Below are positions 1-64,000 of a stretch of DNA of 64,000 nucleotides, piece after piece. The translations under genes were made by a program, and so were the position numbers. Below the pieces are notes generated by a model. That model worked only from the letters and a program-made list of their open reading frames with translations, was not told where the DNA came from and made no database searches. The stretch's first letter is position 1. Each line of letters opens with the position of its first letter. Origin of the DNA: Medicago truncatula (taxonomy: Eukaryota; Streptophyta; Magnoliopsida; Fabales; Fabaceae); assembly GCF_003473485.1 (NCBI RefSeq), contig NC_053045.1, positions 39,158,494 through 39,222,493 of the forward strand, read 5' to 3'.

Positions 1-42
1 AAGCCCTGGCAAAGGCGTAAAATTGTTCATGTTTCGGCTCAT
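1..42 (-). CDS. Truncated first exon of a small unrecognised gene (copy 1)
   Basis: Read on the minus strand this opens with ATG and encodes MSRNMNNFTPLPGL before the window edge cuts it. The same start codon, leader and first residues recur at 13321-13323, where the exon is complete, so this is one of two copies of the gene carried by the duplicated segment that follows. Only 14 codons are visible. I do not recognise the product. Confidence 0.35.
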   Translation of the reverse strand, partial: MSRNMNNFTPLPGL

Positions 43-2330
43 CGTTTCACCTTCCTCCTCAATTGTTCATGCATGCATATATTCTTTTCTTATTTAGAGG
101 GTGTAAATAAGGAATAAATGGCTCTGTTCATTTTAGTTGTCAGATTAGAATATATGCTTAATAATGTAATGTTGTCACTTCTATCAACTATTACTTTTGA
201 AGCTCTTGTGTCTTCTATTCTGATTCAAAGCCTGATGCTTACTCCATGTTGAAACAAAATAAATCAAGAAAGAATCATGTTCTTCAAGTGTGAATGGAAG
301 CTTTATTTATTGAATGTTATTTTATAAGTATTGAGGGTAAGTAAAAAATTGCATCACTATTCACTAGTTCGGAATTTGTATAAGATATCATGAAAACAAG
401 AAAACGATAGAGTCTAATATAAAATTAAAATTATGGTATGATCTTTATATGACTTATCTCCATTTAAAATCCTCTCAATATTTTTCTTCAGGTGGAGGCT
501 CAACTATCAAACATGAGACAAAAAATGAGAATTAAAATTATAAAGAAAAAATGAATGATATTTTCAATTGTTGGGACTCGAAAATTGAGAGAGAAAAAAA
601 CTACTAAAAAGTAAAATAAAGAGGATTCAAATACTAAATTTAGATAAAAATTATTTGTCTGTTTTTTTTATTTTGAGGAAATTTATTTATTTATTTGGGA
701 CTAGCTATTTTTGCTTTTTAAAAAAGAAAATTGTATCTTCTATAATAATAACACTTTTTATTAAAAAAAACAAACATAAAATTTAAAAAACAGTTTTCAC
801 ATTTTTTTCACAAACTTAAAAAATTCATCTAAACACACATTTTTTTGTTCTTTCGACAAAAAAAATAATAATTAAATCTTCAATTTTGAAAACATTCTAA
901 ATAGTTAGATCTTCATAAATTTAGTTCTTTTCTAAAAATACTGCTTTTTAGTGCTTCTTCAATTCCAAGTAAGCCACATCTGCAAAAAAAAAAAATTATA
1001 AGAACATACGCAAAATATTTTGATTATTTTCAGTTGGTTTCTTGCCACGATAAGCTTTTCATTGTGTGACTTTGATGCCTCTCTCTCTCTCATAATGAAT
1101 AATTTTTTTTCATCGAAATAATTTATTTTAATTGATCATTTATCACTCTCTTTCATCTAAAATACAGTAAAATCGCCAAAGTCACCAAATCTCAAAAGCA
1201 CCCAAATATTTTCTGACAAAAAATGGATGGTTAAACAGCTAGACATTTCTCATAAAGAACTAGCTGGGCAGTCAGAAAATTTTGAAAAAGGTTATGATTG
1301 TGTGTTAATATTTTAAGGAAAATGCTAAAGAGTGCTTTAGGATGATGGTTAGGGAAGCAAAAACAAAAATATTGTGTTGGAATTAAGAGAAAGGTGATGG
1401 ATTCAGAAGTTTAAATAATATTGTTTCCAATGCAAAATTATTATTTTTAGTTTCATTAACAAGTATTTTTAAGACACATGTTAGTACGATCCTAATTTTA
1501 ATGATAAGCTATATCCCCTTTATTTTAGCCGCGAACAATACACAAAACATGTTCTACTTCGTCTTCATTAGCCTTTGGAAAGAAGCAGTTGAAACCATTT
1601 GAAAGACATGTTCTAAAATATTTTTGTCAAACATGTTACCATCAAGATGCAAGAACAAACCCTTCTTAATACAAATGGTTCCATTTCCAGCAATAATTAA
1701 CCACTTTTCAATCAAATAAGGCGTAAAGCGTAGTATGTAAGTTATAGATTCTTAGGAGGACATGGGGAAATAACAATTACCAAGGTAACTAACTATATTT
1801 AAAATGTGATGTATAGAAGAAAGAAAGAAACTTGGTATGGTTTATCTTGATAGTTTTACCGCTAAAAATGAATCCTAAGTCCTATGGATGATGCTTAACT
1901 TGGGAATACGATTTCTGGAGTTCGTTACAATGATGCTTAACCAGTGAACAATTAATCTAGTTGATAATTCTTACAACTTCGTAAATCATTCTGAAGATTT
2001 TAACTATACGCAATGTTATCCAATATTATGTGTATGCAAATAATATAAGGGTATTGTTAACAAGGGCACATGTTAAGAAACCCAAAAGAAATAATATTCT
2101 TTTAAATTGTGTGCATTCAATTTATTAAAAAGTTAAAGATTAAATGTAATACACACCTTCCAATAAACCATTTCTATATTTGATTTATTAACTTGTGCCC
2201 TCCTTAAGGGCGAAGGGCACAAGTTAGCATTTCTCAAGATATAAATCTATTCTTGACACAAATGGTTCCATTTCCAGCAACAATGGTTCCATTTCCAGAA
2301 ATCGTATTCCCAAGTTAAGCATCATCCATA
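1..2330. repeat. Segmental duplication, copy 1 (partner 13284-15130)
   Basis: Long stretches match 13284-15130 in the same orientation and order: the start of the small gene, the 'gcatgcatatattcttttct' leader, the blocks around 1220-1300, 1500-1930 and 2000-2260. Copy 1 carries about 650 bp (roughly 316-965) and about 150 bp (roughly 1062-1215) that copy 2 lacks. Copy 1 has one unit (about 1561-1696) of the 134-bp sequence present four times in copy 2. No convincing coding sequence is visible inside. Confidence 0.8.
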
Positions 2331-2334
2331 AGTC

Positions 2335-3585
2335 TCTTTTTTTCGAATTGGTCCCCTAACTATTAAACGTTTCAAAATGGTCATTTATCTTTATTTTAAT
2401 CATCAATTTGGTCCTATTTTATTAATTTTAAACTCCTTAAAAAGAAGACCGTTGGATAAAGGATGTCCATCAGATCTAACAGTGTATCACCAACACATAA
2501 TTTATATTCCTCTTCCTCTTCTTCTTCTTCTTCTTCTTCTTCATCTTCATCTTCATCTTCTTCATATAACCATCATCATCATTCATGAACCAAAAATCCT
2601 GAAAAATCATGAATCAAACCTAGCAACTAACAAACACAAAAAATCAAACTCAATTGTTTCCCCTCTTTCAGGTTGATTAAGCAAAGCTCACATGGTTGTC
2701 ATTTTTTGTATTTTTTCTTATAATCTCATTACTGTTACAAGGCAGCATTTTATTTGCTGAAAAACTTCAATGTTGATAAAAAAAAAGGACAACCTATGTA
2801 TAATTTTATTTGAAAGGGCAATCTATGTATAATTTTATTTGAAAATCGTACATTATTGTAGTTTCTATTAGCAATCATACAAAATAATAGACTCATGAAT
2901 TTTTCAACTTAGAAACCGTACCCTTATTTTCTAAAAACTCAAGGATTGTTACATGCCATGTATGTATTATCTAGCAATTTGAAGGTGCTTCTTGAATTGA
3001 TACTGATTTCACTTGTGGGTTTCTTCTCCAATTCAATGTTCATGGGTTCCCCCTTCTTCTCTCTTCTATGTGTTGTCAACAATGGTAGTAGTGGTGTCAT
3101 TCATGTTGGATGCTCATGAAAGCTGAGATACCACCTTTGGTACTTCCTTTATTCCTTAGTTTTGAATTTTGTTGGGGTTCTTCTAGTGTTGATGAAAGAG
3201 GGGTAAAAAGGCTATTGTTGATTTTTTGACATCTGAAAGAGGAGAAACAATTGGGTTTGATTTTTTGTGTTTGTTAGTTGCTGGGTTTGATTCATGATTT
3301 TTCTAGGTTTCTGATTCATGAATGTTGATGATGGTTACATGAGGAAGATGAAAATGAGGAAGAAGAGGAAGAAAGCAGTATAAATTATGTGTTGGTGATA
3401 CACCGTTAGATCTGATGGATCTCCTTTATCCAAATGTCTTCTTTTTAAGGAGTTTAAAATTAATAAAATATGACCAAATTAATAATTAAAACAAAGATAA
3501 AGGACCATTTTGAAACGTTTAATAGTTAGGGGACCAATTCGAAAAAAAGAATTAAGTTAAGGGACCAAATAATTAATTAAGCCTA
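2335..3585. mobile_element. Foldback element with about 340-bp inverted arms
   Basis: The left arm (about 2337-2680) reads as the reverse complement of the right arm (about 3230-3545), including 'cgaattggtcccctaac' against 'gttaggggaccaattcg', an imperfect CTT/AAG-rich tract, and the segment with 'tgtgttggtgataca'. The arms enclose about 550 bp of unrecognised sequence. The right end extends to 'aattaagcc', the end shared by other foldback elements here; the left end looks truncated and no clear target duplication was found. Apparent ORFs in the arms are low-complexity shadows. Confidence 0.7.
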
Positions 3586-4184
3586 TATTTTTAGAACGAG
3601 TTGTGCTATATGGCACGAGAGCCATGATGCACGACTATTTCACGACTCAGCTTTTTAAAATGACTCACGTATATCTTCCGTTCTGCCTTTCTTATTTCTT
3701 ATGTTTTCTTTAAATTCATAATACACGGAAGCCTCAAATATGGATTGTAGTGCAACTCTTCAATATTGGAATCCCTGTGCTTCTTCAAAAGGAAGAATTA
3801 AAACCTCCCACCGAGTATTATGGATTGGTTTATGCCGCCACCACAATCTAAACAACTCTTTGTCATTGTTGTATTTCATCGCCGATGTTGTTATGTTGCC
3901 TCTCATCGCCGTCGTTGCCGTCTTCGTTGTTTCCTCTTGTTATGGTCATCGTCTCCGTCGTTGCCTCTCGCCGTCATCGTTTTACCAGTTCTCACTCTCT
4001 CTCTCACCACAAACATCTCTGCATTTCTCACATGGTTCTCTACCACTACCATCTCTATCTATTAGCATATCAACCACTGGTCACAAGGAGTAAAAAACTA
4101 GCGAAATCGGTGAATGTCATAAGTGGAACAGAATCATAGGAAAACCATAATAGAGGAAGCAAGATGGGTGGTGGGTGGCACACA

Positions 4185-4190
<6 letters not shown>
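3586..4190. other. Intergenic, no supported gene
   Basis: Short overlapping ORFs here are serine- and leucine-rich translations of CCG/CTC-rich simple sequence and show no domain. Scattered 'cacgac'/'gtcgtg' motifs occur near 3604-3645 and 4270-4305 and might be the degenerate ends of an element, but I could not align them convincingly. Confidence 0.5.

Positions 4191-4242
<52 letters not shown>
4191..4242. repeat. (GA)26 microsatellite
   Basis: An uninterrupted GA dinucleotide run of 52 bp. ORFs crossing it give Arg-Glu or Ser-Leu repeats and are artefacts. Confidence 0.97.
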
Positions 4243-4245
<3 letters not shown>

Positions 4246-4425
4246 GGTGATCAAAATAGAGTGGAAATGAATTCGTGCAATTTGCACGACAGCTGGTGTC
4301 GTGCACTTTATCATTTTCCTTTTAGAACAATTCCCAATAATGGTGCTTATTTGGGAATACAAATTTCTGGAGTTGATTATGTAATGATTAGCTAGCAGCT
4401 TCCTAAATCATTCTAAAGATTTTCA

Positions 4426-4475
4426 TGACACAAGTTAATGACACAACTTCCCATGCCTAAAGGTTGCAATTATTC
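4426..4475 (-). pseudogene. Relic of F-box/FBD gene 3' end
   Basis: The block around 'acacaagttaatgacacaac' followed by 'ttcccatgcctaaagg' matches the last exon of the F-box gene at 15363-15647, encoding the C-terminal GMGSCVINL region. Only about 50 bp survive, without an open frame. A second relic of the same segment lies at 4755-4833. Confidence 0.6.
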
Positions 4476-4754
4476 TTCATAGAGAAATAGTGTACGAGCC
4501 GAGAAGACTTTCATTGCCTTGAATTCTTTCTCGAACCACCATCAACTTACAAAAGGAGAAAATGAGACCATTTTAAGACTCGTCTTGTTGTCCCCAATAT
4601 GTTTCATCAATTGGAATGTAAATTCGTTGTTATCTCGTTGAATCATCTCTACATATGTCTTGAGCGCTGTTGGACCATCTACAAAAATCGTCCCCTTCAC
4701 CCTTTAACCTGGTGAGTAATTCATCATCACTTTTCTTCAATTTTTCAGAACTCT

Positions 4755-4833
4755 AATCTTTACTCAACAAACCTGCCAAAACATCAAAACCACGAGGGAC
4801 ACAAGTTAATGACACAACTTCCCATGCCTAAGG
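4755..4833 (-). pseudogene. Second relic of F-box/FBD gene 3' end
   Basis: This block matches 15338-15417, the end of the last exon plus 3' flank of the intact F-box gene; on the minus strand it reads GMGSCVINL then PSWF and a stop. The rest of the gene is absent, so the duplicated segment here kept only the 3' tip. Confidence 0.65.
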
Positions 4834-4839
4834 GTGTGT

Positions 4840-5870
4840 TTGAAACTGCTGATTGTTCAAGGATGGAAAGCTTGCAGCAAGGAAAGATTCTTGATTTTTG
4901 TGCTTCCATCGTTTGGTTTGGTCAAATACAAGCAAGGAAAGAAACTTTCTGCTGGGTCCCACATGCAAAATGTTTCCCCTCTGTTTTGAACGGAAAGCCT
5001 TGGAAATCCTGAAATGACATAAATGTCTCCACTATATATTTTTTTTAAGCCACTTCTCTTTATCAACCATAAATTTTATCAACACAATATCATAAATTCG
5101 TTCTTGTCACCGAACTTTAACAAGTTCCTGCCTGTGCGCAACAACACATAGATCTGAATTTTTGGTACAATAAAGAAGAGGGCGACGGAGCGGCGGTTGC
5201 AAGAGGATGAGGCGATTGTTGTAAAAGGAGGAAGCAACGAATCATAGGCTTTTGTTTTCTTTTTCACTTTCCCCTTTGTGTAAATTGGAATTTCGATTGC
5301 AATTGTGTTTGTTTGTAATGAGATGTATTGGTGGTTTGATGATGAGAAATGGTGTAGTTATTAGTTGAAGAAGTGCTTATGAGAAGAAGTGCTTTTGAGT
5401 AGGGTGATTGGTCCGGTGCTTCTCTGAATTGAGTTGGAAGCTTTACCACATATCTATTACGGGAGAGGAAAAATGTTATAGTCTAGTTTCAAAGCTTTTA
5501 ATCCATGCTTAATCATCTTCTTCAAGATCTTGCTTCAGTTAGTGTTTTTTCAAGATAAAATTGTGAATTTTTCCACCTTTTGCTTTTAAATCTCAATCAT
5601 GAAATTTTATAACATAGAGTTGATTCAAAAGGTTGGATCTTGCTTGAGGAAGGATGCCTGCAATACTTATTGGTTTGGTTGAAGAAGGCTTGTTCAATTT
5701 TCCCCCTTTTCTATTTTTATGTATTTTTTGTTTAATTAAAATTAAGTTTTTATTTTAATTACAGAAAATCAATTTTCGAAACAAAAAAATTGGTTTTTTA
5801 ATTTAAAAAATAATAAAATTCTTCATGTTTAATAGTTAATTTTTATTTTTAGATAGACTATGTTTTGGCT
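4840..5870. other. Intergenic, no recognised gene
   Basis: Several short ORFs on both strands (for example 5079-5267 and 5264-5449, minus) lack domains. The sequence near 4835 ('gggtgtgtttgaa') resembles the end of a hAT-type MITE but no matching opposite end was found. Confidence 0.4.
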
Positions 5871-5876
5871 TAAATA

Positions 5877-6305
5877 TTCTTTTGGTCCCTTAACTTATTT
5901 TTTGGTCTCGTTTTGCTTCCTTAACTATTAAAAGTTTCGTTTCGGTCCCATAGCTTATTTTTGGGTTTTCTTTTGGTCCCTTAACTATTAAAAGTTTCGT
6001 TTTGGTCCCTTAACTTACTTTTTGGTTTCGTTTTGGTCCCTTAACTTATTTTTTAGTTTCATTTTGGTCCCTTAACTCTAATACATTCATGCTAACAAAA
6101 AGGACCAAAGTGGTTGACGGAGGAAGAGTTAAGGGACCAAAACGAAACCAAAAGTAAGTTAAAGGACCAAAACGAAACTTTTAATAGTTAAGGAACCAAA
6201 ACGAAACCAAAAAGTAAGTTAAGGGACCAAAACGAAACTTTTAATAGTTAAGGGACCAAAACGAAACCAAAAAATAAGTTAAGGGACCAAAAGAGTAATT
6301 AAGCC
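5877..6305. mobile_element. Foldback element, 429 bp
   Basis: Starts 'ggcttaaatattctttt' and ends 'gagtaattaagcc'. Both arms are arrays of 'tttggtcccttaactt' and its complement 'aagttaagggaccaaa', spaced by 'attaaaagtttcgtt', so the element folds into one long hairpin with little loop. It belongs to the same end-type as the elements at 6977, 11915, 24201, 25898, 48374 and 60059. Confidence 0.75.
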
Positions 6306-6308
6306 TTG

Positions 6309-6740
6309 ATAGTTTATTGGTCAAATGCATCTAAAGGTCCTTTAAGTTTTTCGTTTTTCCCAAAGTCGTCCTTTAAGTTTCAAAAGTCCCAAACAAGTCC
6401 TTTAAGTTTCAAAAGTATCAAACAAGTCCTTTTAGTTTTTGAATCGTTTCAAACAAGTCCTTTTAGAGGATGATGGTGATGATTTAGATGTTAGCAACAA
6501 AGAGCATTATCCACCATTTATCATGTTTAGATGACTAATTTTAAGTGGGTGTTGGGAGCCAGATTTGATACCAAAGATGAGTTCAAGGAAGCAATTACCA
6601 ACTATGCTATCTACAATAGGACTTGTTTGAAACGATTCAAAAACTAAAAGGAGTTGTTTTGGACTTTTGAAACTTAAATGACGAATTTAGGAAAAATGAA
6701 AAACTTAAAGGACCTTAGATGCATTTGACCTAAAAACTAT
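6309..6740. mobile_element. Foldback/MULE element carrying a MuDR transposase fossil
   Basis: Inverted arms: 'atagtttattggtcaaatgc' at the left against 'gcatttgacctaaaaactat' at the right, then 'ggtcctttaagttttt' against 'aaaaacttaaaggacc'-type sequence. About 160 bp between the arms includes a stretch recognisable as the N-terminal part of a Mutator-type transposase (separate entry). The element abuts the foldback ending at 6305. Confidence 0.75.
6531..6620 (+). pseudogene. MuDR-type transposase N-terminal fragment
   Basis: The open stretch encodes FKWVLGARFDTKDEF followed by KEAITNYAIYNR. This is the plant MuDR N-terminal domain pattern (hydrophobic-G-x-x-F ... E-F-K-x-A-I-x-x-Y-A-I-x-N). 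Immediately upstream, in another frame, lies an acidic run (EDDGDDLDV, then YPPF), as in MULE transposases before this domain, so a frameshift separates the two. No catalytic domain remains. The mapping rests on motif recognition by eye. Confidence 0.7.
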
Positions 6741-6976
6741 GCACCAAGTAACCGTGAGACAGTCTCTGATAATTCCTCCACATGATGTACATTTCCCGAG
6801 CTTGCGATGAAAGAACATCTAAATTTACATTCATTGAACCATTTCGAGGAGTTCAATCAGCATCGATTAAATGAAGCGCCTTCTGAATTTTGCTTTGAAA
6901 AATTATTTCTTCAAGCGAGACATGGAAATAACTGATTTTTGAATAAAAACTCCTCGGAAGACGAGTGTTTATTAAA

Positions 6977-7284
6977 TGCTTAATTGGACTTTTGGACCCA
7001 TATCTTTCCAAAAGTTGCGGTTATGGACCCCTAACTAATTTAAATACAAAACAGCCCCCTATGTTTTGATTCTTTGGCAGTTTTGGACCCCCAAAGCAAC
7101 AAAAAAAAAATTTGACCTGGCACCCACTTAGGGTGCCACGTCAGAGCTGACCGAGTCAACAATGGACTAGGGGTCCAAAACTGCCAAAGAATCAAAACAT
7201 AGGGGGCTGTTTTGTATTTAAATTAGTTAGGGGTCCATAACCGCAACTTTTGGAAAGATAGGGGTCCAAAAATGCAATTAAACA
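6977..7284. mobile_element. MULE-type MITE with 9-bp target duplication (copy a)
   Basis: A 308-bp element with arms of about 110 bp. It begins 'tgcttaattggacttttgg' and ends 'tgcaattaaaca', with 'caaaacagccccctatgttt' and its complement in the arms. It is flanked on both sides by TTTATTAAA (6968-6976 and 7285-7293). A second copy lies at 48374-48678 with its short central part in the opposite orientation. Confidence 0.88.
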
Positions 7285-7293
7285 TTTATTAAA

Positions 7294-8260
7294 GAAGACA
7301 ATATCATTTCTATCTTTTCAAATTTCATGAGCAGCCTACACCCAAAGCCTGTGGAATATAAACTTAATGAATGACGTTTTTAATATTGTGTAAAAAAAAG
7401 CTTCTAAAAGTAGAAAAAAAAAAATCCTTATGTTTAGTAAATGGGGGTAAGATCGTGATAATGTATTATAATACTCTTCCTCATTCTGTAGTTCAAAAAA
7501 TTATTATTCGTAGGGTATCTACATTCGTATATGCATGGATAACAACTTTGTATCATACTCGTATATGATGTCCGCATTTTATGCAACATCGATGCAACAT
7601 TTTCTAATACTATCGAATACAGAATACCCTTCGGTTGGTTTCTACTGCATTAGCAGGTGAATCTTGCTCACCACCTGGCTAGAGCAGCTGTATTCACATC
7701 AAGTCCCAAAATATTTTATCACCCCCTCCATGTATTGACCGACCCTTTAATTTAGTATGTATTAACCAGTAGAAAGACTTTGTTGCCAAAAAGGATGTTT
7801 TTCAAGTTTCTCAATCATGTTTTAAAGATTTTCTTATGCTGAAAAATCATCAATATGAGCATCACTATTTAAAGACTCGCAATCTTTAACAACAACATTC
7901 ATACTTTCACCATGAACATTAACACAAGCAACGCGTTTAGCAAGAACATACAAATTAATTATTCCATCATTCTTTAACTTGACTTTCCCATCAATCATAC
8001 AATACATTGATATAATTTCAGAGTAACGTTTTTCTTTGAGAATGTAAAAAAATCTCAGAATATGACCAACAAATAGAAACACACGACAAATCACAATCAA
8101 TACCCAACTTTTACTCAAAATCATCTCATGAGATCCAAAAGAATCAAACATTTTGGATCCGGACATTAATGTTTTCTAAAATAACTTTGGAAAATCGAAA
8201 ATCATGATTATAAATCCTAATGTAATAAAAAAAAAAAAAACAAACTTTGAAGTGTAAAAA
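7294..8260. other. Intergenic, no supported gene
   Basis: ORFs at 7371-7568 (+) and 7834-8166 (-) show no domain. The second is 110 codons long and has no visible splice context. Confidence 0.4.
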
Positions 8261-8388
8261 GCAAATTGGGCTCGGGCTTGGGCTTCTCATGTAAGTATAG
8301 AATAAGAATTCCAAACCCAATAAATATAGTTTCTTCACTCCAATTCCATTCCATTCCACATTGTGATCCTTTCTTTCTTCTAACCGCA

Positions 8389-9692
8389 ATGTCACAGCGG
8401 CTGCGTATGGATGATGATTACACACCGATCAATGATCTACCAGACACATATCTTCATCAGATTCTCTCATTTGTCTCGATAAAAGACGTCGCCATCATAA
8501 CCATGCTCTCAAAGAGGTGGTATTCAGTTTTCCTCTCACAACCCATCCTCAATTTGGATGACAGCCACTTTCGAGATCCTTCCACCGTTCGCAAATTCTT
8601 CGAATCCATGATAGCCGCTCGTGATAATTATCACCCGCCGATAAGAATCCCATTGTCTCATTCAACCTCAAACGTCACCACCAAATTCGTTTCTGCTGCA
8701 CTTAATAGAGGACTTCAAATTTCCCTTCTTTGGTTCTAAATACCAAAACCTTGACATTCCTCAAATTGAAGAGCGTAACAATCTTACGAGATCCAGATGT
8801 TGATCTCCCGTTACTCAAAGTCCTTCACTTGGAATCTGTTACTTTCGGACGTCCTGTTTACCTCAGCAAAATTCTACTTGCCTGTCCCATTATACACGAT
8901 TTGGTAACAAAGGATTTAGCACTAACGAGACTTATTCGTACTCTGTCGGGTAGTAGACCTATCGATACAAGCTTATCCAAATTGGTTAGAGCTAACATTT
9001 CTGGTTTGCATATTTATTTTGATCAGCTTCATAATGTGGAGCATCTGCGCCTACATATGGTATGTTATGTATCATATTCATATCAAAGACTAAACTAAAA
9101 TATTTATTTATTCAAATGATTTCTATCTTATTTCTAACTCATGCAGACTTGGCGATATAATATATCTGCCATCTTTCACAATTTAACCTACCTCGACCTT
9201 ACATTTGACCTCCCTCCTCTACTGCGGGAGACCAGGAAGGCCAAGTGGATCTGGCTGTTAAACCTGCTTTATAAGTTTCCCAAGCTTCAAACTCTTATCA
9301 TTGATGAGGTCTTTCATTTTAAATTTTTGTCCTGTTTATTTATTTATTTATTTTCGGTACCACATTTCAAAAAAAATAAGTTCAATTCTGTATAGGTTGA
9401 TACTTACAACAATGATGTTGCTGGAGAATGGGAGGACCGAGAAAAACAAATTGTACCAGATTGTCTTTTATATCATCTTACAACATGCTCACTTAGAAGC
9501 ATAAGAAGCATAAACTGTGAGCTTCAGTTTGCAAAATATATCATGCAGAACTCAGGAGTATTGACAACTATGAAGATTCAGTTTGCCAAATCTGCAGAGA
9601 CCGCTTCAAAGCACCAAATGTTCAATGAACTATCTTCTTTGTGCCCAGCCCGCAAATGTCAACTTTTATTTATTAATTTGAATGATAATTGA
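8389..9692 (+). pseudogene. F-box/FBD-type LRR gene with a frame-breaking deletion
   Basis: Exons are about 8389-9059, 9147-9308 and 9396-9692, with GT-AG borders and all junctions in phase 0. Exon 1 starts MSQRLRMDDDY and encodes an F-box (INDLPDTYLHQILSFVSIKD ... MLSKRW). Reading then stops near 8740; the frame carrying VLNTKTLTFLKLKS continues the expected LRR-like part, so a small deletion or indel near 8718 shifted the frame. Exon 3 carries a normal FBD domain (VPDCLLYHLTTCSL, then FAKYIMQNSGVLTTM) and ends in TGA at 9690-9692. In SCF ligases such proteins bind SKP1 through the F-box and recruit substrates. One lesion could also be a sequencing error. An upstream in-frame ATG at 8266 would add 41 unlikely residues. 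Confidence 0.75.
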
Positions 9693-9699
9693 TATTGCA

Positions 9700-10345
9700 T
9701 GTGTGCATGCAATTACAACAACTTTTAAGCTTTTCACCAACATTGTAATAACTCTAATAATTTTGAGACTTTGTGTACAATAGTTTATCCTTATAACTTT
9801 TATGATATATGCTTTAGAAATGTTGATCTCTCTTTGGATTCTATATCTGTAACTATATCTCTCTGTCTTCACCCGACAATTAGTCATAATAAGGTGATTT
9901 TAGTCATAAATATGCAACCAAGGCTATTGTTGTATGTATGAGCTCGCCTCCTATGAAACATCACATTCTGTCTCAGAATCTATACCAAACCCGAAGGTAA
10001 GATCAGGTGAGCAGTCTAAGTAACTTGCAGAAAGAGGCTCGAATAGGTTCCCAGAGATGTTTACAAGAAAAGAAAAAATTCTGGACTTCATCCCTCTGAT
10101 AGAGTTGCTTGGGAAATAATCATTGCAATTCAAGAGGACTGTGTCTCGTCTTTCCTTTCTGTTTCAATTGCTGTGGAATGGATGCTTACATGTGAATCAC
10201 TGTAAGATCAAAGCTTACTTTCATCGCCGATGTGAAAAGTCTCAATTAAGGTATATAAACGAGTTGGTCATCATATTTAATATTATCTCAGAAGCCTATA
10301 TTTAATAAATAGTTGAATATAATATTCATAATTTATTGTTTTATT
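9700..10345. other. Intergenic; one unexplained ORF
   Basis: A minus-strand ORF at 9951-10133 reads like the C-terminus of a protein (GNLFEPLSASYLDCSPDL, then FGFGIDSETECD), but I do not recognise it and find no upstream exons. The rest is AT-rich. Confidence 0.3.
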
Positions 10346-10349
10346 CATT

Positions 10350-11340
10350 ATCTAGTATGTCATGCTTGCAAACTCTTGACCTAAGTTTCTGCAATCTTCT
10401 TCAAGTCCCTAATGCAATTGGGTTGTTGCATTGCTTAGAAATGCTAAAGTTAGGGGGGAACAATTTTGTGACACTACCTTCTAGCATGAAATAACTTTCC
10501 AAACTTAGAGAATTGAACTTGGAGCACTGTAAGCAGCTGAACTCCCATCAAAATTTGTTTGGCCATTAAGACAAACACTTTCTGTTCATTATGGATTATA
10601 TATTTTTGACTGCCCCAGTTTAATTGACATGGAATGCTGTTATAAAATGGCTTTTTCTTGGATGATACAACTCCTTAAGGTGCCTACACCATCCTTTTCC
10701 TCTTGTCTATATTTATTTTTATGTGATTAAACTAACAAATACATACATTAATTATAAGTTAAAAAAATACATAACTAATTTATTTATCTGGTATCAGGTG
10801 CGCATGAAATCCAATCCCCTAAGGGGTCGGACTGATGATATTGTTATTCCCATAACACAAAATCCAATGTGGTTCAACAAACAAAATGTGGGTAGTTCAA
10901 TAAGCATGAATACATTACCCATTATTGATGACACCAATTGTATAGGCGTTGCTTGCTACTTAACTTTTGTAGCACATGATGATCCAACTAATTTAGGTGA
11001 ACAAAGGTCACCTCATATTGGGTTGGTTTTCCAAAGTAAACAACATTGTCGCTCTACGTACAAATACTCCCATGCATCTTGAAAACGATCTGGTCACTGT
11101 TGACTTAGAACACATGTTGCTAATTTTTCTCCCTAGGGAATCATTTATGGAGTATATCACAAGTGGACAACGTGGGTGCTTTCCCCAGAGAATTATTAAA
11201 TTGGAAGGTTATGCTGTGCATCCCCCCAGATTGCATTTAGAGGTCAAAAATTGAGGTTATCGATGGATATTTAAGGAGGATTTGGAGCAATTAAACCCAC
11301 AAATGATGTACGGTGGAAATTCCTCGGTTCAAAACAAGTA
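10350..11340 (+). pseudogene. TNL gene fragment: last LRRs and C-terminal post-LRR domain
   Basis: Closely matches the 3' part of the intact TNL gene (44920-45900): LRR text (CLQTLDLSFCNLLQVPNAIG-like), the intron with 'ggtgcctacaccatcc', then the C-terminal domain (NPMWFNKQNVGSSIS ... GVACYLTFVAHDD). It is dead: TIR, NB-ARC and the first LRRs are missing, a TAA replaces a codon near 10493, a frameshift follows near 11050, and a stop interrupts the end (LHLEVKN then stop, where the intact gene has NCGYHWIF). Confidence 0.88.
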
Positions 11341-11431
11341 CTCCCTCCGTCCTTAGTATAAACATATTTCAGTTATGCCTACTTCTCGCTTTCAGTGCTG
11401 CATCAACCCACTAATTGGAAGACAATGCCAA

Positions 11432-11713
11432 TCAATAGGGGGATGGTAATGGAAATCCAAATAAGTTGGTCAAGTAAAAGGAACTCCCATAGTGTGAATC
11501 CCATTGGAGTAAGGGATGAGACCGTGTCAATTTCACGGTTCTCTCCCTCCTCACAATTAGAATGACTCTACCTTCCCAGACACTTTGGAACGGTCCTAGA
11601 AAGGAGTTGATGTCTGAGGAACGGTCCTCTCTCTGTCTTGTGGGGTTGAAACCCCTTCTTCTCATATCCTCATTGTGATTATAAGTTTGTGGGGTTGTAC
11701 TGGAAAACTGCAA
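11432..11713 (-). other. Compositionally distinct island, unidentified
   Basis: About 280 bp that look far more GC-balanced than the surroundings and are free of stops on the minus strand (93 codons, containing FNPTRQREDRSSDINSFLG). I recognise no domain. A nuclear insertion of organellar DNA is one candidate; a coding fragment of an unknown element is another. Confidence 0.3.
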
Positions 11714-11914
11714 ATTGTTAAAAATTATAATAATTTATGTAACTAAATAGAACACTCCTTTAATTTGCTGAAAAACAATATTTGGAAGAAATATATTAGT
11801 ACTACAAAAAATCAAGATCTCATTATCATGGTGTGTTCCTTTTTCATCCTCTTGAGAGTTGAGAATACCAGTTTCATTGTTTATTTATTTACCAGCTGAA
11901 AACATGTTATGAAA

Positions 11915-12049
11915 GGCTAAATTACATTTTTGATCATCTAACTATTTAATTGGTATCAGATTGGTCCTCTAACTAAAAATTAATTTATTTCGGTCCTCAA
12001 AGTCCGATATCAATTAAATAGTTAGAGAATCAAAAAGGTAATTAAGTCT
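11915..12049. mobile_element. MULE-type MITE, 135 bp, 9-bp target duplication
   Basis: Starts 'ggctaaattacatttttgat' and ends 'ggtaattaagtct'; arms contain 'atctaactatttaattg' and its complement. Flanked by GTTATGAAA at 11906-11914 and 12050-12058. Confidence 0.88.
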
Positions 12050-12190
12050 GTTATGAAATCCTGAAATTCTCTAAAATTTAAATCAATTGAAACAAACATC
12101 TATATATAATCATCTCAGTAGTTTACATACAATGAAATATCTTCTCACACTAATATCATCTGTCCTACCACATGTCCGTGTCGGCATTGT

Positions 12191-12658
12191 CTGTCCTACC
12201 ATGAACTAACGAATGCAATGTAAGATCGAATCATGATATCATCAAAAATGCAATTCTCCAAACCATACCAATTGAATTGAAAAAAGTTTAATATACGCAT
12301 TGAAACCAAATCAAATCAAATATCACACACATTCACAAATCAACCCCCTAACTAAACTTGTTGCACATTTCATTTCATTTCAACAAAAGCCACACCTACA
12401 TCACAATTTATTATATTCCCTTTTCTTCACTTCACATATTACATAACAATTTCTTTTTCCAAAAAAACAACAACAACTCGATGGAAGTAATTGGAGATTT
12501 TCTTCGTAGTTTCTCTCTCATTAATCACAAATCATACAAACACCTTTTTCTTCACTATTGCATTATTATTATTCTACTTCATCTTTTTCTCCTCCTTAAT
12601 CAACTATTTATTATTTTGGTTTATCTTACATTGCATTCGTTAGTTCATGGTAGGACAG
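12191..12658. repeat. 35-bp perfect inverted repeat, arms about 400 bp apart
   Basis: 12191-12225 ('ctgtcctaccatgaactaac' and onward) is the exact reverse complement of 12624-12658. A nearby direct repeat ('aatcaagatctcat' with 'ggtgtgttcctttttca') links about 11810 and 12660. This suggests a rearranged or transposon-derived patch rather than a gene. Confidence 0.7.
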
Positions 12659-12696
12659 ACAAATCAAGATCTCATGGTGTGTTCCTTTTTCAATAA
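12481..12696 (+). CDS. Possible hypothetical small ORF with hydrophobic segment
   Basis: Starts MEVIGDFLRSFSLINHKSYK and continues into a strongly hydrophobic stretch (LHYCIIIILLHLFLLLNQLF) like a signal anchor, then ends at a stop after 71 codons. It could be the first exon of a membrane-anchored protein, but no splice partner was found and its 3' part overlaps the inverted repeat, so it may be chance. Confidence 0.2.
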   Translation: MEVIGDFLRSFSLINHKSYKHLFLHYCIIIILLHLFLLLNQLFIILVYLTLHSLVHGRTDKSRSHGVFLFQ

Positions 12697-12932
12697 AAAA
12701 AACTGGTTTCCTGAATATTATGTTCTATGTATGTAATTAATAGGTAGTCTAAACAGATACAAAAAATTGATACAGACACAGACACATAAACACCGGTAAT
12801 AAGTTAACAAAATAGAAGTTATTGAATGTAACCACATGTATCAGTCACATATAGAACACCAGACACACTTATAATTTAAAGTGTCAGTGCTACATAACTA
12901 AACACATAAGAAAACTTTAAATTTAACCTTAC

Positions 12933-13323
12933 TATGGTATCCTGTGATGTTCTGTAGGAGTTCTTCTGACTTCCCACAAGTGGAGTGGATCTTCCTCTCA
13001 TCCTGCTAATATAAACCAAAATTAAATACTAACAAGTTGTTATCATCAAACAATGGTTATTTCAATTGCCACTCTATTCTTTTATAGACATAAATTCAAT
13101 TTTTCTTTTGTATATTCCCCTGCCGTATCCTAAAAAAAATTGTTATTAAATCAAGAATGTGATAGACTTACATTGGCTCTAGAAGAGTGATAGATCTGAA
13201 AAACACAGGAACTTCATTGAATTCATGAGGATTATTGGAAGTGTGAGGAGGAGCATCATAGGCTCTAGAATCTGTTCTCCGGAGCCGCGGCAAAGGCGTA
13301 AAATTGTTCATGTTTCGGCTCAT
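12933..13323 (-). CDS. First exons of a small unrecognised gene (copy 2, partial model)
   Basis: The minus strand has ATG at 13323-13321, an open exon to 13172 with a consensus GTAAGT donor, and a candidate second exon 13002-12933 after a CAG acceptor and before a GTAAGG donor. The two exons sum to 222 bp, keeping phase. The protein begins MSRNMNNFTPLPRLRRTDSR, continues through HEFNEVPVFFRSITLLEP and then RGRSTPLVGSQKNSYRTS. I do not recognise it and could not place later exons. A second copy of the start lies at the left edge of the window. Confidence 0.35.
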
Positions 13324-15420
13324 CGTTTCAGCTTCCTCCTCAATTGATCATGCATGCATATATTCTTTTCTTATTTAGAGGGTGTGAATATTGCTTCACT
13401 TGTGGACTTAAGGAATAAATGGCTCTGTTCATTTGAGTTGTCACTTATCACTTCTATCAACTCTTACTTTTGAAGCTCTTGTGTTTTCTATTCTGATTCA
13501 AAGCCTGATGTTTACTGCATGTTGAAACAAAAGAAATCAAGAAAGAATCATGTTCTTTCTTCAAGTGTGAATGGATGCTTTATTTATTGCTTCAAGTAAG
13601 CCACATCTGCACAAAAAAAAATATATATATTATATAAGAACATACGCAAAATATTTTATTTATTTTCAGTTTGTGCCTTGCCACGAAAAGCTTTTCATTG
13701 TGTGAAGAAAAATGGATGGTTAAACAGCTAGACATGATTCTCATACAGAACTAGCTAGGCAGTCAGTAAATTTGAAAAAGGTTATGATTGTGTGTTAATA
13801 TTTTAAGGGAAATGTTAAAGAATGTCTTAGGGTGATGGTTAAGGGAAAAAAATAGAAATATCGTGTTGGATTTAAGTGAAAAGTGATGGATTCAATAGTG
13901 TTCAAATACTGTTTCCAAAGCAAAATTACTATTTTTAGTTTCATTAACTTGTCAGTGTGACCCTAATTTTAATGATAAGCTATATCCCCTTTATTTTAGC
14001 TGGAAACAATACACAAAACTGATTTCTTTCAAAAAAAAATATACACACAAAACTGATCAATCTAATTCATTAGCCTTTGGAAAGAAGCAGGTGAAACCTT
14101 TTGAAAAACATGTTCTGAAATATTTTTGTCAAACATGTTATCCTCAAGATGCAAGAACAACCCTTCTTGACACAAATGGTTCCATTTCCAGCAATCTAAT
14201 TCATTAGCCTTTGGAAAGAAGCAGGTGAAACCTTTTGAAAAACATGTTCTGAAATATTTTTGTCAAACATGTTATCCTCAAGATGCAAGAACAACCCTTC
14301 TTGACACAAATGGTTCCATTTCCAGCAATCTAATTCATTAGCCTTTGGAAAGAAGCAGGTGAAACCTTTTGAAAAACATGTTCTGAAATATTTTTGTCAA
14401 ACATGTTATCCTCAAGATGCAAGAACAACCCTTCTTGACACAAATGGTTCCATTTCCAGCAATCTAATTCATTAGCCTTTGGAAAGAAGCAGGTGAAACC
14501 TTTTGAAAAACATGTTCTGAAATATTTTTGTCAAACATGTTACCCTCAAGATGCAAGAACAACCCTTCTTGACACAAATGGTTCCATTTCCAGCAATAAT
14601 TAACCACTTTTCAATCAAATAGAGCATAGTATGTAAGTTATAGATTCTTCGGAAGATATGGGGAAAATATTTACCAAAGTAATGTGATGTATAGAAGAAA
14701 GAAAGAAAACTTGGTATGGTTTATCTCGATAGTTTTACTGCTAAGGATGAATCCTAAGTCCTATAGATGATGCTTAACTTGGGAATACCATTTCTGGATT
14801 GATTACAATGATGCTTAACTAGTGAACAAATCTACTTGATAATTCTTACAACTTCGTAAATCATTCTGAAGATTTTAACTCTACACAATGCTATCCAATA
14901 TTATGTGGTATGCAAATAATATAAGTGTAGTGTTAACGGGCACATGTTAAGAAACCCAAAAGAAAAATTATGTGTGCATTCAATTCATTAAAAAGTTAAA
15001 GATTAAATGTAATACACACCTTCCAATAAACCATTTCTATATTTGATTTATTAACTTGTGTCTTAAGGGCACAAGTTAGCATTTCCCATGATATAAATCT
15101 ATTCTTGACACAAATGGTTCTATTTCCAGCAACACTTAACCAGTTATCAATCAAATAAAACATAGTCTAGATACTTTAGATTCTTACAAATGCATGGGAA
15201 AATAACGATTCCACAAGGTAATCTATGTGAAAACAGAATTTTTGCTACATGTAAAATCCATTGAAAATGCCCCACACTAAATCAAACAGGCACAGTCATC
15301 CGATGAAACTACAATCAATATCTGAGGTATAGATGAATCTTTACTCAACACCCGCCAAAACATCAAAACCACGAGTGATGCAAGTTAATGACACAACTTC
15401 CCATGCCTAAAGCTTGCAAT
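13284..15420. repeat. Segmental duplication, copy 2 (partner 1-2330 and 4755-4833)
   Basis: Direct repeat of the left-edge segment. Here it runs unbroken into the 3' end of the F-box gene at 15363, whereas copy 1 is interrupted by a foldback element and other DNA before its F-box 3' relic. This copy therefore shows the ancestral order: small gene start, spacer, F-box 3' end. Confidence 0.8.
14061..14596. repeat. Four tandem copies of a 134-bp unit
   Basis: Units start at 14061, 14195, 14329 and 14463, each beginning 'tctaattcattagcctttgg' and ending 'ggttccatttccagcaa'. They are almost identical; the last has 'taccctcaag' where the others have 'tatcctcaag'. The homologous segment at about 1561-1696 holds one unit, so the array expanded after the segmental duplication. 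Confidence 0.95.
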
Positions 15421-17358
15421 TGGTTCCTCACATCAGCCAGCTTCTTCGATTTTTTTGATAGATATCCAGTACAGTAAATGTTCATCTCCCTTAATAACGT
15501 GACATTTTCTAACAAAAACTTCACCAATCTGATTTCGGCTTCATCTCCACGAAAATCTGAAATATCACATGATTTGAGAGAAGATTTGAAACAGCAAGGC
15601 AGTGAATCTGATGTCCAGTCTTCACTATCCAAGGATAAGTAAGATCCCTAAACGAATCAATACACAAGTCAATAGACTGAGATAAAATTATTGTTAGCCG
15701 TTAAAGGTGGCAGAAGAAAATCTGGAGCAAGATACAAGATGTACCCCATAAATGTGAAGAAATTCTAGTTTAGGACTCTTTCGGAGAATGTCTGCTAATA
15801 CTTCACAACTAGGATCATCGAAATGCACTTCAAGACGCGTCAAATTCTTGAACGAAGGTAAAAGATGAAGAGCAGATTTTGCATAGTTAAGACACTAGCA
15901 AGGGAAACAAAAACAAGTCAAGATCGTTGTGATATTGAAAGAATATGCAAATAATACAAGGACATGACCAATCAAAATTTACAATAGACATTATCTATAA
16001 ATTATAAACATAAATTGATCACACTTCGTAATACTTAAGGGGTCAAAATGTTATTAAGCCTATTGAGAAATGTAATTGATCAAATTTAATTGATGCAATC
16101 CAATAAATAAAAAAAATCAAGTCTGTTGTCTAAACTACCCTCCATGATTAATAAATTGGGTCATTGAAAATATAAAAAGTTAAATTAAATGAGGGGTAAT
16201 ATAGAGATACTATTGTTAAATAAGATCGAAGTGGTTAAGATTTGCTTATATTTCATTACAAAGGAGTACAATATTTATATTATAGGGTAAATACCTCTTT
16301 TCGTCCCTATAATCTTTTTATTTACAGGGACTAAAACCGGAATTCGCTAATATTACAGGGACGAAAAGAGGTATTTACCCTATATTATATTAATGAAACA
16401 ATAAGTAAACATTCAAACATACCTGAATAGTTTGATCTGATAGCCTGAGAGACTCTACACTACCAAGACGACTGAACAGCTCAATTGCAAATACAGCAAC
16501 ATGCAGTTCGTTATTTTGGACACAGAAAAACCCAAGATCAATATTTGCATCAACTATGGAGGTAGAGTTAACAAGGAAACAATTTATAGTTGGGTTACTT
16601 TTGTAACTTAAAGATAAAAGATTCACAGCATCAATTTTAAACATACAACTGTTACGATCTAGAGAAGAAGATCTGAAAAAGATGTCCAACTTCTTCAATG
16701 TTGGAATTGCAACACTAATGTTTATGTTCACCCAGTAACATTTTTCAAAGGACAAATCTTGTAAGACAGGGCACCCAGAAAAAAGTCTTTGAGCCGACTT
16801 CTCATTTGTGAAGGTAACATGTGCAAAAGATAATATCTTTAAGCTAGGGAAACAGATACCATCAGGTACAGAATCAAGGAAGCCAAATACTATATCCAAC
16901 TTAGTCAATGACCGGGATGCCGAGAAACTATTGGGTAACACAAACCTACTATTTTCAGATTCTAGGTTAAGTGTAAGATCATGGACATCATGCATCAATG
17001 CAGAAGATAACATAGAACTAACTTTCCCTGCATCAACAATAGTTACTGGTAATTCAATGAAGAGCTTTTTTATACGGTTGGATTTGTGAAGTAGTTGGTC
17101 CACTAGATCTACGAGGCAATCTGGTGACTTAGAATTTCGCTTTGGAGATGAATCTCGAAAATCAAAGACGGGTAATTGGGTCCACAAGTATCTCCACTTT
17201 GTTGCTAATATAGAAGTTCTTACAGCCTCTTCCGTAGAGAGGCGAGAAAGAATATAATAAAGAATTCCCTCAGGTAAATCGCTAATCATATCTTTCATAT
17301 CGACCATATGATATCTTTGGAGCTTATGTGAATTTGATGATGAGATTGTAGAAGCCAT
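15363..17358 (-). CDS. F-box/FBD/LRR protein (456 aa, three coding exons)
   Basis: Exons 17358-16423, 15894-15745 and 15647-15363, all phase 0 with GT-AG introns; conceptual protein 456 aa. The F-box is at about residues 20-65 (MISDLPEGILYYILSRLSTE ... TSILATKWRYLW), followed by LRR-like repeats (LVDLVDQLLHKSNRIKKLFI; GCPVLQDLSFEKC) and a C-terminal FBD domain (LPCCFKSSLKSC; FLLENVTLLREMNI). Such proteins are substrate adaptors of SCF E3 ubiquitin ligases; the target is unknown. The start lies just after a 5' UTR intron acceptor ('tttttag' before 'caggcatagctc'), and the 5' exon is probably the GC-richer patch near 17930-18060. A 98-bp MITE sits in intron 1. No lesion was seen, so it may be functional. 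Confidence 0.9.
16284..16381. mobile_element. 98-bp MITE inside F-box gene intron
   Basis: Terminal inverted repeats 'agggtaaatacctcttttcg' and 'gaaaagaggtatttaccct', with ATATTAT on each side (16277-16283, 16382-16388). The element includes 'tccctataatc' and 'acagggacg', like other short foldbacks here. Confidence 0.85.
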
Positions 17359-17440
17359 GAGCTATGCCTGCTAAAAATATAAAACAAAAAATAATGAAAT
17401 AATATACAAGTAGAAAACCACCCCCATGAATGGTAAAAAT

Positions 17441-17725
17441 CATTGATTCATATGAGAATAGGGAAGTAATTGCAAATGATAAGGCACTGAATGTTGTTAA
17501 TTAAACAAAAAATTGTTAGGCATTTTCAAAAACAGTTGATATGCACTCACTCATGAACTTGACTAACAGACGGGCAATTTCACAAAAATTGTTAAACGAT
17601 GTGCAAAGCATTGATTCGTATGAGAATAGCGAACGAATTGCTAATGATAAGCCACTAAATGTTGTTAATTAAACAACAAATAGTCTTAGGCATTTTCACA
17701 AACAGTTGATATGCAGTCATGAATT
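17441..17725. repeat. Tandem duplication, period 168 bp, in F-box gene leader
   Basis: 17441-17560 and 17609-17725 share 'cattgattc(a/g)tatgagaata', 'gaatgttgttaattaaac'-like and 'cagttgatatgca' blocks with about 10 percent divergence. The duplication lies in the predicted 5' UTR intron of the F-box gene at 15363-17358. Confidence 0.7.
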
Positions 17726-18184
17726 TCACATTTGAATAAATAAATAAAAACAACATCGATGCGATTAGCAAAGAAAATAGACACAACGTACAAACCCAAA
17801 CAAACGATTGAGAAATTGCAACTGATTTGAATGTAACGGAATGATTTGAATGCAACGGAATGATTTGAACGGTTACTAACTGATATTGAATAGAAGACAT
17901 AAAAAAATGAGAAATTTGTGATAACTCAACTGAAGAAAACGGTGACGACAAGAGCGCCTGGGAGTGTTCGTTCCGGTGAGGCGAGGAGCGAGACTCTCAT
18001 TCGTTCGTTACGGTTATTCTTCCAACACAGAGCCAGAAACCTGCGTTTTATATGTTGTGCCTTTCTTTCTTCTTCTTCTTTTATATTCACTATCTCATTT
18101 GAGGTTATTTTAGGGTTAAATATATTTTTATTCTTATAAATATTTTAACATTTTGTTTTAACTCTTCTAAAAAAATTGGACTTT

Positions 18185-18835
18185 AAGTTTCTAAAGTTTT
18201 GTTTGGTAACAGTAAAAAGCTAATTTATAACTTCTTGAATTAGCTTGTAATCTTGTTGGATTAAAACATGACGTGTTTATAGCTTTTTAAATTCTCTTCA
18301 AATTTTAACATTATTAATTTTATTTTATTATTTTTTAATAAGAAAAAACTACCCATATTCATATGTAACTACCCACTTTTTACATTTAAAAAAAAACTAC
18401 CCACTAGCCATTTGCATGTTATTATATCTATATATTTCTTTGTTCTTTATTCTTTTTTCTTTTTTTTAACTTGCTTTTAATTCATTTAATATAATATATA
18501 GTTTTAAATAAAATCTGTAACAAATAGTACAACCATTTTAGTGAAATAAAAAATATTAATTTAGTTCATAAAAAGCATTTATCATTTTGGAGATGAAAGT
18601 AATTTAAAATTAATTCAAATATTTAAAATTAAATAAATAACTTATAAAACAAGTATTAAAAAAAACATGTCATTTTATATTTATGAGTCACTTCAACAAC
18701 TAATTTTACCAAACATATTATTTTTAATAAGCGAGTTTTTCAACTATAAGTTATCAATTATGAGTCATCAGATATAAGCTAGTTTTTCAGCTTTCAGCTA
18801 ACTTATAGTTTTATTTTTATCAAACAAAGCCTAAA
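18185..18835. mobile_element. Degenerate non-autonomous DNA transposon
   Basis: The left end ('ttttgtttggtaacagtaaa' followed by 'agctaatttataactt') is roughly inverted at the right ('agctaacttatagtttt' followed by 'atcaaacaaagcc'). 'Tttggta...agctta' and 'ataagct...ccaaaca' ends typify a common legume MITE class; a related element is at 33235-33555. The arms are diverged and the interior is pure AT-rich sequence. Confidence 0.5.
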
Positions 18836-18839
18836 AGTT

Positions 18840-19423
18840 TTTTTTTATCATTATTTGTGCCTTTTGTTTGTAAGTAAGCTCATTTATATCATTTGAAAAT
18901 TAGAATTTTATTGTATTCGTGAATAGTATATTATAAAATTCTCTCTTGAAAATATTTAATTTTGTTAACAAGAGATGAATTGAACATTTTTGTTAAAAAA
19001 AATGGATGAATTAAATATGTATATTTTATGTTTTTGCTCTTAAAATTTTATATTTTATTCAAATATTCTAATTTTTTCACAGATATTCTTATAATATTCT
19101 AAACATTTTTCGTAAAATCTAATTTAAAGATTTGAATGGTACATATGACCTGACTTAAAAACACAAGTATCGAAAGTGTCAACTCAAAACTTTTGCGGTA
19201 CTAAAAGTTGAAAAAAAATTATAGAAACCAAAATGAAAAGTTAAAATATTTGCGGAAGTAAAAAAATTATATAGACTAAAATGAAAAGATAACCTTTATC
19301 TTTTTTTTTTTTTTTTTAGACTAAAAAGTTAAAAATCTTTACCATTCCAAATAGTCCAAAACTTACTTTACCAAACCATTTTCAAAAACAATTACTCCAT
19401 TATCGAAAAATCACATCGCAGTC
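18840..19423. other. AT-rich intergenic, nothing recognised
   Basis: Poly(A/T) tracts and no ORF of note between the degenerate transposon and the 184-bp MITE. Confidence 0.5.
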
Positions 19424-19432
19424 AAATGCAAA

Positions 19433-19616
19433 GAGAAATGATATTTGTACAATCAATTTGTGACAACTTTTATACAACTTTCTCTCTCATACTTACATTA
19501 TGGTCTTATCCTCTCTCTTCCTTTTTCTCTCTCCATTGTTTTTGACCAATAAGAAGAGAGAAAAACAAGATTGTCACTAAAATTGTCATGGAATTGATGT
19601 ACAAATATCATTGCTC
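19433..19616. mobile_element. 184-bp MITE with 9-bp target duplication (copy a)
   Basis: Ends 'gagaaatgatatttgtac' and 'gtacaaatatcattgctc' are inverted repeats; CT-rich and GA-rich inner arms flank 'cattgtttttgaccaat'. Flanked by AAATGCAAA at 19424-19432 and 19617-19625. A same-length copy is at 38544-38727. Confidence 0.9.
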
Positions 19617-20152
19617 AAATGCAAAATATGTTCATAAATATTGTCGTTTCCTGCTGTTGCAACACCTAACCAATTAGTCATCAAAGACCATAAACCATCG
19701 AAAAAGTCACATCTAAAAATACTCCTAGTTGGCGGGACAGTTAGATCACTTTGATTCTTTCTTATTTACCTATAATTTAGAAGGGTGAATCAAAATATTT
19801 TGTGAGGAATTTTCTTTTATTTTTTTCCATAAAAAAAATTGTGAGAAAATATTAGAAAATTATTTCTCAATTTATAATAAATTGAACAAAAATTTAGACA
19901 AATATGGGAATACTTTTGAAATGAATCATTAGTGAACCAGTGCATAGAGAAATCACATTCATGGAATTGGCACCATGGATGTTTAAGAGGAGCTCAAGTG
20001 GCTATCAGCATCCTTCATTCAAGACATTAGCACCATTCTGAAGCTTTAGATGCCTCCATTTATGAGGGGATGTCTAAGGTTAGGGGATCCACATCCATAG
20101 AATTATTACCCTTACAAATATCTTCATTAATCTCATCCAAAGCAACACCATT

Positions 20153-23100
20153 TTACGAAGCAGAATTTACTTTAGATGCCTCCAGGACTGCATTATTACT
20201 TGAAACAGTCTCATCAACAGAATACAATCCAGAAGAAGGAACAAAAATTGATGATTGGTCAACATCCATGTCAGCATGTAAACTGTTCTCTCCAGCAATC
20301 TCAGATGGTTTTCCATATCTAGTACCGCTGTCCCAAGATAAAAGATCATTAACAGCATGCATCTTACAAACTAAGGCTTGATTTTGGGCAGCTGAAACTA
20401 CCCTGGAGCTCTCCTGATGGATATCAATAAAGATCCGTTTCTCATTAGGCTCCACAGCAGTGTTGACACTTTCTTTATCGAGCAGCGTATTTAACTGCCT
20501 CTGAACTGAAACTGCCAAAGACACAGCATGATCACGAATTAAAGAATCAAAAGGTGGGCAATGCAGCATGCTTTTTAACGCCTGGTGATACTGCAATAAG
20601 CTGATAGATGGTAGAACTGATCCTCTACTTCGGAAGACACTAAGAACTTTCAAGATATGCTCACAAAGGTTGCCATCTTTTGCCCAACAACAATCACAGA
20701 TGCTCAACATTGAACCAGGGTTCGATACAATATAAGTCTTATCTTGGTCATCTTCGTCTTTCACCTTAGCACGCCCATCTTCCATTAAGACATTGGTATC
20801 TGGAATCTTCAATGCTTTGCGCCATGATGCCAAACCACTCGTCCATTCGTTTTTCCAATATCGTGCAAAACCGTCTTTATCTGAGCATTCATCAAGCCAA
20901 AAATAAGAATGGACTTTTGTGCCTAGCTTGTCAACCAACCAGTCAGCACGCTGATAAGCGTCGACGTCTTTCTCATTCAACAGCCTGATCTTCAGTTGGT
21001 TGTGGTAAAGCTCGATTGCTGCCCAAGATTCCTGGCTAGCAAGCGGAAAAGTTTTAAGTGCATCAGCCCATGCTCCTGCACCAAAGGGATAAAATAAGTC
21101 TAATGTACATAAATTCCAACAACAGCTTCATGATATGGAATGAACAGACAAAGCCTCGGGAAATATCTGGAAAATATTATTATACAAGTTGTGCAAAGTA
21201 GAGGCAAAAGTCGCACAAATGGTTAACAAGTACAACTATTAAGAGATTTTTACCATCCAATAAGACTAACACCTAAATATAATATTTATAGAAATTTAGA
21301 GATGACCATATCAATTTAATCGATGATTGAAAAACAATACCAAATTTTTATTTAAAATTGAAATATAATTATCATCAATGGATCAAAAAAATTGAAATCA
21401 AATCCCCACACTTTCTGCGGTATAGACCAGTTTTGATGTGAAAGCTCATATTTTCTTCCTTTCTTAAGGCATAAAGAGCAATAAAAACGAACACAACAAT
21501 AACGGGTTCTGGACATACTATTATTTCTCAATTTTACAGGAAAATGGGCAACAAATCACTTCCTGTATATAGAAATATATTACTAACCCATTCGAGGATA
21601 CCAAGTTGCCTTGAAATAGTCCATAAAATTGAATTCATCAATGAAGTCCTCCACAAAATCTTCAAAGAGTGACATGGTTCCCTGACGGCGGCAAATACTA
21701 TCCATTATCCAACCAAGCCGTTGGGATATCTTTATTTGCATATCCGTTTCCAAACACTTCATTATGTTTTTATGCCATAAATGTCGAACCCGCCAGAAAC
21801 TTATTAATACTGAGCACTGAAACACGTCCCTGAGAAATATATGGAATATAAATACTTGTCAATCAATAAATCGAGACAAGTTAAATTAATTTAAGTGATA
21901 TAGAAAAACACAAGGTTTCAGTTCAGAATGCCAGATAGTTGTTAAGAATAAAATTTGAACCAGTCATCAGCATTGTCATATGAACAGATCAAGGACAAAA
22001 ATATATTTTTTATCCAAAACTCAGGTTCAACTTTTTAATAATTAGCCTCAAGGGGAAAAATTAAAATGAAATGGTTGATTTTTGGTATGAGAAAAAAGCA
22101 GAGCAAAGCAAGTCAGTAGATAATCTGAACAAAGAAGAGTCTATATTTAAAATACTACATACATTCCTTTTCAAGTTTTCAACCAACTACTTAGCACAAA
22201 ATTATATGCAAAGGATTCAAATTACATAAAGAGACACCAATTATTAATGAGATTATCCAGCTTAATGATATATTGAAGATACCTGATTGCTGGGACATCA
22301 TACTGTGGATCATCTACTATGAAGCCAGCTAATTTCCAAGTAGGATCTTTGTTGTGTACTCTATTATGCAGAGCCCTCATCCATCGATGGGCATCCAAAC
22401 ATGAAAACTTTGGTGTTATTATCCAAGCCACAGGAATGGCCTTCTTGTCTGAGTTGAACACTAGAAGACTATGAACCGGGTACTACACGAAATTACCAAT
22501 GTGGTTGATGTTAGTTTCTTTGAAACTCAATGAAAGTAATATATGTCTGCTTACTCAAAATCAAGTGAGAAAGTCAAAAACAAACCTTTAATGTATTTGT
22601 ACCAAATCGTGAATCAGATGCAAGCAGACCACGGTTCCCAAACTTAATCATTTGTTGCAATTGCCACTCAGTTTGAATGCCCAAAATGAATGGATCAGAA
22701 TCAGAGAAATCTTGGTAGAAGAAAACATTACTCTGGCGGCTTTCAACCCACATGCTGATACTAACAGAATCATCAGCATCTAGCTCATATGTAGAACGAC
22801 GGATTTCCCTCTCTTGTCGTCGAACATAACGGTGAGTCAAAAGGTCGTCGCGGTTACATGGACCCCCTTGTTTCTCAACTGATTCATTGTGCCTCTGCAT
22901 AATGGTCTCCACCGACACTCCAACATATAGAAGGGATAAAACCCGAAGTCGGAGATCTTCTGAAATATATGGGGCAAACTCAGCAGGTGTTCCAGCAGCC
23001 TTTTTATCCTGTGGGCCATGGCATGGTAAACCCTTTTTATCCACATGCTTGTCATCGTTATATATGATCAAGGCAACCGAAGGTTCAGCTATGAGACGTT

Positions 23101-23506
23101 TGACAATGAAGTGACAGGTGCAACCTCGCTTGGTATTTGGGCGACCAGCATTTTTCTTCTTTGGAGCATATGAAGTTCGACTTGGTCGAACAACTCCACC
23201 TTTTCGATGATCATCTGGACCAAAGGAACACCAATACAAAATATACTCTAGTATGCCATCAACCTTTTTCTTGGAAGTCGTTGATGGAGATCGTCGACGC
23301 CTTGCTTCGACGTGAAATCTTGTAGGACATTCTTTATTATTAGATTCACCCTTGACAAAATCATTAACTCTAGCAAATGGGATTAAAGCAACTCTATCTA
23401 ATTTATCATGCCAACCTTCCACTTTCGACCAAACTAAGTTATCAGAAGAAATTTCCAAGGTGGGATTCTGCACCGGAAGAGACAAGATTGCATCCCATCT
23501 AGCCAT
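20153..23506 (-). CDS. SWIM zinc-finger protein with MULE transposase-like domain (761 aa)
   Basis: Exons 23506-22586, 22482-22283, 21829-21588 and 21075-20153; all borders are GT-AG and phases agree, giving 761 residues. The N-terminal part has a basic and Cys/His-rich region (GRPNTKRGCTCHFIVKRL; DKHVDKKGLPCHG). A MULE-like core follows (LLASDSRFGTNTLK across the first intron to YPVHSLLVFNSDKKAIPVAW; GFIVDDPQYDVPAI). A SWIM motif lies near residue 550 (CDCCWAKDGNLCEH, the CxCx(n)CxH pattern). It resembles the plant SWIM zinc-finger family represented by Arabidopsis AT1G60560, recalled rather than searched, and is probably a nuclear domesticated-transposase relative. I chose ATG 23506 (MARWDAIL); no ATG lies at 23512. 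A 5' UTR exon probably lies near 23850-23990. Thirty coding-like codons continue in frame after the stop. Confidence 0.88.
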
Positions 23507-24200
23507 TGTCACTGAAGGCTAAATGAAATCTTCCTGTAATAGATAGATGGTTACGATTTAAAAGTCATTACCAATGGACTTAGCATTATTATGGTGGGGT
23601 CGAACCTCCAAAGAAACCACAAGCAAGTATAAACCAACACAACTAGTTACGTGTGTGTTCGGAGACTCGTTGATCTAAAACCTAACAAGATTCGAATGCG
23701 TGTTTTGTTGTGTTGTGTGGTAGGAAATTAGTGTAACAATGGTAGAAACTTAACTTCAATTCAATTAAAAATAAATATACATCGTAAAACAATAATCTGA
23801 AGAAAGTTTCATTGATTTCAATTTCCGTACAAAAGGAAGCGATTACCTGAGCAATAATGTGAGCGACTGAACAAGCGAGGATGCTGCACGCAACAGGGTC
23901 AGTCAGAGTGATATCAAGTTGTGAGAGAGAAACACTTGGTTTTGTGATTTTGTCCTATCCCATTTCTACTTTGTTGTCGATTTATTGGTGGCTTCAAGAT
24001 GGATGACGTACCGAATCCTTCGCGTATACCGATACCTGTCCGATATTTCCGACATGCATTCGAAGAGTATCCAAATATTAAATTTTATTTTTTCAAAAAA
24101 TAATTATCCGCTATTTTCCGATACGCATGGATACTTGTGTTTTTTATATTATTTTGATTTCTGTTTTTTTTTTTTTTGTAAAAAATAAGAATAAAAACAT

Positions 24201-24576
24201 GGGTTAATAGTGTTTTACTCCCTTGTAATATAAGTCATTCTTGATTTTCCCCCTAGTAAAATATTTTTTTTTTAATTTCATCCTTGAAATTTGAAGATTT
24301 TTTGGTTTTGGACTTTCATGAAAAATTTCACCCCCTGTAATTTGAGCAAATATAGGTTTACCCCCTTGTAATTTGAGCAAATTTCGATTTACCCCTTGTT
24401 AATTTGAGCAAATTTCGGTTTACCCCATGTCATATCTTTGATTTTGTACGACCAAAATTCATGAAGGTCCAAAACCAAAAATCTTCAAATTACAGGGACG
24501 AAATCCAAAAAAAATATTTTACAGGGGGTAAAACCGGAAATGACCTATATTACAGGGGGTAAAACACTATTAACCC
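24201..24576. mobile_element. Foldback element, 376 bp, 9-bp target duplication
   Basis: Starts 'gggttaatagtgttttac' and ends 'gtaaaacactattaaccc'; flanked by TAAAAACAT at 24192-24200 and 24577-24585. The interior holds about three 31-bp tandem units of 'accccttgtaatttgagca'-type sequence (about 24331-24425). Confidence 0.92.
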
Positions 24577-24712
24577 TAAAAACATTATGTTACTATAATA
24601 TATATACATTTCATTTATCTTTCTTTGGTGCCAGTACGGCCCACATCACACCACACAACCAATTGCATCTTTCCCTTTCTGAGAAATTAGGTTTTCAACT
24701 TTTTCTTTCAAA

Positions 24713-25081
24713 GTGGTCGCCGTCCACTTTGGGCACCGTCGAACTATCCAAAAGCTTGCTTTAAAGCTTCTTGTGCAACCTTGTTCTTCCTCCTGTTGTG
24801 AGAGAAATTTGAGTACTTTCTCTTTTATCAATTCTTTGAAAAGAAACAAAATGGATCCAAAAAGGGTAGAAGATTTGGTTTATGTGCATATTAATCTTCG
24901 ACTATTGTCAAGGAAAGAAGATGGATATAAGAAAGGACAATCAAGAATGTGGGACATTAGTGGAGATGCGCATGAACCGCTTGATGGTGTTGGAATTGAG
25001 TTAGCAGAGTTGTCTTTGGATGAACCAGATTTGGAAGTTGATTTGTATCTTGATGATGGGAATGGAGGAGAGGAGATGTAA
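24713..25081 (+). pseudogene. hAT transposase C-terminal (dimerisation) fragment
   Basis: The open frame contains IQKLALKLLVQPCSSSCCER followed by NLSTFSFINSLKRNKMDPKR and VEDLVYVHINLRLLSR. This is the plant hAT dimerisation pattern (A-x-x-x-L-x-x-x-C-S-S-S-x-C-E-R-N-x-S-x-F ... K-x-x-N-x-x-x-x-x-R-x-x-D-L-V-Y-V-H-x-N-L-R-L). It then runs to an acidic tail and stops at 25081. The catalytic and BED-finger parts are absent. Whether the remnant is transcribed is unknown; ATG at 24851 would give a 76-codon peptide. Confidence 0.82.
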
Positions 25082-25291
25082 ATGTTAGTTACTTGTTAGT
25101 GTTAACTCTTTGTACTGATGTGTTCTTTTTTTTTTTATATAGTAATTCTTTTTTGGATCGATATAGTATAGCACTAACAAGTTCCTTTTGGATATAGTGT
25201 AGCATTGATGTATAGCACTCATGATGCTCTTTTTGGTATGTATTGCGCATGTAATTGACTAATGACCACTCTCTTAATCGTCAATATTATA

Positions 25292-25438
25292 CTCCATCCG
25301 GTCCTATTTACAAGAAACAATTTACTTTTTAGATACATTAAATAATTTATGTATTTGGTTTAGGTTCTTGACTAGATACATACATTATTTAATGTATCTA
25401 AAAAGTCAACTTTCTCTTGTAAATAGGACCGAAGGGAG
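25292..25438. mobile_element. Stowaway-like MITE
   Basis: Ends 'ctccatccggtcctattta' and 'aaataggaccgaagggag' are inverted repeats of the CTCCCTCCGTCC class, flanked by TA, as expected for Tc1/mariner-derived Stowaway elements. The interior pairs 'ttttagatacattaaat' with 'atttaatgtatctaaaa'. Confidence 0.9.
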
Positions 25439-25897
25439 TATATATTTATATTAATGTGCTACGAGCCTGATTTCTTGTGTTTGTTAATATACTTGAATAT
25501 TAAAAAAATGGTTATAATTATATTGTACATTTAATTATATAATTTTTTTTATTAACGTATCACAGTCGTATCGTATCTTAATTTTTGAAATTTTTCGTAT
25601 CGGAGTATCGGTGCAGTATCGTATATGTATCGTATCTCGTATCCGGGCTCCACAGTTGTTGGCTCTTTTAACTCATGCTATGTTTGGATTGGTAAAGAGC
25701 GGTGGAATGGAGGGGGATAGAGTCATATTTCAATGTTTGGTTTTGTAAAAAATGAATGGAATGGAATGAAGTGTGATGGAAATCATTCCATCCAATACCA
25801 CTCATTTAACCAATTTTTCATTCCCCCAAATTGGAGTGTATCCAATGGAATGGAATACATTAACAGCATATTTACAATTTTAACCTTTTTTTTTCTT

Positions 25898-26420
25898 GGG
25901 TTAAATATGTTTTTGGTCCCTACATTTTACGCGATTTTGAGAATAATCCCTACATTTCAATAAATGTTTTTAAAATCCCTACATTTTTCTTTCGTTGGTG
26001 CAATTGGTCTCTGCCTTCGGTGTCATATTGATGAAACACAAGCCATCATAACAAGTTCAAACCCACCCCACCAAATCTCCACCACAACACCTTCCACACC
26101 CGCAACAGCAAACACTTTCAACGATAACATCATCGCTTTCGGCCTCCAAATCTTTCCATCTAAACCAACATATTTCACTGGAAATGTCACGAACACCGGC
26201 GATCCGCATCTACGACGTTGCGGAGAAAGACCGTGGTGAAGTTCCCCGCCGTTTTCCGGCGAGATTGAACCACCAACATTGACATCACGTTAGAAATTTG
26301 ACAACAGGGACTATTTACGCTAACGGAGGAAAAATGTAGGGATTTTAAAAACATTTATTGAAATGTAGGAACTATTCTCAAAATCGCGTAAAATGTAGGG
26401 ATCAAAAACATATTTAACCA
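25898..26420. mobile_element. Pack-MULE-like foldback with captured gene fragment
   Basis: Arms of about 85 bp: the left starts 'gggttaaatatgtttttggt', the right ends 'caaaaacatatttaacca'. Flanked by TTTTTTCTT at 25889-25897 and 26421-26429. The central part is GC-richer and carries a beta-amylase-like reading frame on the minus strand (separate entry). The ORF called on the plus strand across it is a shadow. Confidence 0.88.
26023..26292 (-). pseudogene. Captured beta-amylase (GH14) N-terminal fragment
   Basis: The minus strand is open from about 26292 to a TGA at 26025-26023 and reads GSPVFVTFPVKYVGLDGKIW, then RPKAMMLSLKVFAVAGVEG, then VVVEIWWG. This is the conserved start of the glycosyl hydrolase family 14 domain in plant beta-amylases: P-V-(F/Y)-V-x-(L/F)-P, an A-M-x-x-S-L-x-x-L/F-x-x-A-G-V-E-G-V box, then W-W-G. 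After WWG the homology ends (GFELVMMACV). The catalytic glutamates lie further on and are missing, so it cannot be an active enzyme. The match was recognised by eye. Confidence 0.8.
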
Positions 26421-26577
26421 TTTTTTCTTTCTCTCTATCATTTCTTACTCGTTCACCGTTCTCCTCATCTTCTTCAAGTACTGTTCTGCAACTAAATAAA
26501 CTATAATCTTTCAAAAAAAAAAAAAAAAAAAAACTAAATAAACTATGCTTAATAGCTAGGAAGATGGTCATTTTTAT

Positions 26578-26655
26578 ATTTTTTTTGCCGAGGTTTGAAC
26601 ACCGGACTTATATTTTATATATTGTCCATACCAACTAAGTTAAGCTCTCAAGGAC
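26578..26655 (-). mobile_element. SINE-like tRNA-derived fragment
   Basis: The reverse complement contains a box A-like 'ttaacttagttggtatgg', a box B-like 'ggtgttcaaacctcgg' and then an A-rich tail, the arrangement of plant tRNA-derived SINEs. It is short and degenerate. Confidence 0.55.
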
Positions 26656-27265
26656 AAAGATGATGGTCATCTCTATAAATGAAGTAATCAGTCACTAAAT
26701 TGGTTATTAATACTAATGAATACTCCACACCATATATTTTTTTCTTATCGTAACAAAAAAGATGTTTTTTGATATTTGACTTATATTAATGAATGCTCCC
26801 CACCATATTTCCTTTCCACATACTGTAATGTTTTTTATTTATTTTTTATTTTTTATTTTTTATGGTTGCTATGAACATGTGTTGGCATTGAGTACTCATG
26901 AACGAAGGTACTCGTTTCAAAGAACCATTTATACAGGTGCTGCTGATGAACACGCCAAAATAACCACATTGATTGAATTGAGTTGAGAATTTCATTTATT
27001 AATGTCTTTTTAAATAAAAGGTAAAATTGGAATAAAAATGTTATAACTCATTCCGTTCCGTCAACTTTCCAAACAATGGATTGTGAAATTTGTTTCATTC
27101 TCTCATAAAATATCCAAACAGTGGAATGAAATATTTATTCCGCTCTGCTCCATTAGTTTTAAGTTATCTAAACAGAGCCTAAAAGATTTTGTTTGCGAGT
27201 TTGAACCGAAGGGATGAGAGGGTTTCGAAGAAATGAAGGAGTAAACAGAAGAAATAGAATATATT

Positions 27266-27760
27266 GGGTCACATTTGGTCTTTTTAATTTGACAGAATTT
27301 TCAAATTAGTCCTTTTAAGTTTCGAAAGTTTCACTTAGGTCTTTTTAGTTTGATAGAATTCTCAAGTTAGTCATTTAAGTTTCAAAAGTTTCAAATAGGT
27401 TCTTTTAGTTGATAAACTATTTCACCGTTACCTCTGCTGTCAGTTAATAATTAATTGATGCTGATGTAGTCGTTAACTTGTTTTGGACCAAAATGCTAAC
27501 TTTTAAAACTCAGGGTGGCAAAACGTTACGTTTAATCGTCACAAATGATCATTCTAGCACTATAAATGTCGTTTAATAATGCTAGAAATGCATTTATTGT
27601 TGTAAATAGTTGTCTTTCTAGCACTATAAATGATCATTTGTGACCATTAAACATAGCGTTTTGACACCCTCGAGCTTTTGAAAGGAAGCATTTTGATTCA
27701 AGTCAACAACTTAACGACTACATCAACATTAGTTAAACAGAGACTGGCAGCAGGGTAACA
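27266..27760. mobile_element. Foldback element
   Basis: The left arm 'cagggtggcaaaacgttacg ... ctagcactataaatg' (27512 onward) is inverted at about 27618-27671 ('ctagcactataaatgatcat ... gttttgacaccct'). Outside it, 'gatgtagtcgttaacttgtt' (about 27463) pairs with 'aacaacttaacgactacatc' (about 27705). Further left is a 'cttttaagtttcgaaagttt' array of the same style as the element at 6309. Exact ends were not resolved. Confidence 0.65.
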
Positions 27761-27774
27761 ACAATGAAGTTTTG

Positions 27775-27887
27775 GTGCAGTTTGTGCAGCAACGAGAAGT
27801 TGATATCGAAGAAAGGAAAAGTAGAGTGAAACAAGTCTACCTCATGGATTATGGAATTAGGGTTTGAAATTTTACAGAATATGGGAG
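27775..27887 (+). other. Coding-like flank split by the copia insertion
   Basis: Reads EVLVQFVQQREVDIEERKSR and then VKQVYLMDYGIRV before a stop. On the far side of the retrotransposon, about 32997-33045, the sequence reads KLDEELKQADKELSTI before a stop. Both are charged and coiled-coil-like, so they may be parts of one disrupted gene. I do not recognise it. Confidence 0.25.
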
Positions 27888-27892
27888 CTAAC

Positions 27893-28170
27893 TCTAAGAA
27901 CAAAAGCGCCATGGATGAAGCTTGAAAAGTAGAGAATGAAGAAACAGAGTGAAATGATTCGTTGACAGAAAACGGTTACAAGAGTAGCTTATATAGAAGC
28001 TTAGAGTGACACCTCATCACAATCTACTTCTAACAAACTACATGAAATGCAAATGTAAAGTAAATGAAAGTGAAATTACAATGTCAAAACCTAACTTGCG
28101 TATCAAGTAACTTCCATGTTATCCTTATCATGTGCCTGCAACTTTATCTCTTCAATGTTTTGCTCTAATA
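27893..28170 (-). repeat. 3' LTR of copia element (278 bp)
   Basis: Differs from the 5' LTR by about seven substitutions and lacks a 12-bp duplication ('ggaaaacgccat') found there. On the minus strand it begins TATTAGAGC and ends GTTCTTAGA. The plus-strand bases just inside it ('ctcccccacaag', 28171-28182) are the complement of the polypurine tract. Confidence 0.93.
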
Positions 28171-31100
28171 CTCCCCCACAAGCTAGAGGTTGGTATATAT
28201 CAATCAACCCTAGCTTGTTAACACACTCATAAAATTGGCGTGGGTTTGAAACTTTGGTAAAGACATCAGCAGTTTGATTATGTGAAGAAATAGACAATAA
28301 TCTCATAACTCCAGCTTGTAATTTTTCACGAACCAAGTGACAGTCAATGTCAAGGTGCTTTGTGCGTTCATGAAACACAGGATTGGCCGAAATATGCAAA
28401 GCACTCTGATTATCACAGTAAAGCACTGGTAATCTTGAAGGTGATTTCTGCAAATCATGAAGAAGAAAACACATCATTGTAATTCACGAGTTGCTGAAGC
28501 TAGAGCTCTATATTCAGCTTCTGCAGAGGAGCAAGAGATGGTGTTTTGTTTCTTTGATTTCCAGGACACTAGAGATTTCCCAATGAAGAAGCAGTACCCA
28601 TAAATGGATTTTCTAGTGTCTATGCACCCTTCCCGATCAGGATCACTGAACCCAAATAGTTGTAAATCTGATGATTGGGGGAAAAATAAGCCACGACCAG
28701 GTGATCTCTTAAGATATCTGAGTACTCTTAATGCAGAATAATGATGAGTAACTGTGGGAGAAGCCATAAATTGACTAAGTTGTTGTGTAGCATAGGCAAT
28801 GTCTGGTTTAGTAGTTGTGAGGTATAATAACCTACCAACCAATCTCCTATAGGCAGCAACATCATGATAAGCTGAACCTCCATCTAAGTGTAAACGTGAA
28901 GAAGGATCAAGAGGTGTACTGGCAAGTTTGCAACTGGTAGCTTAGCATCTGCTAGAAGTTCCAAGTAGTATTTTATCTGACATAGTGAAATACCTTTAGA
29001 AGAACGTGCCACTTCAATGCCAAGGAAGAATTTCAATTGGCCAAGATTCTTGATTCTAAAGGTTTGATCTAAAGCAAATTTTAATTCATCAAATTCAGAG
29101 AGAGATGTACAAGCAAGTATGATATCATCTACATACACAAGAAGTGCAGTAAAGGAAGTTGCAGTGGATTTGATGAATAAAGTGTGATCAGAGGTTGCTT
29201 GAACAAAACCCTGGGCATACAGAAATGTGGTGAGTTTCTCAAACCACTGTCTACTGGTCTGCTTAAGCCCGTATAAAGATTTAAGCAGTTTACAAACCTG
29301 TCCAGGTTTGGGAGAAGATACTCCTTGAGGTACCTTCATATACACAGTTTCATGCAATTCACCATGAATGAAAGCGTTATTAACATCCAATTGGAGAAGA
29401 TGTCAGCCATGTATGGATGCAAGAGCCAAGAGTACTCTGATAGTAGACATTTTTGCAACAGGAGAAAAGGTTTCAAAGTAATCTAAACCTTCTGTTTGAG
29501 TGTATCCTTGTGCCACAAGTCTTGCCTTGAATCTTTCAACACTACCATCAGCATGTCTCTTAATCTTGTAAACCCATTTATTACCAATAGCAACAACATC
29601 TGATGGTAAATCTACAAACTCCCAAGTGTTGTTAGCATTAAGTGCTTCAAGTTCAGTTTGCATAGCAGTTATCCAGCTGGAGTCTTGATTGGCATGATGA
29701 AAACTAGAGGGTTCTATATCATGGGAAATAGAGAGAGCATATGCTTGATGTTGTGGAGCAAGTTGGGAGTAAGACACATAATTTGTCATAGGATAAGCAG
29801 AAGAATGAAAAACATAATCTTGCAAGTGTGAAGGGGTTTTGCTAACTCTTTGTGATTTTCTAAGAGATATAGGCTCAACATTTTCATCAGCTTTATGAAG
29901 TTGTTCAACATCATCAGTGACAATATCATCTTCAGGAACATCCTCAAAAGTAGTATCTTGCATACAAACTTCTGTATCATCAGGTAACTTGGCAGACAAG
30001 TCGTGTCTGCTATCTATATAAATGTGAGTATTTGGAACATGATTCAAAGGTAAGGAATGAAATGGGAATTCCAAATCAAAGAACTTCACATTTTTGGATA
30101 CAAACACTTCAGAATTTTGAACATCAAACAAAATATAGCCCTTCATTCCTGATTTGTAACCTAGAAAAACACACTTCTTTGCTCTGGGATCAAACTTATG
30201 TCTGTTAATAGGTAAAGTGAAAGCATAATTGAAGCAACCAAACACCTTAAGTTGACTCAAATCTGGTGTTTGATTATATAAAACTTCATGAGATGACCTA
30301 TTTTGTAGAAGTTTAGTAGGTATTCTATTTAAAAGAAAAACTGCATGTAACACAGCATAAGACCATAATTTCTTAGGTAATTTTGACTGAAACAGTAAGG
30401 CTCTACTAATGTTCAATATGCGTTGGTATATTCTTTCTACCCTTCCATTTTGTTGTGGTGTATACACACAACTTCTTTTATGTATGATACCTTTCTTAGC
30501 ATAAAATTCTTTCATGAAAATTTCTGGTCCATTATCACTTCTGATGGATTTCACTTTCTTTTCAAACTGGTTTTCCACCATATAAACAAAACTTTTGATC
30601 TTTTCTGAAGCTTCTGATTTGTTTTTCATCATAACAACCCAAACATGTCTACTATAATCATCCAAAATGGTCAAAAAATATCTGAAACCATGAATAGATT
30701 CAGTAGAAAAGGGGCCCCAAATATCAACATGCACAAGATCAAACATAGCATGTGCATTATTCTTAGTGACACAAAAGGGCAATTTTCTTTATCTTGCCAT
30801 TTGACATACATCACAAGCAACATGACCACTGACAGAAATGTAACTATACATCTTATTCATATATTGCATTCTATCATGAGATAGGTGCCCAAGTCTAAGA
30901 TGCCATAAAATTCCATAAGGCACTAAACTACTAGATTCATTATTAGCAACAGAAATACTTGAAATTTTGGCTGTTTCATGGTTTTCTTCTCAGCCTTCAA
31001 GTAATAAAGTCCATCTATCTCTTCAGCCAAACCAATCTTCCTCGTATACTTCTTTTCCTGTATAATACACTGATGCCTCAAAATTCAAAATGCAGTTTTG

Positions 31101-31553
31101 TTCTTTGCACAATTTTGAGACAGATATGAGATTGACAGCAAAATCTGGTAAATATAGCACATCTTGAATATGTAAAGAATCATACAACTTCACATTTCCT
31201 CTGTGACAAGCTTCCACAATATTCTTGTTGGGTAAAGCAACACTAATTGGTTTAATTTCACTATAACTAGTGAACCAACTTAAATCATGACATGTATGGT
31301 GTGTTGCACCAGTATCAACAATCCAACTACTATCATCAATTTTGCAAATAGCATTATTGATAAAGAGTTTACCTCCAATGTTAACACTTGAGCTCTTGGT
31401 CTTCATCATGTTTGCTGAACCTTTAGCTTCAACATTGCTTCTTTCCAATAATGCAATCAAATTTTGATACTGATCCTTAGTTAGCATCATTCCACCTTCA
31501 TCATTTTTCCCAGCAGAAGTGCTTCCTTTAGATTCAACATCTTCACAATCCAC
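28103..31553 (-). pseudogene. copia pol: protease, integrase, RT and RNase H, interrupted
   Basis: Protease: WIVDTGATHHTCHD near 31290. Integrase core: LVHVDIWGPF and IRSDNGPEIF near 30740 and 30550. Reverse transcriptase: NKWVYKIKRHADGSVERFKA near 29570, [12 protein letters not shown] and [13 protein letters not shown] near 29130. RNase H: ISCSSAEAEYRALA near 28520 and ALHISANPVFHERTKHLDID near 28380. The frame is broken by a stop after protease (31023), TGA for an expected Trp at 29403-29405, a frameshift near 28920 and one near 28475, so no full polyprotein can be made. Confidence 0.93.
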
Positions 31554-31604
31554 AAAGTTAGCATTTGCAAAAGAATTTCCACCTCCTCTGCCCCAATTAG
31601 GAAG

Positions 31605-32486
31605 CTAACCATGTTTCTTGTAACATGTTTCAACTGTGTGATTAGTTCTATTACAGAAACTACACACTATGGGATTTCCTCCTCCTCTTCCTTGAAATGA
31701 ATTTCTTCTACCTCTTCCAAATTGCCTCTGACCATCCATGGCATTAACTAAGCCAGAAGTTGTATCACCCAAAGAGATAGTTGGTGATGATACTACATTA
31801 TACTGCATCTTTCTTTCTTGCTGCATAACCATAGAGAAAACCCTATTTATCTAAGGTAAAGGATCCATCAACAAAACTTGTGATGTTACTCCTTGATAAT
31901 CTTCATTCAATCCCATCAGAAACTTGATGATTATATCTTCTGCTCTAAAAGCTTTGTTATTCCTCATAGCTAAACATGTACAGGCAATTGGACAAGTACA
32001 TTGAGGCATACGCCTATATTGATCCAATTCCTCCCATAAACCTCTCAATTCTGTGAAAAACTCAGTAACTTTCTTGCTACCTTGCTTCAAATTTGCAATT
32101 TCTTCCTGCAATTGAGCTACTCTAATTCTATCTCCTCTCACGAATCTATCTTTTAGGTCATTCCACATATCAATAGCATTTTCTATAAACACTACACTTT
32201 GCGCAATTGAAGGTGAAATAGAATTGATTATCCAAGTATGAACAAGATTATTGCACCTTTCCCAAGCTGCGTAATTCAGATGATCTTCTTCAGGTATTGG
32301 TATGGATCCATCTACGAACTTGAATTTGTTCTTCATATCAAGGGCTCTTCGCATCTTCATGGACCACAGATGATGATTTTCACCAGTTAATTGTGGCGTA
32401 ACCGTAACAGTTGAAGAATTATCTGAAGAATGAACATAGTAGGGATCAAGACTTTGATCCTGATTCTGATTGTTGTTTCGCACCAT
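31605..32486 (-). pseudogene. copia gag with CCHC zinc knuckle, two in-frame stops
   Basis: Starts MVRNNNQNQDQSLDPYYVHS and contains the copia gag core (LTGENHHLWSMKMRRAL; FTELRGLWEELDQYR). A TAG at 31853-31851 interrupts it, and the same frame resumes at 31850 and reaches a zinc knuckle (CSFCNRTNHTVETC) before a second in-frame stop at 31607-31605. Reading is otherwise continuous into the protease. Confidence 0.92.
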
Positions 32487-32677
32487 AGTGTGACAAAGAT
32501 TTGATCAAAAACGAACGAAAAAATCAAGAACACAGAGAAAACTGTTCAAGTAAGAACAAAGAAATGAAAAACGCAAATTGAAGCGAATTGATGTAAAGAA
32601 AGAAGAAGAACAAACGAAGAAGATGAACTGAACAAACGTTCAATCTTCATTGTGCGGAAGCAGAGCAAGATGAACTT

Positions 32678-32689
32678 GCTCTGATACCA
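32678..32689 (-). promoter_or_regulatory. Primer-binding site for initiator tRNA-Met
   Basis: The minus strand reads TGGTATCAGAGC, the standard plant copia primer-binding site, directly abutting the 5' LTR with no spacer. Confidence 0.9.
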
Positions 32690-32979
32690 TCTAAGAACAA
32701 AAGCGCCATGGAAAACGCCATGGAAGAAGCTTGAAAAGTAGAGAATGAAGAAACGGAGTGAAATGATTCATTAACAGAAAACGGTTACAAGAGTAGCTTA
32801 TATAGAAGCTTAGAGTGACACCTCATCACAATCTACTTCTAACAAACTACATGAAATGCAAATGTAAAGTAAATGAAAGTGAAATTACAATGTCAAAACC
32901 TAACTTGCGTATCAAGTAACTTCCATGTTATCCTTATCATGTGCTTGCAACTTTATCTCTTCAGTGTCTTGCTCTGATA
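32690..32979 (-). repeat. 5' LTR of copia element (290 bp)
   Basis: On the minus strand it begins TATCAGAGCAAG and ends GTTCTTAGA, so the termini are not TG...CA. It is followed on the plus strand by the target duplication CTAAC. Confidence 0.93.
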
Positions 32980-33234
32980 CTAACAACTAGGCAAGCTTGA
33001 TGAAGAATTGAAGCAGGCTGACAAGGAGTTGAGTACTATCTAGGAGTAAATCGGTTTAGCTTACCAAACATGTTCCATAAGGTCCTTTGCAATGAATTTT
33101 CGAAGGAATGGGATTTAATGACCATGAAATCAGATAAGTTAATTGCAGCAAAGAGGGAGGAGAGAGTGACTAAGATCTAGTTTTGAATTAATTTGATTTG
33201 ATTCTAAGTCACGTGGCAAAAATGTCAATTGTTG

Positions 33235-33555
33235 AGAAGCTAGCTTATCGCTAATAGCTTATATGCTAACGCAATAAATTTGTAGTGTTTGGTAAAATTA
33301 GCGGTAGACTTATAAGTATGAAATGACATAACTTTTTTCAATTAAGGCTACAAGGGTACAATTAAGATTAAAAAATGATGAGCTTTAAGCTAAAAGCTAT
33401 TTAAATTAGCTTATAAAAAAAAATGATATAAGCTAATAAAGATAATCTATAAGCTCGTGAGAAAGTGACGGTTACCAAAAACATTTTTTGGTCAAATGAG
33501 CTTGTAAGACATAAGCTATAACCTTAAACATAAGGCTTGCCAAACATACCCTTAA
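33235..33555. mobile_element. Degenerate MITE of the 'agctta/taagct' class
   Basis: 'Gaagctagcttatcgctaat' at the left and 'cataagctataac' at the right, with further 'ataagct' and 'agctta' repeats inside and 'gtttggtaaaattag' against 'ggcttgccaaaca'. Related in style to 18185-18835. Confidence 0.5.
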
Positions 33556-33559
33556 CATG

Positions 33560-34110
33560 TTATATATTAATTTTAATGATAAAATACTATGGCAAAATTG
33601 TATCAAGCATTCTTTAAGCCACATGGTTGTACCAAATAAATCATCTAAGTTTTTTGTTTTCCACACAAGTCATTTGAGTTTAAAAATTGCTGAGGTATAG
33701 AATCTTCAACCTAATAACAAAAGTTTTCAGTAAAACAACCAAAAAAACTCAATTAAAATCATTTACTGAGATATATCCCTTCTTTCTTTCCCTCATACTT
33801 CTCCATGCACCCACAGTACTTTGCATTCTCTTCTCCATCAAATAACAAATCATCTCACTCCTTGAAGAAGTACTACAGAGCCAAGTGAACGAAAAACTTC
33901 TCAAATTATGAGGATACTAAAAGTGACGATATATGGCCACTGCACCATATCAACCGGTTGAAATTTGCCTATGCATCATAGACAGCTTTCAAAAGTAACT
34001 TTATAACCCATAAGCATGGGAGATGACAATTCACAAAAATACCACATGCTTTTACTGCATGACATCATTACATGTCCTGGTTTTGATTTTTTACCATATA
34101 AATTGGAAAA
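33560..34110. other. Intergenic, nothing recognised
   Basis: No ORF or element supported between the MITE and the duplicated F-box segment. Confidence 0.4.
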
Positions 34111-34523
34111 AGAAGAGAGAAAAATTCAGTGTAAAAGGAGATAAAACATGATCTACCATAACCATAAATTGATTCTAGAAAGTACTTACGAAAACTTGCT
34201 CTGGTTTTGATTTCCTACAGAAGCAATGAAACATTGAAGATAGTTCATTTGCTCCAACTACTACAAAAAGATACTACACATATATTGATTTGGTGCTTCT
34301 GAACAATTGAGTTTATCAAAAGCAATGTAAGAACGGAAATAAAGATATGACACATGTTCTTAGAACTAACAAACATTTTTCAATCTGCTATAATACATAC
34401 CGAAGTAGCAGAAAATAATTGAAGACAAATTTACACTCTACACCACTGAGACAGATAGCACAACTTCTGTCCTTTCACAACTTGTCCTCCAACGAGATCT
34501 TCATCCTTGATGCTTCAAGTTTT

Positions 34524-34918
34524 TCAAAGTGACTCTGAGATTAGAAAATTGAATTTATCACATGTTTTAGAATCCACAACATTCCATATCGATTAAGAAA
34601 GGGAAATAGCATAATAGATTCACTATAGCCTGAGTCCTTAATTTAAAGAACTAACAATAAGGAGAGGATGTAATCATCGAGAAAACAATTTATCACTCAG
34701 AGCATGTCCATTCTTACCTGCAGCAGGGAGCACCTCAGAATTCGCAGCCTGAAAACAACGACGAAAATTAGACAAAGGCATCTTAGGTTCCACCTAACAA
34801 TGAAACAGCCACTAATAACTTGGTGTTAACTATTTTTGCCCTATAATGAAAAGTATTTTTACTCACTTCATCCTCATCAGATTCATCATCAGAGGATTCA
34901 TCATCATAGTAGCTGGGA
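34524..34918 (-). CDS. Candidate distal 3' exons of the F-box gene at 36253-37921 (acidic C-terminus)
   Basis: Three small exons can be read on the minus strand: 34918-34867 (52 bp, after 'gtttcag', before GTGAGT), 34748-34718 (31 bp, before GTAAG) and 34534-34524 (ending TGA). Spliced from a GTAAAT donor at 36256, overlapping the F-box stop region, they would replace the last residue with H, PSYYDDESSDDESDEDE, AANSEVLPAA and ESL. The same exons with the same lengths and phases occur at 51170-51537, and in part at 63270-63416. That conservation supports coding use, but an intron of 1338 bp is inferred and transcription is unproven. They might instead belong to a separate small gene. Confidence 0.45.
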
Positions 34919-36252
34919 CTGAAACAATGAAAACAAATATATACGAATGAGTACCTCAGCATAATTTCAGGTCAAAATCCCAACCCCTATCTATAATAAC
35001 ATACACATCTTCCAAATACTCAAATATGTCCCCAAGAACGAAAGGCAAAGGAAAAGAAAGTTAAGGCAAATCGAATCATTCCAAAGTAAAATCAAAAGAA
35101 AAGTTTAAATTTAACATGTTCATATTCATGAGAAAATTGTTCAGAACATCTTGTAGGCTGTACATTAACCTAACAACCAAATCCGAAGGAATTAAATTAG
35201 GCTCACATCATGAAACGATCTCAGTAAAAAAACCACTTTATATACTAAATATATTATAAAGAACATCAGCCAAATCCTATTAATATAAAGGAAATACAAA
35301 TAAAATAATGCAGAAGTCTATAGTTTCAAGAAATACAAAATTAAAGATATTACTGAAAAAGAGCTTTAAGAAATTACGTTGGTATAGAAAATAGATACAA
35401 TAAAGAATTTTGAATTAGCTTTCATGTCAATTAAGTCAACATTAAAGTTTTGCTTTTGATCACAAAAATGCAGCCCAATATAGACTTGGTGCATTTAAAA
35501 GAATATTAACTTTTAAGTACTAGCCATATATTTTAACTCAAATAGATAAAACAAATAATACAATTCCTCTAGTTCAACTTGCATTACCTTCGCATCATGT
35601 TATTAGTTATTTCAATCAAAACATTCACTTTACACACAGGAACTGGGACCCGCGTTTAATTGTCTATCTCTCTGCGATTAAGTGTTCCAACATCTAAGCA
35701 TTGGCCGGAGCCATGTTTAAGCATACTGCTGAACCCTAAAAGTTTCATCTCCATTATGTCGGTACATCACACTAACCTAAAGACCTAACCTAACATTCTA
35801 TAATTCATTCAATCAAATATATTTAGGATTCATTGAGCATTCAAACATACCTAACATGGTCTAAAAATGTTGGGATGTTATAGTGTGCGAGAGCAGGGAG
35901 GGGGAAGATTGAACCAGTTTCACAAAATTCAAAGTAAGACGAAACCACCTACTGAAGTTTGAAAGACAAGTTCAAGATTCTTTTTGGGGTAAAAATCATT
36001 TCATGCTTTGGTTTGGCAATTATAAAAAGTAAGAACAACCACACTAAACACTTAGACAATTTCATTTCCCAGCAAACTGAGTTTGTCCAATAAAATAAAT
36101 GGATTCAGTTCACAAATGGCATACTCCATAAACTAGTCATAGTAGTCTTACTAGTGAAGCTACTTATTTCATCAACCACACGTTTATATTATGCAATGAA
36201 GTTAATTAGTAAATTGAATCCATTCAAAGAAAAACAAAGAAAGAAAGAAGAT

Positions 36253-37921
36253 TTACTGAAACATGACGACACAACTTTCCAGGCATACATCTTCGAATTG
36301 GTTGCAGACATCATCCAGCTTTTCTATATCAGCTATTAAACGTCTCGAACAGTGTATATCGATCTTCCTTAAATATGGGGCATTTTTTAAGATAAACGTA
36401 ACAAATTGGATTTCATATTCATTTCCATAAAAATTTGAAAAGCATAATCGATTGAGAGAAGAATTGAAGCAACAAGGCACTGAGTTCAGTATCAAATCTT
36501 CACCATCCAAGTAGTTAAGTACCTAAACAAGAACCACTAAACAAGTCAACTGACAGAAATAATATTATGGTTAGCCATGAAAGACGGCAAAAACAAGCAC
36601 TGATGAGGAAAATAAAGCGTACCGCCGCAGGAATCTCAAGAACTTCCAATTTAGGAGTCTTTTGAAGAATGTTCATTAGTACTTCATTAGTCTTTGCAGA
36701 TATCACAGAATACACATCAAGATGTGTCAAATTGTCAAACAAAGGAAGAAGATGGAGAGTATCCTTTGTATGGTGAAGAGACTAGTAATGGAAACAAACT
36801 ATGTTCAATATTGTGAGAAAGAAAATATGCAACGATTAAAAGAAACACATAACTAAAAACAACATTTTCATTAGGCATTATCTGATGAAATACTTCACAC
36901 AGAAAGAAAAAAAAAATGAAGACGGTGAGCAAATCATCAAACATACCTCGAGAGTATCATTTGCTAGTTTGAGAGACTTGACATTGCTAAGTCCACTTAG
37001 TAGCTCAATTGCACACTTAGCAGTATATAGTTCATTAGGTGGATAGAGAAACCCAAGATCAATATCGGCATCAACTATGGAGGTCAGGTTAACAGGGATA
37101 AATTGTATTGTTGGATCACATCTGCATCTTAGATACAAAAGGTTCGGAGTATCAATCATGACTGTCATATCATCATGAATGTCTTCAGAAAGCATATTAA
37201 AACGGATGGTCAACTCCCTTAGTGTGGAAATTGCAATGTTAATGTGCATTATGTTCTCCCAAGACCAATCATGCAAAGTCAACTCTTGTAAGACAGAGCA
37301 TCCAGAAAAAAGTCGTTGAAATGACTTCTCATTTGCAAAGGTAACATCTGAAACTACTAATGTCTTTAGCTTAGGGAAATGAATACCGCTAGGAATATGA
37401 AGAGTGAAATGGAGTCCTAACCATAGTTCATTCAATGATTCAAAAGTTGAGAAACTATGGGGTAACACAAACTTATCATCTGGATGACCCAATGAAAGTT
37501 TAAGATATTGCATTTTGTGCTTCGCAGCAAAATATATTAAGGAATTAACTTTGTCTGCATCAATAACACTTTTAAATATTTGAACACAAAGCCTTTCTAC
37601 GCGATAAGATTCGTGTAGCAATCTTCCAACTAGATCTAAGAGGCTATTTTCCTTGTTTTTCTGATCCAAGAGGCTATTTTCCGTGTTGTTCTGGTTTCGG
37701 GGGTCTAAGTCATATCGAGGATGACGAAAATTAAAATCAAATGCAGATAAGTAGGTCCACAATTGTTTCCACTTCTTAGCCAATATGGAAGTTCTTACAG
37801 CATCTTTCGTAGGGAGCAATGAAAGAATATGAAGAAGAACGCCCTCGGGTAAGTTGCTAATGATATCATCCACATTATGTTTTTGGATCTTATACGCATC
37901 GGTTGAGATTGTACAAGCCAT
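36253..37921 (-). CDS. F-box/FBD/LRR protein (467 aa without distal exons)
   Basis: Exons 37921-36947, 36781-36623 and 36522-36253, all phase 0, GT-AG. The F-box is at about residues 16-60 (DDIISNLPEGVLLHILSLLP ... SILAKKWKQLW), then an Asn/Glu-rich insert with an imperfect duplication (NTENSLLDQK, NKENSLLDLV), LRR-like repeats (FPKLKTLVVSDVTF; GCSVLQELTLHDW) and a C-terminal FBD domain (LLPLFDNLTHLDVYS; SVPCCFNSSLNRLCF; CNQFEDVCLESC). It is a likely substrate adaptor of an SCF ubiquitin ligase. Exon 3 ends CAGTAA, which is a stop when unspliced but overlaps a usable GTAAAT donor, so longer isoforms using exons at 34524-34918 are possible. A 5' UTR intron acceptor ('gctggcag') precedes the ATG. 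No lesion seen. Closest paralogue: 52766-54418. Confidence 0.9.
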
Positions 37922-38021
37922 GGTCTAAACCTGCCAGCACGAAATAATAAAGCAATAAGTTGAGCCAACATTTTAAAGTATGAGTGGCATGCAATTTAGG
38001 AGGCAAGCTTTTAGCTTAATA
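37620..38021. repeat. 402-bp near-identical tract shared with 54117-54518
   Basis: The two tracts differ at one site (cgg/cag near 37909) over the first roughly 300 coding bases, the start codon and the adjacent leader, while sequence on both sides diverges by about 10 percent or more. This pattern suggests gene conversion or a recent local exchange. Confidence 0.85.
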
Positions 38022-38543
38022 TAACATCTACTCTCATGTACTTCAGCCAAACTACTAGCTAGGTGTGAATCAAAGCAAAAAAAAAGGGAAATTGGGATTT
38101 GAATCTGAAATACTTGTGTTGTGATGTAGAAAATAGGGAATCCCTTATGAATGATTAAATAAATTAAGCAATAATCTGAAGGAAAAAAAAAAATCCATTG
38201 ATTTAATAAATTACTTTAGTAGCAATGAAGAGAGTGAAGCAACAAGATGAAGAGCATACTGCGAGCAGTGGTTAACCTGAAACCCGATTTTGATGGATTA
38301 GCCTCACTAGTGTAAACCAAAATGACAAAGTTGTGTTTGTCAACCTGGTGAGAGAAAAAGGAGTAGCACATTGGCCTGGCCGACCAAAATGTCACAGTTG
38401 CTTCCTTCTCTATCTTTCACAGTTTTTTTTTGTGTTTTTTTTTTTACACTTGTGACATTATGATTGGTCAATAATGTTACCAACCACAATGTCACTCAAG
38501 TGCTATTCGACATAGAAAAAGAAAAGGGAAAAGTTTAAATAAT

Positions 38544-38727
38544 GAGAAATGATATTTGTACAACCACTTTGTGATAACTTTTTTACAACTTTCTCTCTCA
38601 AACTCACATTATTATCTTATTATCTCTCTTTCTTTTTCTCTCTTCATTGTTTTTAACCAATGAAAAGAGAGAAAAAAGAAGTTGTCACCAAAAGTTGTAT
38701 GAAATGGTTGTTCAAATATCACTACTC
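38544..38727. mobile_element. 184-bp MITE with 9-bp target duplication (copy b)
   Basis: Same length and ends as 19433-19616 ('gagaaatgatatttgtac' at the left, 'ttcaaatatcactactc' at the right), flanked by TTAAATAAT at 38535-38543 and 38728-38736. The paralogous segment near 55030 has a single TTAAATAAT and no element, giving a natural empty site. Confidence 0.92.
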
Positions 38728-38739
38728 TTAAATAATATA

Positions 38740-38880
38740 CTCCCTCCGATCTATTAAAAAAAACAATTGATTTTTTTAGATATTTTGAATAATTTATGTA
38801 TCTGGTTTAAAATCTAAACTAAATACATAATTTATTCAATGTATTTAAAAAGTTAATTGTTTCTTGTAAAAAGAACAGAG
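38740..38880. mobile_element. Stowaway-like MITE
   Basis: Ends 'ctccctccgatctattaaaa' and 'cttgtaaaaagaacagag', flanked by TA. The interior pairs 'gataattt'-type sequence around 'atttatgtatctggttt' with 'aaactaaatacataattt'. Absent from the paralogous position near 55040. Confidence 0.85.
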
Positions 38881-38889
38881 TATAAAGGT

Positions 38890-39560
38890 AATAGTTGTGT
38901 TTGATCCTTGCAATGAATGTGCACAATAATCCTTTTAATGTATCGAAATTTTGAAATAGTTTATGATTGTGTATTATATTAGTCAAAATGATCTCTTACA
39001 TTAAAATATTTTGTTAATATTATCGCATTATTCCTTCAATATATTAATTTATTGTCATATCAATACGTATTTAACAATTTTTTTTTTTTTTTAACAAGGC
39101 CTATAACAATAGTTAATGTCAACATGGAAGGTTTACTTTAATATATGTGATTATTTTGACTAAGAAAGTGTATAATTAAAGACTATTTCAAAATTTCAAT
39201 GCATTTGGGACTATTGTAGCTACTCGTTACACGTTTAAGATCAAAATGACTATTTACTCTAATTTATATTTTTAAAATAACTAAATAATGCGTAATTTTT
39301 TTGAGTCTCCAACTAATTTTTATATCCTCTAAAAAAAACTAATTTATTACTGGGTTGACTATCCAAGTATTTTTCATTGTGAGATACTTAAATTAATATC
39401 TAGATTGATCTTTCGAGTTGTATAGGACTGTGATCGAGGGAAAATCCCTTCCTAAAAAGATTTAATATTGGTAGATTTTAAAATTAAATTCGAATTCAAA
39501 ACCTCTAATTAAATTTATTAAAAATAATTTAACGTGTAATAAATAATTTAACCACAAATT
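38890..39560. other. Intergenic part of the duplicated segment
   Basis: AT-rich, matching 55060-55660 in places; no gene seen. Confidence 0.5.
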
Positions 39561-39567
39561 ATTGGTT

Positions 39568-39612
39568 ATAAGATGGTATAACCACAAATAATTAATGGTT
39601 ATACCATCTTAT
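39568..39612. repeat. Perfect 17-bp hairpin
   Basis: 'ataagatggtataacca' and 'tggttataccatcttat' are exact inverted repeats with an 11-bp loop. It is too short for a typical MITE and could be the tip of one, or a cruciform-forming palindrome. Confidence 0.8.
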
Positions 39613-39744
39613 TAATGGAATCTCACCTCTTTCGACAAAAAAAGTATTAAAAATTAATGTTTTGTAATAAATAATTCTTACCATTTTTGAAATCCTTAAC
39701 ATGAGCCGTAAAAACATAAGTTAATATCACTCTTTCATATCCTG

Positions 39745-39812
39745 TAAACATAGTTAGTTGGCAGGGATGCATTATTATATGCAGGGGTCGGGTTCAAATT
39801 CAAAAAAAAAAA
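39745..39812 (+). mobile_element. SINE-like tRNA-derived fragment
   Basis: Box A-like 'tagttagttggcagggatgc' (39751 onward), box B-like 'ggttcaaattc' (39791-39801), then an 11-bp poly(A). The spacing of about 30 bp between boxes fits a tRNA-derived SINE head. Confidence 0.6.
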
Positions 39813-39822
39813 GAATGATCTT

Positions 39823-39976
39823 GTTAACCGATGCCCCGAGATACTGGTTAAGGAATCTATAAATAGAATTTTCTGTCTTGAAAATATAAACGGTCACTTT
39901 TTATTAAATAATAATTACATTACTTTTTAATAAAAATTTACCTCATTGCTTAACCAATATGCGGGACACGGTTAAC
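39823..39976. mobile_element. Small MITE, about 154 bp
   Basis: 'gttaaccgatgccccgagat' with 'actggttaag' at the left pairs with 'cttaaccaatatgcgggaca' and 'cggttaac' at the right, about 28-30 bp of inverted repeat with some mismatches. Confidence 0.7.
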
Positions 39977-40045
39977 ATTTTCTAAAAAAAAAGAAAAATA
40001 ACATTCCTCTTTTATAAATTTTCATGTGCATTTACTATTCTATTT

Positions 40046-40785
40046 GAGAATTGCTGTGCCCACATTTGATTTGACTGTGCCACACGAGTAAATTACTCAA
40101 ATGCCCTTCGGCAGTTAACTGCCGAAGTTTTTAGTAAACCGGCGGCAGTTAACTGCCGAGGAAATAAATTCAGTATAATCCATTGGCACTTAAGTGCCGA
40201 AATTCCTGGACTCATGTTGTTCGACAGAAGCTGTTTGTTCCTTTTATACGAAGAATATTGTTTCATTCACATGTAGAAGAGAGTCAAGATTAAATGATTT
40301 TGTGGGCTTTACTTCATCAATTGCACACAAATTTAATTAAATTAGATAAAAAAAAGATGATAGAAAGAAATATGTTAGTTTAGGTTTGGTCTGGTCCATG
40401 CGATGAATTGAATCAAAGAATGAGAAGGATGTTAAACCCAAGCAGGAAACATTTAAATCTGAAAGATAACAAAAATCAACCAATACTTTAATTCATGCCA
40501 TGGCTTTTCGTTGGATTACTCATAACACAAGACCCAAATCTTTGATTCATTTGAATCAAATATAAATATCAAAAGAATTGATGTTGTCGCATGAAGTTTG
40601 GAAAATTCAAGAAACTGTAGGTCTGAGATTTGGGTAAAATGGAGCAAGGTTAAGTGGGAGTGGGATTGATTCAGCACTCTTCGGCAGTTAACTACCGAGG
40701 TTTTCCTCGGTAGTAACTACCGAAGGGTATTTTCGTCTTTTACATGTGTTTCTCAGCCTTCTCACATGTGTAAACAGCAATTCTC
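40046..40785. mobile_element. Non-autonomous MULE, 740 bp, palindrome-rich ends
   Basis: Ends 'gagaattgctgt' and 'acagcaattctc' are perfect inverted repeats within diverged arms of about 80 bp. A perfect 9-bp target duplication ATTCTATTT flanks it (40037-40045, 40786-40794). Subterminal palindromes related to 'cttcggcagttaactgccga' occur at about 40106, 40141, 40184, 40680 and 40706. The interior of about 450 bp has no recognisable coding sequence. Confidence 0.92.
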
Positions 40786-40799
40786 ATTCTATTTTTAGA

Positions 40800-42075
40800 A
40801 AATCTTAGTAACTTGTGGTTAAGAACACGTAGGAACTCCAAAAAAAAATACTCCCTCCGTTTTTAACATAATATTTTTTTTTGTATTGGAAGAAGACAAA
40901 ACAAGTTCTTCCACTCTCTCTCTTCGTTGACGAAGCCAAAATGAGTTACTCATCTAGCTACTGCCATTGCACTGTTGATGCTGCTGATGAGGTTTGGACT
41001 TCTAACCACCTAAGTTTTTCCCATTTTATTTATGATTAGGCTCTCTAATTTGACCAACATTTTCTTCCGTAACGTCTTTAATTACCTTCCATAAGTATTT
41101 TGCTGTTGTTTCCATCAACACCGTGGATCTTCATTTCGTTTTGTGGAATTTGGATCTGATACTTCAAATCTTGTTTAACCATTCAAGTTCATGCTATATT
41201 TCTTTTCAATTTCTGGCCACTGTATCACTTCATCATGTTTCTTTTTTCAGCTCATACTATCGCTTCTTCTAGTGTTTCTTTGTCATTAATTATATCTTGA
41301 ATGTAAAATGTTAGTAATTGGTTTTTAGATTAGTTTTTTTTTTCTCTCCCTATTCCAGGTTTGAACTAGAACTATGAACCACAAACACTCCTCATATTAG
41401 GTGTGTCCTGGTGTCGAACACGCATCGGTGTCCGACACCAACACCGACATGACACCTATGATTACACTGAATTATGTCATTTTCTCAAATTATTATAAGT
41501 GTCGATGTGCCTGTGTCGTGTCTTGTGTCCGTGTATGTTCTTCATAAATTCCATTTCTTTTGTTCAACCAAATGATGGTTTGAAGATTACAAAGTTTGAA
41601 ACCGACTCCTGGTCTGCTACTGACACAACACCGACACATGTGAATTATGTCATTTTCTCAGATTATGATTGGGATGTCGATGTGTCGGTGTCCATGTCGT
41701 ATATGTGCCGTGCGTGGATTACAACTTTCATTTTTCAGCTTTGACCGAGTCAAATAGGCGCCATCTTGTGATAATAAATTCCAGAATCAGTGGTTGATAA
41801 TAACTGAGCACATGTTTTGGATTAACACCAAATAAAATTCAACCCTTTCTCTGTTGGGGAGATTCTGGCATATGTTGATGTTAATTAACATGTGCATTTT
41901 TGGATATTTTTTATTTTTATTTTTTTTAAAATAAATTAGTTTTTAACATCTGTTCTTTCCTCTTAAATCTCAACATTTTATAATTATCTAATTTTCCTTG
42001 CATAGCAGACTTTCAGCTTCACAGCAACGGTGCAAAATACATCATCCTCAGCAAGTTAGTTTTGGCTTTTACAAT
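40800..42075. other. Upstream region of the TNL gene, repeat-bearing
   Basis: A solitary 'ctccctccgtttttaac' half-element lies at about 40853. A short ORF from 40941 (MSYSSSYCHCTVDAADEV) may be a 5' leader exon or chance. Between 41400 and 41745 are two diverged copies of a 'gtgtcgatgtg...gtgtcggtgtcc' repeat. Confidence 0.45.
41400..41745. repeat. Diverged direct repeats rich in 'gtgtcg/cgacac'
   Basis: The blocks 'gaattatgtcattttctca' at about 41470 and 41641 are each followed by 'gtcgatgtg' and 'gtgtc' clusters, and each preceded by 'accgacac/accgacatg'. Related text recurs near 12165 and 12770, so this is an interspersed repeat. Confidence 0.6.
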
Positions 42076-42079
42076 TGCA

Positions 42080-45000
42080 ATGACAATGGCTTGTAATAGC
42101 ATCCGAAGTATCTCTTCACCTAAGATGAAATGGAAATATGATGTGTTTGTGAGCTTTAGAGGTGGCGACACACGCAACAATTTCACTGATCACCTTTTTG
42201 GCACTCTCCATAAAAAAGGCATTGTTACCTTCAGGGATGATACAAAGCTCAAGAAAGGGGAAAATATATCATCTGAGCTTCTACAAGCTATTGAAGGATC
42301 CCGTATTTTGATTGTTATCTTTTCAAGGAACTATGCTTCTTCAACGTGGTGCTTGAAGGAACTAGTAAAGATTGCTGAATGCATTGAAGTAACAGGACAA
42401 ATTGTTCTACCTATTTTCTATGATGTGGATCCATCTGAGGTGCGAAAGCAAAGCGGAGATTATGAAAAAGCCTTTAGGGATCATGAAGAAAGATTCAAAG
42501 GAAATTTAGAGAAAGTGCAAAGATGGAGAGGAGCCCTAGCACAAGTAGCCGAACTCTCTGGTTGGGATGTAAGGGATCAGTAAGTAGTCTTTTCTATGTT
42601 TGCAACAAGTCGATCATAACTTTTTAAGTTTATAAGTAAAACTTAAACTCTTCCATTGATTTTTTTTTTGAAACAGCAAAATTTTATTGATAACCACTTA
42701 GTCTAAAACAAAAGCACATAATTTTTGGTTCTTGAATTGTTTTATCAATTAATTTTTGTTTGGGGTTGTTGTGTGATGATTTGGTATTTCTATCCTCTGG
42801 TCTTTTAGGCCACAATATGCAGAGATTGGAAAAATTATTAAAGAGGTAACATGCTTATTGAGTCACAAATCTTCAACTTTACCTAACGATATAGTTGGGA
42901 TGCACTCACGAGTCGAAGAATTAGAAAAGCTTTTGATTATGGACTCAGATGATGATGTTCGAGTGGTAGGGATTTGTGGAATGGGTGGAATAGGGAAGAC
43001 TACTCTTGCTACTGCTTTGTATGATAGAATCTCTAATCAATTTGATGCTTGCTGCTTTATTGAGGATGTAAGTAAAATTTACGGAGACCATGGCCCGATT
43101 GGAGTGCAAAAGCAACTTCTTTGTCAAACTCTAAATGAAGAAAATCTTCAGATATGCAATCTTTTCATGGCATCTAATCTGATACGCACTAGGCTATGTC
43201 AAATAAAATCCCTTATAGTTCTTGATAATGTTGATCAAGTTGAACAACTGGATAAATTGGCTATGACACGAGAATGGCTAGGCACAGGGAGTAGAATCAT
43301 CATAATTTCTAGAGATGTTCATATCTTGAGAGAGCATGGAGTAGATGAAGTGTACAAAGTTCGACTCTTGGATCATAATAATGCCCTTCAATTGTTTTGT
43401 AGGAAGGCTTTCAAGAGTGATGATATCATGAGCGGTTACATATACTTGACAGATGATGCACTAACATATGCCAATGGCCTTCCATTAGCAATTAAAGTTT
43501 TGGGCTCATTTTTGTATGGCCGAGATGTCTCTGAATGGAGAAGTGCATTGGCAAGGTTAAGAGAAAACCCAAGGACAGATATTATGGATGTACTTCGAAT
43601 TAGTTTTGATGGACTAGAGGATACAGAAAAGGATATATTTTTAGATATTGCTTGTTTCTTTTATAAAAAATCGGAGACATACGTGAATAAAGTTTTAGAT
43701 TTTCGTGGATTTCATCCTGAAATTGGTTTAAGAGTTCTTGTTGATAAGTCATTCATAACCTGTGAGAACGGGAGAATTTTTATGCATGATTTGTTCAAAG
43801 AACTAGGCAAGAGTATCGTTAGGGAAAAATCACCCAAAGAACCAAGAAAGTGGAACAGGATGTGGGACTACAAGGATGTCCACAATGTTATATCAGAAAA
43901 CATGGTAAAATAGTTATTAAAATAAGATTATTGCTTACCATTTTTCTATATCGATTAATAACCTCAAAGTATCTATCGTTTTTAATGTCATTTGCAATAC
44001 TGTAGGCAACATCAAACCTTGAAGCCATAGTTCTGAGGCGTTATCCAGAAAATATTGAAGAAATACAGGGGATGACAACATTGAGAACTGAAGCTTTAGC
44101 ACAAATGAGTCGCCTTAAATTGCTCATGCTGTGGAATTTGAATTTCTCAGGAAGTCTCAATTTTCTTTCTAGTCATTTGGGGTATCTCTGTTGGGATAAA
44201 TATCCTTTCACTTGTTTGCCATCAAGTTTCCAGCCGGATAAACTTGTTGAACTGGTCCTACCTCGTAGCAACATCAGGCAACTATGGGAGGGCACAAAGG
44301 TAATATAAACATGGTTATGAGCCTTTGTTTATCTTTTTCTGATGAACACATAAGAAGTGTTTATCTCTTAATATTCCTTCTTTCACTACAGTTAGTTAAA
44401 TAAATGAATTAAAGTTTAAATATGATTATTAATTTTTCTCTTTCCATTTATCATTGTCTGCAGTGTTTACATAATTTGACACATATTGATCTCTCTCACT
44501 CGGAAAATCTTATCATGATGCCCGATTTCTTGGAGATTCCAAATCTTGAGTTGCTAGATCTTGAAGGATGTATAAAACTCCAGCAGATCGATCCATCCAT
44601 TGGTATCTTAAGAAGGCTTTCCAAATTAAATTTGAAAAATTGTAGAAATCTGGTAAGTATTCCTAGCAATATTTTTGGTCTGAGTTCTCTCAAACATCTA
44701 AATCTCTCAGGCTGTCCAAATTTACTTAATAATAAGATGTTAGAGAGACAAAGGCAAAATGAACATTTGGAGATGCTTGATATTAAAGAATGTACTACTC
44801 AATACCAACCAACATCCTTCATCTACAAAGTTCTAAAGCCGCACTTTCCATTTTCTTTTTTTCGAAAACGCGAAGATTCGGTTGGTTTATTGTTGCCTTC
44901 GTTGTCTTGTCTGTCATGTCTGCAATATCTTGACCTAAGTTTCTGCAATCTTTTTCAAATCCCTAATGCAATTGGAAGGCTACATTGCTTAGAAATTCTA

Positions 45001-45905
45001 AATGTGGGAGGAAACAATTTTGTTACTCTACCTTCTAGCATCAAGGAACTTTCCAAACTTAGACAGTTGAACTTGGAGCATTGTAAACAGCTGAAATATT
45101 TGCCTGAGCTCTCATCAAATACTGTCTTGCCAGTAGGAAAAACATTTTTTGGTAGATATGTAGCTGGATTATATATTTTTGACTGCCCCGGTTTAATTGA
45201 GATGGAATGCTGTTATAGAATGGCTTTTTCTTGGATGATACAACTCCTGAAGGTGCCTACTCCATCCTTTTTCTTGTCTATATTTATTTGTATGTGATTG
45301 AACTAAAACATAACTAATTTATCTGGTACCAGGTGCACATGCAATCCTACCTCCCAATGGGTCAGATAAATTTTGTTATTCCCAAAACTCAAATTCCAAC
45401 GTGGTTCAACAAACAAAATGTAGGTAGTTCAATAAGCATTGACCCATCACCTGTTATGCATGACAATTTGATAGGCGTTGCTTGCTGCTTAACTTTTGTA
45501 GCACGTGATGGTCCAACTAATTTAAGTGAGACAGGTCAATATCAGGATAATCCGACTAATTTAGGTGCAGGATGGTCACCTTATATTGGATTTGGTTTTA
45601 AAAGTAAACATTGTGGACGCTTTCCCATTATTCCCATACATCTTGGAAAAGATCTGGTCACAGTTGATTTAGATCACTTGTTGCTAATTCTTTTCACTAG
45701 GGAAGAATTTATTAATTATTATATGAATTATATAACAAAGGGATTGCATGATATTAGTGGTATTGAATTGACAGCTGTAGTTGAGCAGCCCCTTGGTTTG
45801 CATTTGGAGGTAAAAAATTGTGGTTATCATTGGATATTTAAGGAGGATCTGGAACATTTAAACCCACAAATGATGTACAGTGGAAATTCCTCAGTTCAGC
45901 CATAA
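42080..45905 (+). CDS. TIR-NBS-LRR (TNL) immune receptor, 1083 aa, five exons
   Basis: Exons 42080-42579, 42809-43904, 44006-44299, 44464-45252 and 45333-45905; phases agree throughout, giving 1083 residues. The TIR domain (about 15-165) has KYDVFVSFRGGDTRNNFTDH and the STWCLKEL box with the conserved Glu expected for NADase activity. NB-ARC has the P-loop GMGGIGKTTLA, kinase-2 LIVLDNVDQ, GLPLAIKVLG and the MHD motif (IFMHDLFKELG). About ten LRRs follow (LDLSHSENLIMMPDFLEIPN onward), then a C-terminal post-LRR beta domain (IPTWFNKQNVGSSISIDPSP to the end). TNLs detect pathogen effectors and trigger cell-death signalling via EDS1. No lesion seen. ATG at 42086 is an alternative start. Fragments of related genes lie at 10350-11340 and 62175-62396. 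Confidence 0.95.
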
Positions 45906-47225
45906 GTGTTTCTATTTTATAGATGATATTAAGCTGATTTTTTTGACAGTTCTCTTTTTATGCGTGTCAATATTAATGTACATTGTTACAATGATAATGA
46001 ACATGCTTAGTGATTGACTGTCTCTGAAGATCTATTGCTAAATGACTGAGTCTTGGATTTATTTATCTTAATGTTAAGTCGAAGTTATTGGGTGTCTCTC
46101 TCTTTTCATTGGTTAATGGTTAACTTGTTCATTAGTTTTAAAACATAGGTATGAACATGAAAGAAAGTCTTATGCACATTTTTTCTTGGCATTATGCCTC
46201 TAAAATCCCTTGTCACACTCATGTTGCTGGCTTCACTATCGCTCCCAGTGACATTGCTCTGTTGTTCATTGGGTCTGTGTATTACTTTGCTTATTAACTA
46301 ATTTTAGTGAAATAATATCCTATATACACTTTCATAAAATAAAATAAAAAGTCCTGCCTACACTTTTTGTAAGCGTGTGGCAAAATTTAAGAGTTGAGAT
46401 CTTGCTGTTCTAAAGAGAAAAATACACTGACCTCTATTTTGTTTTGGAGTTTTTTTTCTTTCTTAAATCATAACCAAGAAATATTTGGAATTTATTTAAC
46501 TTAAGTCTATTTCAGGTCCTAATATGATTTTTTTAACAGCAATTAACATTTATTTATAAAGGTGGAAAGAAGTACAAGAGGTACTAAATTCACAAAATAA
46601 AAAATAGTACTCATCCCACCAACAAACCAAGAGAAATGTCAATATCCTAATGTATATTTTTTGAATGACAAATGTTGGTTGTAATCTTGTACGTCGGAAG
46701 AATTTAACCTATGACATTTTTGTTACTCCAACACTTATCAGTTATGTCCTTCCCCTCAAACAACCAAACTTATCAAGGAAGTGCCAAAACAGCCACACAA
46801 TCCTAACCAGTTTCAATTCAAAAGTGGCTTCTACCATGAAAATGGGAAATGTATATTGTATTTTCACTCATTCCGTTTCTCATGCGTTTCATGCAAGTCA
46901 CACCAGTTTATGTGAAATCTATTCCCAAAATAGTCGTTGCATTCAATAAAAGACGAGTGTGTGTTACAGAATCGTCAAACATGAATACTAATGATCTATT
47001 GAAGATAAGCTTGCTAATCTGTACTGAACTTACACCTGCTTGCGACACCTCACAATTCAGCAGAAGTTCAACAATAACTAATAGAATATTTTAACAATAG
47101 CACAGAACAAGTAACAAAATCAAATTGAATGCCATTTCTAAAGTAAGTGTCAAAACTAGCCTTCCATATGCAGTAAGTACTAATAGGAACATGTTCATAA
47201 TTTATATACATTATTTAATTATCAA
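45906..47225. other. 3' flank and intergenic, no supported gene
   Basis: ORFs at 46665-46949 and 46849-47094 overlap in different frames, lack domains and are probably chance. Confidence 0.4.
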
Positions 47226-47229
47226 GTGA

Positions 47230-47590
47230 ATCATTACTTTCCACCTTTAATGTAATAGTTCTCCCGGTAAGATTCTTCACATATATTTTCATATATACCA
47301 CCACCACGAACCTGCAAAATCCAGTGGATATTGTAATGAGAGTATATCTTGAAGCTGCTTTCACATTACCTATTGTATCTTAACTCTCTACATCCAATGT
47401 TATGATCCTTTCCTGTCAATGTTTTGACAAAAATTTGCATTCCACCTATCAATCGAAGCACCAAATGAAGTGCGGATTCTGTTTGAATGTTGTAATCCAC
47501 AAGCGTGCGACCATCCTCCAATTGCCTTCCTATCAATATTTTCACAAAGATCTTCATCTGCTCAAATTGAAACACCAAAACGTTAGAAAC
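47230..47590 (-). pseudogene. Decayed polyubiquitin fragment
   Basis: The minus strand starts [20 protein letters not shown], so ubiquitin residues of roughly 11-41 are deleted. It continues [19 protein letters not shown] and [15 protein letters not shown], then a diverged DTIGNVKA-like piece, and finally a third start (MKIYVKNLTGRTITLKVES) near 47235-47290. The DNA just upstream ('gttttggtgtttcaatttgag' region) resembles the leader before the intact gene at 57459-58832. Frameshifts and deletions make it non-functional. Confidence 0.88.
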
Positions 47591-47599
47591 AGGTCACAC

Positions 47600-48364
47600 A
47601 CATCAAGACAACACTAAATAAATCATGAATGATAATCCATCGAATTCAGAACAAGTTGGGACCAAAGAAATACTCGAGATTAAATTGATCAGTTCACAGT
47701 TTATATTAGAAGATATTCCACGATAGTTGTTGGGTCACGAGGGATTCCGAGGGATCATCACATCGGGTGTTTTAACAATCATACAAGCTACAGAGAGAGA
47801 CCACACTTTAACCCAAAACTTGACGTCATTAGGTTTATGGGTCCTCTAACTTATAAAGTGTTCAACATTCACCTTTCTATCCATATAAGATATATTACTT
47901 ACATTTGATATACCAACAATCTCTATCTCAAGTATGAGTTCCTCCGTTCTTTTATGGGTACATATGTTCTATTAGATAGTTAATCCATAATTACACTTAG
48001 TGATTAGTCACAAATCTGTTTTCAGTTTTGGTTATGAGTTAGTTAGACTTTAGTTAGTTAGTTCTAATAACTTGACCTACAAGTCATGTGTGTATAAATA
48101 AAAGTTGTAAATCCCATCTTTCATTAATAAATGAAAAACATAATACAACAAACTCTTCTCTCTCTAACTTCTTAATTCTTATTCTGTTCTTTCAATTTCA
48201 TTCATTCTATGTTACATAAATAAAGCAACCGTAAAAATGAAAATTTGAGGCTGTAAAATTTGAGGCAACATAAATAAAGCTTATTGTCAGAAAACGTGGT
48301 GGCTTTCAAGTTTAATGACTATATCACATAATAATGTGAAGCAAAGAAGGTTAATATCATATTG
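47600..48364. other. Intergenic, nothing recognised
   Basis: No convincing ORF or element. Confidence 0.4.
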
Positions 48365-48373
48365 TAAATTTGG

Positions 48374-48678
48374 GGTTTAATTGCATTTTTGGACCCCTAT
48401 CTTTCCAAAAGTTGCGGTTATGGATTCCTAACTAATTTAAATACAAAACAGACCTCTATGTTTTGATTCTTTGACAGTTTTGGACCCCTAGTCCATTGTT
48501 GACTCGGTCAACGCTGACGTGGCACCCTAAGTGAGGTGCCACATGTCAATTTTTTTTGCCTTGGGGGTCCAAAACTGCCAAAGAATCAAAACATAGGGGG
48601 CTGTTTTGTATTTAAATTAGTTAGGGGTCCATAACCGCAACTTTTGAAAAGATAGGGGTCCAAAAGTGCAATTAAGCC
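48374..48678. mobile_element. MULE-type MITE (copy b of 6977-7284)
   Basis: Starts 'ggtttaattgcatttttgga', ends 'aaaagtgcaattaagcc', and shares the 'caaaacag...ctatgttttg' arms of copy a. Flanked by TAAATTTGG (48365-48373) and TAAATCTGG (48679-48687), a 9-bp duplication with one change. The centre ('tgactcggtcaac', 'gtggcaccctaagt') is inverted relative to copy a. Confidence 0.88.
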
Positions 48679-48771
48679 TAAATCTGGTGGTGTTACGTGG
48701 ACTGCACAATCACATTAAAAAAATTGTGTTAACTTTTGTTCGTGATATTTTAGGGGACAAAAATCAATTAT

Positions 48772-48964
48772 CGAGTAATGCTAGCAACACTCTATTTTAA
48801 ATACTCTCTCTAAATATTTACTCTTTTATTGATTTAAATCATTGTGGGTCTACATTTTGAAAATTGAACGTCCATAAAATGGTGGGACATACATTGATTT
48901 CATCCAATAAATAAGTAATTCAATAAATGAGTAAATGGTAGAGAGAGTGCTGCTAGCATTTCTC
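48772..48964. mobile_element. MITE, about 193 bp
   Basis: Ends 'gagtaatgctagcaacactc' and 'gagtgctgctagcatttctc' are inverted repeats. Flanked by ATCAATTAT (48763-48771) and ATCAATTAC (48965-48973), an imperfect 9-bp duplication. Confidence 0.8.
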
Positions 48965-48974
48965 ATCAATTACC

Positions 48975-50650
48975 ATATGGAGTGACAATGATAAAATATT
49001 TACTATAAAACTTTGATTGAGGGTCGGATATGGTCTTTGTCGATTTGGCCTATTTCAATTCTTGTGTATGCAACTATCTTAAAATTTGACACAGTAACAC
49101 TTAATTTATGCAATAATACGTTGATAATACATATGTTGAGTCGATTATTTATCTAAACAGAATTTAGAAAAATGTTATAAAAAATTTCACATGTTAAAAC
49201 AAGAGATCTTAAACCAGTTATATATATATAATCAACTTAAAAGATCTAAAATACCAGTTAAAATCATGTTCTACACTAATGTCTTCTATATCTATATCGA
49301 GTACACACTTCCTTCCCCTTCTAGCCACTCCCACGACTTAACCACTATATTTTCATATTTCAACCAACTCCGCCTATTCATAGCCTCAAAATCAAATTAG
49401 ACCTTGTAAAATCGTATGTTATTTATATTTATCAATTTTGTCCATTTCTCTTGGTTTATAATTTTTTAGTAAGTGAAAAATCATAAATTTAAATTGAGAA
49501 GCTTTTGTAAGATAAAAGTGAATGCAATCTTGGTCTTAGAGATGGCAGATTTGGGATATGAGTGATGCTATATAGTACGGATCTCTCGCCTACGAAAATT
49601 TACAAATGCTACTTCCCATGCGTATTAGGTTTGACTCCAGAAAAAGAAACGGGAGATTTCATATTAAATAATAAAAAAAAAAATATTAAACCGACTCTTC
49701 CCTCAAAAAAATAACATTAAACCTGTTATTTTACATACTAAGTCATAAAAAGGAAAAAAACAATCAAATGATGTGTTTCTTTTCTCGTCATTGTTTCTGT
49801 TTGGAATTCTAGATGTCATTCATACACAAAAGTGGTGATTTATTAGGGGTAGCATTCCAAAACTGCATAAAACTTCTGAGCTTGTTTGATATGATTTCAC
49901 CTAACTTTATCATCTAATGGAGTGATTTTATACATGGTAATGAAATGAGATAAGAATCAATTAGATGTTAATAAATCATAGAATCAAAAGGAATTTGTGA
50001 TGAGAATTATCAGGGCCAACATTAATTTGTGATGCAGGAGAGATGGATTTACTTTTCTATATATGCAGTTTGAGAAGTTTGAGAACATACTTATTAGTAA
50101 TATAATATGTGGTAGAGCCATTGATTGCCACAACCCATCATCACAGATCCAAAAAGAACTCCCTCAAGAGATCTCACTTCCCACTCACCAAATTAACCCC
50201 AAACTTCTCCTTGGTTTCAAAAAAGCCAAGAAAAAGAAGAAAAATGTAACAAATAGTGCAAACAAACTCTTCAAAACCAATTGATAGTATCTTAAGGAGT
50301 TGGGTTTAGGTCACCTTCTGACTTCATCACTCCACCTAAGTCGTTAAGATATTTGCTTGGTGACATAAATTCTTCGGATGGTGAATTTAGACAATGACCT
50401 TGTTTTGGGTTTAACTAAGATTGATGATGATAACAAAAGAAAAGGCTCAAGTCTTGCATTTAGATAAAATCAACCATTCATATGGTGCAATTTATGATAA
50501 AAACTGGTTGAAATGATAAACACTGCCATCATATATAGAAGTCCTTTTTACCATATGATAAATTGACTAAATCATTTTCTACTGCTATACTGGCTTATCT
50601 ATTGAAATAACGTTTAAACTGAAGCAGTTTCTCCTGCCAATATTTATAAC
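48975..50650. other. Intergenic with a block duplicated at 55985-56310
   Basis: 50130-50560 matches 55985-56310 in several blocks ('acaacccatcatcaca', 'aacaaactcttcaaaa', 'ttgatagtatcttaaggagt', 'aacactgccatcatatatag'). The ORF at 50063-50284 covers part of it, but its homologue is frame-broken, so it is not supported as a gene. Confidence 0.5.
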
Positions 50651-51169
50651 CATAGGAAAGGGAAGAGGAATAAAGATGGAAACACTTCAGTGTGAAAAAT
50701 TCATTGTGAGGCATCCGAAGATTAAATAAAAATTCATTATAGAAAAATTCATTGTGAGGTCTGGTGAAACCCGGAAATTCAACGCTTTAAATGGAATTTA
50801 AACGAGTTCTACCATAACCTAAAACTGATTCTTAAAGTTACTTAAGGAAAAAACTTGTTCTGGTTTTGATTTCCTATAAAATTCAGAAGCAATTTAACAT
50901 TGGTGATAGCTCATTAGTTCCAACTGCTACAAAAAGATACTGTACATCTACCGATTTGGTACTATAACAACAGAAATAAAGATATGACAGATGTGCTTAA
51001 AGAACAAATAAACCTTTTTCAACCCACTATAATGCAAAACAAATGAGGAATCCGAAGATTAAATAAGTAGCAGAGAATCACAGAAGACAAAAATCTACAT
51101 TGTACGCCACTGAGACAGATAGCACAACTTGTCCTTTGGGGGGTCTTCATCCTTGATGCATGAAGTTTT

Positions 51170-51537
51170 TCAAAGTGTATCTGAGATTCGAAAATTCAAT
51201 TTCTCAAATTTTAGAATCCACAAGTCTCATCTCATATAGATTAAGAAAGGAAAATAGCACAATAGGTTCACTATAACTCAAGTACTTCATAAAAAGAATA
51301 AGCAATAAGGAAAGGATGAAGACAGTGTGAAAATAATAATCAGTCAAAGCATGTTCATTCTTACCTGCAGCAGGGAGCACCTCAGAATTTGCAGCCTGAA
51401 AACAACGACGAAAATTAGACAAAGGCATTCCAGGTGTTCCACCTAACAATGAAACAGCCACTAATAACTAGGAGGTTTTACTCACTTCATCTTCACCAAA
51501 TTCATCATCAGAGGATTCATCATCATAGTAGCTGGAA
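51170..51537 (-). CDS. Candidate distal 3' exons of the F-box gene at 52766-54418
   Basis: Minus-strand exons 51537-51486 (52 bp), 51395-51365 (31 bp) and 51180-51170 mirror those at 34524-34918 in length, splice sites and phase. Spliced from a GTAAAT donor at 52769 they would end the protein with C, SSYYDDESSDDEFGEDE, AANSEVLPAA and DTL, then TGA. Substitutions between the two copies keep the frame and the acidic character. Use in the mature mRNA is inferred, not shown. Confidence 0.45.
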
Positions 51538-52305
51538 CTGAAACAATGAAAACAATTATATATGAATGAGCAGCTCAGCATAATTTCAGGGTCAAGATCC
51601 CAGACCCCACTCTATAATAACAAACACATCTTCCAAATGCCACAATACGTCCCCAATAACAAAAAGCCAAGGAAAAGAAAGTTAAGGCAAAACGAAACAT
51701 TCCCAAGTAAAATCAAAAGAAAAGTTTAAATTTAACATGTTCTTATTCATGAGAAACTTGTTCCAAACACCCTGTAGGCTGTAGATTAACCCAACAACCA
51801 GATCTGAAGGAACTAATTAGGCCCATATCATGAAAAGATCATAGTAAAAAACTCACTTTACATACTAAAAATATTATAAAGAACATCAGCCAAATCCTAT
51901 TAATATGACGGAAACACAGAAAATAATGCAAAAGTCTATAGTTTCAAGAAATAAAAAATTGAAGATATTACTGAAAAAGAGCTTTACGAAATTATGTTGA
52001 TATAGAAAATACAATGAAGAATTTTGAATTAGCTTTCATGTCAATCAAGTCAACATTAAAGTTTTGCTTATGATCACAAAAACGCAGCCCAATATAGACT
52101 TAGTGCATTTAAAAGAGTATATAACTTTTAAGTACTAACCAATATTTTAACTCAAACACATAAAACAAATAATACAATTCCTCTAATTCAACTTGCACTA
52201 CCTTCACATCAAGTTATTAGCTATTTCAATCAAAACTTTCACTTTCCGTACAGGAACTGGGACCCACGTTTAAGTGTCTATCTCTCTGCCAATTAAGTGC
52301 AACAT

Positions 52306-52420
52306 TGTGTTGAAATTGGGGCCTAACTCATCCTCACAAAACCGGTTTGTAAGGTGAGGATTGCCCCCACTTATAAACACATTGTCAGGCCATCACCTAT
52401 CCGATGTGGGACTCTTAACA
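52306..52420 (-). mobile_element. Solo-LTR/TRIM-like insertion, 115 bp
   Basis: The minus strand begins TGTTAAGAGTCCCACATCGG and ends AATTTCAACACA, so it has TG...CA termini; 'agtcccacatcggatag' is a familiar start of small plant LTR repeats. The paralogous locus near 35690 ('aagtgttccaacatctaagc') lacks it, which defines the insertion. The target duplication is short or eroded. Confidence 0.75.
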
Positions 52421-52765
52421 CATCGAAGCATTTGGCCGGAGCCATGCTTAAGCATACAGCTGAACCTAAAAATGTTGGGATGTTATAGCATGTGAGCGTA
52501 GGGTGGGGGAAGGATGAACCAGTTTTACAAAATTCAAAGTAGGACGAAACCACCTACTGAAGTTTGAAAGACAAGTTCAAGATTCTTTTTGGGGTAAAAA
52601 ATATGTCATGCTTTAGTTCACAAATGGCATACTCCATAAAATAATCATAGTAGTCTGTCTAACTAGTGAAGCTATTTATTTCATCAACCACCCTTTTATA
52701 CTACGCAATGAAGTTGAATTAGTAAATTGAACCCATTCAAAGAAAAACAAACAAAGAAAGAAAAT

Positions 52766-54418
52766 TTACCAAAACTTGATGGCACAACTTTCCAGGCATA
52801 CATCTTCCAATTGGTTGCGGGCATCATCCAGCTTCTCCATATCAGCTGATAAACGTCTCGAACAGTGTATATTGATCTCCTCTAAATATGGGGCATTTTT
52901 TAAGATAAACGTAACGAATTGGATTTCATATTCATTTCCATAAAAATTTAAAAAGGATAATCGACTGAGAGAAGATTTGAAACAGCAAGGAACTGAGTTC
53001 AATATCAAATCTTCGCTATCCAAGTAGTTAAGTACCTAAATAAGAACCATTCAACAAGTCAATTGACAAAAATAATATTATTGTTAGTCTTGAACATGGC
53101 AAATACAAACACCGACGCAGAGAATAAAACGTACCACCCTAGGAATCTCAAGAACTTCCAATTTAGGAGTCTTTCGAAGGATGTGCATCAGTACTTCATT
53201 AGTGTTCTCGGGACTCCAAGAATACACATTAAGATGTGTCAAATTGTCAAATGAAGGAAGGAGATGGAGAGTATCCTTTGTATGGTAAAGACACTAGTAA
53301 TGGAAACAAAACTATGTTCAGTATTGAGAGAAAGAAAATATGCAATGGTTATAAGAAACACATAACTAAAAACAACATTCTCATAGGCAGTATCGTATGC
53401 AATACTTAAAAAAAAAAAGAAATGAAGATGATAGGCAAATAGTGTAACATACCTCAAGAGTATCATTAGCTAGTTTGAGAGACTTGACATTGCTAAGTCC
53501 ACTCAGTAGCTCAATTGCACACTGAGAAGCAAATACTTCATCAGGTGGAAACAAATTAATATCTGCATCAACTATGGAGGTAAGGTTAACAGGGATACAT
53601 TCTATTGTTGGATCACATGAACATATTAAGGATATAAGATTCGCAGCATCAATCTTGAATGTACAACCATGATCATAATCTACACAATCAAAGTCAAAAT
53701 GGACGGTCAACTTCCTTAATGTGGAAATTGCAACGCTAATCTGCATTATGTTCTCCCAAGACCAATCATACAAAGACAACTCTTGTAAGACTGGACACCC
53801 AGAAAAAAGACGTTGAACTGACTTCTCATTTGCAAAGGTAACATCTGAAACTACTAAGTTCTTTAGCTTAGGGAAATGAATACCATTAGGAATATGCAGA
53901 GTGAATTTGAGGTTTAAATGCAGTTCATTCAATGACTCGAAAGCTGGGAAACTATGTGGTAACACAAACTTATCATTTGGATGACCTAGTGAAAGTTTAA
54001 GATATTGCATTTTGTGCTTTGCAACAGAAGATATTAAGGAACTAACTTTGTCTGCATCAATAACACTTCTAAATATTTGAACACAAAGCCTTTCTACGCG
54101 GTTAGATTTTTGCAGTAATCTTCCAACTAGATCTAAGAGGCTATTTTCCTTGTTTTTCTGATCCAAGAGGCTATTTTCCGTGTTGTTCTGGTTTCGGGGG
54201 TCTAAGTCATATCGAGGATGACGAAAATTAAAATCAAATGCAGATAAGTAGGTCCACAATTGTTTCCACTTCTTAGCCAATATGGAAGTTCTTACAGCAT
54301 CTTTCGTAGGGAGCAATGAAAGAATATGAAGAAGAACGCCCTCGGGTAAGTTGCTAATGATATCATCCACATTATGTTTTTGGATCTTATACGCATCAGT
54401 TGAGATTGTACAAGCCAT
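52766..54418 (-). CDS. F-box/FBD/LRR protein (464 aa without distal exons)
   Basis: Exons 54418-53453, 53293-53135 and 53035-52766, all phase 0; exons 2 and 3 have the same lengths as in the paralogue at 36253-37921. F-box at about residues 16-60 (DDIISNLPEGVLLHILSLLP), the same ENSLLD duplication, LRR-like repeats (FPKLKNLVVSDVTFANEKS; GCPVLQELSLYDWSWEN), and an FBD domain (LLPSFDNLTHLNVYSWSPEN; SVPCCFKSSLSRLSF; ARNQLEDVCLESC). Likely an SCF adaptor. Unspliced, exon 3 ends TGG TAA; a GTAAAT donor overlaps that stop, allowing the acidic extension at 51170-51537. No lesion is visible. The N-terminal third is almost identical to the paralogue while the rest has diverged. Confidence 0.9.
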
Positions 54419-54518
54419 GGTCTAAACCTGCCAGCACGAAATAATAAAGCAATAAGTTGAGCCAACATTTTAAAGTATGAGTGGCATGCAATTTAGGAGG
54501 CAAGCTTTTAGCTTAATA
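54117..54518. repeat. 402-bp near-identical tract shared with 37620-38021
   Basis: Partner of the tract described at 37620-38021; it covers the F-box coding region, ATG and the end of the leader intron. Confidence 0.85.
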
Positions 54519-55788
54519 CAACATGTACTCTATTGTATAATAATACATGAACTTCAACCAAACTGCTAGCTAGGTGTAAATCAAAGCAGAAAAAACAAAT
54601 GAAAGGGAAATAGGGATTTGAATTTGAAATACTTGTGTTGTGTTATAGGAAATAAGGATTCCCTTATTATGAATGATTAAAAAATTAATCAACGGCAAAG
54701 CAGTAAATTGTAATCTGAAAAAATCCATTGATTTAATAAATTTGAGGTTGAGATTCGAATCCGTGGAGTTATAATTATAAAAACAAAATGAAAGAAAGAC
54801 GATTAAGCTAGTTAATAAATAGAATAGAAGAAAAGGAAGAGATTAACTTAGTAGCAATGAAGAGAGTGAAGCAACAAGCTAAAGAGCATACTGCGTGCAG
54901 TGGTTAACCTCAAACCTGATTTTGATGGATTAGCCTCACTAGTGTAAACCAAAATGACAAAGTTGAGTCTATCAACCTGGTGAGAGAAAAGGTCATAGAA
55001 AAGGAAAAAAGATAAAGAAAAAAGTTTAAATAATATAGGAGAGTAATAGTCCTTTTATCGAAATTTTAAAATAATTTCCGTTAATATTATTATATTAATA
55101 TTAATAATTTAATATACTAACAAGTAATAAACCTGTGTTTTTGCACGGATCGCATAACATTGCGATAATCATATAAAAAATAATTACTTTGTTAATATTT
55201 TCAAATGTTTAAGGATAATAAATGAAAATTATCAATATTATTATAATATTTCTATTGAATACTTTTTTTCTTATAAATAGAAAAATATGTTAAATATTTA
55301 AGGATAACAAAATTTATTTGATTAGTATTGTGAAATGGAGGGAGTAAATTTATTCAAATTAATTAAATTACTCCAATGACTACGATTACTAATGGTTTTT
55401 AGTAAATTATACTTACTAATTTTACAATTAAAATCAATAAAATTAATCATTTCTTTATTAAAAATCATGCACAATATATTTTTTAAATAATTAAATAATG
55501 TGTAATTTTTTTATGTGTCCAACTATTTTTTATTTCCTCTAAAAAAACTGTAATTTATATTTGGGGTTTGACCATTCCCGTATCTTTGTTTGTGAGATAC
55601 TGAAATTAATATCTACTAGTTGTATAGGATTGAGATCGGTGGCAGAAATTCCCCCTAAAATATCTTCTCCATAATCATATGTAAGTTTATAAGTGAAGAA
55701 TCATAAATATATTTAAATCAAGAAGCTTTTATAAGCTAAAAAATTGGTTTTATTAGTGATAAATAATACTCCCTCCATTTCACAATAA

Positions 55789-55928
55789 GTGTAGTTTATT
55801 TGGTATAACATTAAAGGCATTGAAATCTTATGTTCATCACAAGCCTCAACAGCCATCAGTGTAGTTTATTTGGTATAACATTAAAGGCATTGAAATCTTA
55901 TGTGCATCACAAGCCTCAACAGCCATCT
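55789..55928. repeat. Two tandem copies of a 70-bp unit
   Basis: Each unit begins 'gtgtagtttatttggtataa' and ends 'cctcaacagccatc'; they differ at about one base (tgttcatc/tgtgcatc). A solitary Stowaway half ('ctccctccatttcacaataa') precedes them. Confidence 0.93.
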
Positions 55929-55984
55929 ATCTTAACGCTGATCATGCCTCCTCCTCCTCTTTCAATTCGGTGGTATAGCAATTG

Positions 55985-57440
55985 GTCGCTACAACCCATC
56001 ATCACATATCCAAAATGAATTCCCTCAAGAGATCTTAGCGATAATTAACCCCAAACCTTTCAATGATCTCAGTAAGGCCAAGAAAAAGAAAAATGTAACG
56101 AAGGGCACTCATGACCAGGAGAAGAAAAATGTAACAAATATTGCAAACAAACTCTTCAAAATCAATTGATAGTATCTTAAGGAGTTGGGTTTAGGCCACC
56201 TTCCGACTTCATCACTCCACCTATTTCGTCAAACATCTGGTGCAATTTATGATACAAACTGGTTGAAATGATAAACACTGCCATCATATATAGAAATCCT
56301 TTTTACTTTAGTGTAACTGTTTGTTAGACTCTCAGTACCAAAATGCAGCTGGCCTTGAAAAGGCAAAGCAAAAATGAAGGTCTTTGAAGGTCAGCAATAA
56401 ACTAACAGAAACGAACAGCAGGGATATAGATAACTTGTGATTTTAAGGATGTCAGATAAGAAACAAATATTTGAACCTTACTTAACTCATTTTAGACACC
56501 ATCCTTGTTTTTAAGTGTCTCATACCATAAACTTTATTTCTCGGTTCTGATTCTCCAAAGTCATTTAGTCATCTCCCTAAGCTAAATTGAAAATTCTTGA
56601 CTCAATTAATCCTATTCTCTATAACTTATCCTACTTGACTCAATTAAACTCTTCATCCTCACTCCCTTAAATAATACATGATGGAGTATTTCTTTTCCTT
56701 CAAAATGGAAGGTAACAAATTGAGAGCTTAACAAAACCAACTTTGATAAGACTACCCCCCACCAATAGACAGATTCCTATTCAATCACACCCAGACAAGT
56801 GACAGCAACTTCATTTTTTCTCCAAGGTTTAGCACAATAGGTGCCAGGTCTCACTGACATTGTGACTAAGCTATTCTATTAATTCTCTGCAAATCTCATG
56901 AACTGATCCTCTCATTTCTCATTTAAACGAGACATTGGAATGACATTTTCCAAAAGTCCAAACAAAGTAACATTCTTAAGTTACTTGATACAACAACGCA
57001 AAGAAGATAAACGAGAAGGAAATTTAGAATCTATCTTAAGAACCTTTTACATAAAAATTTATCCTCCTAAAATCAACTCTCGTCTGTTGACACACTACTA
57101 ATAATGAAGTTGTTAATACTGCAGGACAGATAGCAATTGCAAAGTCACGAAATCAAAACTTAATCCAGAATCCGTCACTAAAATCACATCCTCAGATCAT
57201 ACACAATTTAATAGGGCAAAATATATTACTTCTGCATAATAACGAATTTTTAAAACAAATAGCAAAGCACATTCATATAAGTAGCGATCAAACTAACCAG
57301 AAAATAAAACATAATATTTCAGAACTGTTTTGAATAGCATCATACATGACACACCAAACATAACAATATCAACTAAAAGGACTAAAAACAACGACCAACA
57401 CACCATTTATTAGACAAAGAGTGCAAGTGACGCACAGACC
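55985..57440. other. Intergenic and 3' flank of polyubiquitin gene
   Basis: 55985-56310 is the second copy of the block at 50130-50560. The rest shows no supported gene. Confidence 0.5.
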
Positions 57441-57458
57441 AAACATACTGGAACACAC

Positions 57459-59339
<1,881 letters not shown>

Positions 59340-59810
59340 CTTGAATCGTAGATAGAAAGAAGAAGAAAAGAGAGAGTTTAGGTTTTTCGAATATCGGATT
59401 AGGATCTGATCAATTGGTGAAAGATGGTTACGAGAGGAAGTCGTATTTATCTGTTGGATGTACCGAGTTAATGACTAAAATAGCCTCCGGTCTATCTACC
59501 GACAGGTATGTAACACGTATATTGTTTAGCTGGCTAAATACCATAAGTTTGGTCAACAAGCATATCTGAAAAATTTCTCTCAAAAAAAAAAAAAAAAAAG
59601 CTAAAATTTTACGTGTCTAAAAATATTGTTTAAGAAATTCTGAAAAAAAATTGAAAGAATATTTCATGCGAATGGTTAATATAAAAACATCGCAATTATG
59701 TGGTGTTTGATTATAAGATTTTTTTTTTAGAAATAATTATAAGATTGTTTTTTTTTTTTTGAAAAAAAATAATTATAAGATTGTTAGTATGTTCATTTTT
59801 TGTTGTCAAG

Positions 59811-59940
59811 TAGTCTAGTGGCTGGAGAAATTCACAAGATGAATAAGTGGGTGTTCGGGGTTCGAACCCCAACCCACCCCTTCACACATTGTGCATTATC
59901 CCTTATCAAATGAATTAAGCTCATGGGAACAACATGGTCA
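59811..59940 (+). mobile_element. tRNA-derived SINE candidate
   Basis: Box A-like 'tagtctagtggctgg' and box B 'gggttcgaacccc' about 37 bp apart, followed by a non-tRNA tail ('cacattgtgcattatccctt'). No acceptor-stem pairing is present, so it is not a tRNA gene. Confidence 0.65.
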
Positions 59941-60058
59941 TTTTTAATATGATATAATTGTTGGTATGGTCATGAATGACTTATATTATTGGAACGCTCA
60001 ACCACTCCTATGTTTATGAGAGATTTTAATTGCAACTTTATTTTTAGGATTTTTTTTT

Positions 60059-60407
60059 AGGCTTAAATGTTCTTTTGGTCCCTCGTTTCTGTTAGGGTTT
60101 TAAAAAAAAGTTAACTCATGGACACGTGTCACCTTGTCATTGGTTATGAGTTTTTTTTTTATACAAATTTTTTTTTTTTTTTTTTAAATATATTTTTTTT
60201 TGTAAAAAAAATAAAATCTCAGAGCCAATGACAAGGTGACACGTGTCCACACTTAACATTTTTTTATTAAAACTAACGGAAACCTAACCGAAGGGACCAA
60301 AACGAGACTAAAAAAAAACTTAAAATCCTCAAACAATCTTTTTTTTAGTTAAGGGACCAAAGCGGTACCAATTAAATAATTAAGGGACCAAAAGAGCATT
60401 TAAGCCT
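60059..60407. mobile_element. Foldback element, 349 bp
   Basis: Starts 'aggcttaaatgttcttttgg', ends 'aaaagagcatttaagcct'; inner arms pair 'gacacgtgtcaccttgtcat' with 'atgacaaggtgacacgtgtc'. T9 tracts flank it, so a 9-bp duplication is likely but not provable. Confidence 0.85.
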
Positions 60408-60409
60408 TT

Positions 60410-61600
60410 TTTTTTTATTGGTTTTGTGTCAATGTTGTTTTGGTGCTTTTTTGCGGTAGTTAGAGCATTCATAATAGAGACACCTATTTTTAGATATTTA
60501 AATGAGTCTCACGTGTAGATGATTAATTTATAATTTTTGAACATTAGTATCTAATAAATGCTCAATCCCTCCAAACCAACCTTTTCACAAAAATTTCTTT
60601 AATGGGACCCACTAATCAACTATCAACAATAACTTTATACCATTACATTTCAATTTTTTAATATTAAAAGAGTATGAGTTCCATTTAAGATTGAAGGTCT
60701 TAAGTGAGACTCTACACCCTCCGATAACTAATATAAGCAAAATTTAATATTTTATATTAATTTAATAAATGATGTATGTGATCTATATTAAAGACTACAT
60801 ATATCATTTATCGAATGAATCTAAAATGTCAAATTTTGCTTATAATAGTGACCAAAGAGTGTACGTCTTATAAGACCTCGAAAAAATTTCTCCGCAATGG
60901 GATACCTAACAGGTCCTGGATCTTAAATGTTGAAGATCCTCCGAGTGGAGATGGTCTTAACAATGATTGCACCCCTCTTTGTGCTTGGATCATTGCTTCA
61001 TTTACTTTAGAGTCTTGTTAACGAGTGCCTCCTGCACTCTTTAAGCATTCTAAATTAAGTAATTATTTTTAAAAATGTCAAAGTTTTCGATTTTGAATGT
61101 ACTGACTACACAAACTTTTATAAAAAGTTGTCATTTAAGGTCTGGGCACTAGTTAACATTTCTCTTTATTTTATAATACATTTTTGACTTTTTTTTAATA
61201 TAAAAAAAAATCATTTTTTCAAGGGTTTTAAACTTGAGCCAGAGAAACCTTCTTTATTTGACACTCCCTCCGTTCTAAATTATAAGTTGCGAAAAATTTA
61301 TCTTAAATTATAAGTTGTTTTATAATATCAATGAAACATTAATTATTTTTTCTATTACAGTCTTAACTTTTTATTATTTTATCTTCTTTCAATCATTTAA
61401 TTTATCTTTCCTAAACTATTTATTAAGAATAAAACAACTCATAATATCTTTTTCACATACAAAATTAATTTTCCTTTTTAATACGTGTCAAATGGTCAAA
61501 ACGACTTAGTACATAGTGAATATCAATTACCATCCTGTTTTTGTCTCTATAAATGTGGCTTTTTATGAACATGTTTTTAGTTATAATAATAACATGTACA
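60410..61600. other. Intergenic, no supported gene
   Basis: AT-rich; a solitary 'ctccctccgttctaaatta' MITE half occurs at about 61264. Short ORFs at 60815 and 61315 lack domains. Confidence 0.4.
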
Positions 61601-61607
61601 TAGTGAT

Positions 61608-61753
61608 ATTTCTTTTTTTTTTTGGTAGATAGACGAAATGGCAAAGCCATTATAAACTCACACACATAAGTGGAGGTACCGGGGTTCGAACCCCGGTCAT
61701 GGCATCCGGTCTAATAATTTCGACATTTTGCCAGTTGAGCTAGGACTTCTGGA
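61608..61753 (-). mobile_element. tRNA-derived SINE
   Basis: The minus strand reads box A-like 'tagctcaactggcaaaatg', box B 'ggggttcgaaccccgg', a tail ending 'cgtctatctacc', then poly(A). The structure is complete enough for a SINE copy. Confidence 0.75.
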
Positions 61754-62174
61754 TCATAGTGATATTTCTATACATGATGATAATATAATGTTGACAATTT
61801 ACGGTTTTATGACAGTTTCATAATACAATCCACTTATTAACATACGCATTCTCTTAATAAAATTGATTCTTCTAATTACAATGATTCTGATGATGCTCAC
61901 TGTGTTGAAATTCTGCAGAAGATTGTCCTGATGTTACAAAAAGTCATTTAGGATTAGACATCCTCCTAAAAGATTACTATTGCAATGCAGTTTTACATTC
62001 GTATAATAAAAGTATCATGTATCCTTTGCTAATGTATTATGCTCTAAGGGACAAAAGTATAAAACATGCAACAGATACATTATTGTACAAAATCATTAAT
62101 TTACCAATGATTCAATGGAGTTTATAGGTTTTTCATTTATCAGCTCAATAATATGGCTAAGCATTTGTTACATA

Positions 62175-62396
62175 CTTGATTTGAACTGATGAATTTCCAC
62201 TTCTACTGTGCATCATTTGCGCGTTTAAATGTTCCAGATCCTCCTTAAATATCCAATGATAACCACAATTTTTGACCTCCAAATGCAAACCAAGAGGCTG
62301 CTCAACTACAGCTACCAATTCAATACCACTAATATCATGCAATCCCTTCGTTATACAATTCATATAATAATTAATAAATTCTTCCTTAGTGAAAAA
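62175..62396 (-). pseudogene. TNL C-terminal domain fragment
   Basis: Reads FTKEEFINYYMNCITKGLHD, ISGIELVAVVEQPLGLHLEV and KNCGYHWIFKEDLEHLN, matching the last roughly 70 residues of the intact TNL (45700-45900) with only a few changes. Homology stops abruptly on both sides; upstream TNL sequence is absent. Confidence 0.88.
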
Positions 62397-62449
62397 AGTT
62401 AACAAAGTACTACTATGAATTTCAATTATAATAGTAATTAACTTCAATT

Positions 62450-62660
62450 CACAGCAAATTTATCGCAATAGGGATTCCCTTATAAGCATCATGAATTTCA
62501 ATTTCATTAAAAGATTCAAATGCGTAAAATGAGATGAATGAATTGATTACCTTAGTAGCAATGGAGTGAGTGAGGATAGTGCAGAGTTGGTCACCGACGT
62601 CAAACCTAAATTTTTCTTATTTTGTAACTGCAAGGTTCCATGTGGATAAAGATACAATGG
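62450..62660 (-). pseudogene. F-box gene 5' leader relic
   Basis: 'Gattaccttagtagcaatgg' and the following 'gagtgagtgaggatagtgca ... gttggtcaccgacgtcaaac' match the 5' UTR exon region of the F-box genes (38215-38285 and 54845-54915). No F-box coding sequence follows downstream; the adjacent DNA is the TNL fragment at 62175-62396. Confidence 0.55.
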
Positions 62661-63223
62661 AATTTGAAAAAATATATAAATAATTAACAGTGGTGGGACC
62701 CACTCTTTACTTTTTTTTGTGTCTATCTCTCATCAAATGACATTATCCATTTGTTTTAAGTAAATGGAGAGGATCTTAACTCAATTTTACACCATAAAAC
62801 AATCTAGACCACCGGTTTAGATTGAATGGCTCAAAGGAAATCTCATTCCTGAAAAGATTGGTCTAACTTGGACCATTTTTTTCTACCATTAGACCGAATC
62901 TTCTCACTAAAATTACTCTCTCTCTCCCTCTCTCCATTTTGGGTTGGATCCGGGTGACTTTGAATTTTAAAAAAGATGACTTTGTTGACTTTGTCTTTCT
63001 ATCTCTTTCACAATTGATCATTCTATCTCTTTATAATTAACTTAACGGAAATAAAGATATGCTAGTTGTTGTTAAAGAAGAAATAAACATTTTTCAACCC
63101 ACTATAATGCAAAACAAATGAGGAATCAGAAGAATAAAGTCTACACTCTGCACCACTGAAACAGAAAACAACTTCTGGCTTTTCACAACTTGTCGTTTAG
63201 GGGATCTTCATCCTTGACGCGTC

Positions 63224-63416
63224 AGGTTTTTCCAAAGTGTCTTTGAGATTTGAATTTTGCAGCCATTCTTATCCGAAGCAGGAAGTACCCCAGATTTTTG
63301 ACTCTGAAAACAATGTCGAAAGTTAGATCAATGCATTCAATGAGTTCCACTAATAGCTAATGAAAAGGGTAAGTGTTTTACTCACTTCATCTTCATCATC
63401 AGAGGGTTCATGGTGG
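63224..63416 (-). pseudogene. Distal acidic exons of a third F-box copy
   Basis: The minus strand has a 31-bp exon 63416-63386 (HHEPSDDEDE) with the same GTGAGT donor and phase as its paralogues, but shortened by 21 bp (seven codons). The next exon (near 63303, SQKSGVLPAS) has lost its GTAAG donor, and the terminal TGA is TGG. Flanking sequence from 63060 rightwards matches 50965 onward, so the F-box body should lie beyond the right edge. Confidence 0.5.
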
Positions 63417-63419
63417 CTG

Positions 63420-64000
63420 TAACAAAAACAGTGAAAACAAATAACAATGAGCAGCTTAACATAATTGCAGAATAAAAATCTTAAACCCGTCTATAATCAC
63501 ACGCATCTTCTGAATTCCCCAATATGTCCCCACACGAATTATTCCCAGATCAAATCAAAAGAACTAAATTAGGCTCATATATGAAAAGAACATAATATAA
63601 AAAACCTACTTCGCATATTAAGAAATAAAAAAGTCCATAGTTTTAAGAAATAAAAAAGCATAGATGTTACTGAAAAGGAGTTTTAAGAAACTACGTTGAT
63701 ATAAAACATAGATTAAGGAATTTTGAATAGCTTTCATGTCAATCAAGTCAACATTAAACTTTTGCTTATGATCTGAAGAAACTGGCCCAACATAGACTTA
63801 GTACATTTTGAAGAATAAATCATTTTTAAATACTAACCAAATACTAGTTTTTGAACTCGAAGAGCTATAACAACTAATCCAATATTCTCAAACTCAACTC
63901 GCATTATGTTTTCGTGAATTTATTAATTATTTCAATCAAACCTCTCACTTTCCACAAAGGAACCGAAACCCACGTCTAAGTGTCTGTCTCTATGTCGATT
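63420..64000. repeat. Third copy of the F-box 3' flank
   Basis: Blocks such as 'ttgaatagctttcatgtcaa', 'tcaagtcaacattaaa' and 'aagtgtctgtctctatgtcg' match 35400-35690 and 52020-52290. It continues out of the window. Confidence 0.7.

Follow-up and report, generated by a model that had tools for sequence, protein, structure and literature searches.

A beta-amylase gene fragment carried by a family of MITE-sized, probably Pack-MULE-derived elements in Medicago truncatula

Pack-MULEs were described in rice (Jiang et al. 2004, as cited in PMC13317346 and PMC10004981), and the same two papers review their possible role as a reservoir of small RNAs. A second system is the maize Zm-Pack-PIF cluster #18, reported as 72 Pack-TYPE copies with a mean length of 535 bp and one captured gene piece of 163 bp (PMC8903248). 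In Medicago truncatula itself, the MuTAnT elements are described as short foldback derivatives of MULEs, present in 218 copies, with AT-rich targets, 9-nt duplications where these are visible, and a putative autonomous element of 4,873 bp (PMC4486113). Within the single literature library searched, no title or abstract opening named the family reported here, and none paired beta-amylase with Pack-MULEs.

The locus lies in a stretch of 64,000 nucleotides of M. truncatula DNA, hereafter the window, in which positions 25898-26420 are occupied by a 523-bp element containing a piece of a beta-amylase gene. Comparison with the rest of the genome (430 million bases in 42 contigs) indicates that this is almost certainly a Mutator-like element of MITE size, non-autonomous and with a Pack-MULE as its ancestor.

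Structure of the element and its dispersed copies

The element is bounded on both sides by a perfect 9-bp duplication, TTTTTTCTT, read directly at 25889-25897 and at 26421-26429; all nine positions agreed when the target site duplication of this copy (L061) was recomputed. The left terminal inverted repeat (25898-26013, plus strand) begins GGGTTAAATATG, a terminus conserved across the family, whilst the right one (26305-26420, minus strand) finishes CATATTTAACCA, the family consensus having C instead of A at the last base. Excluding the outermost base at each end, the arms (25899-26013 and 26305-26419) are 115 bp long and 90% complementary. An earlier note, made from the letters of the window alone, had recognised the inverted arms and the exact duplication, but put the arms at about 85 bp. 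It had also described a GC-richer centre, open on the minus strand; this centre has a GC content of 47%, against 33% for the whole window (51% for the core and 34% for the arms in the family consensus), and an 88-aa stop-free, beta-amylase-like frame at 26023-26289 on that strand contains both of the peptides quoted in the note. The residues following the tripeptide MAC in this frame are not in the frame of the donor gene discussed below.

The note called the element a 'foldback transposon'. In the strict sense, Foldback (FB) elements have arms made of arrays of short tandem repeats, and the left arm here, with three CCCTACATTT-type sub-repeats spaced at around 30 bp, does not amount to such an array; a MULE-type MITE is a better description.

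The note had proposed looking for further copies, and these are numerous. A genome-wide search with a 30-base core pattern, permitting up to three mismatches, recovered at least 66 of them, the donor gene being the 67th match; the same search returned no matches in the control. Sixty-three full-length copies were used for the alignment, the tree, and the counts of duplications and frames, after setting aside L059, which is rearranged, L099, which is truncated, and L048 (C2:22658981). The last was considered as a long progenitor, its left end lying 2.6 kb from the core, and this was rejected: it is read as an interrupted copy because its 56-bp left end and the remainder are separated by about 2.4 kb. 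All but one of the aligned copies are between 521 and 536 bp in length, the exception being 500 bp. Short, numerous, uniform in length and lacking a transposase, they conform to the definition of a MITE.

Target duplications agree at nine of nine positions in 54 of the 63 copies, at eight in six, at seven in one and at three in two, whereas exchanging right flanks between copies gave nine of nine in only 1.6% of cases. The duplicated sequences are 95% A+T, and they provide indirect evidence that the family has been mobile. Pairwise differences average 6.5% and range from 0 to 12%; 15 copies, the window copy among them, form a group in which the mean difference is 1.2%, which we read as a recent burst.

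Two other mobile elements were observed close by: a remnant of the dimerisation region of a hAT transposase at 24683-25081 on the plus strand (E = 1e-5), roughly 0.8 kb from the element, and, some 1.7 kb away, a Copia-type retrotransposon spread over several frames at 28103-32504 on the minus strand, in which one scanned frame has both integrase and reverse transcriptase domains. Further along the window is a TIR-NB-ARC disease resistance-type gene at 41984-43913 on the plus strand (Pfam TIR E = 2.4e-52; NB-ARC E = 2.8e-28), which continues to around 45905 with leucine-rich repeats downstream, as judged by eye. On either side of it is an F-box/LRR frame (36878-37924 and 53381-54421, minus strand); these two lie about 16.5 kb apart, appear very similar by eye and are probably the result of a duplication. 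A polyubiquitin gene at 57459-58841 on the minus strand comprises six ubiquitin units arranged head to tail within a single open frame.

Origin of the beta-amylase sequence

When the translated centre was compared with PDB sequences using phmmer, the top match was Beta-amylase 1 (E = 8.3e-8); of the 23 matches listed at E values up to 1, every one was a beta-amylase. GH14 was the sole Pfam match to the centre, under the cut-off (E = 0.019; 14.4 bits against a threshold of 27), and covered only positions 4-43 of the 402 in the profile. The GH14 relationship proposed in the note is hence significant by the phmmer comparison, as it is by the DNA match described next, whilst the complete catalytic domain of a functional beta-amylase is absent.

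A beta-amylase gene of the same genome, on C8, matches the element at 84% identity over 231 bp with one gap (E = 9e-71), and in a second block 21 of 21 bases are exact; it was this DNA match that decided the beta-amylase assignment. The centre of the element derives from exon 1 of the C8 beta-amylase (GH14) gene, where the undeleted parental exon, for which the note had suggested a search, is still present. The family consensus is identical to the donor at 248 of 267 aligned bases across C8:46386387-46386739, and differs from it by the loss of 32 bases, the replacement of 47 bases by five, and the loss of a further 12. In the window copy these changes delimit four donor blocks, all on the minus strand. 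The first, at 26014-26037, corresponds to C8:46386387-46386410, and is followed by the absence of the 32 adjoining donor bases; the second, at 26038-26058, to C8:46386443-46386463, beyond which the 47 adjoining bases have become five; the third, at 26064-26241, to C8:46386511-46386688, containing the start of the GH14 domain and adjoined by the 12 absent bases; and the fourth, at 26242-26274, to C8:46386701-46386733. The 12 bases are retained in three copies (L051, L073 and L079), and therefore the losses came stepwise.

The genome contains 39 GH14 matches, which we grouped into about ten gene places. Close DNA comparison covered 30 of these stretches, the beta-amylase place at C5:10.79 Mb being left out, and among the 30 only those of the C8 gene gave a close match. 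No rival donor emerged from the core-pattern search, nor from the best 40 of 69 candidates in a genome-wide search with the donor DNA, which were the donor itself, one place on C6 and copies of the MITE.

Termini, transposase and longer relatives

The 31-base terminus of the element occurs, within one mismatch, at 165 places in the genome (85 + 80). Among the first 100 places listed were two exact copies in convergent orientation, C2:51190095 and C2:51194887, a distance of 4,793 bp end to end, and between them is a MULE transposase domain (Pfam E = 9.1e-12; 45.7 bits against a cut-off of 27.6). This evidence comes from 351 bp in the middle of the 4.8-kb stretch, and covers the domain rather than the whole gene. 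NCBIfam gave a weak IS256 transposase match to the same stretch, below cut-off. An identical 75-aa stretch of transposase, without stops, is found at two further places, C4:23575084 and C4:55167232, where the open frames run to 485 and 564 codons respectively. An exact terminus among the first 100 places listed lies roughly 2.1 kb from each (C4:23572935 and C4:55169580-55169610, respectively), although both termini of a transposase-encoding stretch were seen at the C2 place alone. The candidate places were not among the best 150 of the 923 candidates from a search for the transposase family PF10551. A stretch at C3:24059200 (L112) that looked MULE-like by eye was dropped, having no Pfam match.

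The target duplications of around 9 bp, the long terminal inverted repeats, and the ends held in common with the MULE transposase-encoding stretch at C2:51190095-51194887 are the marks by which the family is placed amongst the MULEs. As these ends are shared, the C2 transposase, or a close relative, may bind to them and so mobilise the short copies in trans.

The same ends also surround longer pieces of the donor. A 1,270-bp element at C6:29243532-29244801 (L107), with ends that resemble the MITE consensus at 88% and 91% and a 9-bp duplication, AAGAATAAA, on both sides, contains blocks of the donor from between C8:46386286 and C8:46386890. These include the region of the start codon and exon 1 and, as judged by eye, the beginning of the first intron, a reading based on the point at which the donor frame ceases to resemble other beta-amylases. 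A second stretch of this element is 83% like C1:34292080-34292243 (within L109, C1:34291800-34292600), and is probably a second captured piece, which would make the cargo composite. Two further elements have the same ends and the 5' part of the donor with other deletions: one at around C4:12862930-12863605, where the A-rich flanks leave the duplication unreadable, and one extending from C1:9071558, the right end of which is incomplete.

With a host gene fragment between MULE ends and no transposase, such an arrangement is that of a Pack-MULE, and in its structure the C6 element shows us this stage. It is a sister of the MITE rather than its parent, because 36 donor bases are absent from it and 24 of these survive in the MITE. 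From the existence of longer relatives with the same ends, it follows that a longer element most likely took up the donor piece as genomic DNA, and that the several shorter forms most likely arose from internal deletion. The earlier note had proposed a capture event, and the cargo does come from a host gene, that on C8; however, the capture did not occur at the window locus, since the copy there is one of at least 66, and the cargo entered a longer ancestor that was later shortened.

Possible silencing and selection, and comparison with known systems

The note had also suggested that small RNAs against the parent gene could result. A further proposal is that hairpin RNAs transcribed from the copies give rise to small RNAs that target the donor beta-amylase gene in trans. 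Consistent with this, RNA from the plus strand of the element in the window could form a long hairpin, its fold being far better than those of 100 shuffled versions (z = -17.7), and every one of the 63 full-length copies shares between 11 and 48 different exact 21-mers with the donor locus, the window copy having 28 positions at which such 21-mers match, whilst the copies share none with the compared loci of six other GH14 genes. There is also an excess of C-to-T changes, at 1.66 events per site in CG, 1.61 in CHG and 1.04 in CHH contexts, compared with 0.19 per AT site for A-to-G and T-to-C changes together, as expected of methylated sequence. However, such an excess of C-to-T changes could also arise without small RNAs, and shared 21-mers follow from an identity of about 90%. 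Hence an action of small RNAs on the donor is possible, though we think it unlikely. Less likely again is that the family, as dozens of hairpin-forming copies with perfect 21-mers to one beta-amylase gene, constitutes a dispersed trans-silencing reservoir; were this true, host silencing of a transposon would be tied to the expression of a starch metabolism gene, and accessions that differ in the number of copies would differ in expression of the donor.

It is also conceivable, albeit very improbable, that selection maintains the captured frame as a small protein or as part of a chimeric one. In 59 of the 63 full-length copies the frame stays open across both diagnostic peptides, and the 47-for-5 and 12-bp losses preserve it. 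In the amylase part, omitting the tail after MAC, there are four stops against 10.1 expected from the spectrum of changes across the whole element (P = 0.025), or 12.5 from that of the arms (P = 0.004). Set against this, the changes on the copy tree number 164 altering an amino acid, 66 silent and nine producing stops, where 163, 64 and 12.5 respectively are expected for the same total from the whole-element spectrum, a neutral ratio of changing to silent substitutions (P = 0.44, or 0.21 when the spectrum is that of the arms). Changes are spread over the codon positions as 78, 80 and 81 (88, 74 and 77 expected), and the rate per site is 0.89 in the frame and 0.91 in the arms. With the tail included, the nine stops, five of which fall within the last six codons, outside the donor frame, compare with 12.5 expected (P = 0.19), or with 15.7 from the arm spectrum (P = 0.045). 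Furthermore, the 88-aa frame has no start codon upstream of the conserved GSPVFV part, the 32-bp loss shifts the frame past MAC, and eight of the 63 copies have a 2-bp insertion near its N terminal end. As the stop test was split post hoc and stop-prone sites are few, we continue to favour drift in a young family over selection, yet the deficit of stops speaks against pure neutrality. A deficit of stops that is not accompanied by one of amino acid changes was noted as perhaps reflecting uneven mutation at tryptophan codons.

That the sequence is an ordinary beta-amylase exon or pseudogene of this locus, surrounded by inverted repeats by chance, can be dismissed despite the clear GH14 similarity of its frame, given that the same ends recur in at least 66 dispersed copies, almost all of them flanked by 9-bp duplications that differ in sequence, that none of the 39 genomic GH14 matches falls within the window, and that the undeleted exon belongs to the C8 gene. 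The preferred reading is thus the Mutator-like MITE, the copies of which would be silenced and methylated; the 88-aa frame is probably a passenger rather than a gene, and would be mostly drifting.

Systems of this kind are already known, and the beta-amylase-carrying family is a new example. It offers an unusually complete case history from a single genome, comprising the donor, a Pack-MULE form of greater length, derivatives with partial deletions, a MITE amplified into several sequence groups, and a matching source of transposase. It thereby illustrates the passage from a gene-capturing MULE to a MITE through internal deletion, and provides a concrete target for testing the feedback of a captured fragment on its donor gene.

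Compared by description, the family resembles the MuTAnTs in consisting of short foldback MULE derivatives with AT-rich targets and 9-nt duplications; MuTAnTs differ in that most of them lie in TA microsatellites, and no captured gene is mentioned in the results section of their description (PMC4486113). As in rice Pack-MULEs (PMC13317346, PMC10004981), MULE-type ends surround host gene fragments, probably composite in the C6 element, the donor gene is still present, and the element's own transposase is absent from the sequence read. Unlike those described from rice, the amplified form here is MITE-sized, at about 523 bp, and carries a single captured fragment, shortened by internal deletions, in at least 66 copies. 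In size, copy number and architecture the family is nearly equal to Zm-Pack-PIF cluster #18 as reported in PMC8903248; that cluster belongs to the PIF superfamily in maize, whereas the elements described here are of Mutator type and from another plant.
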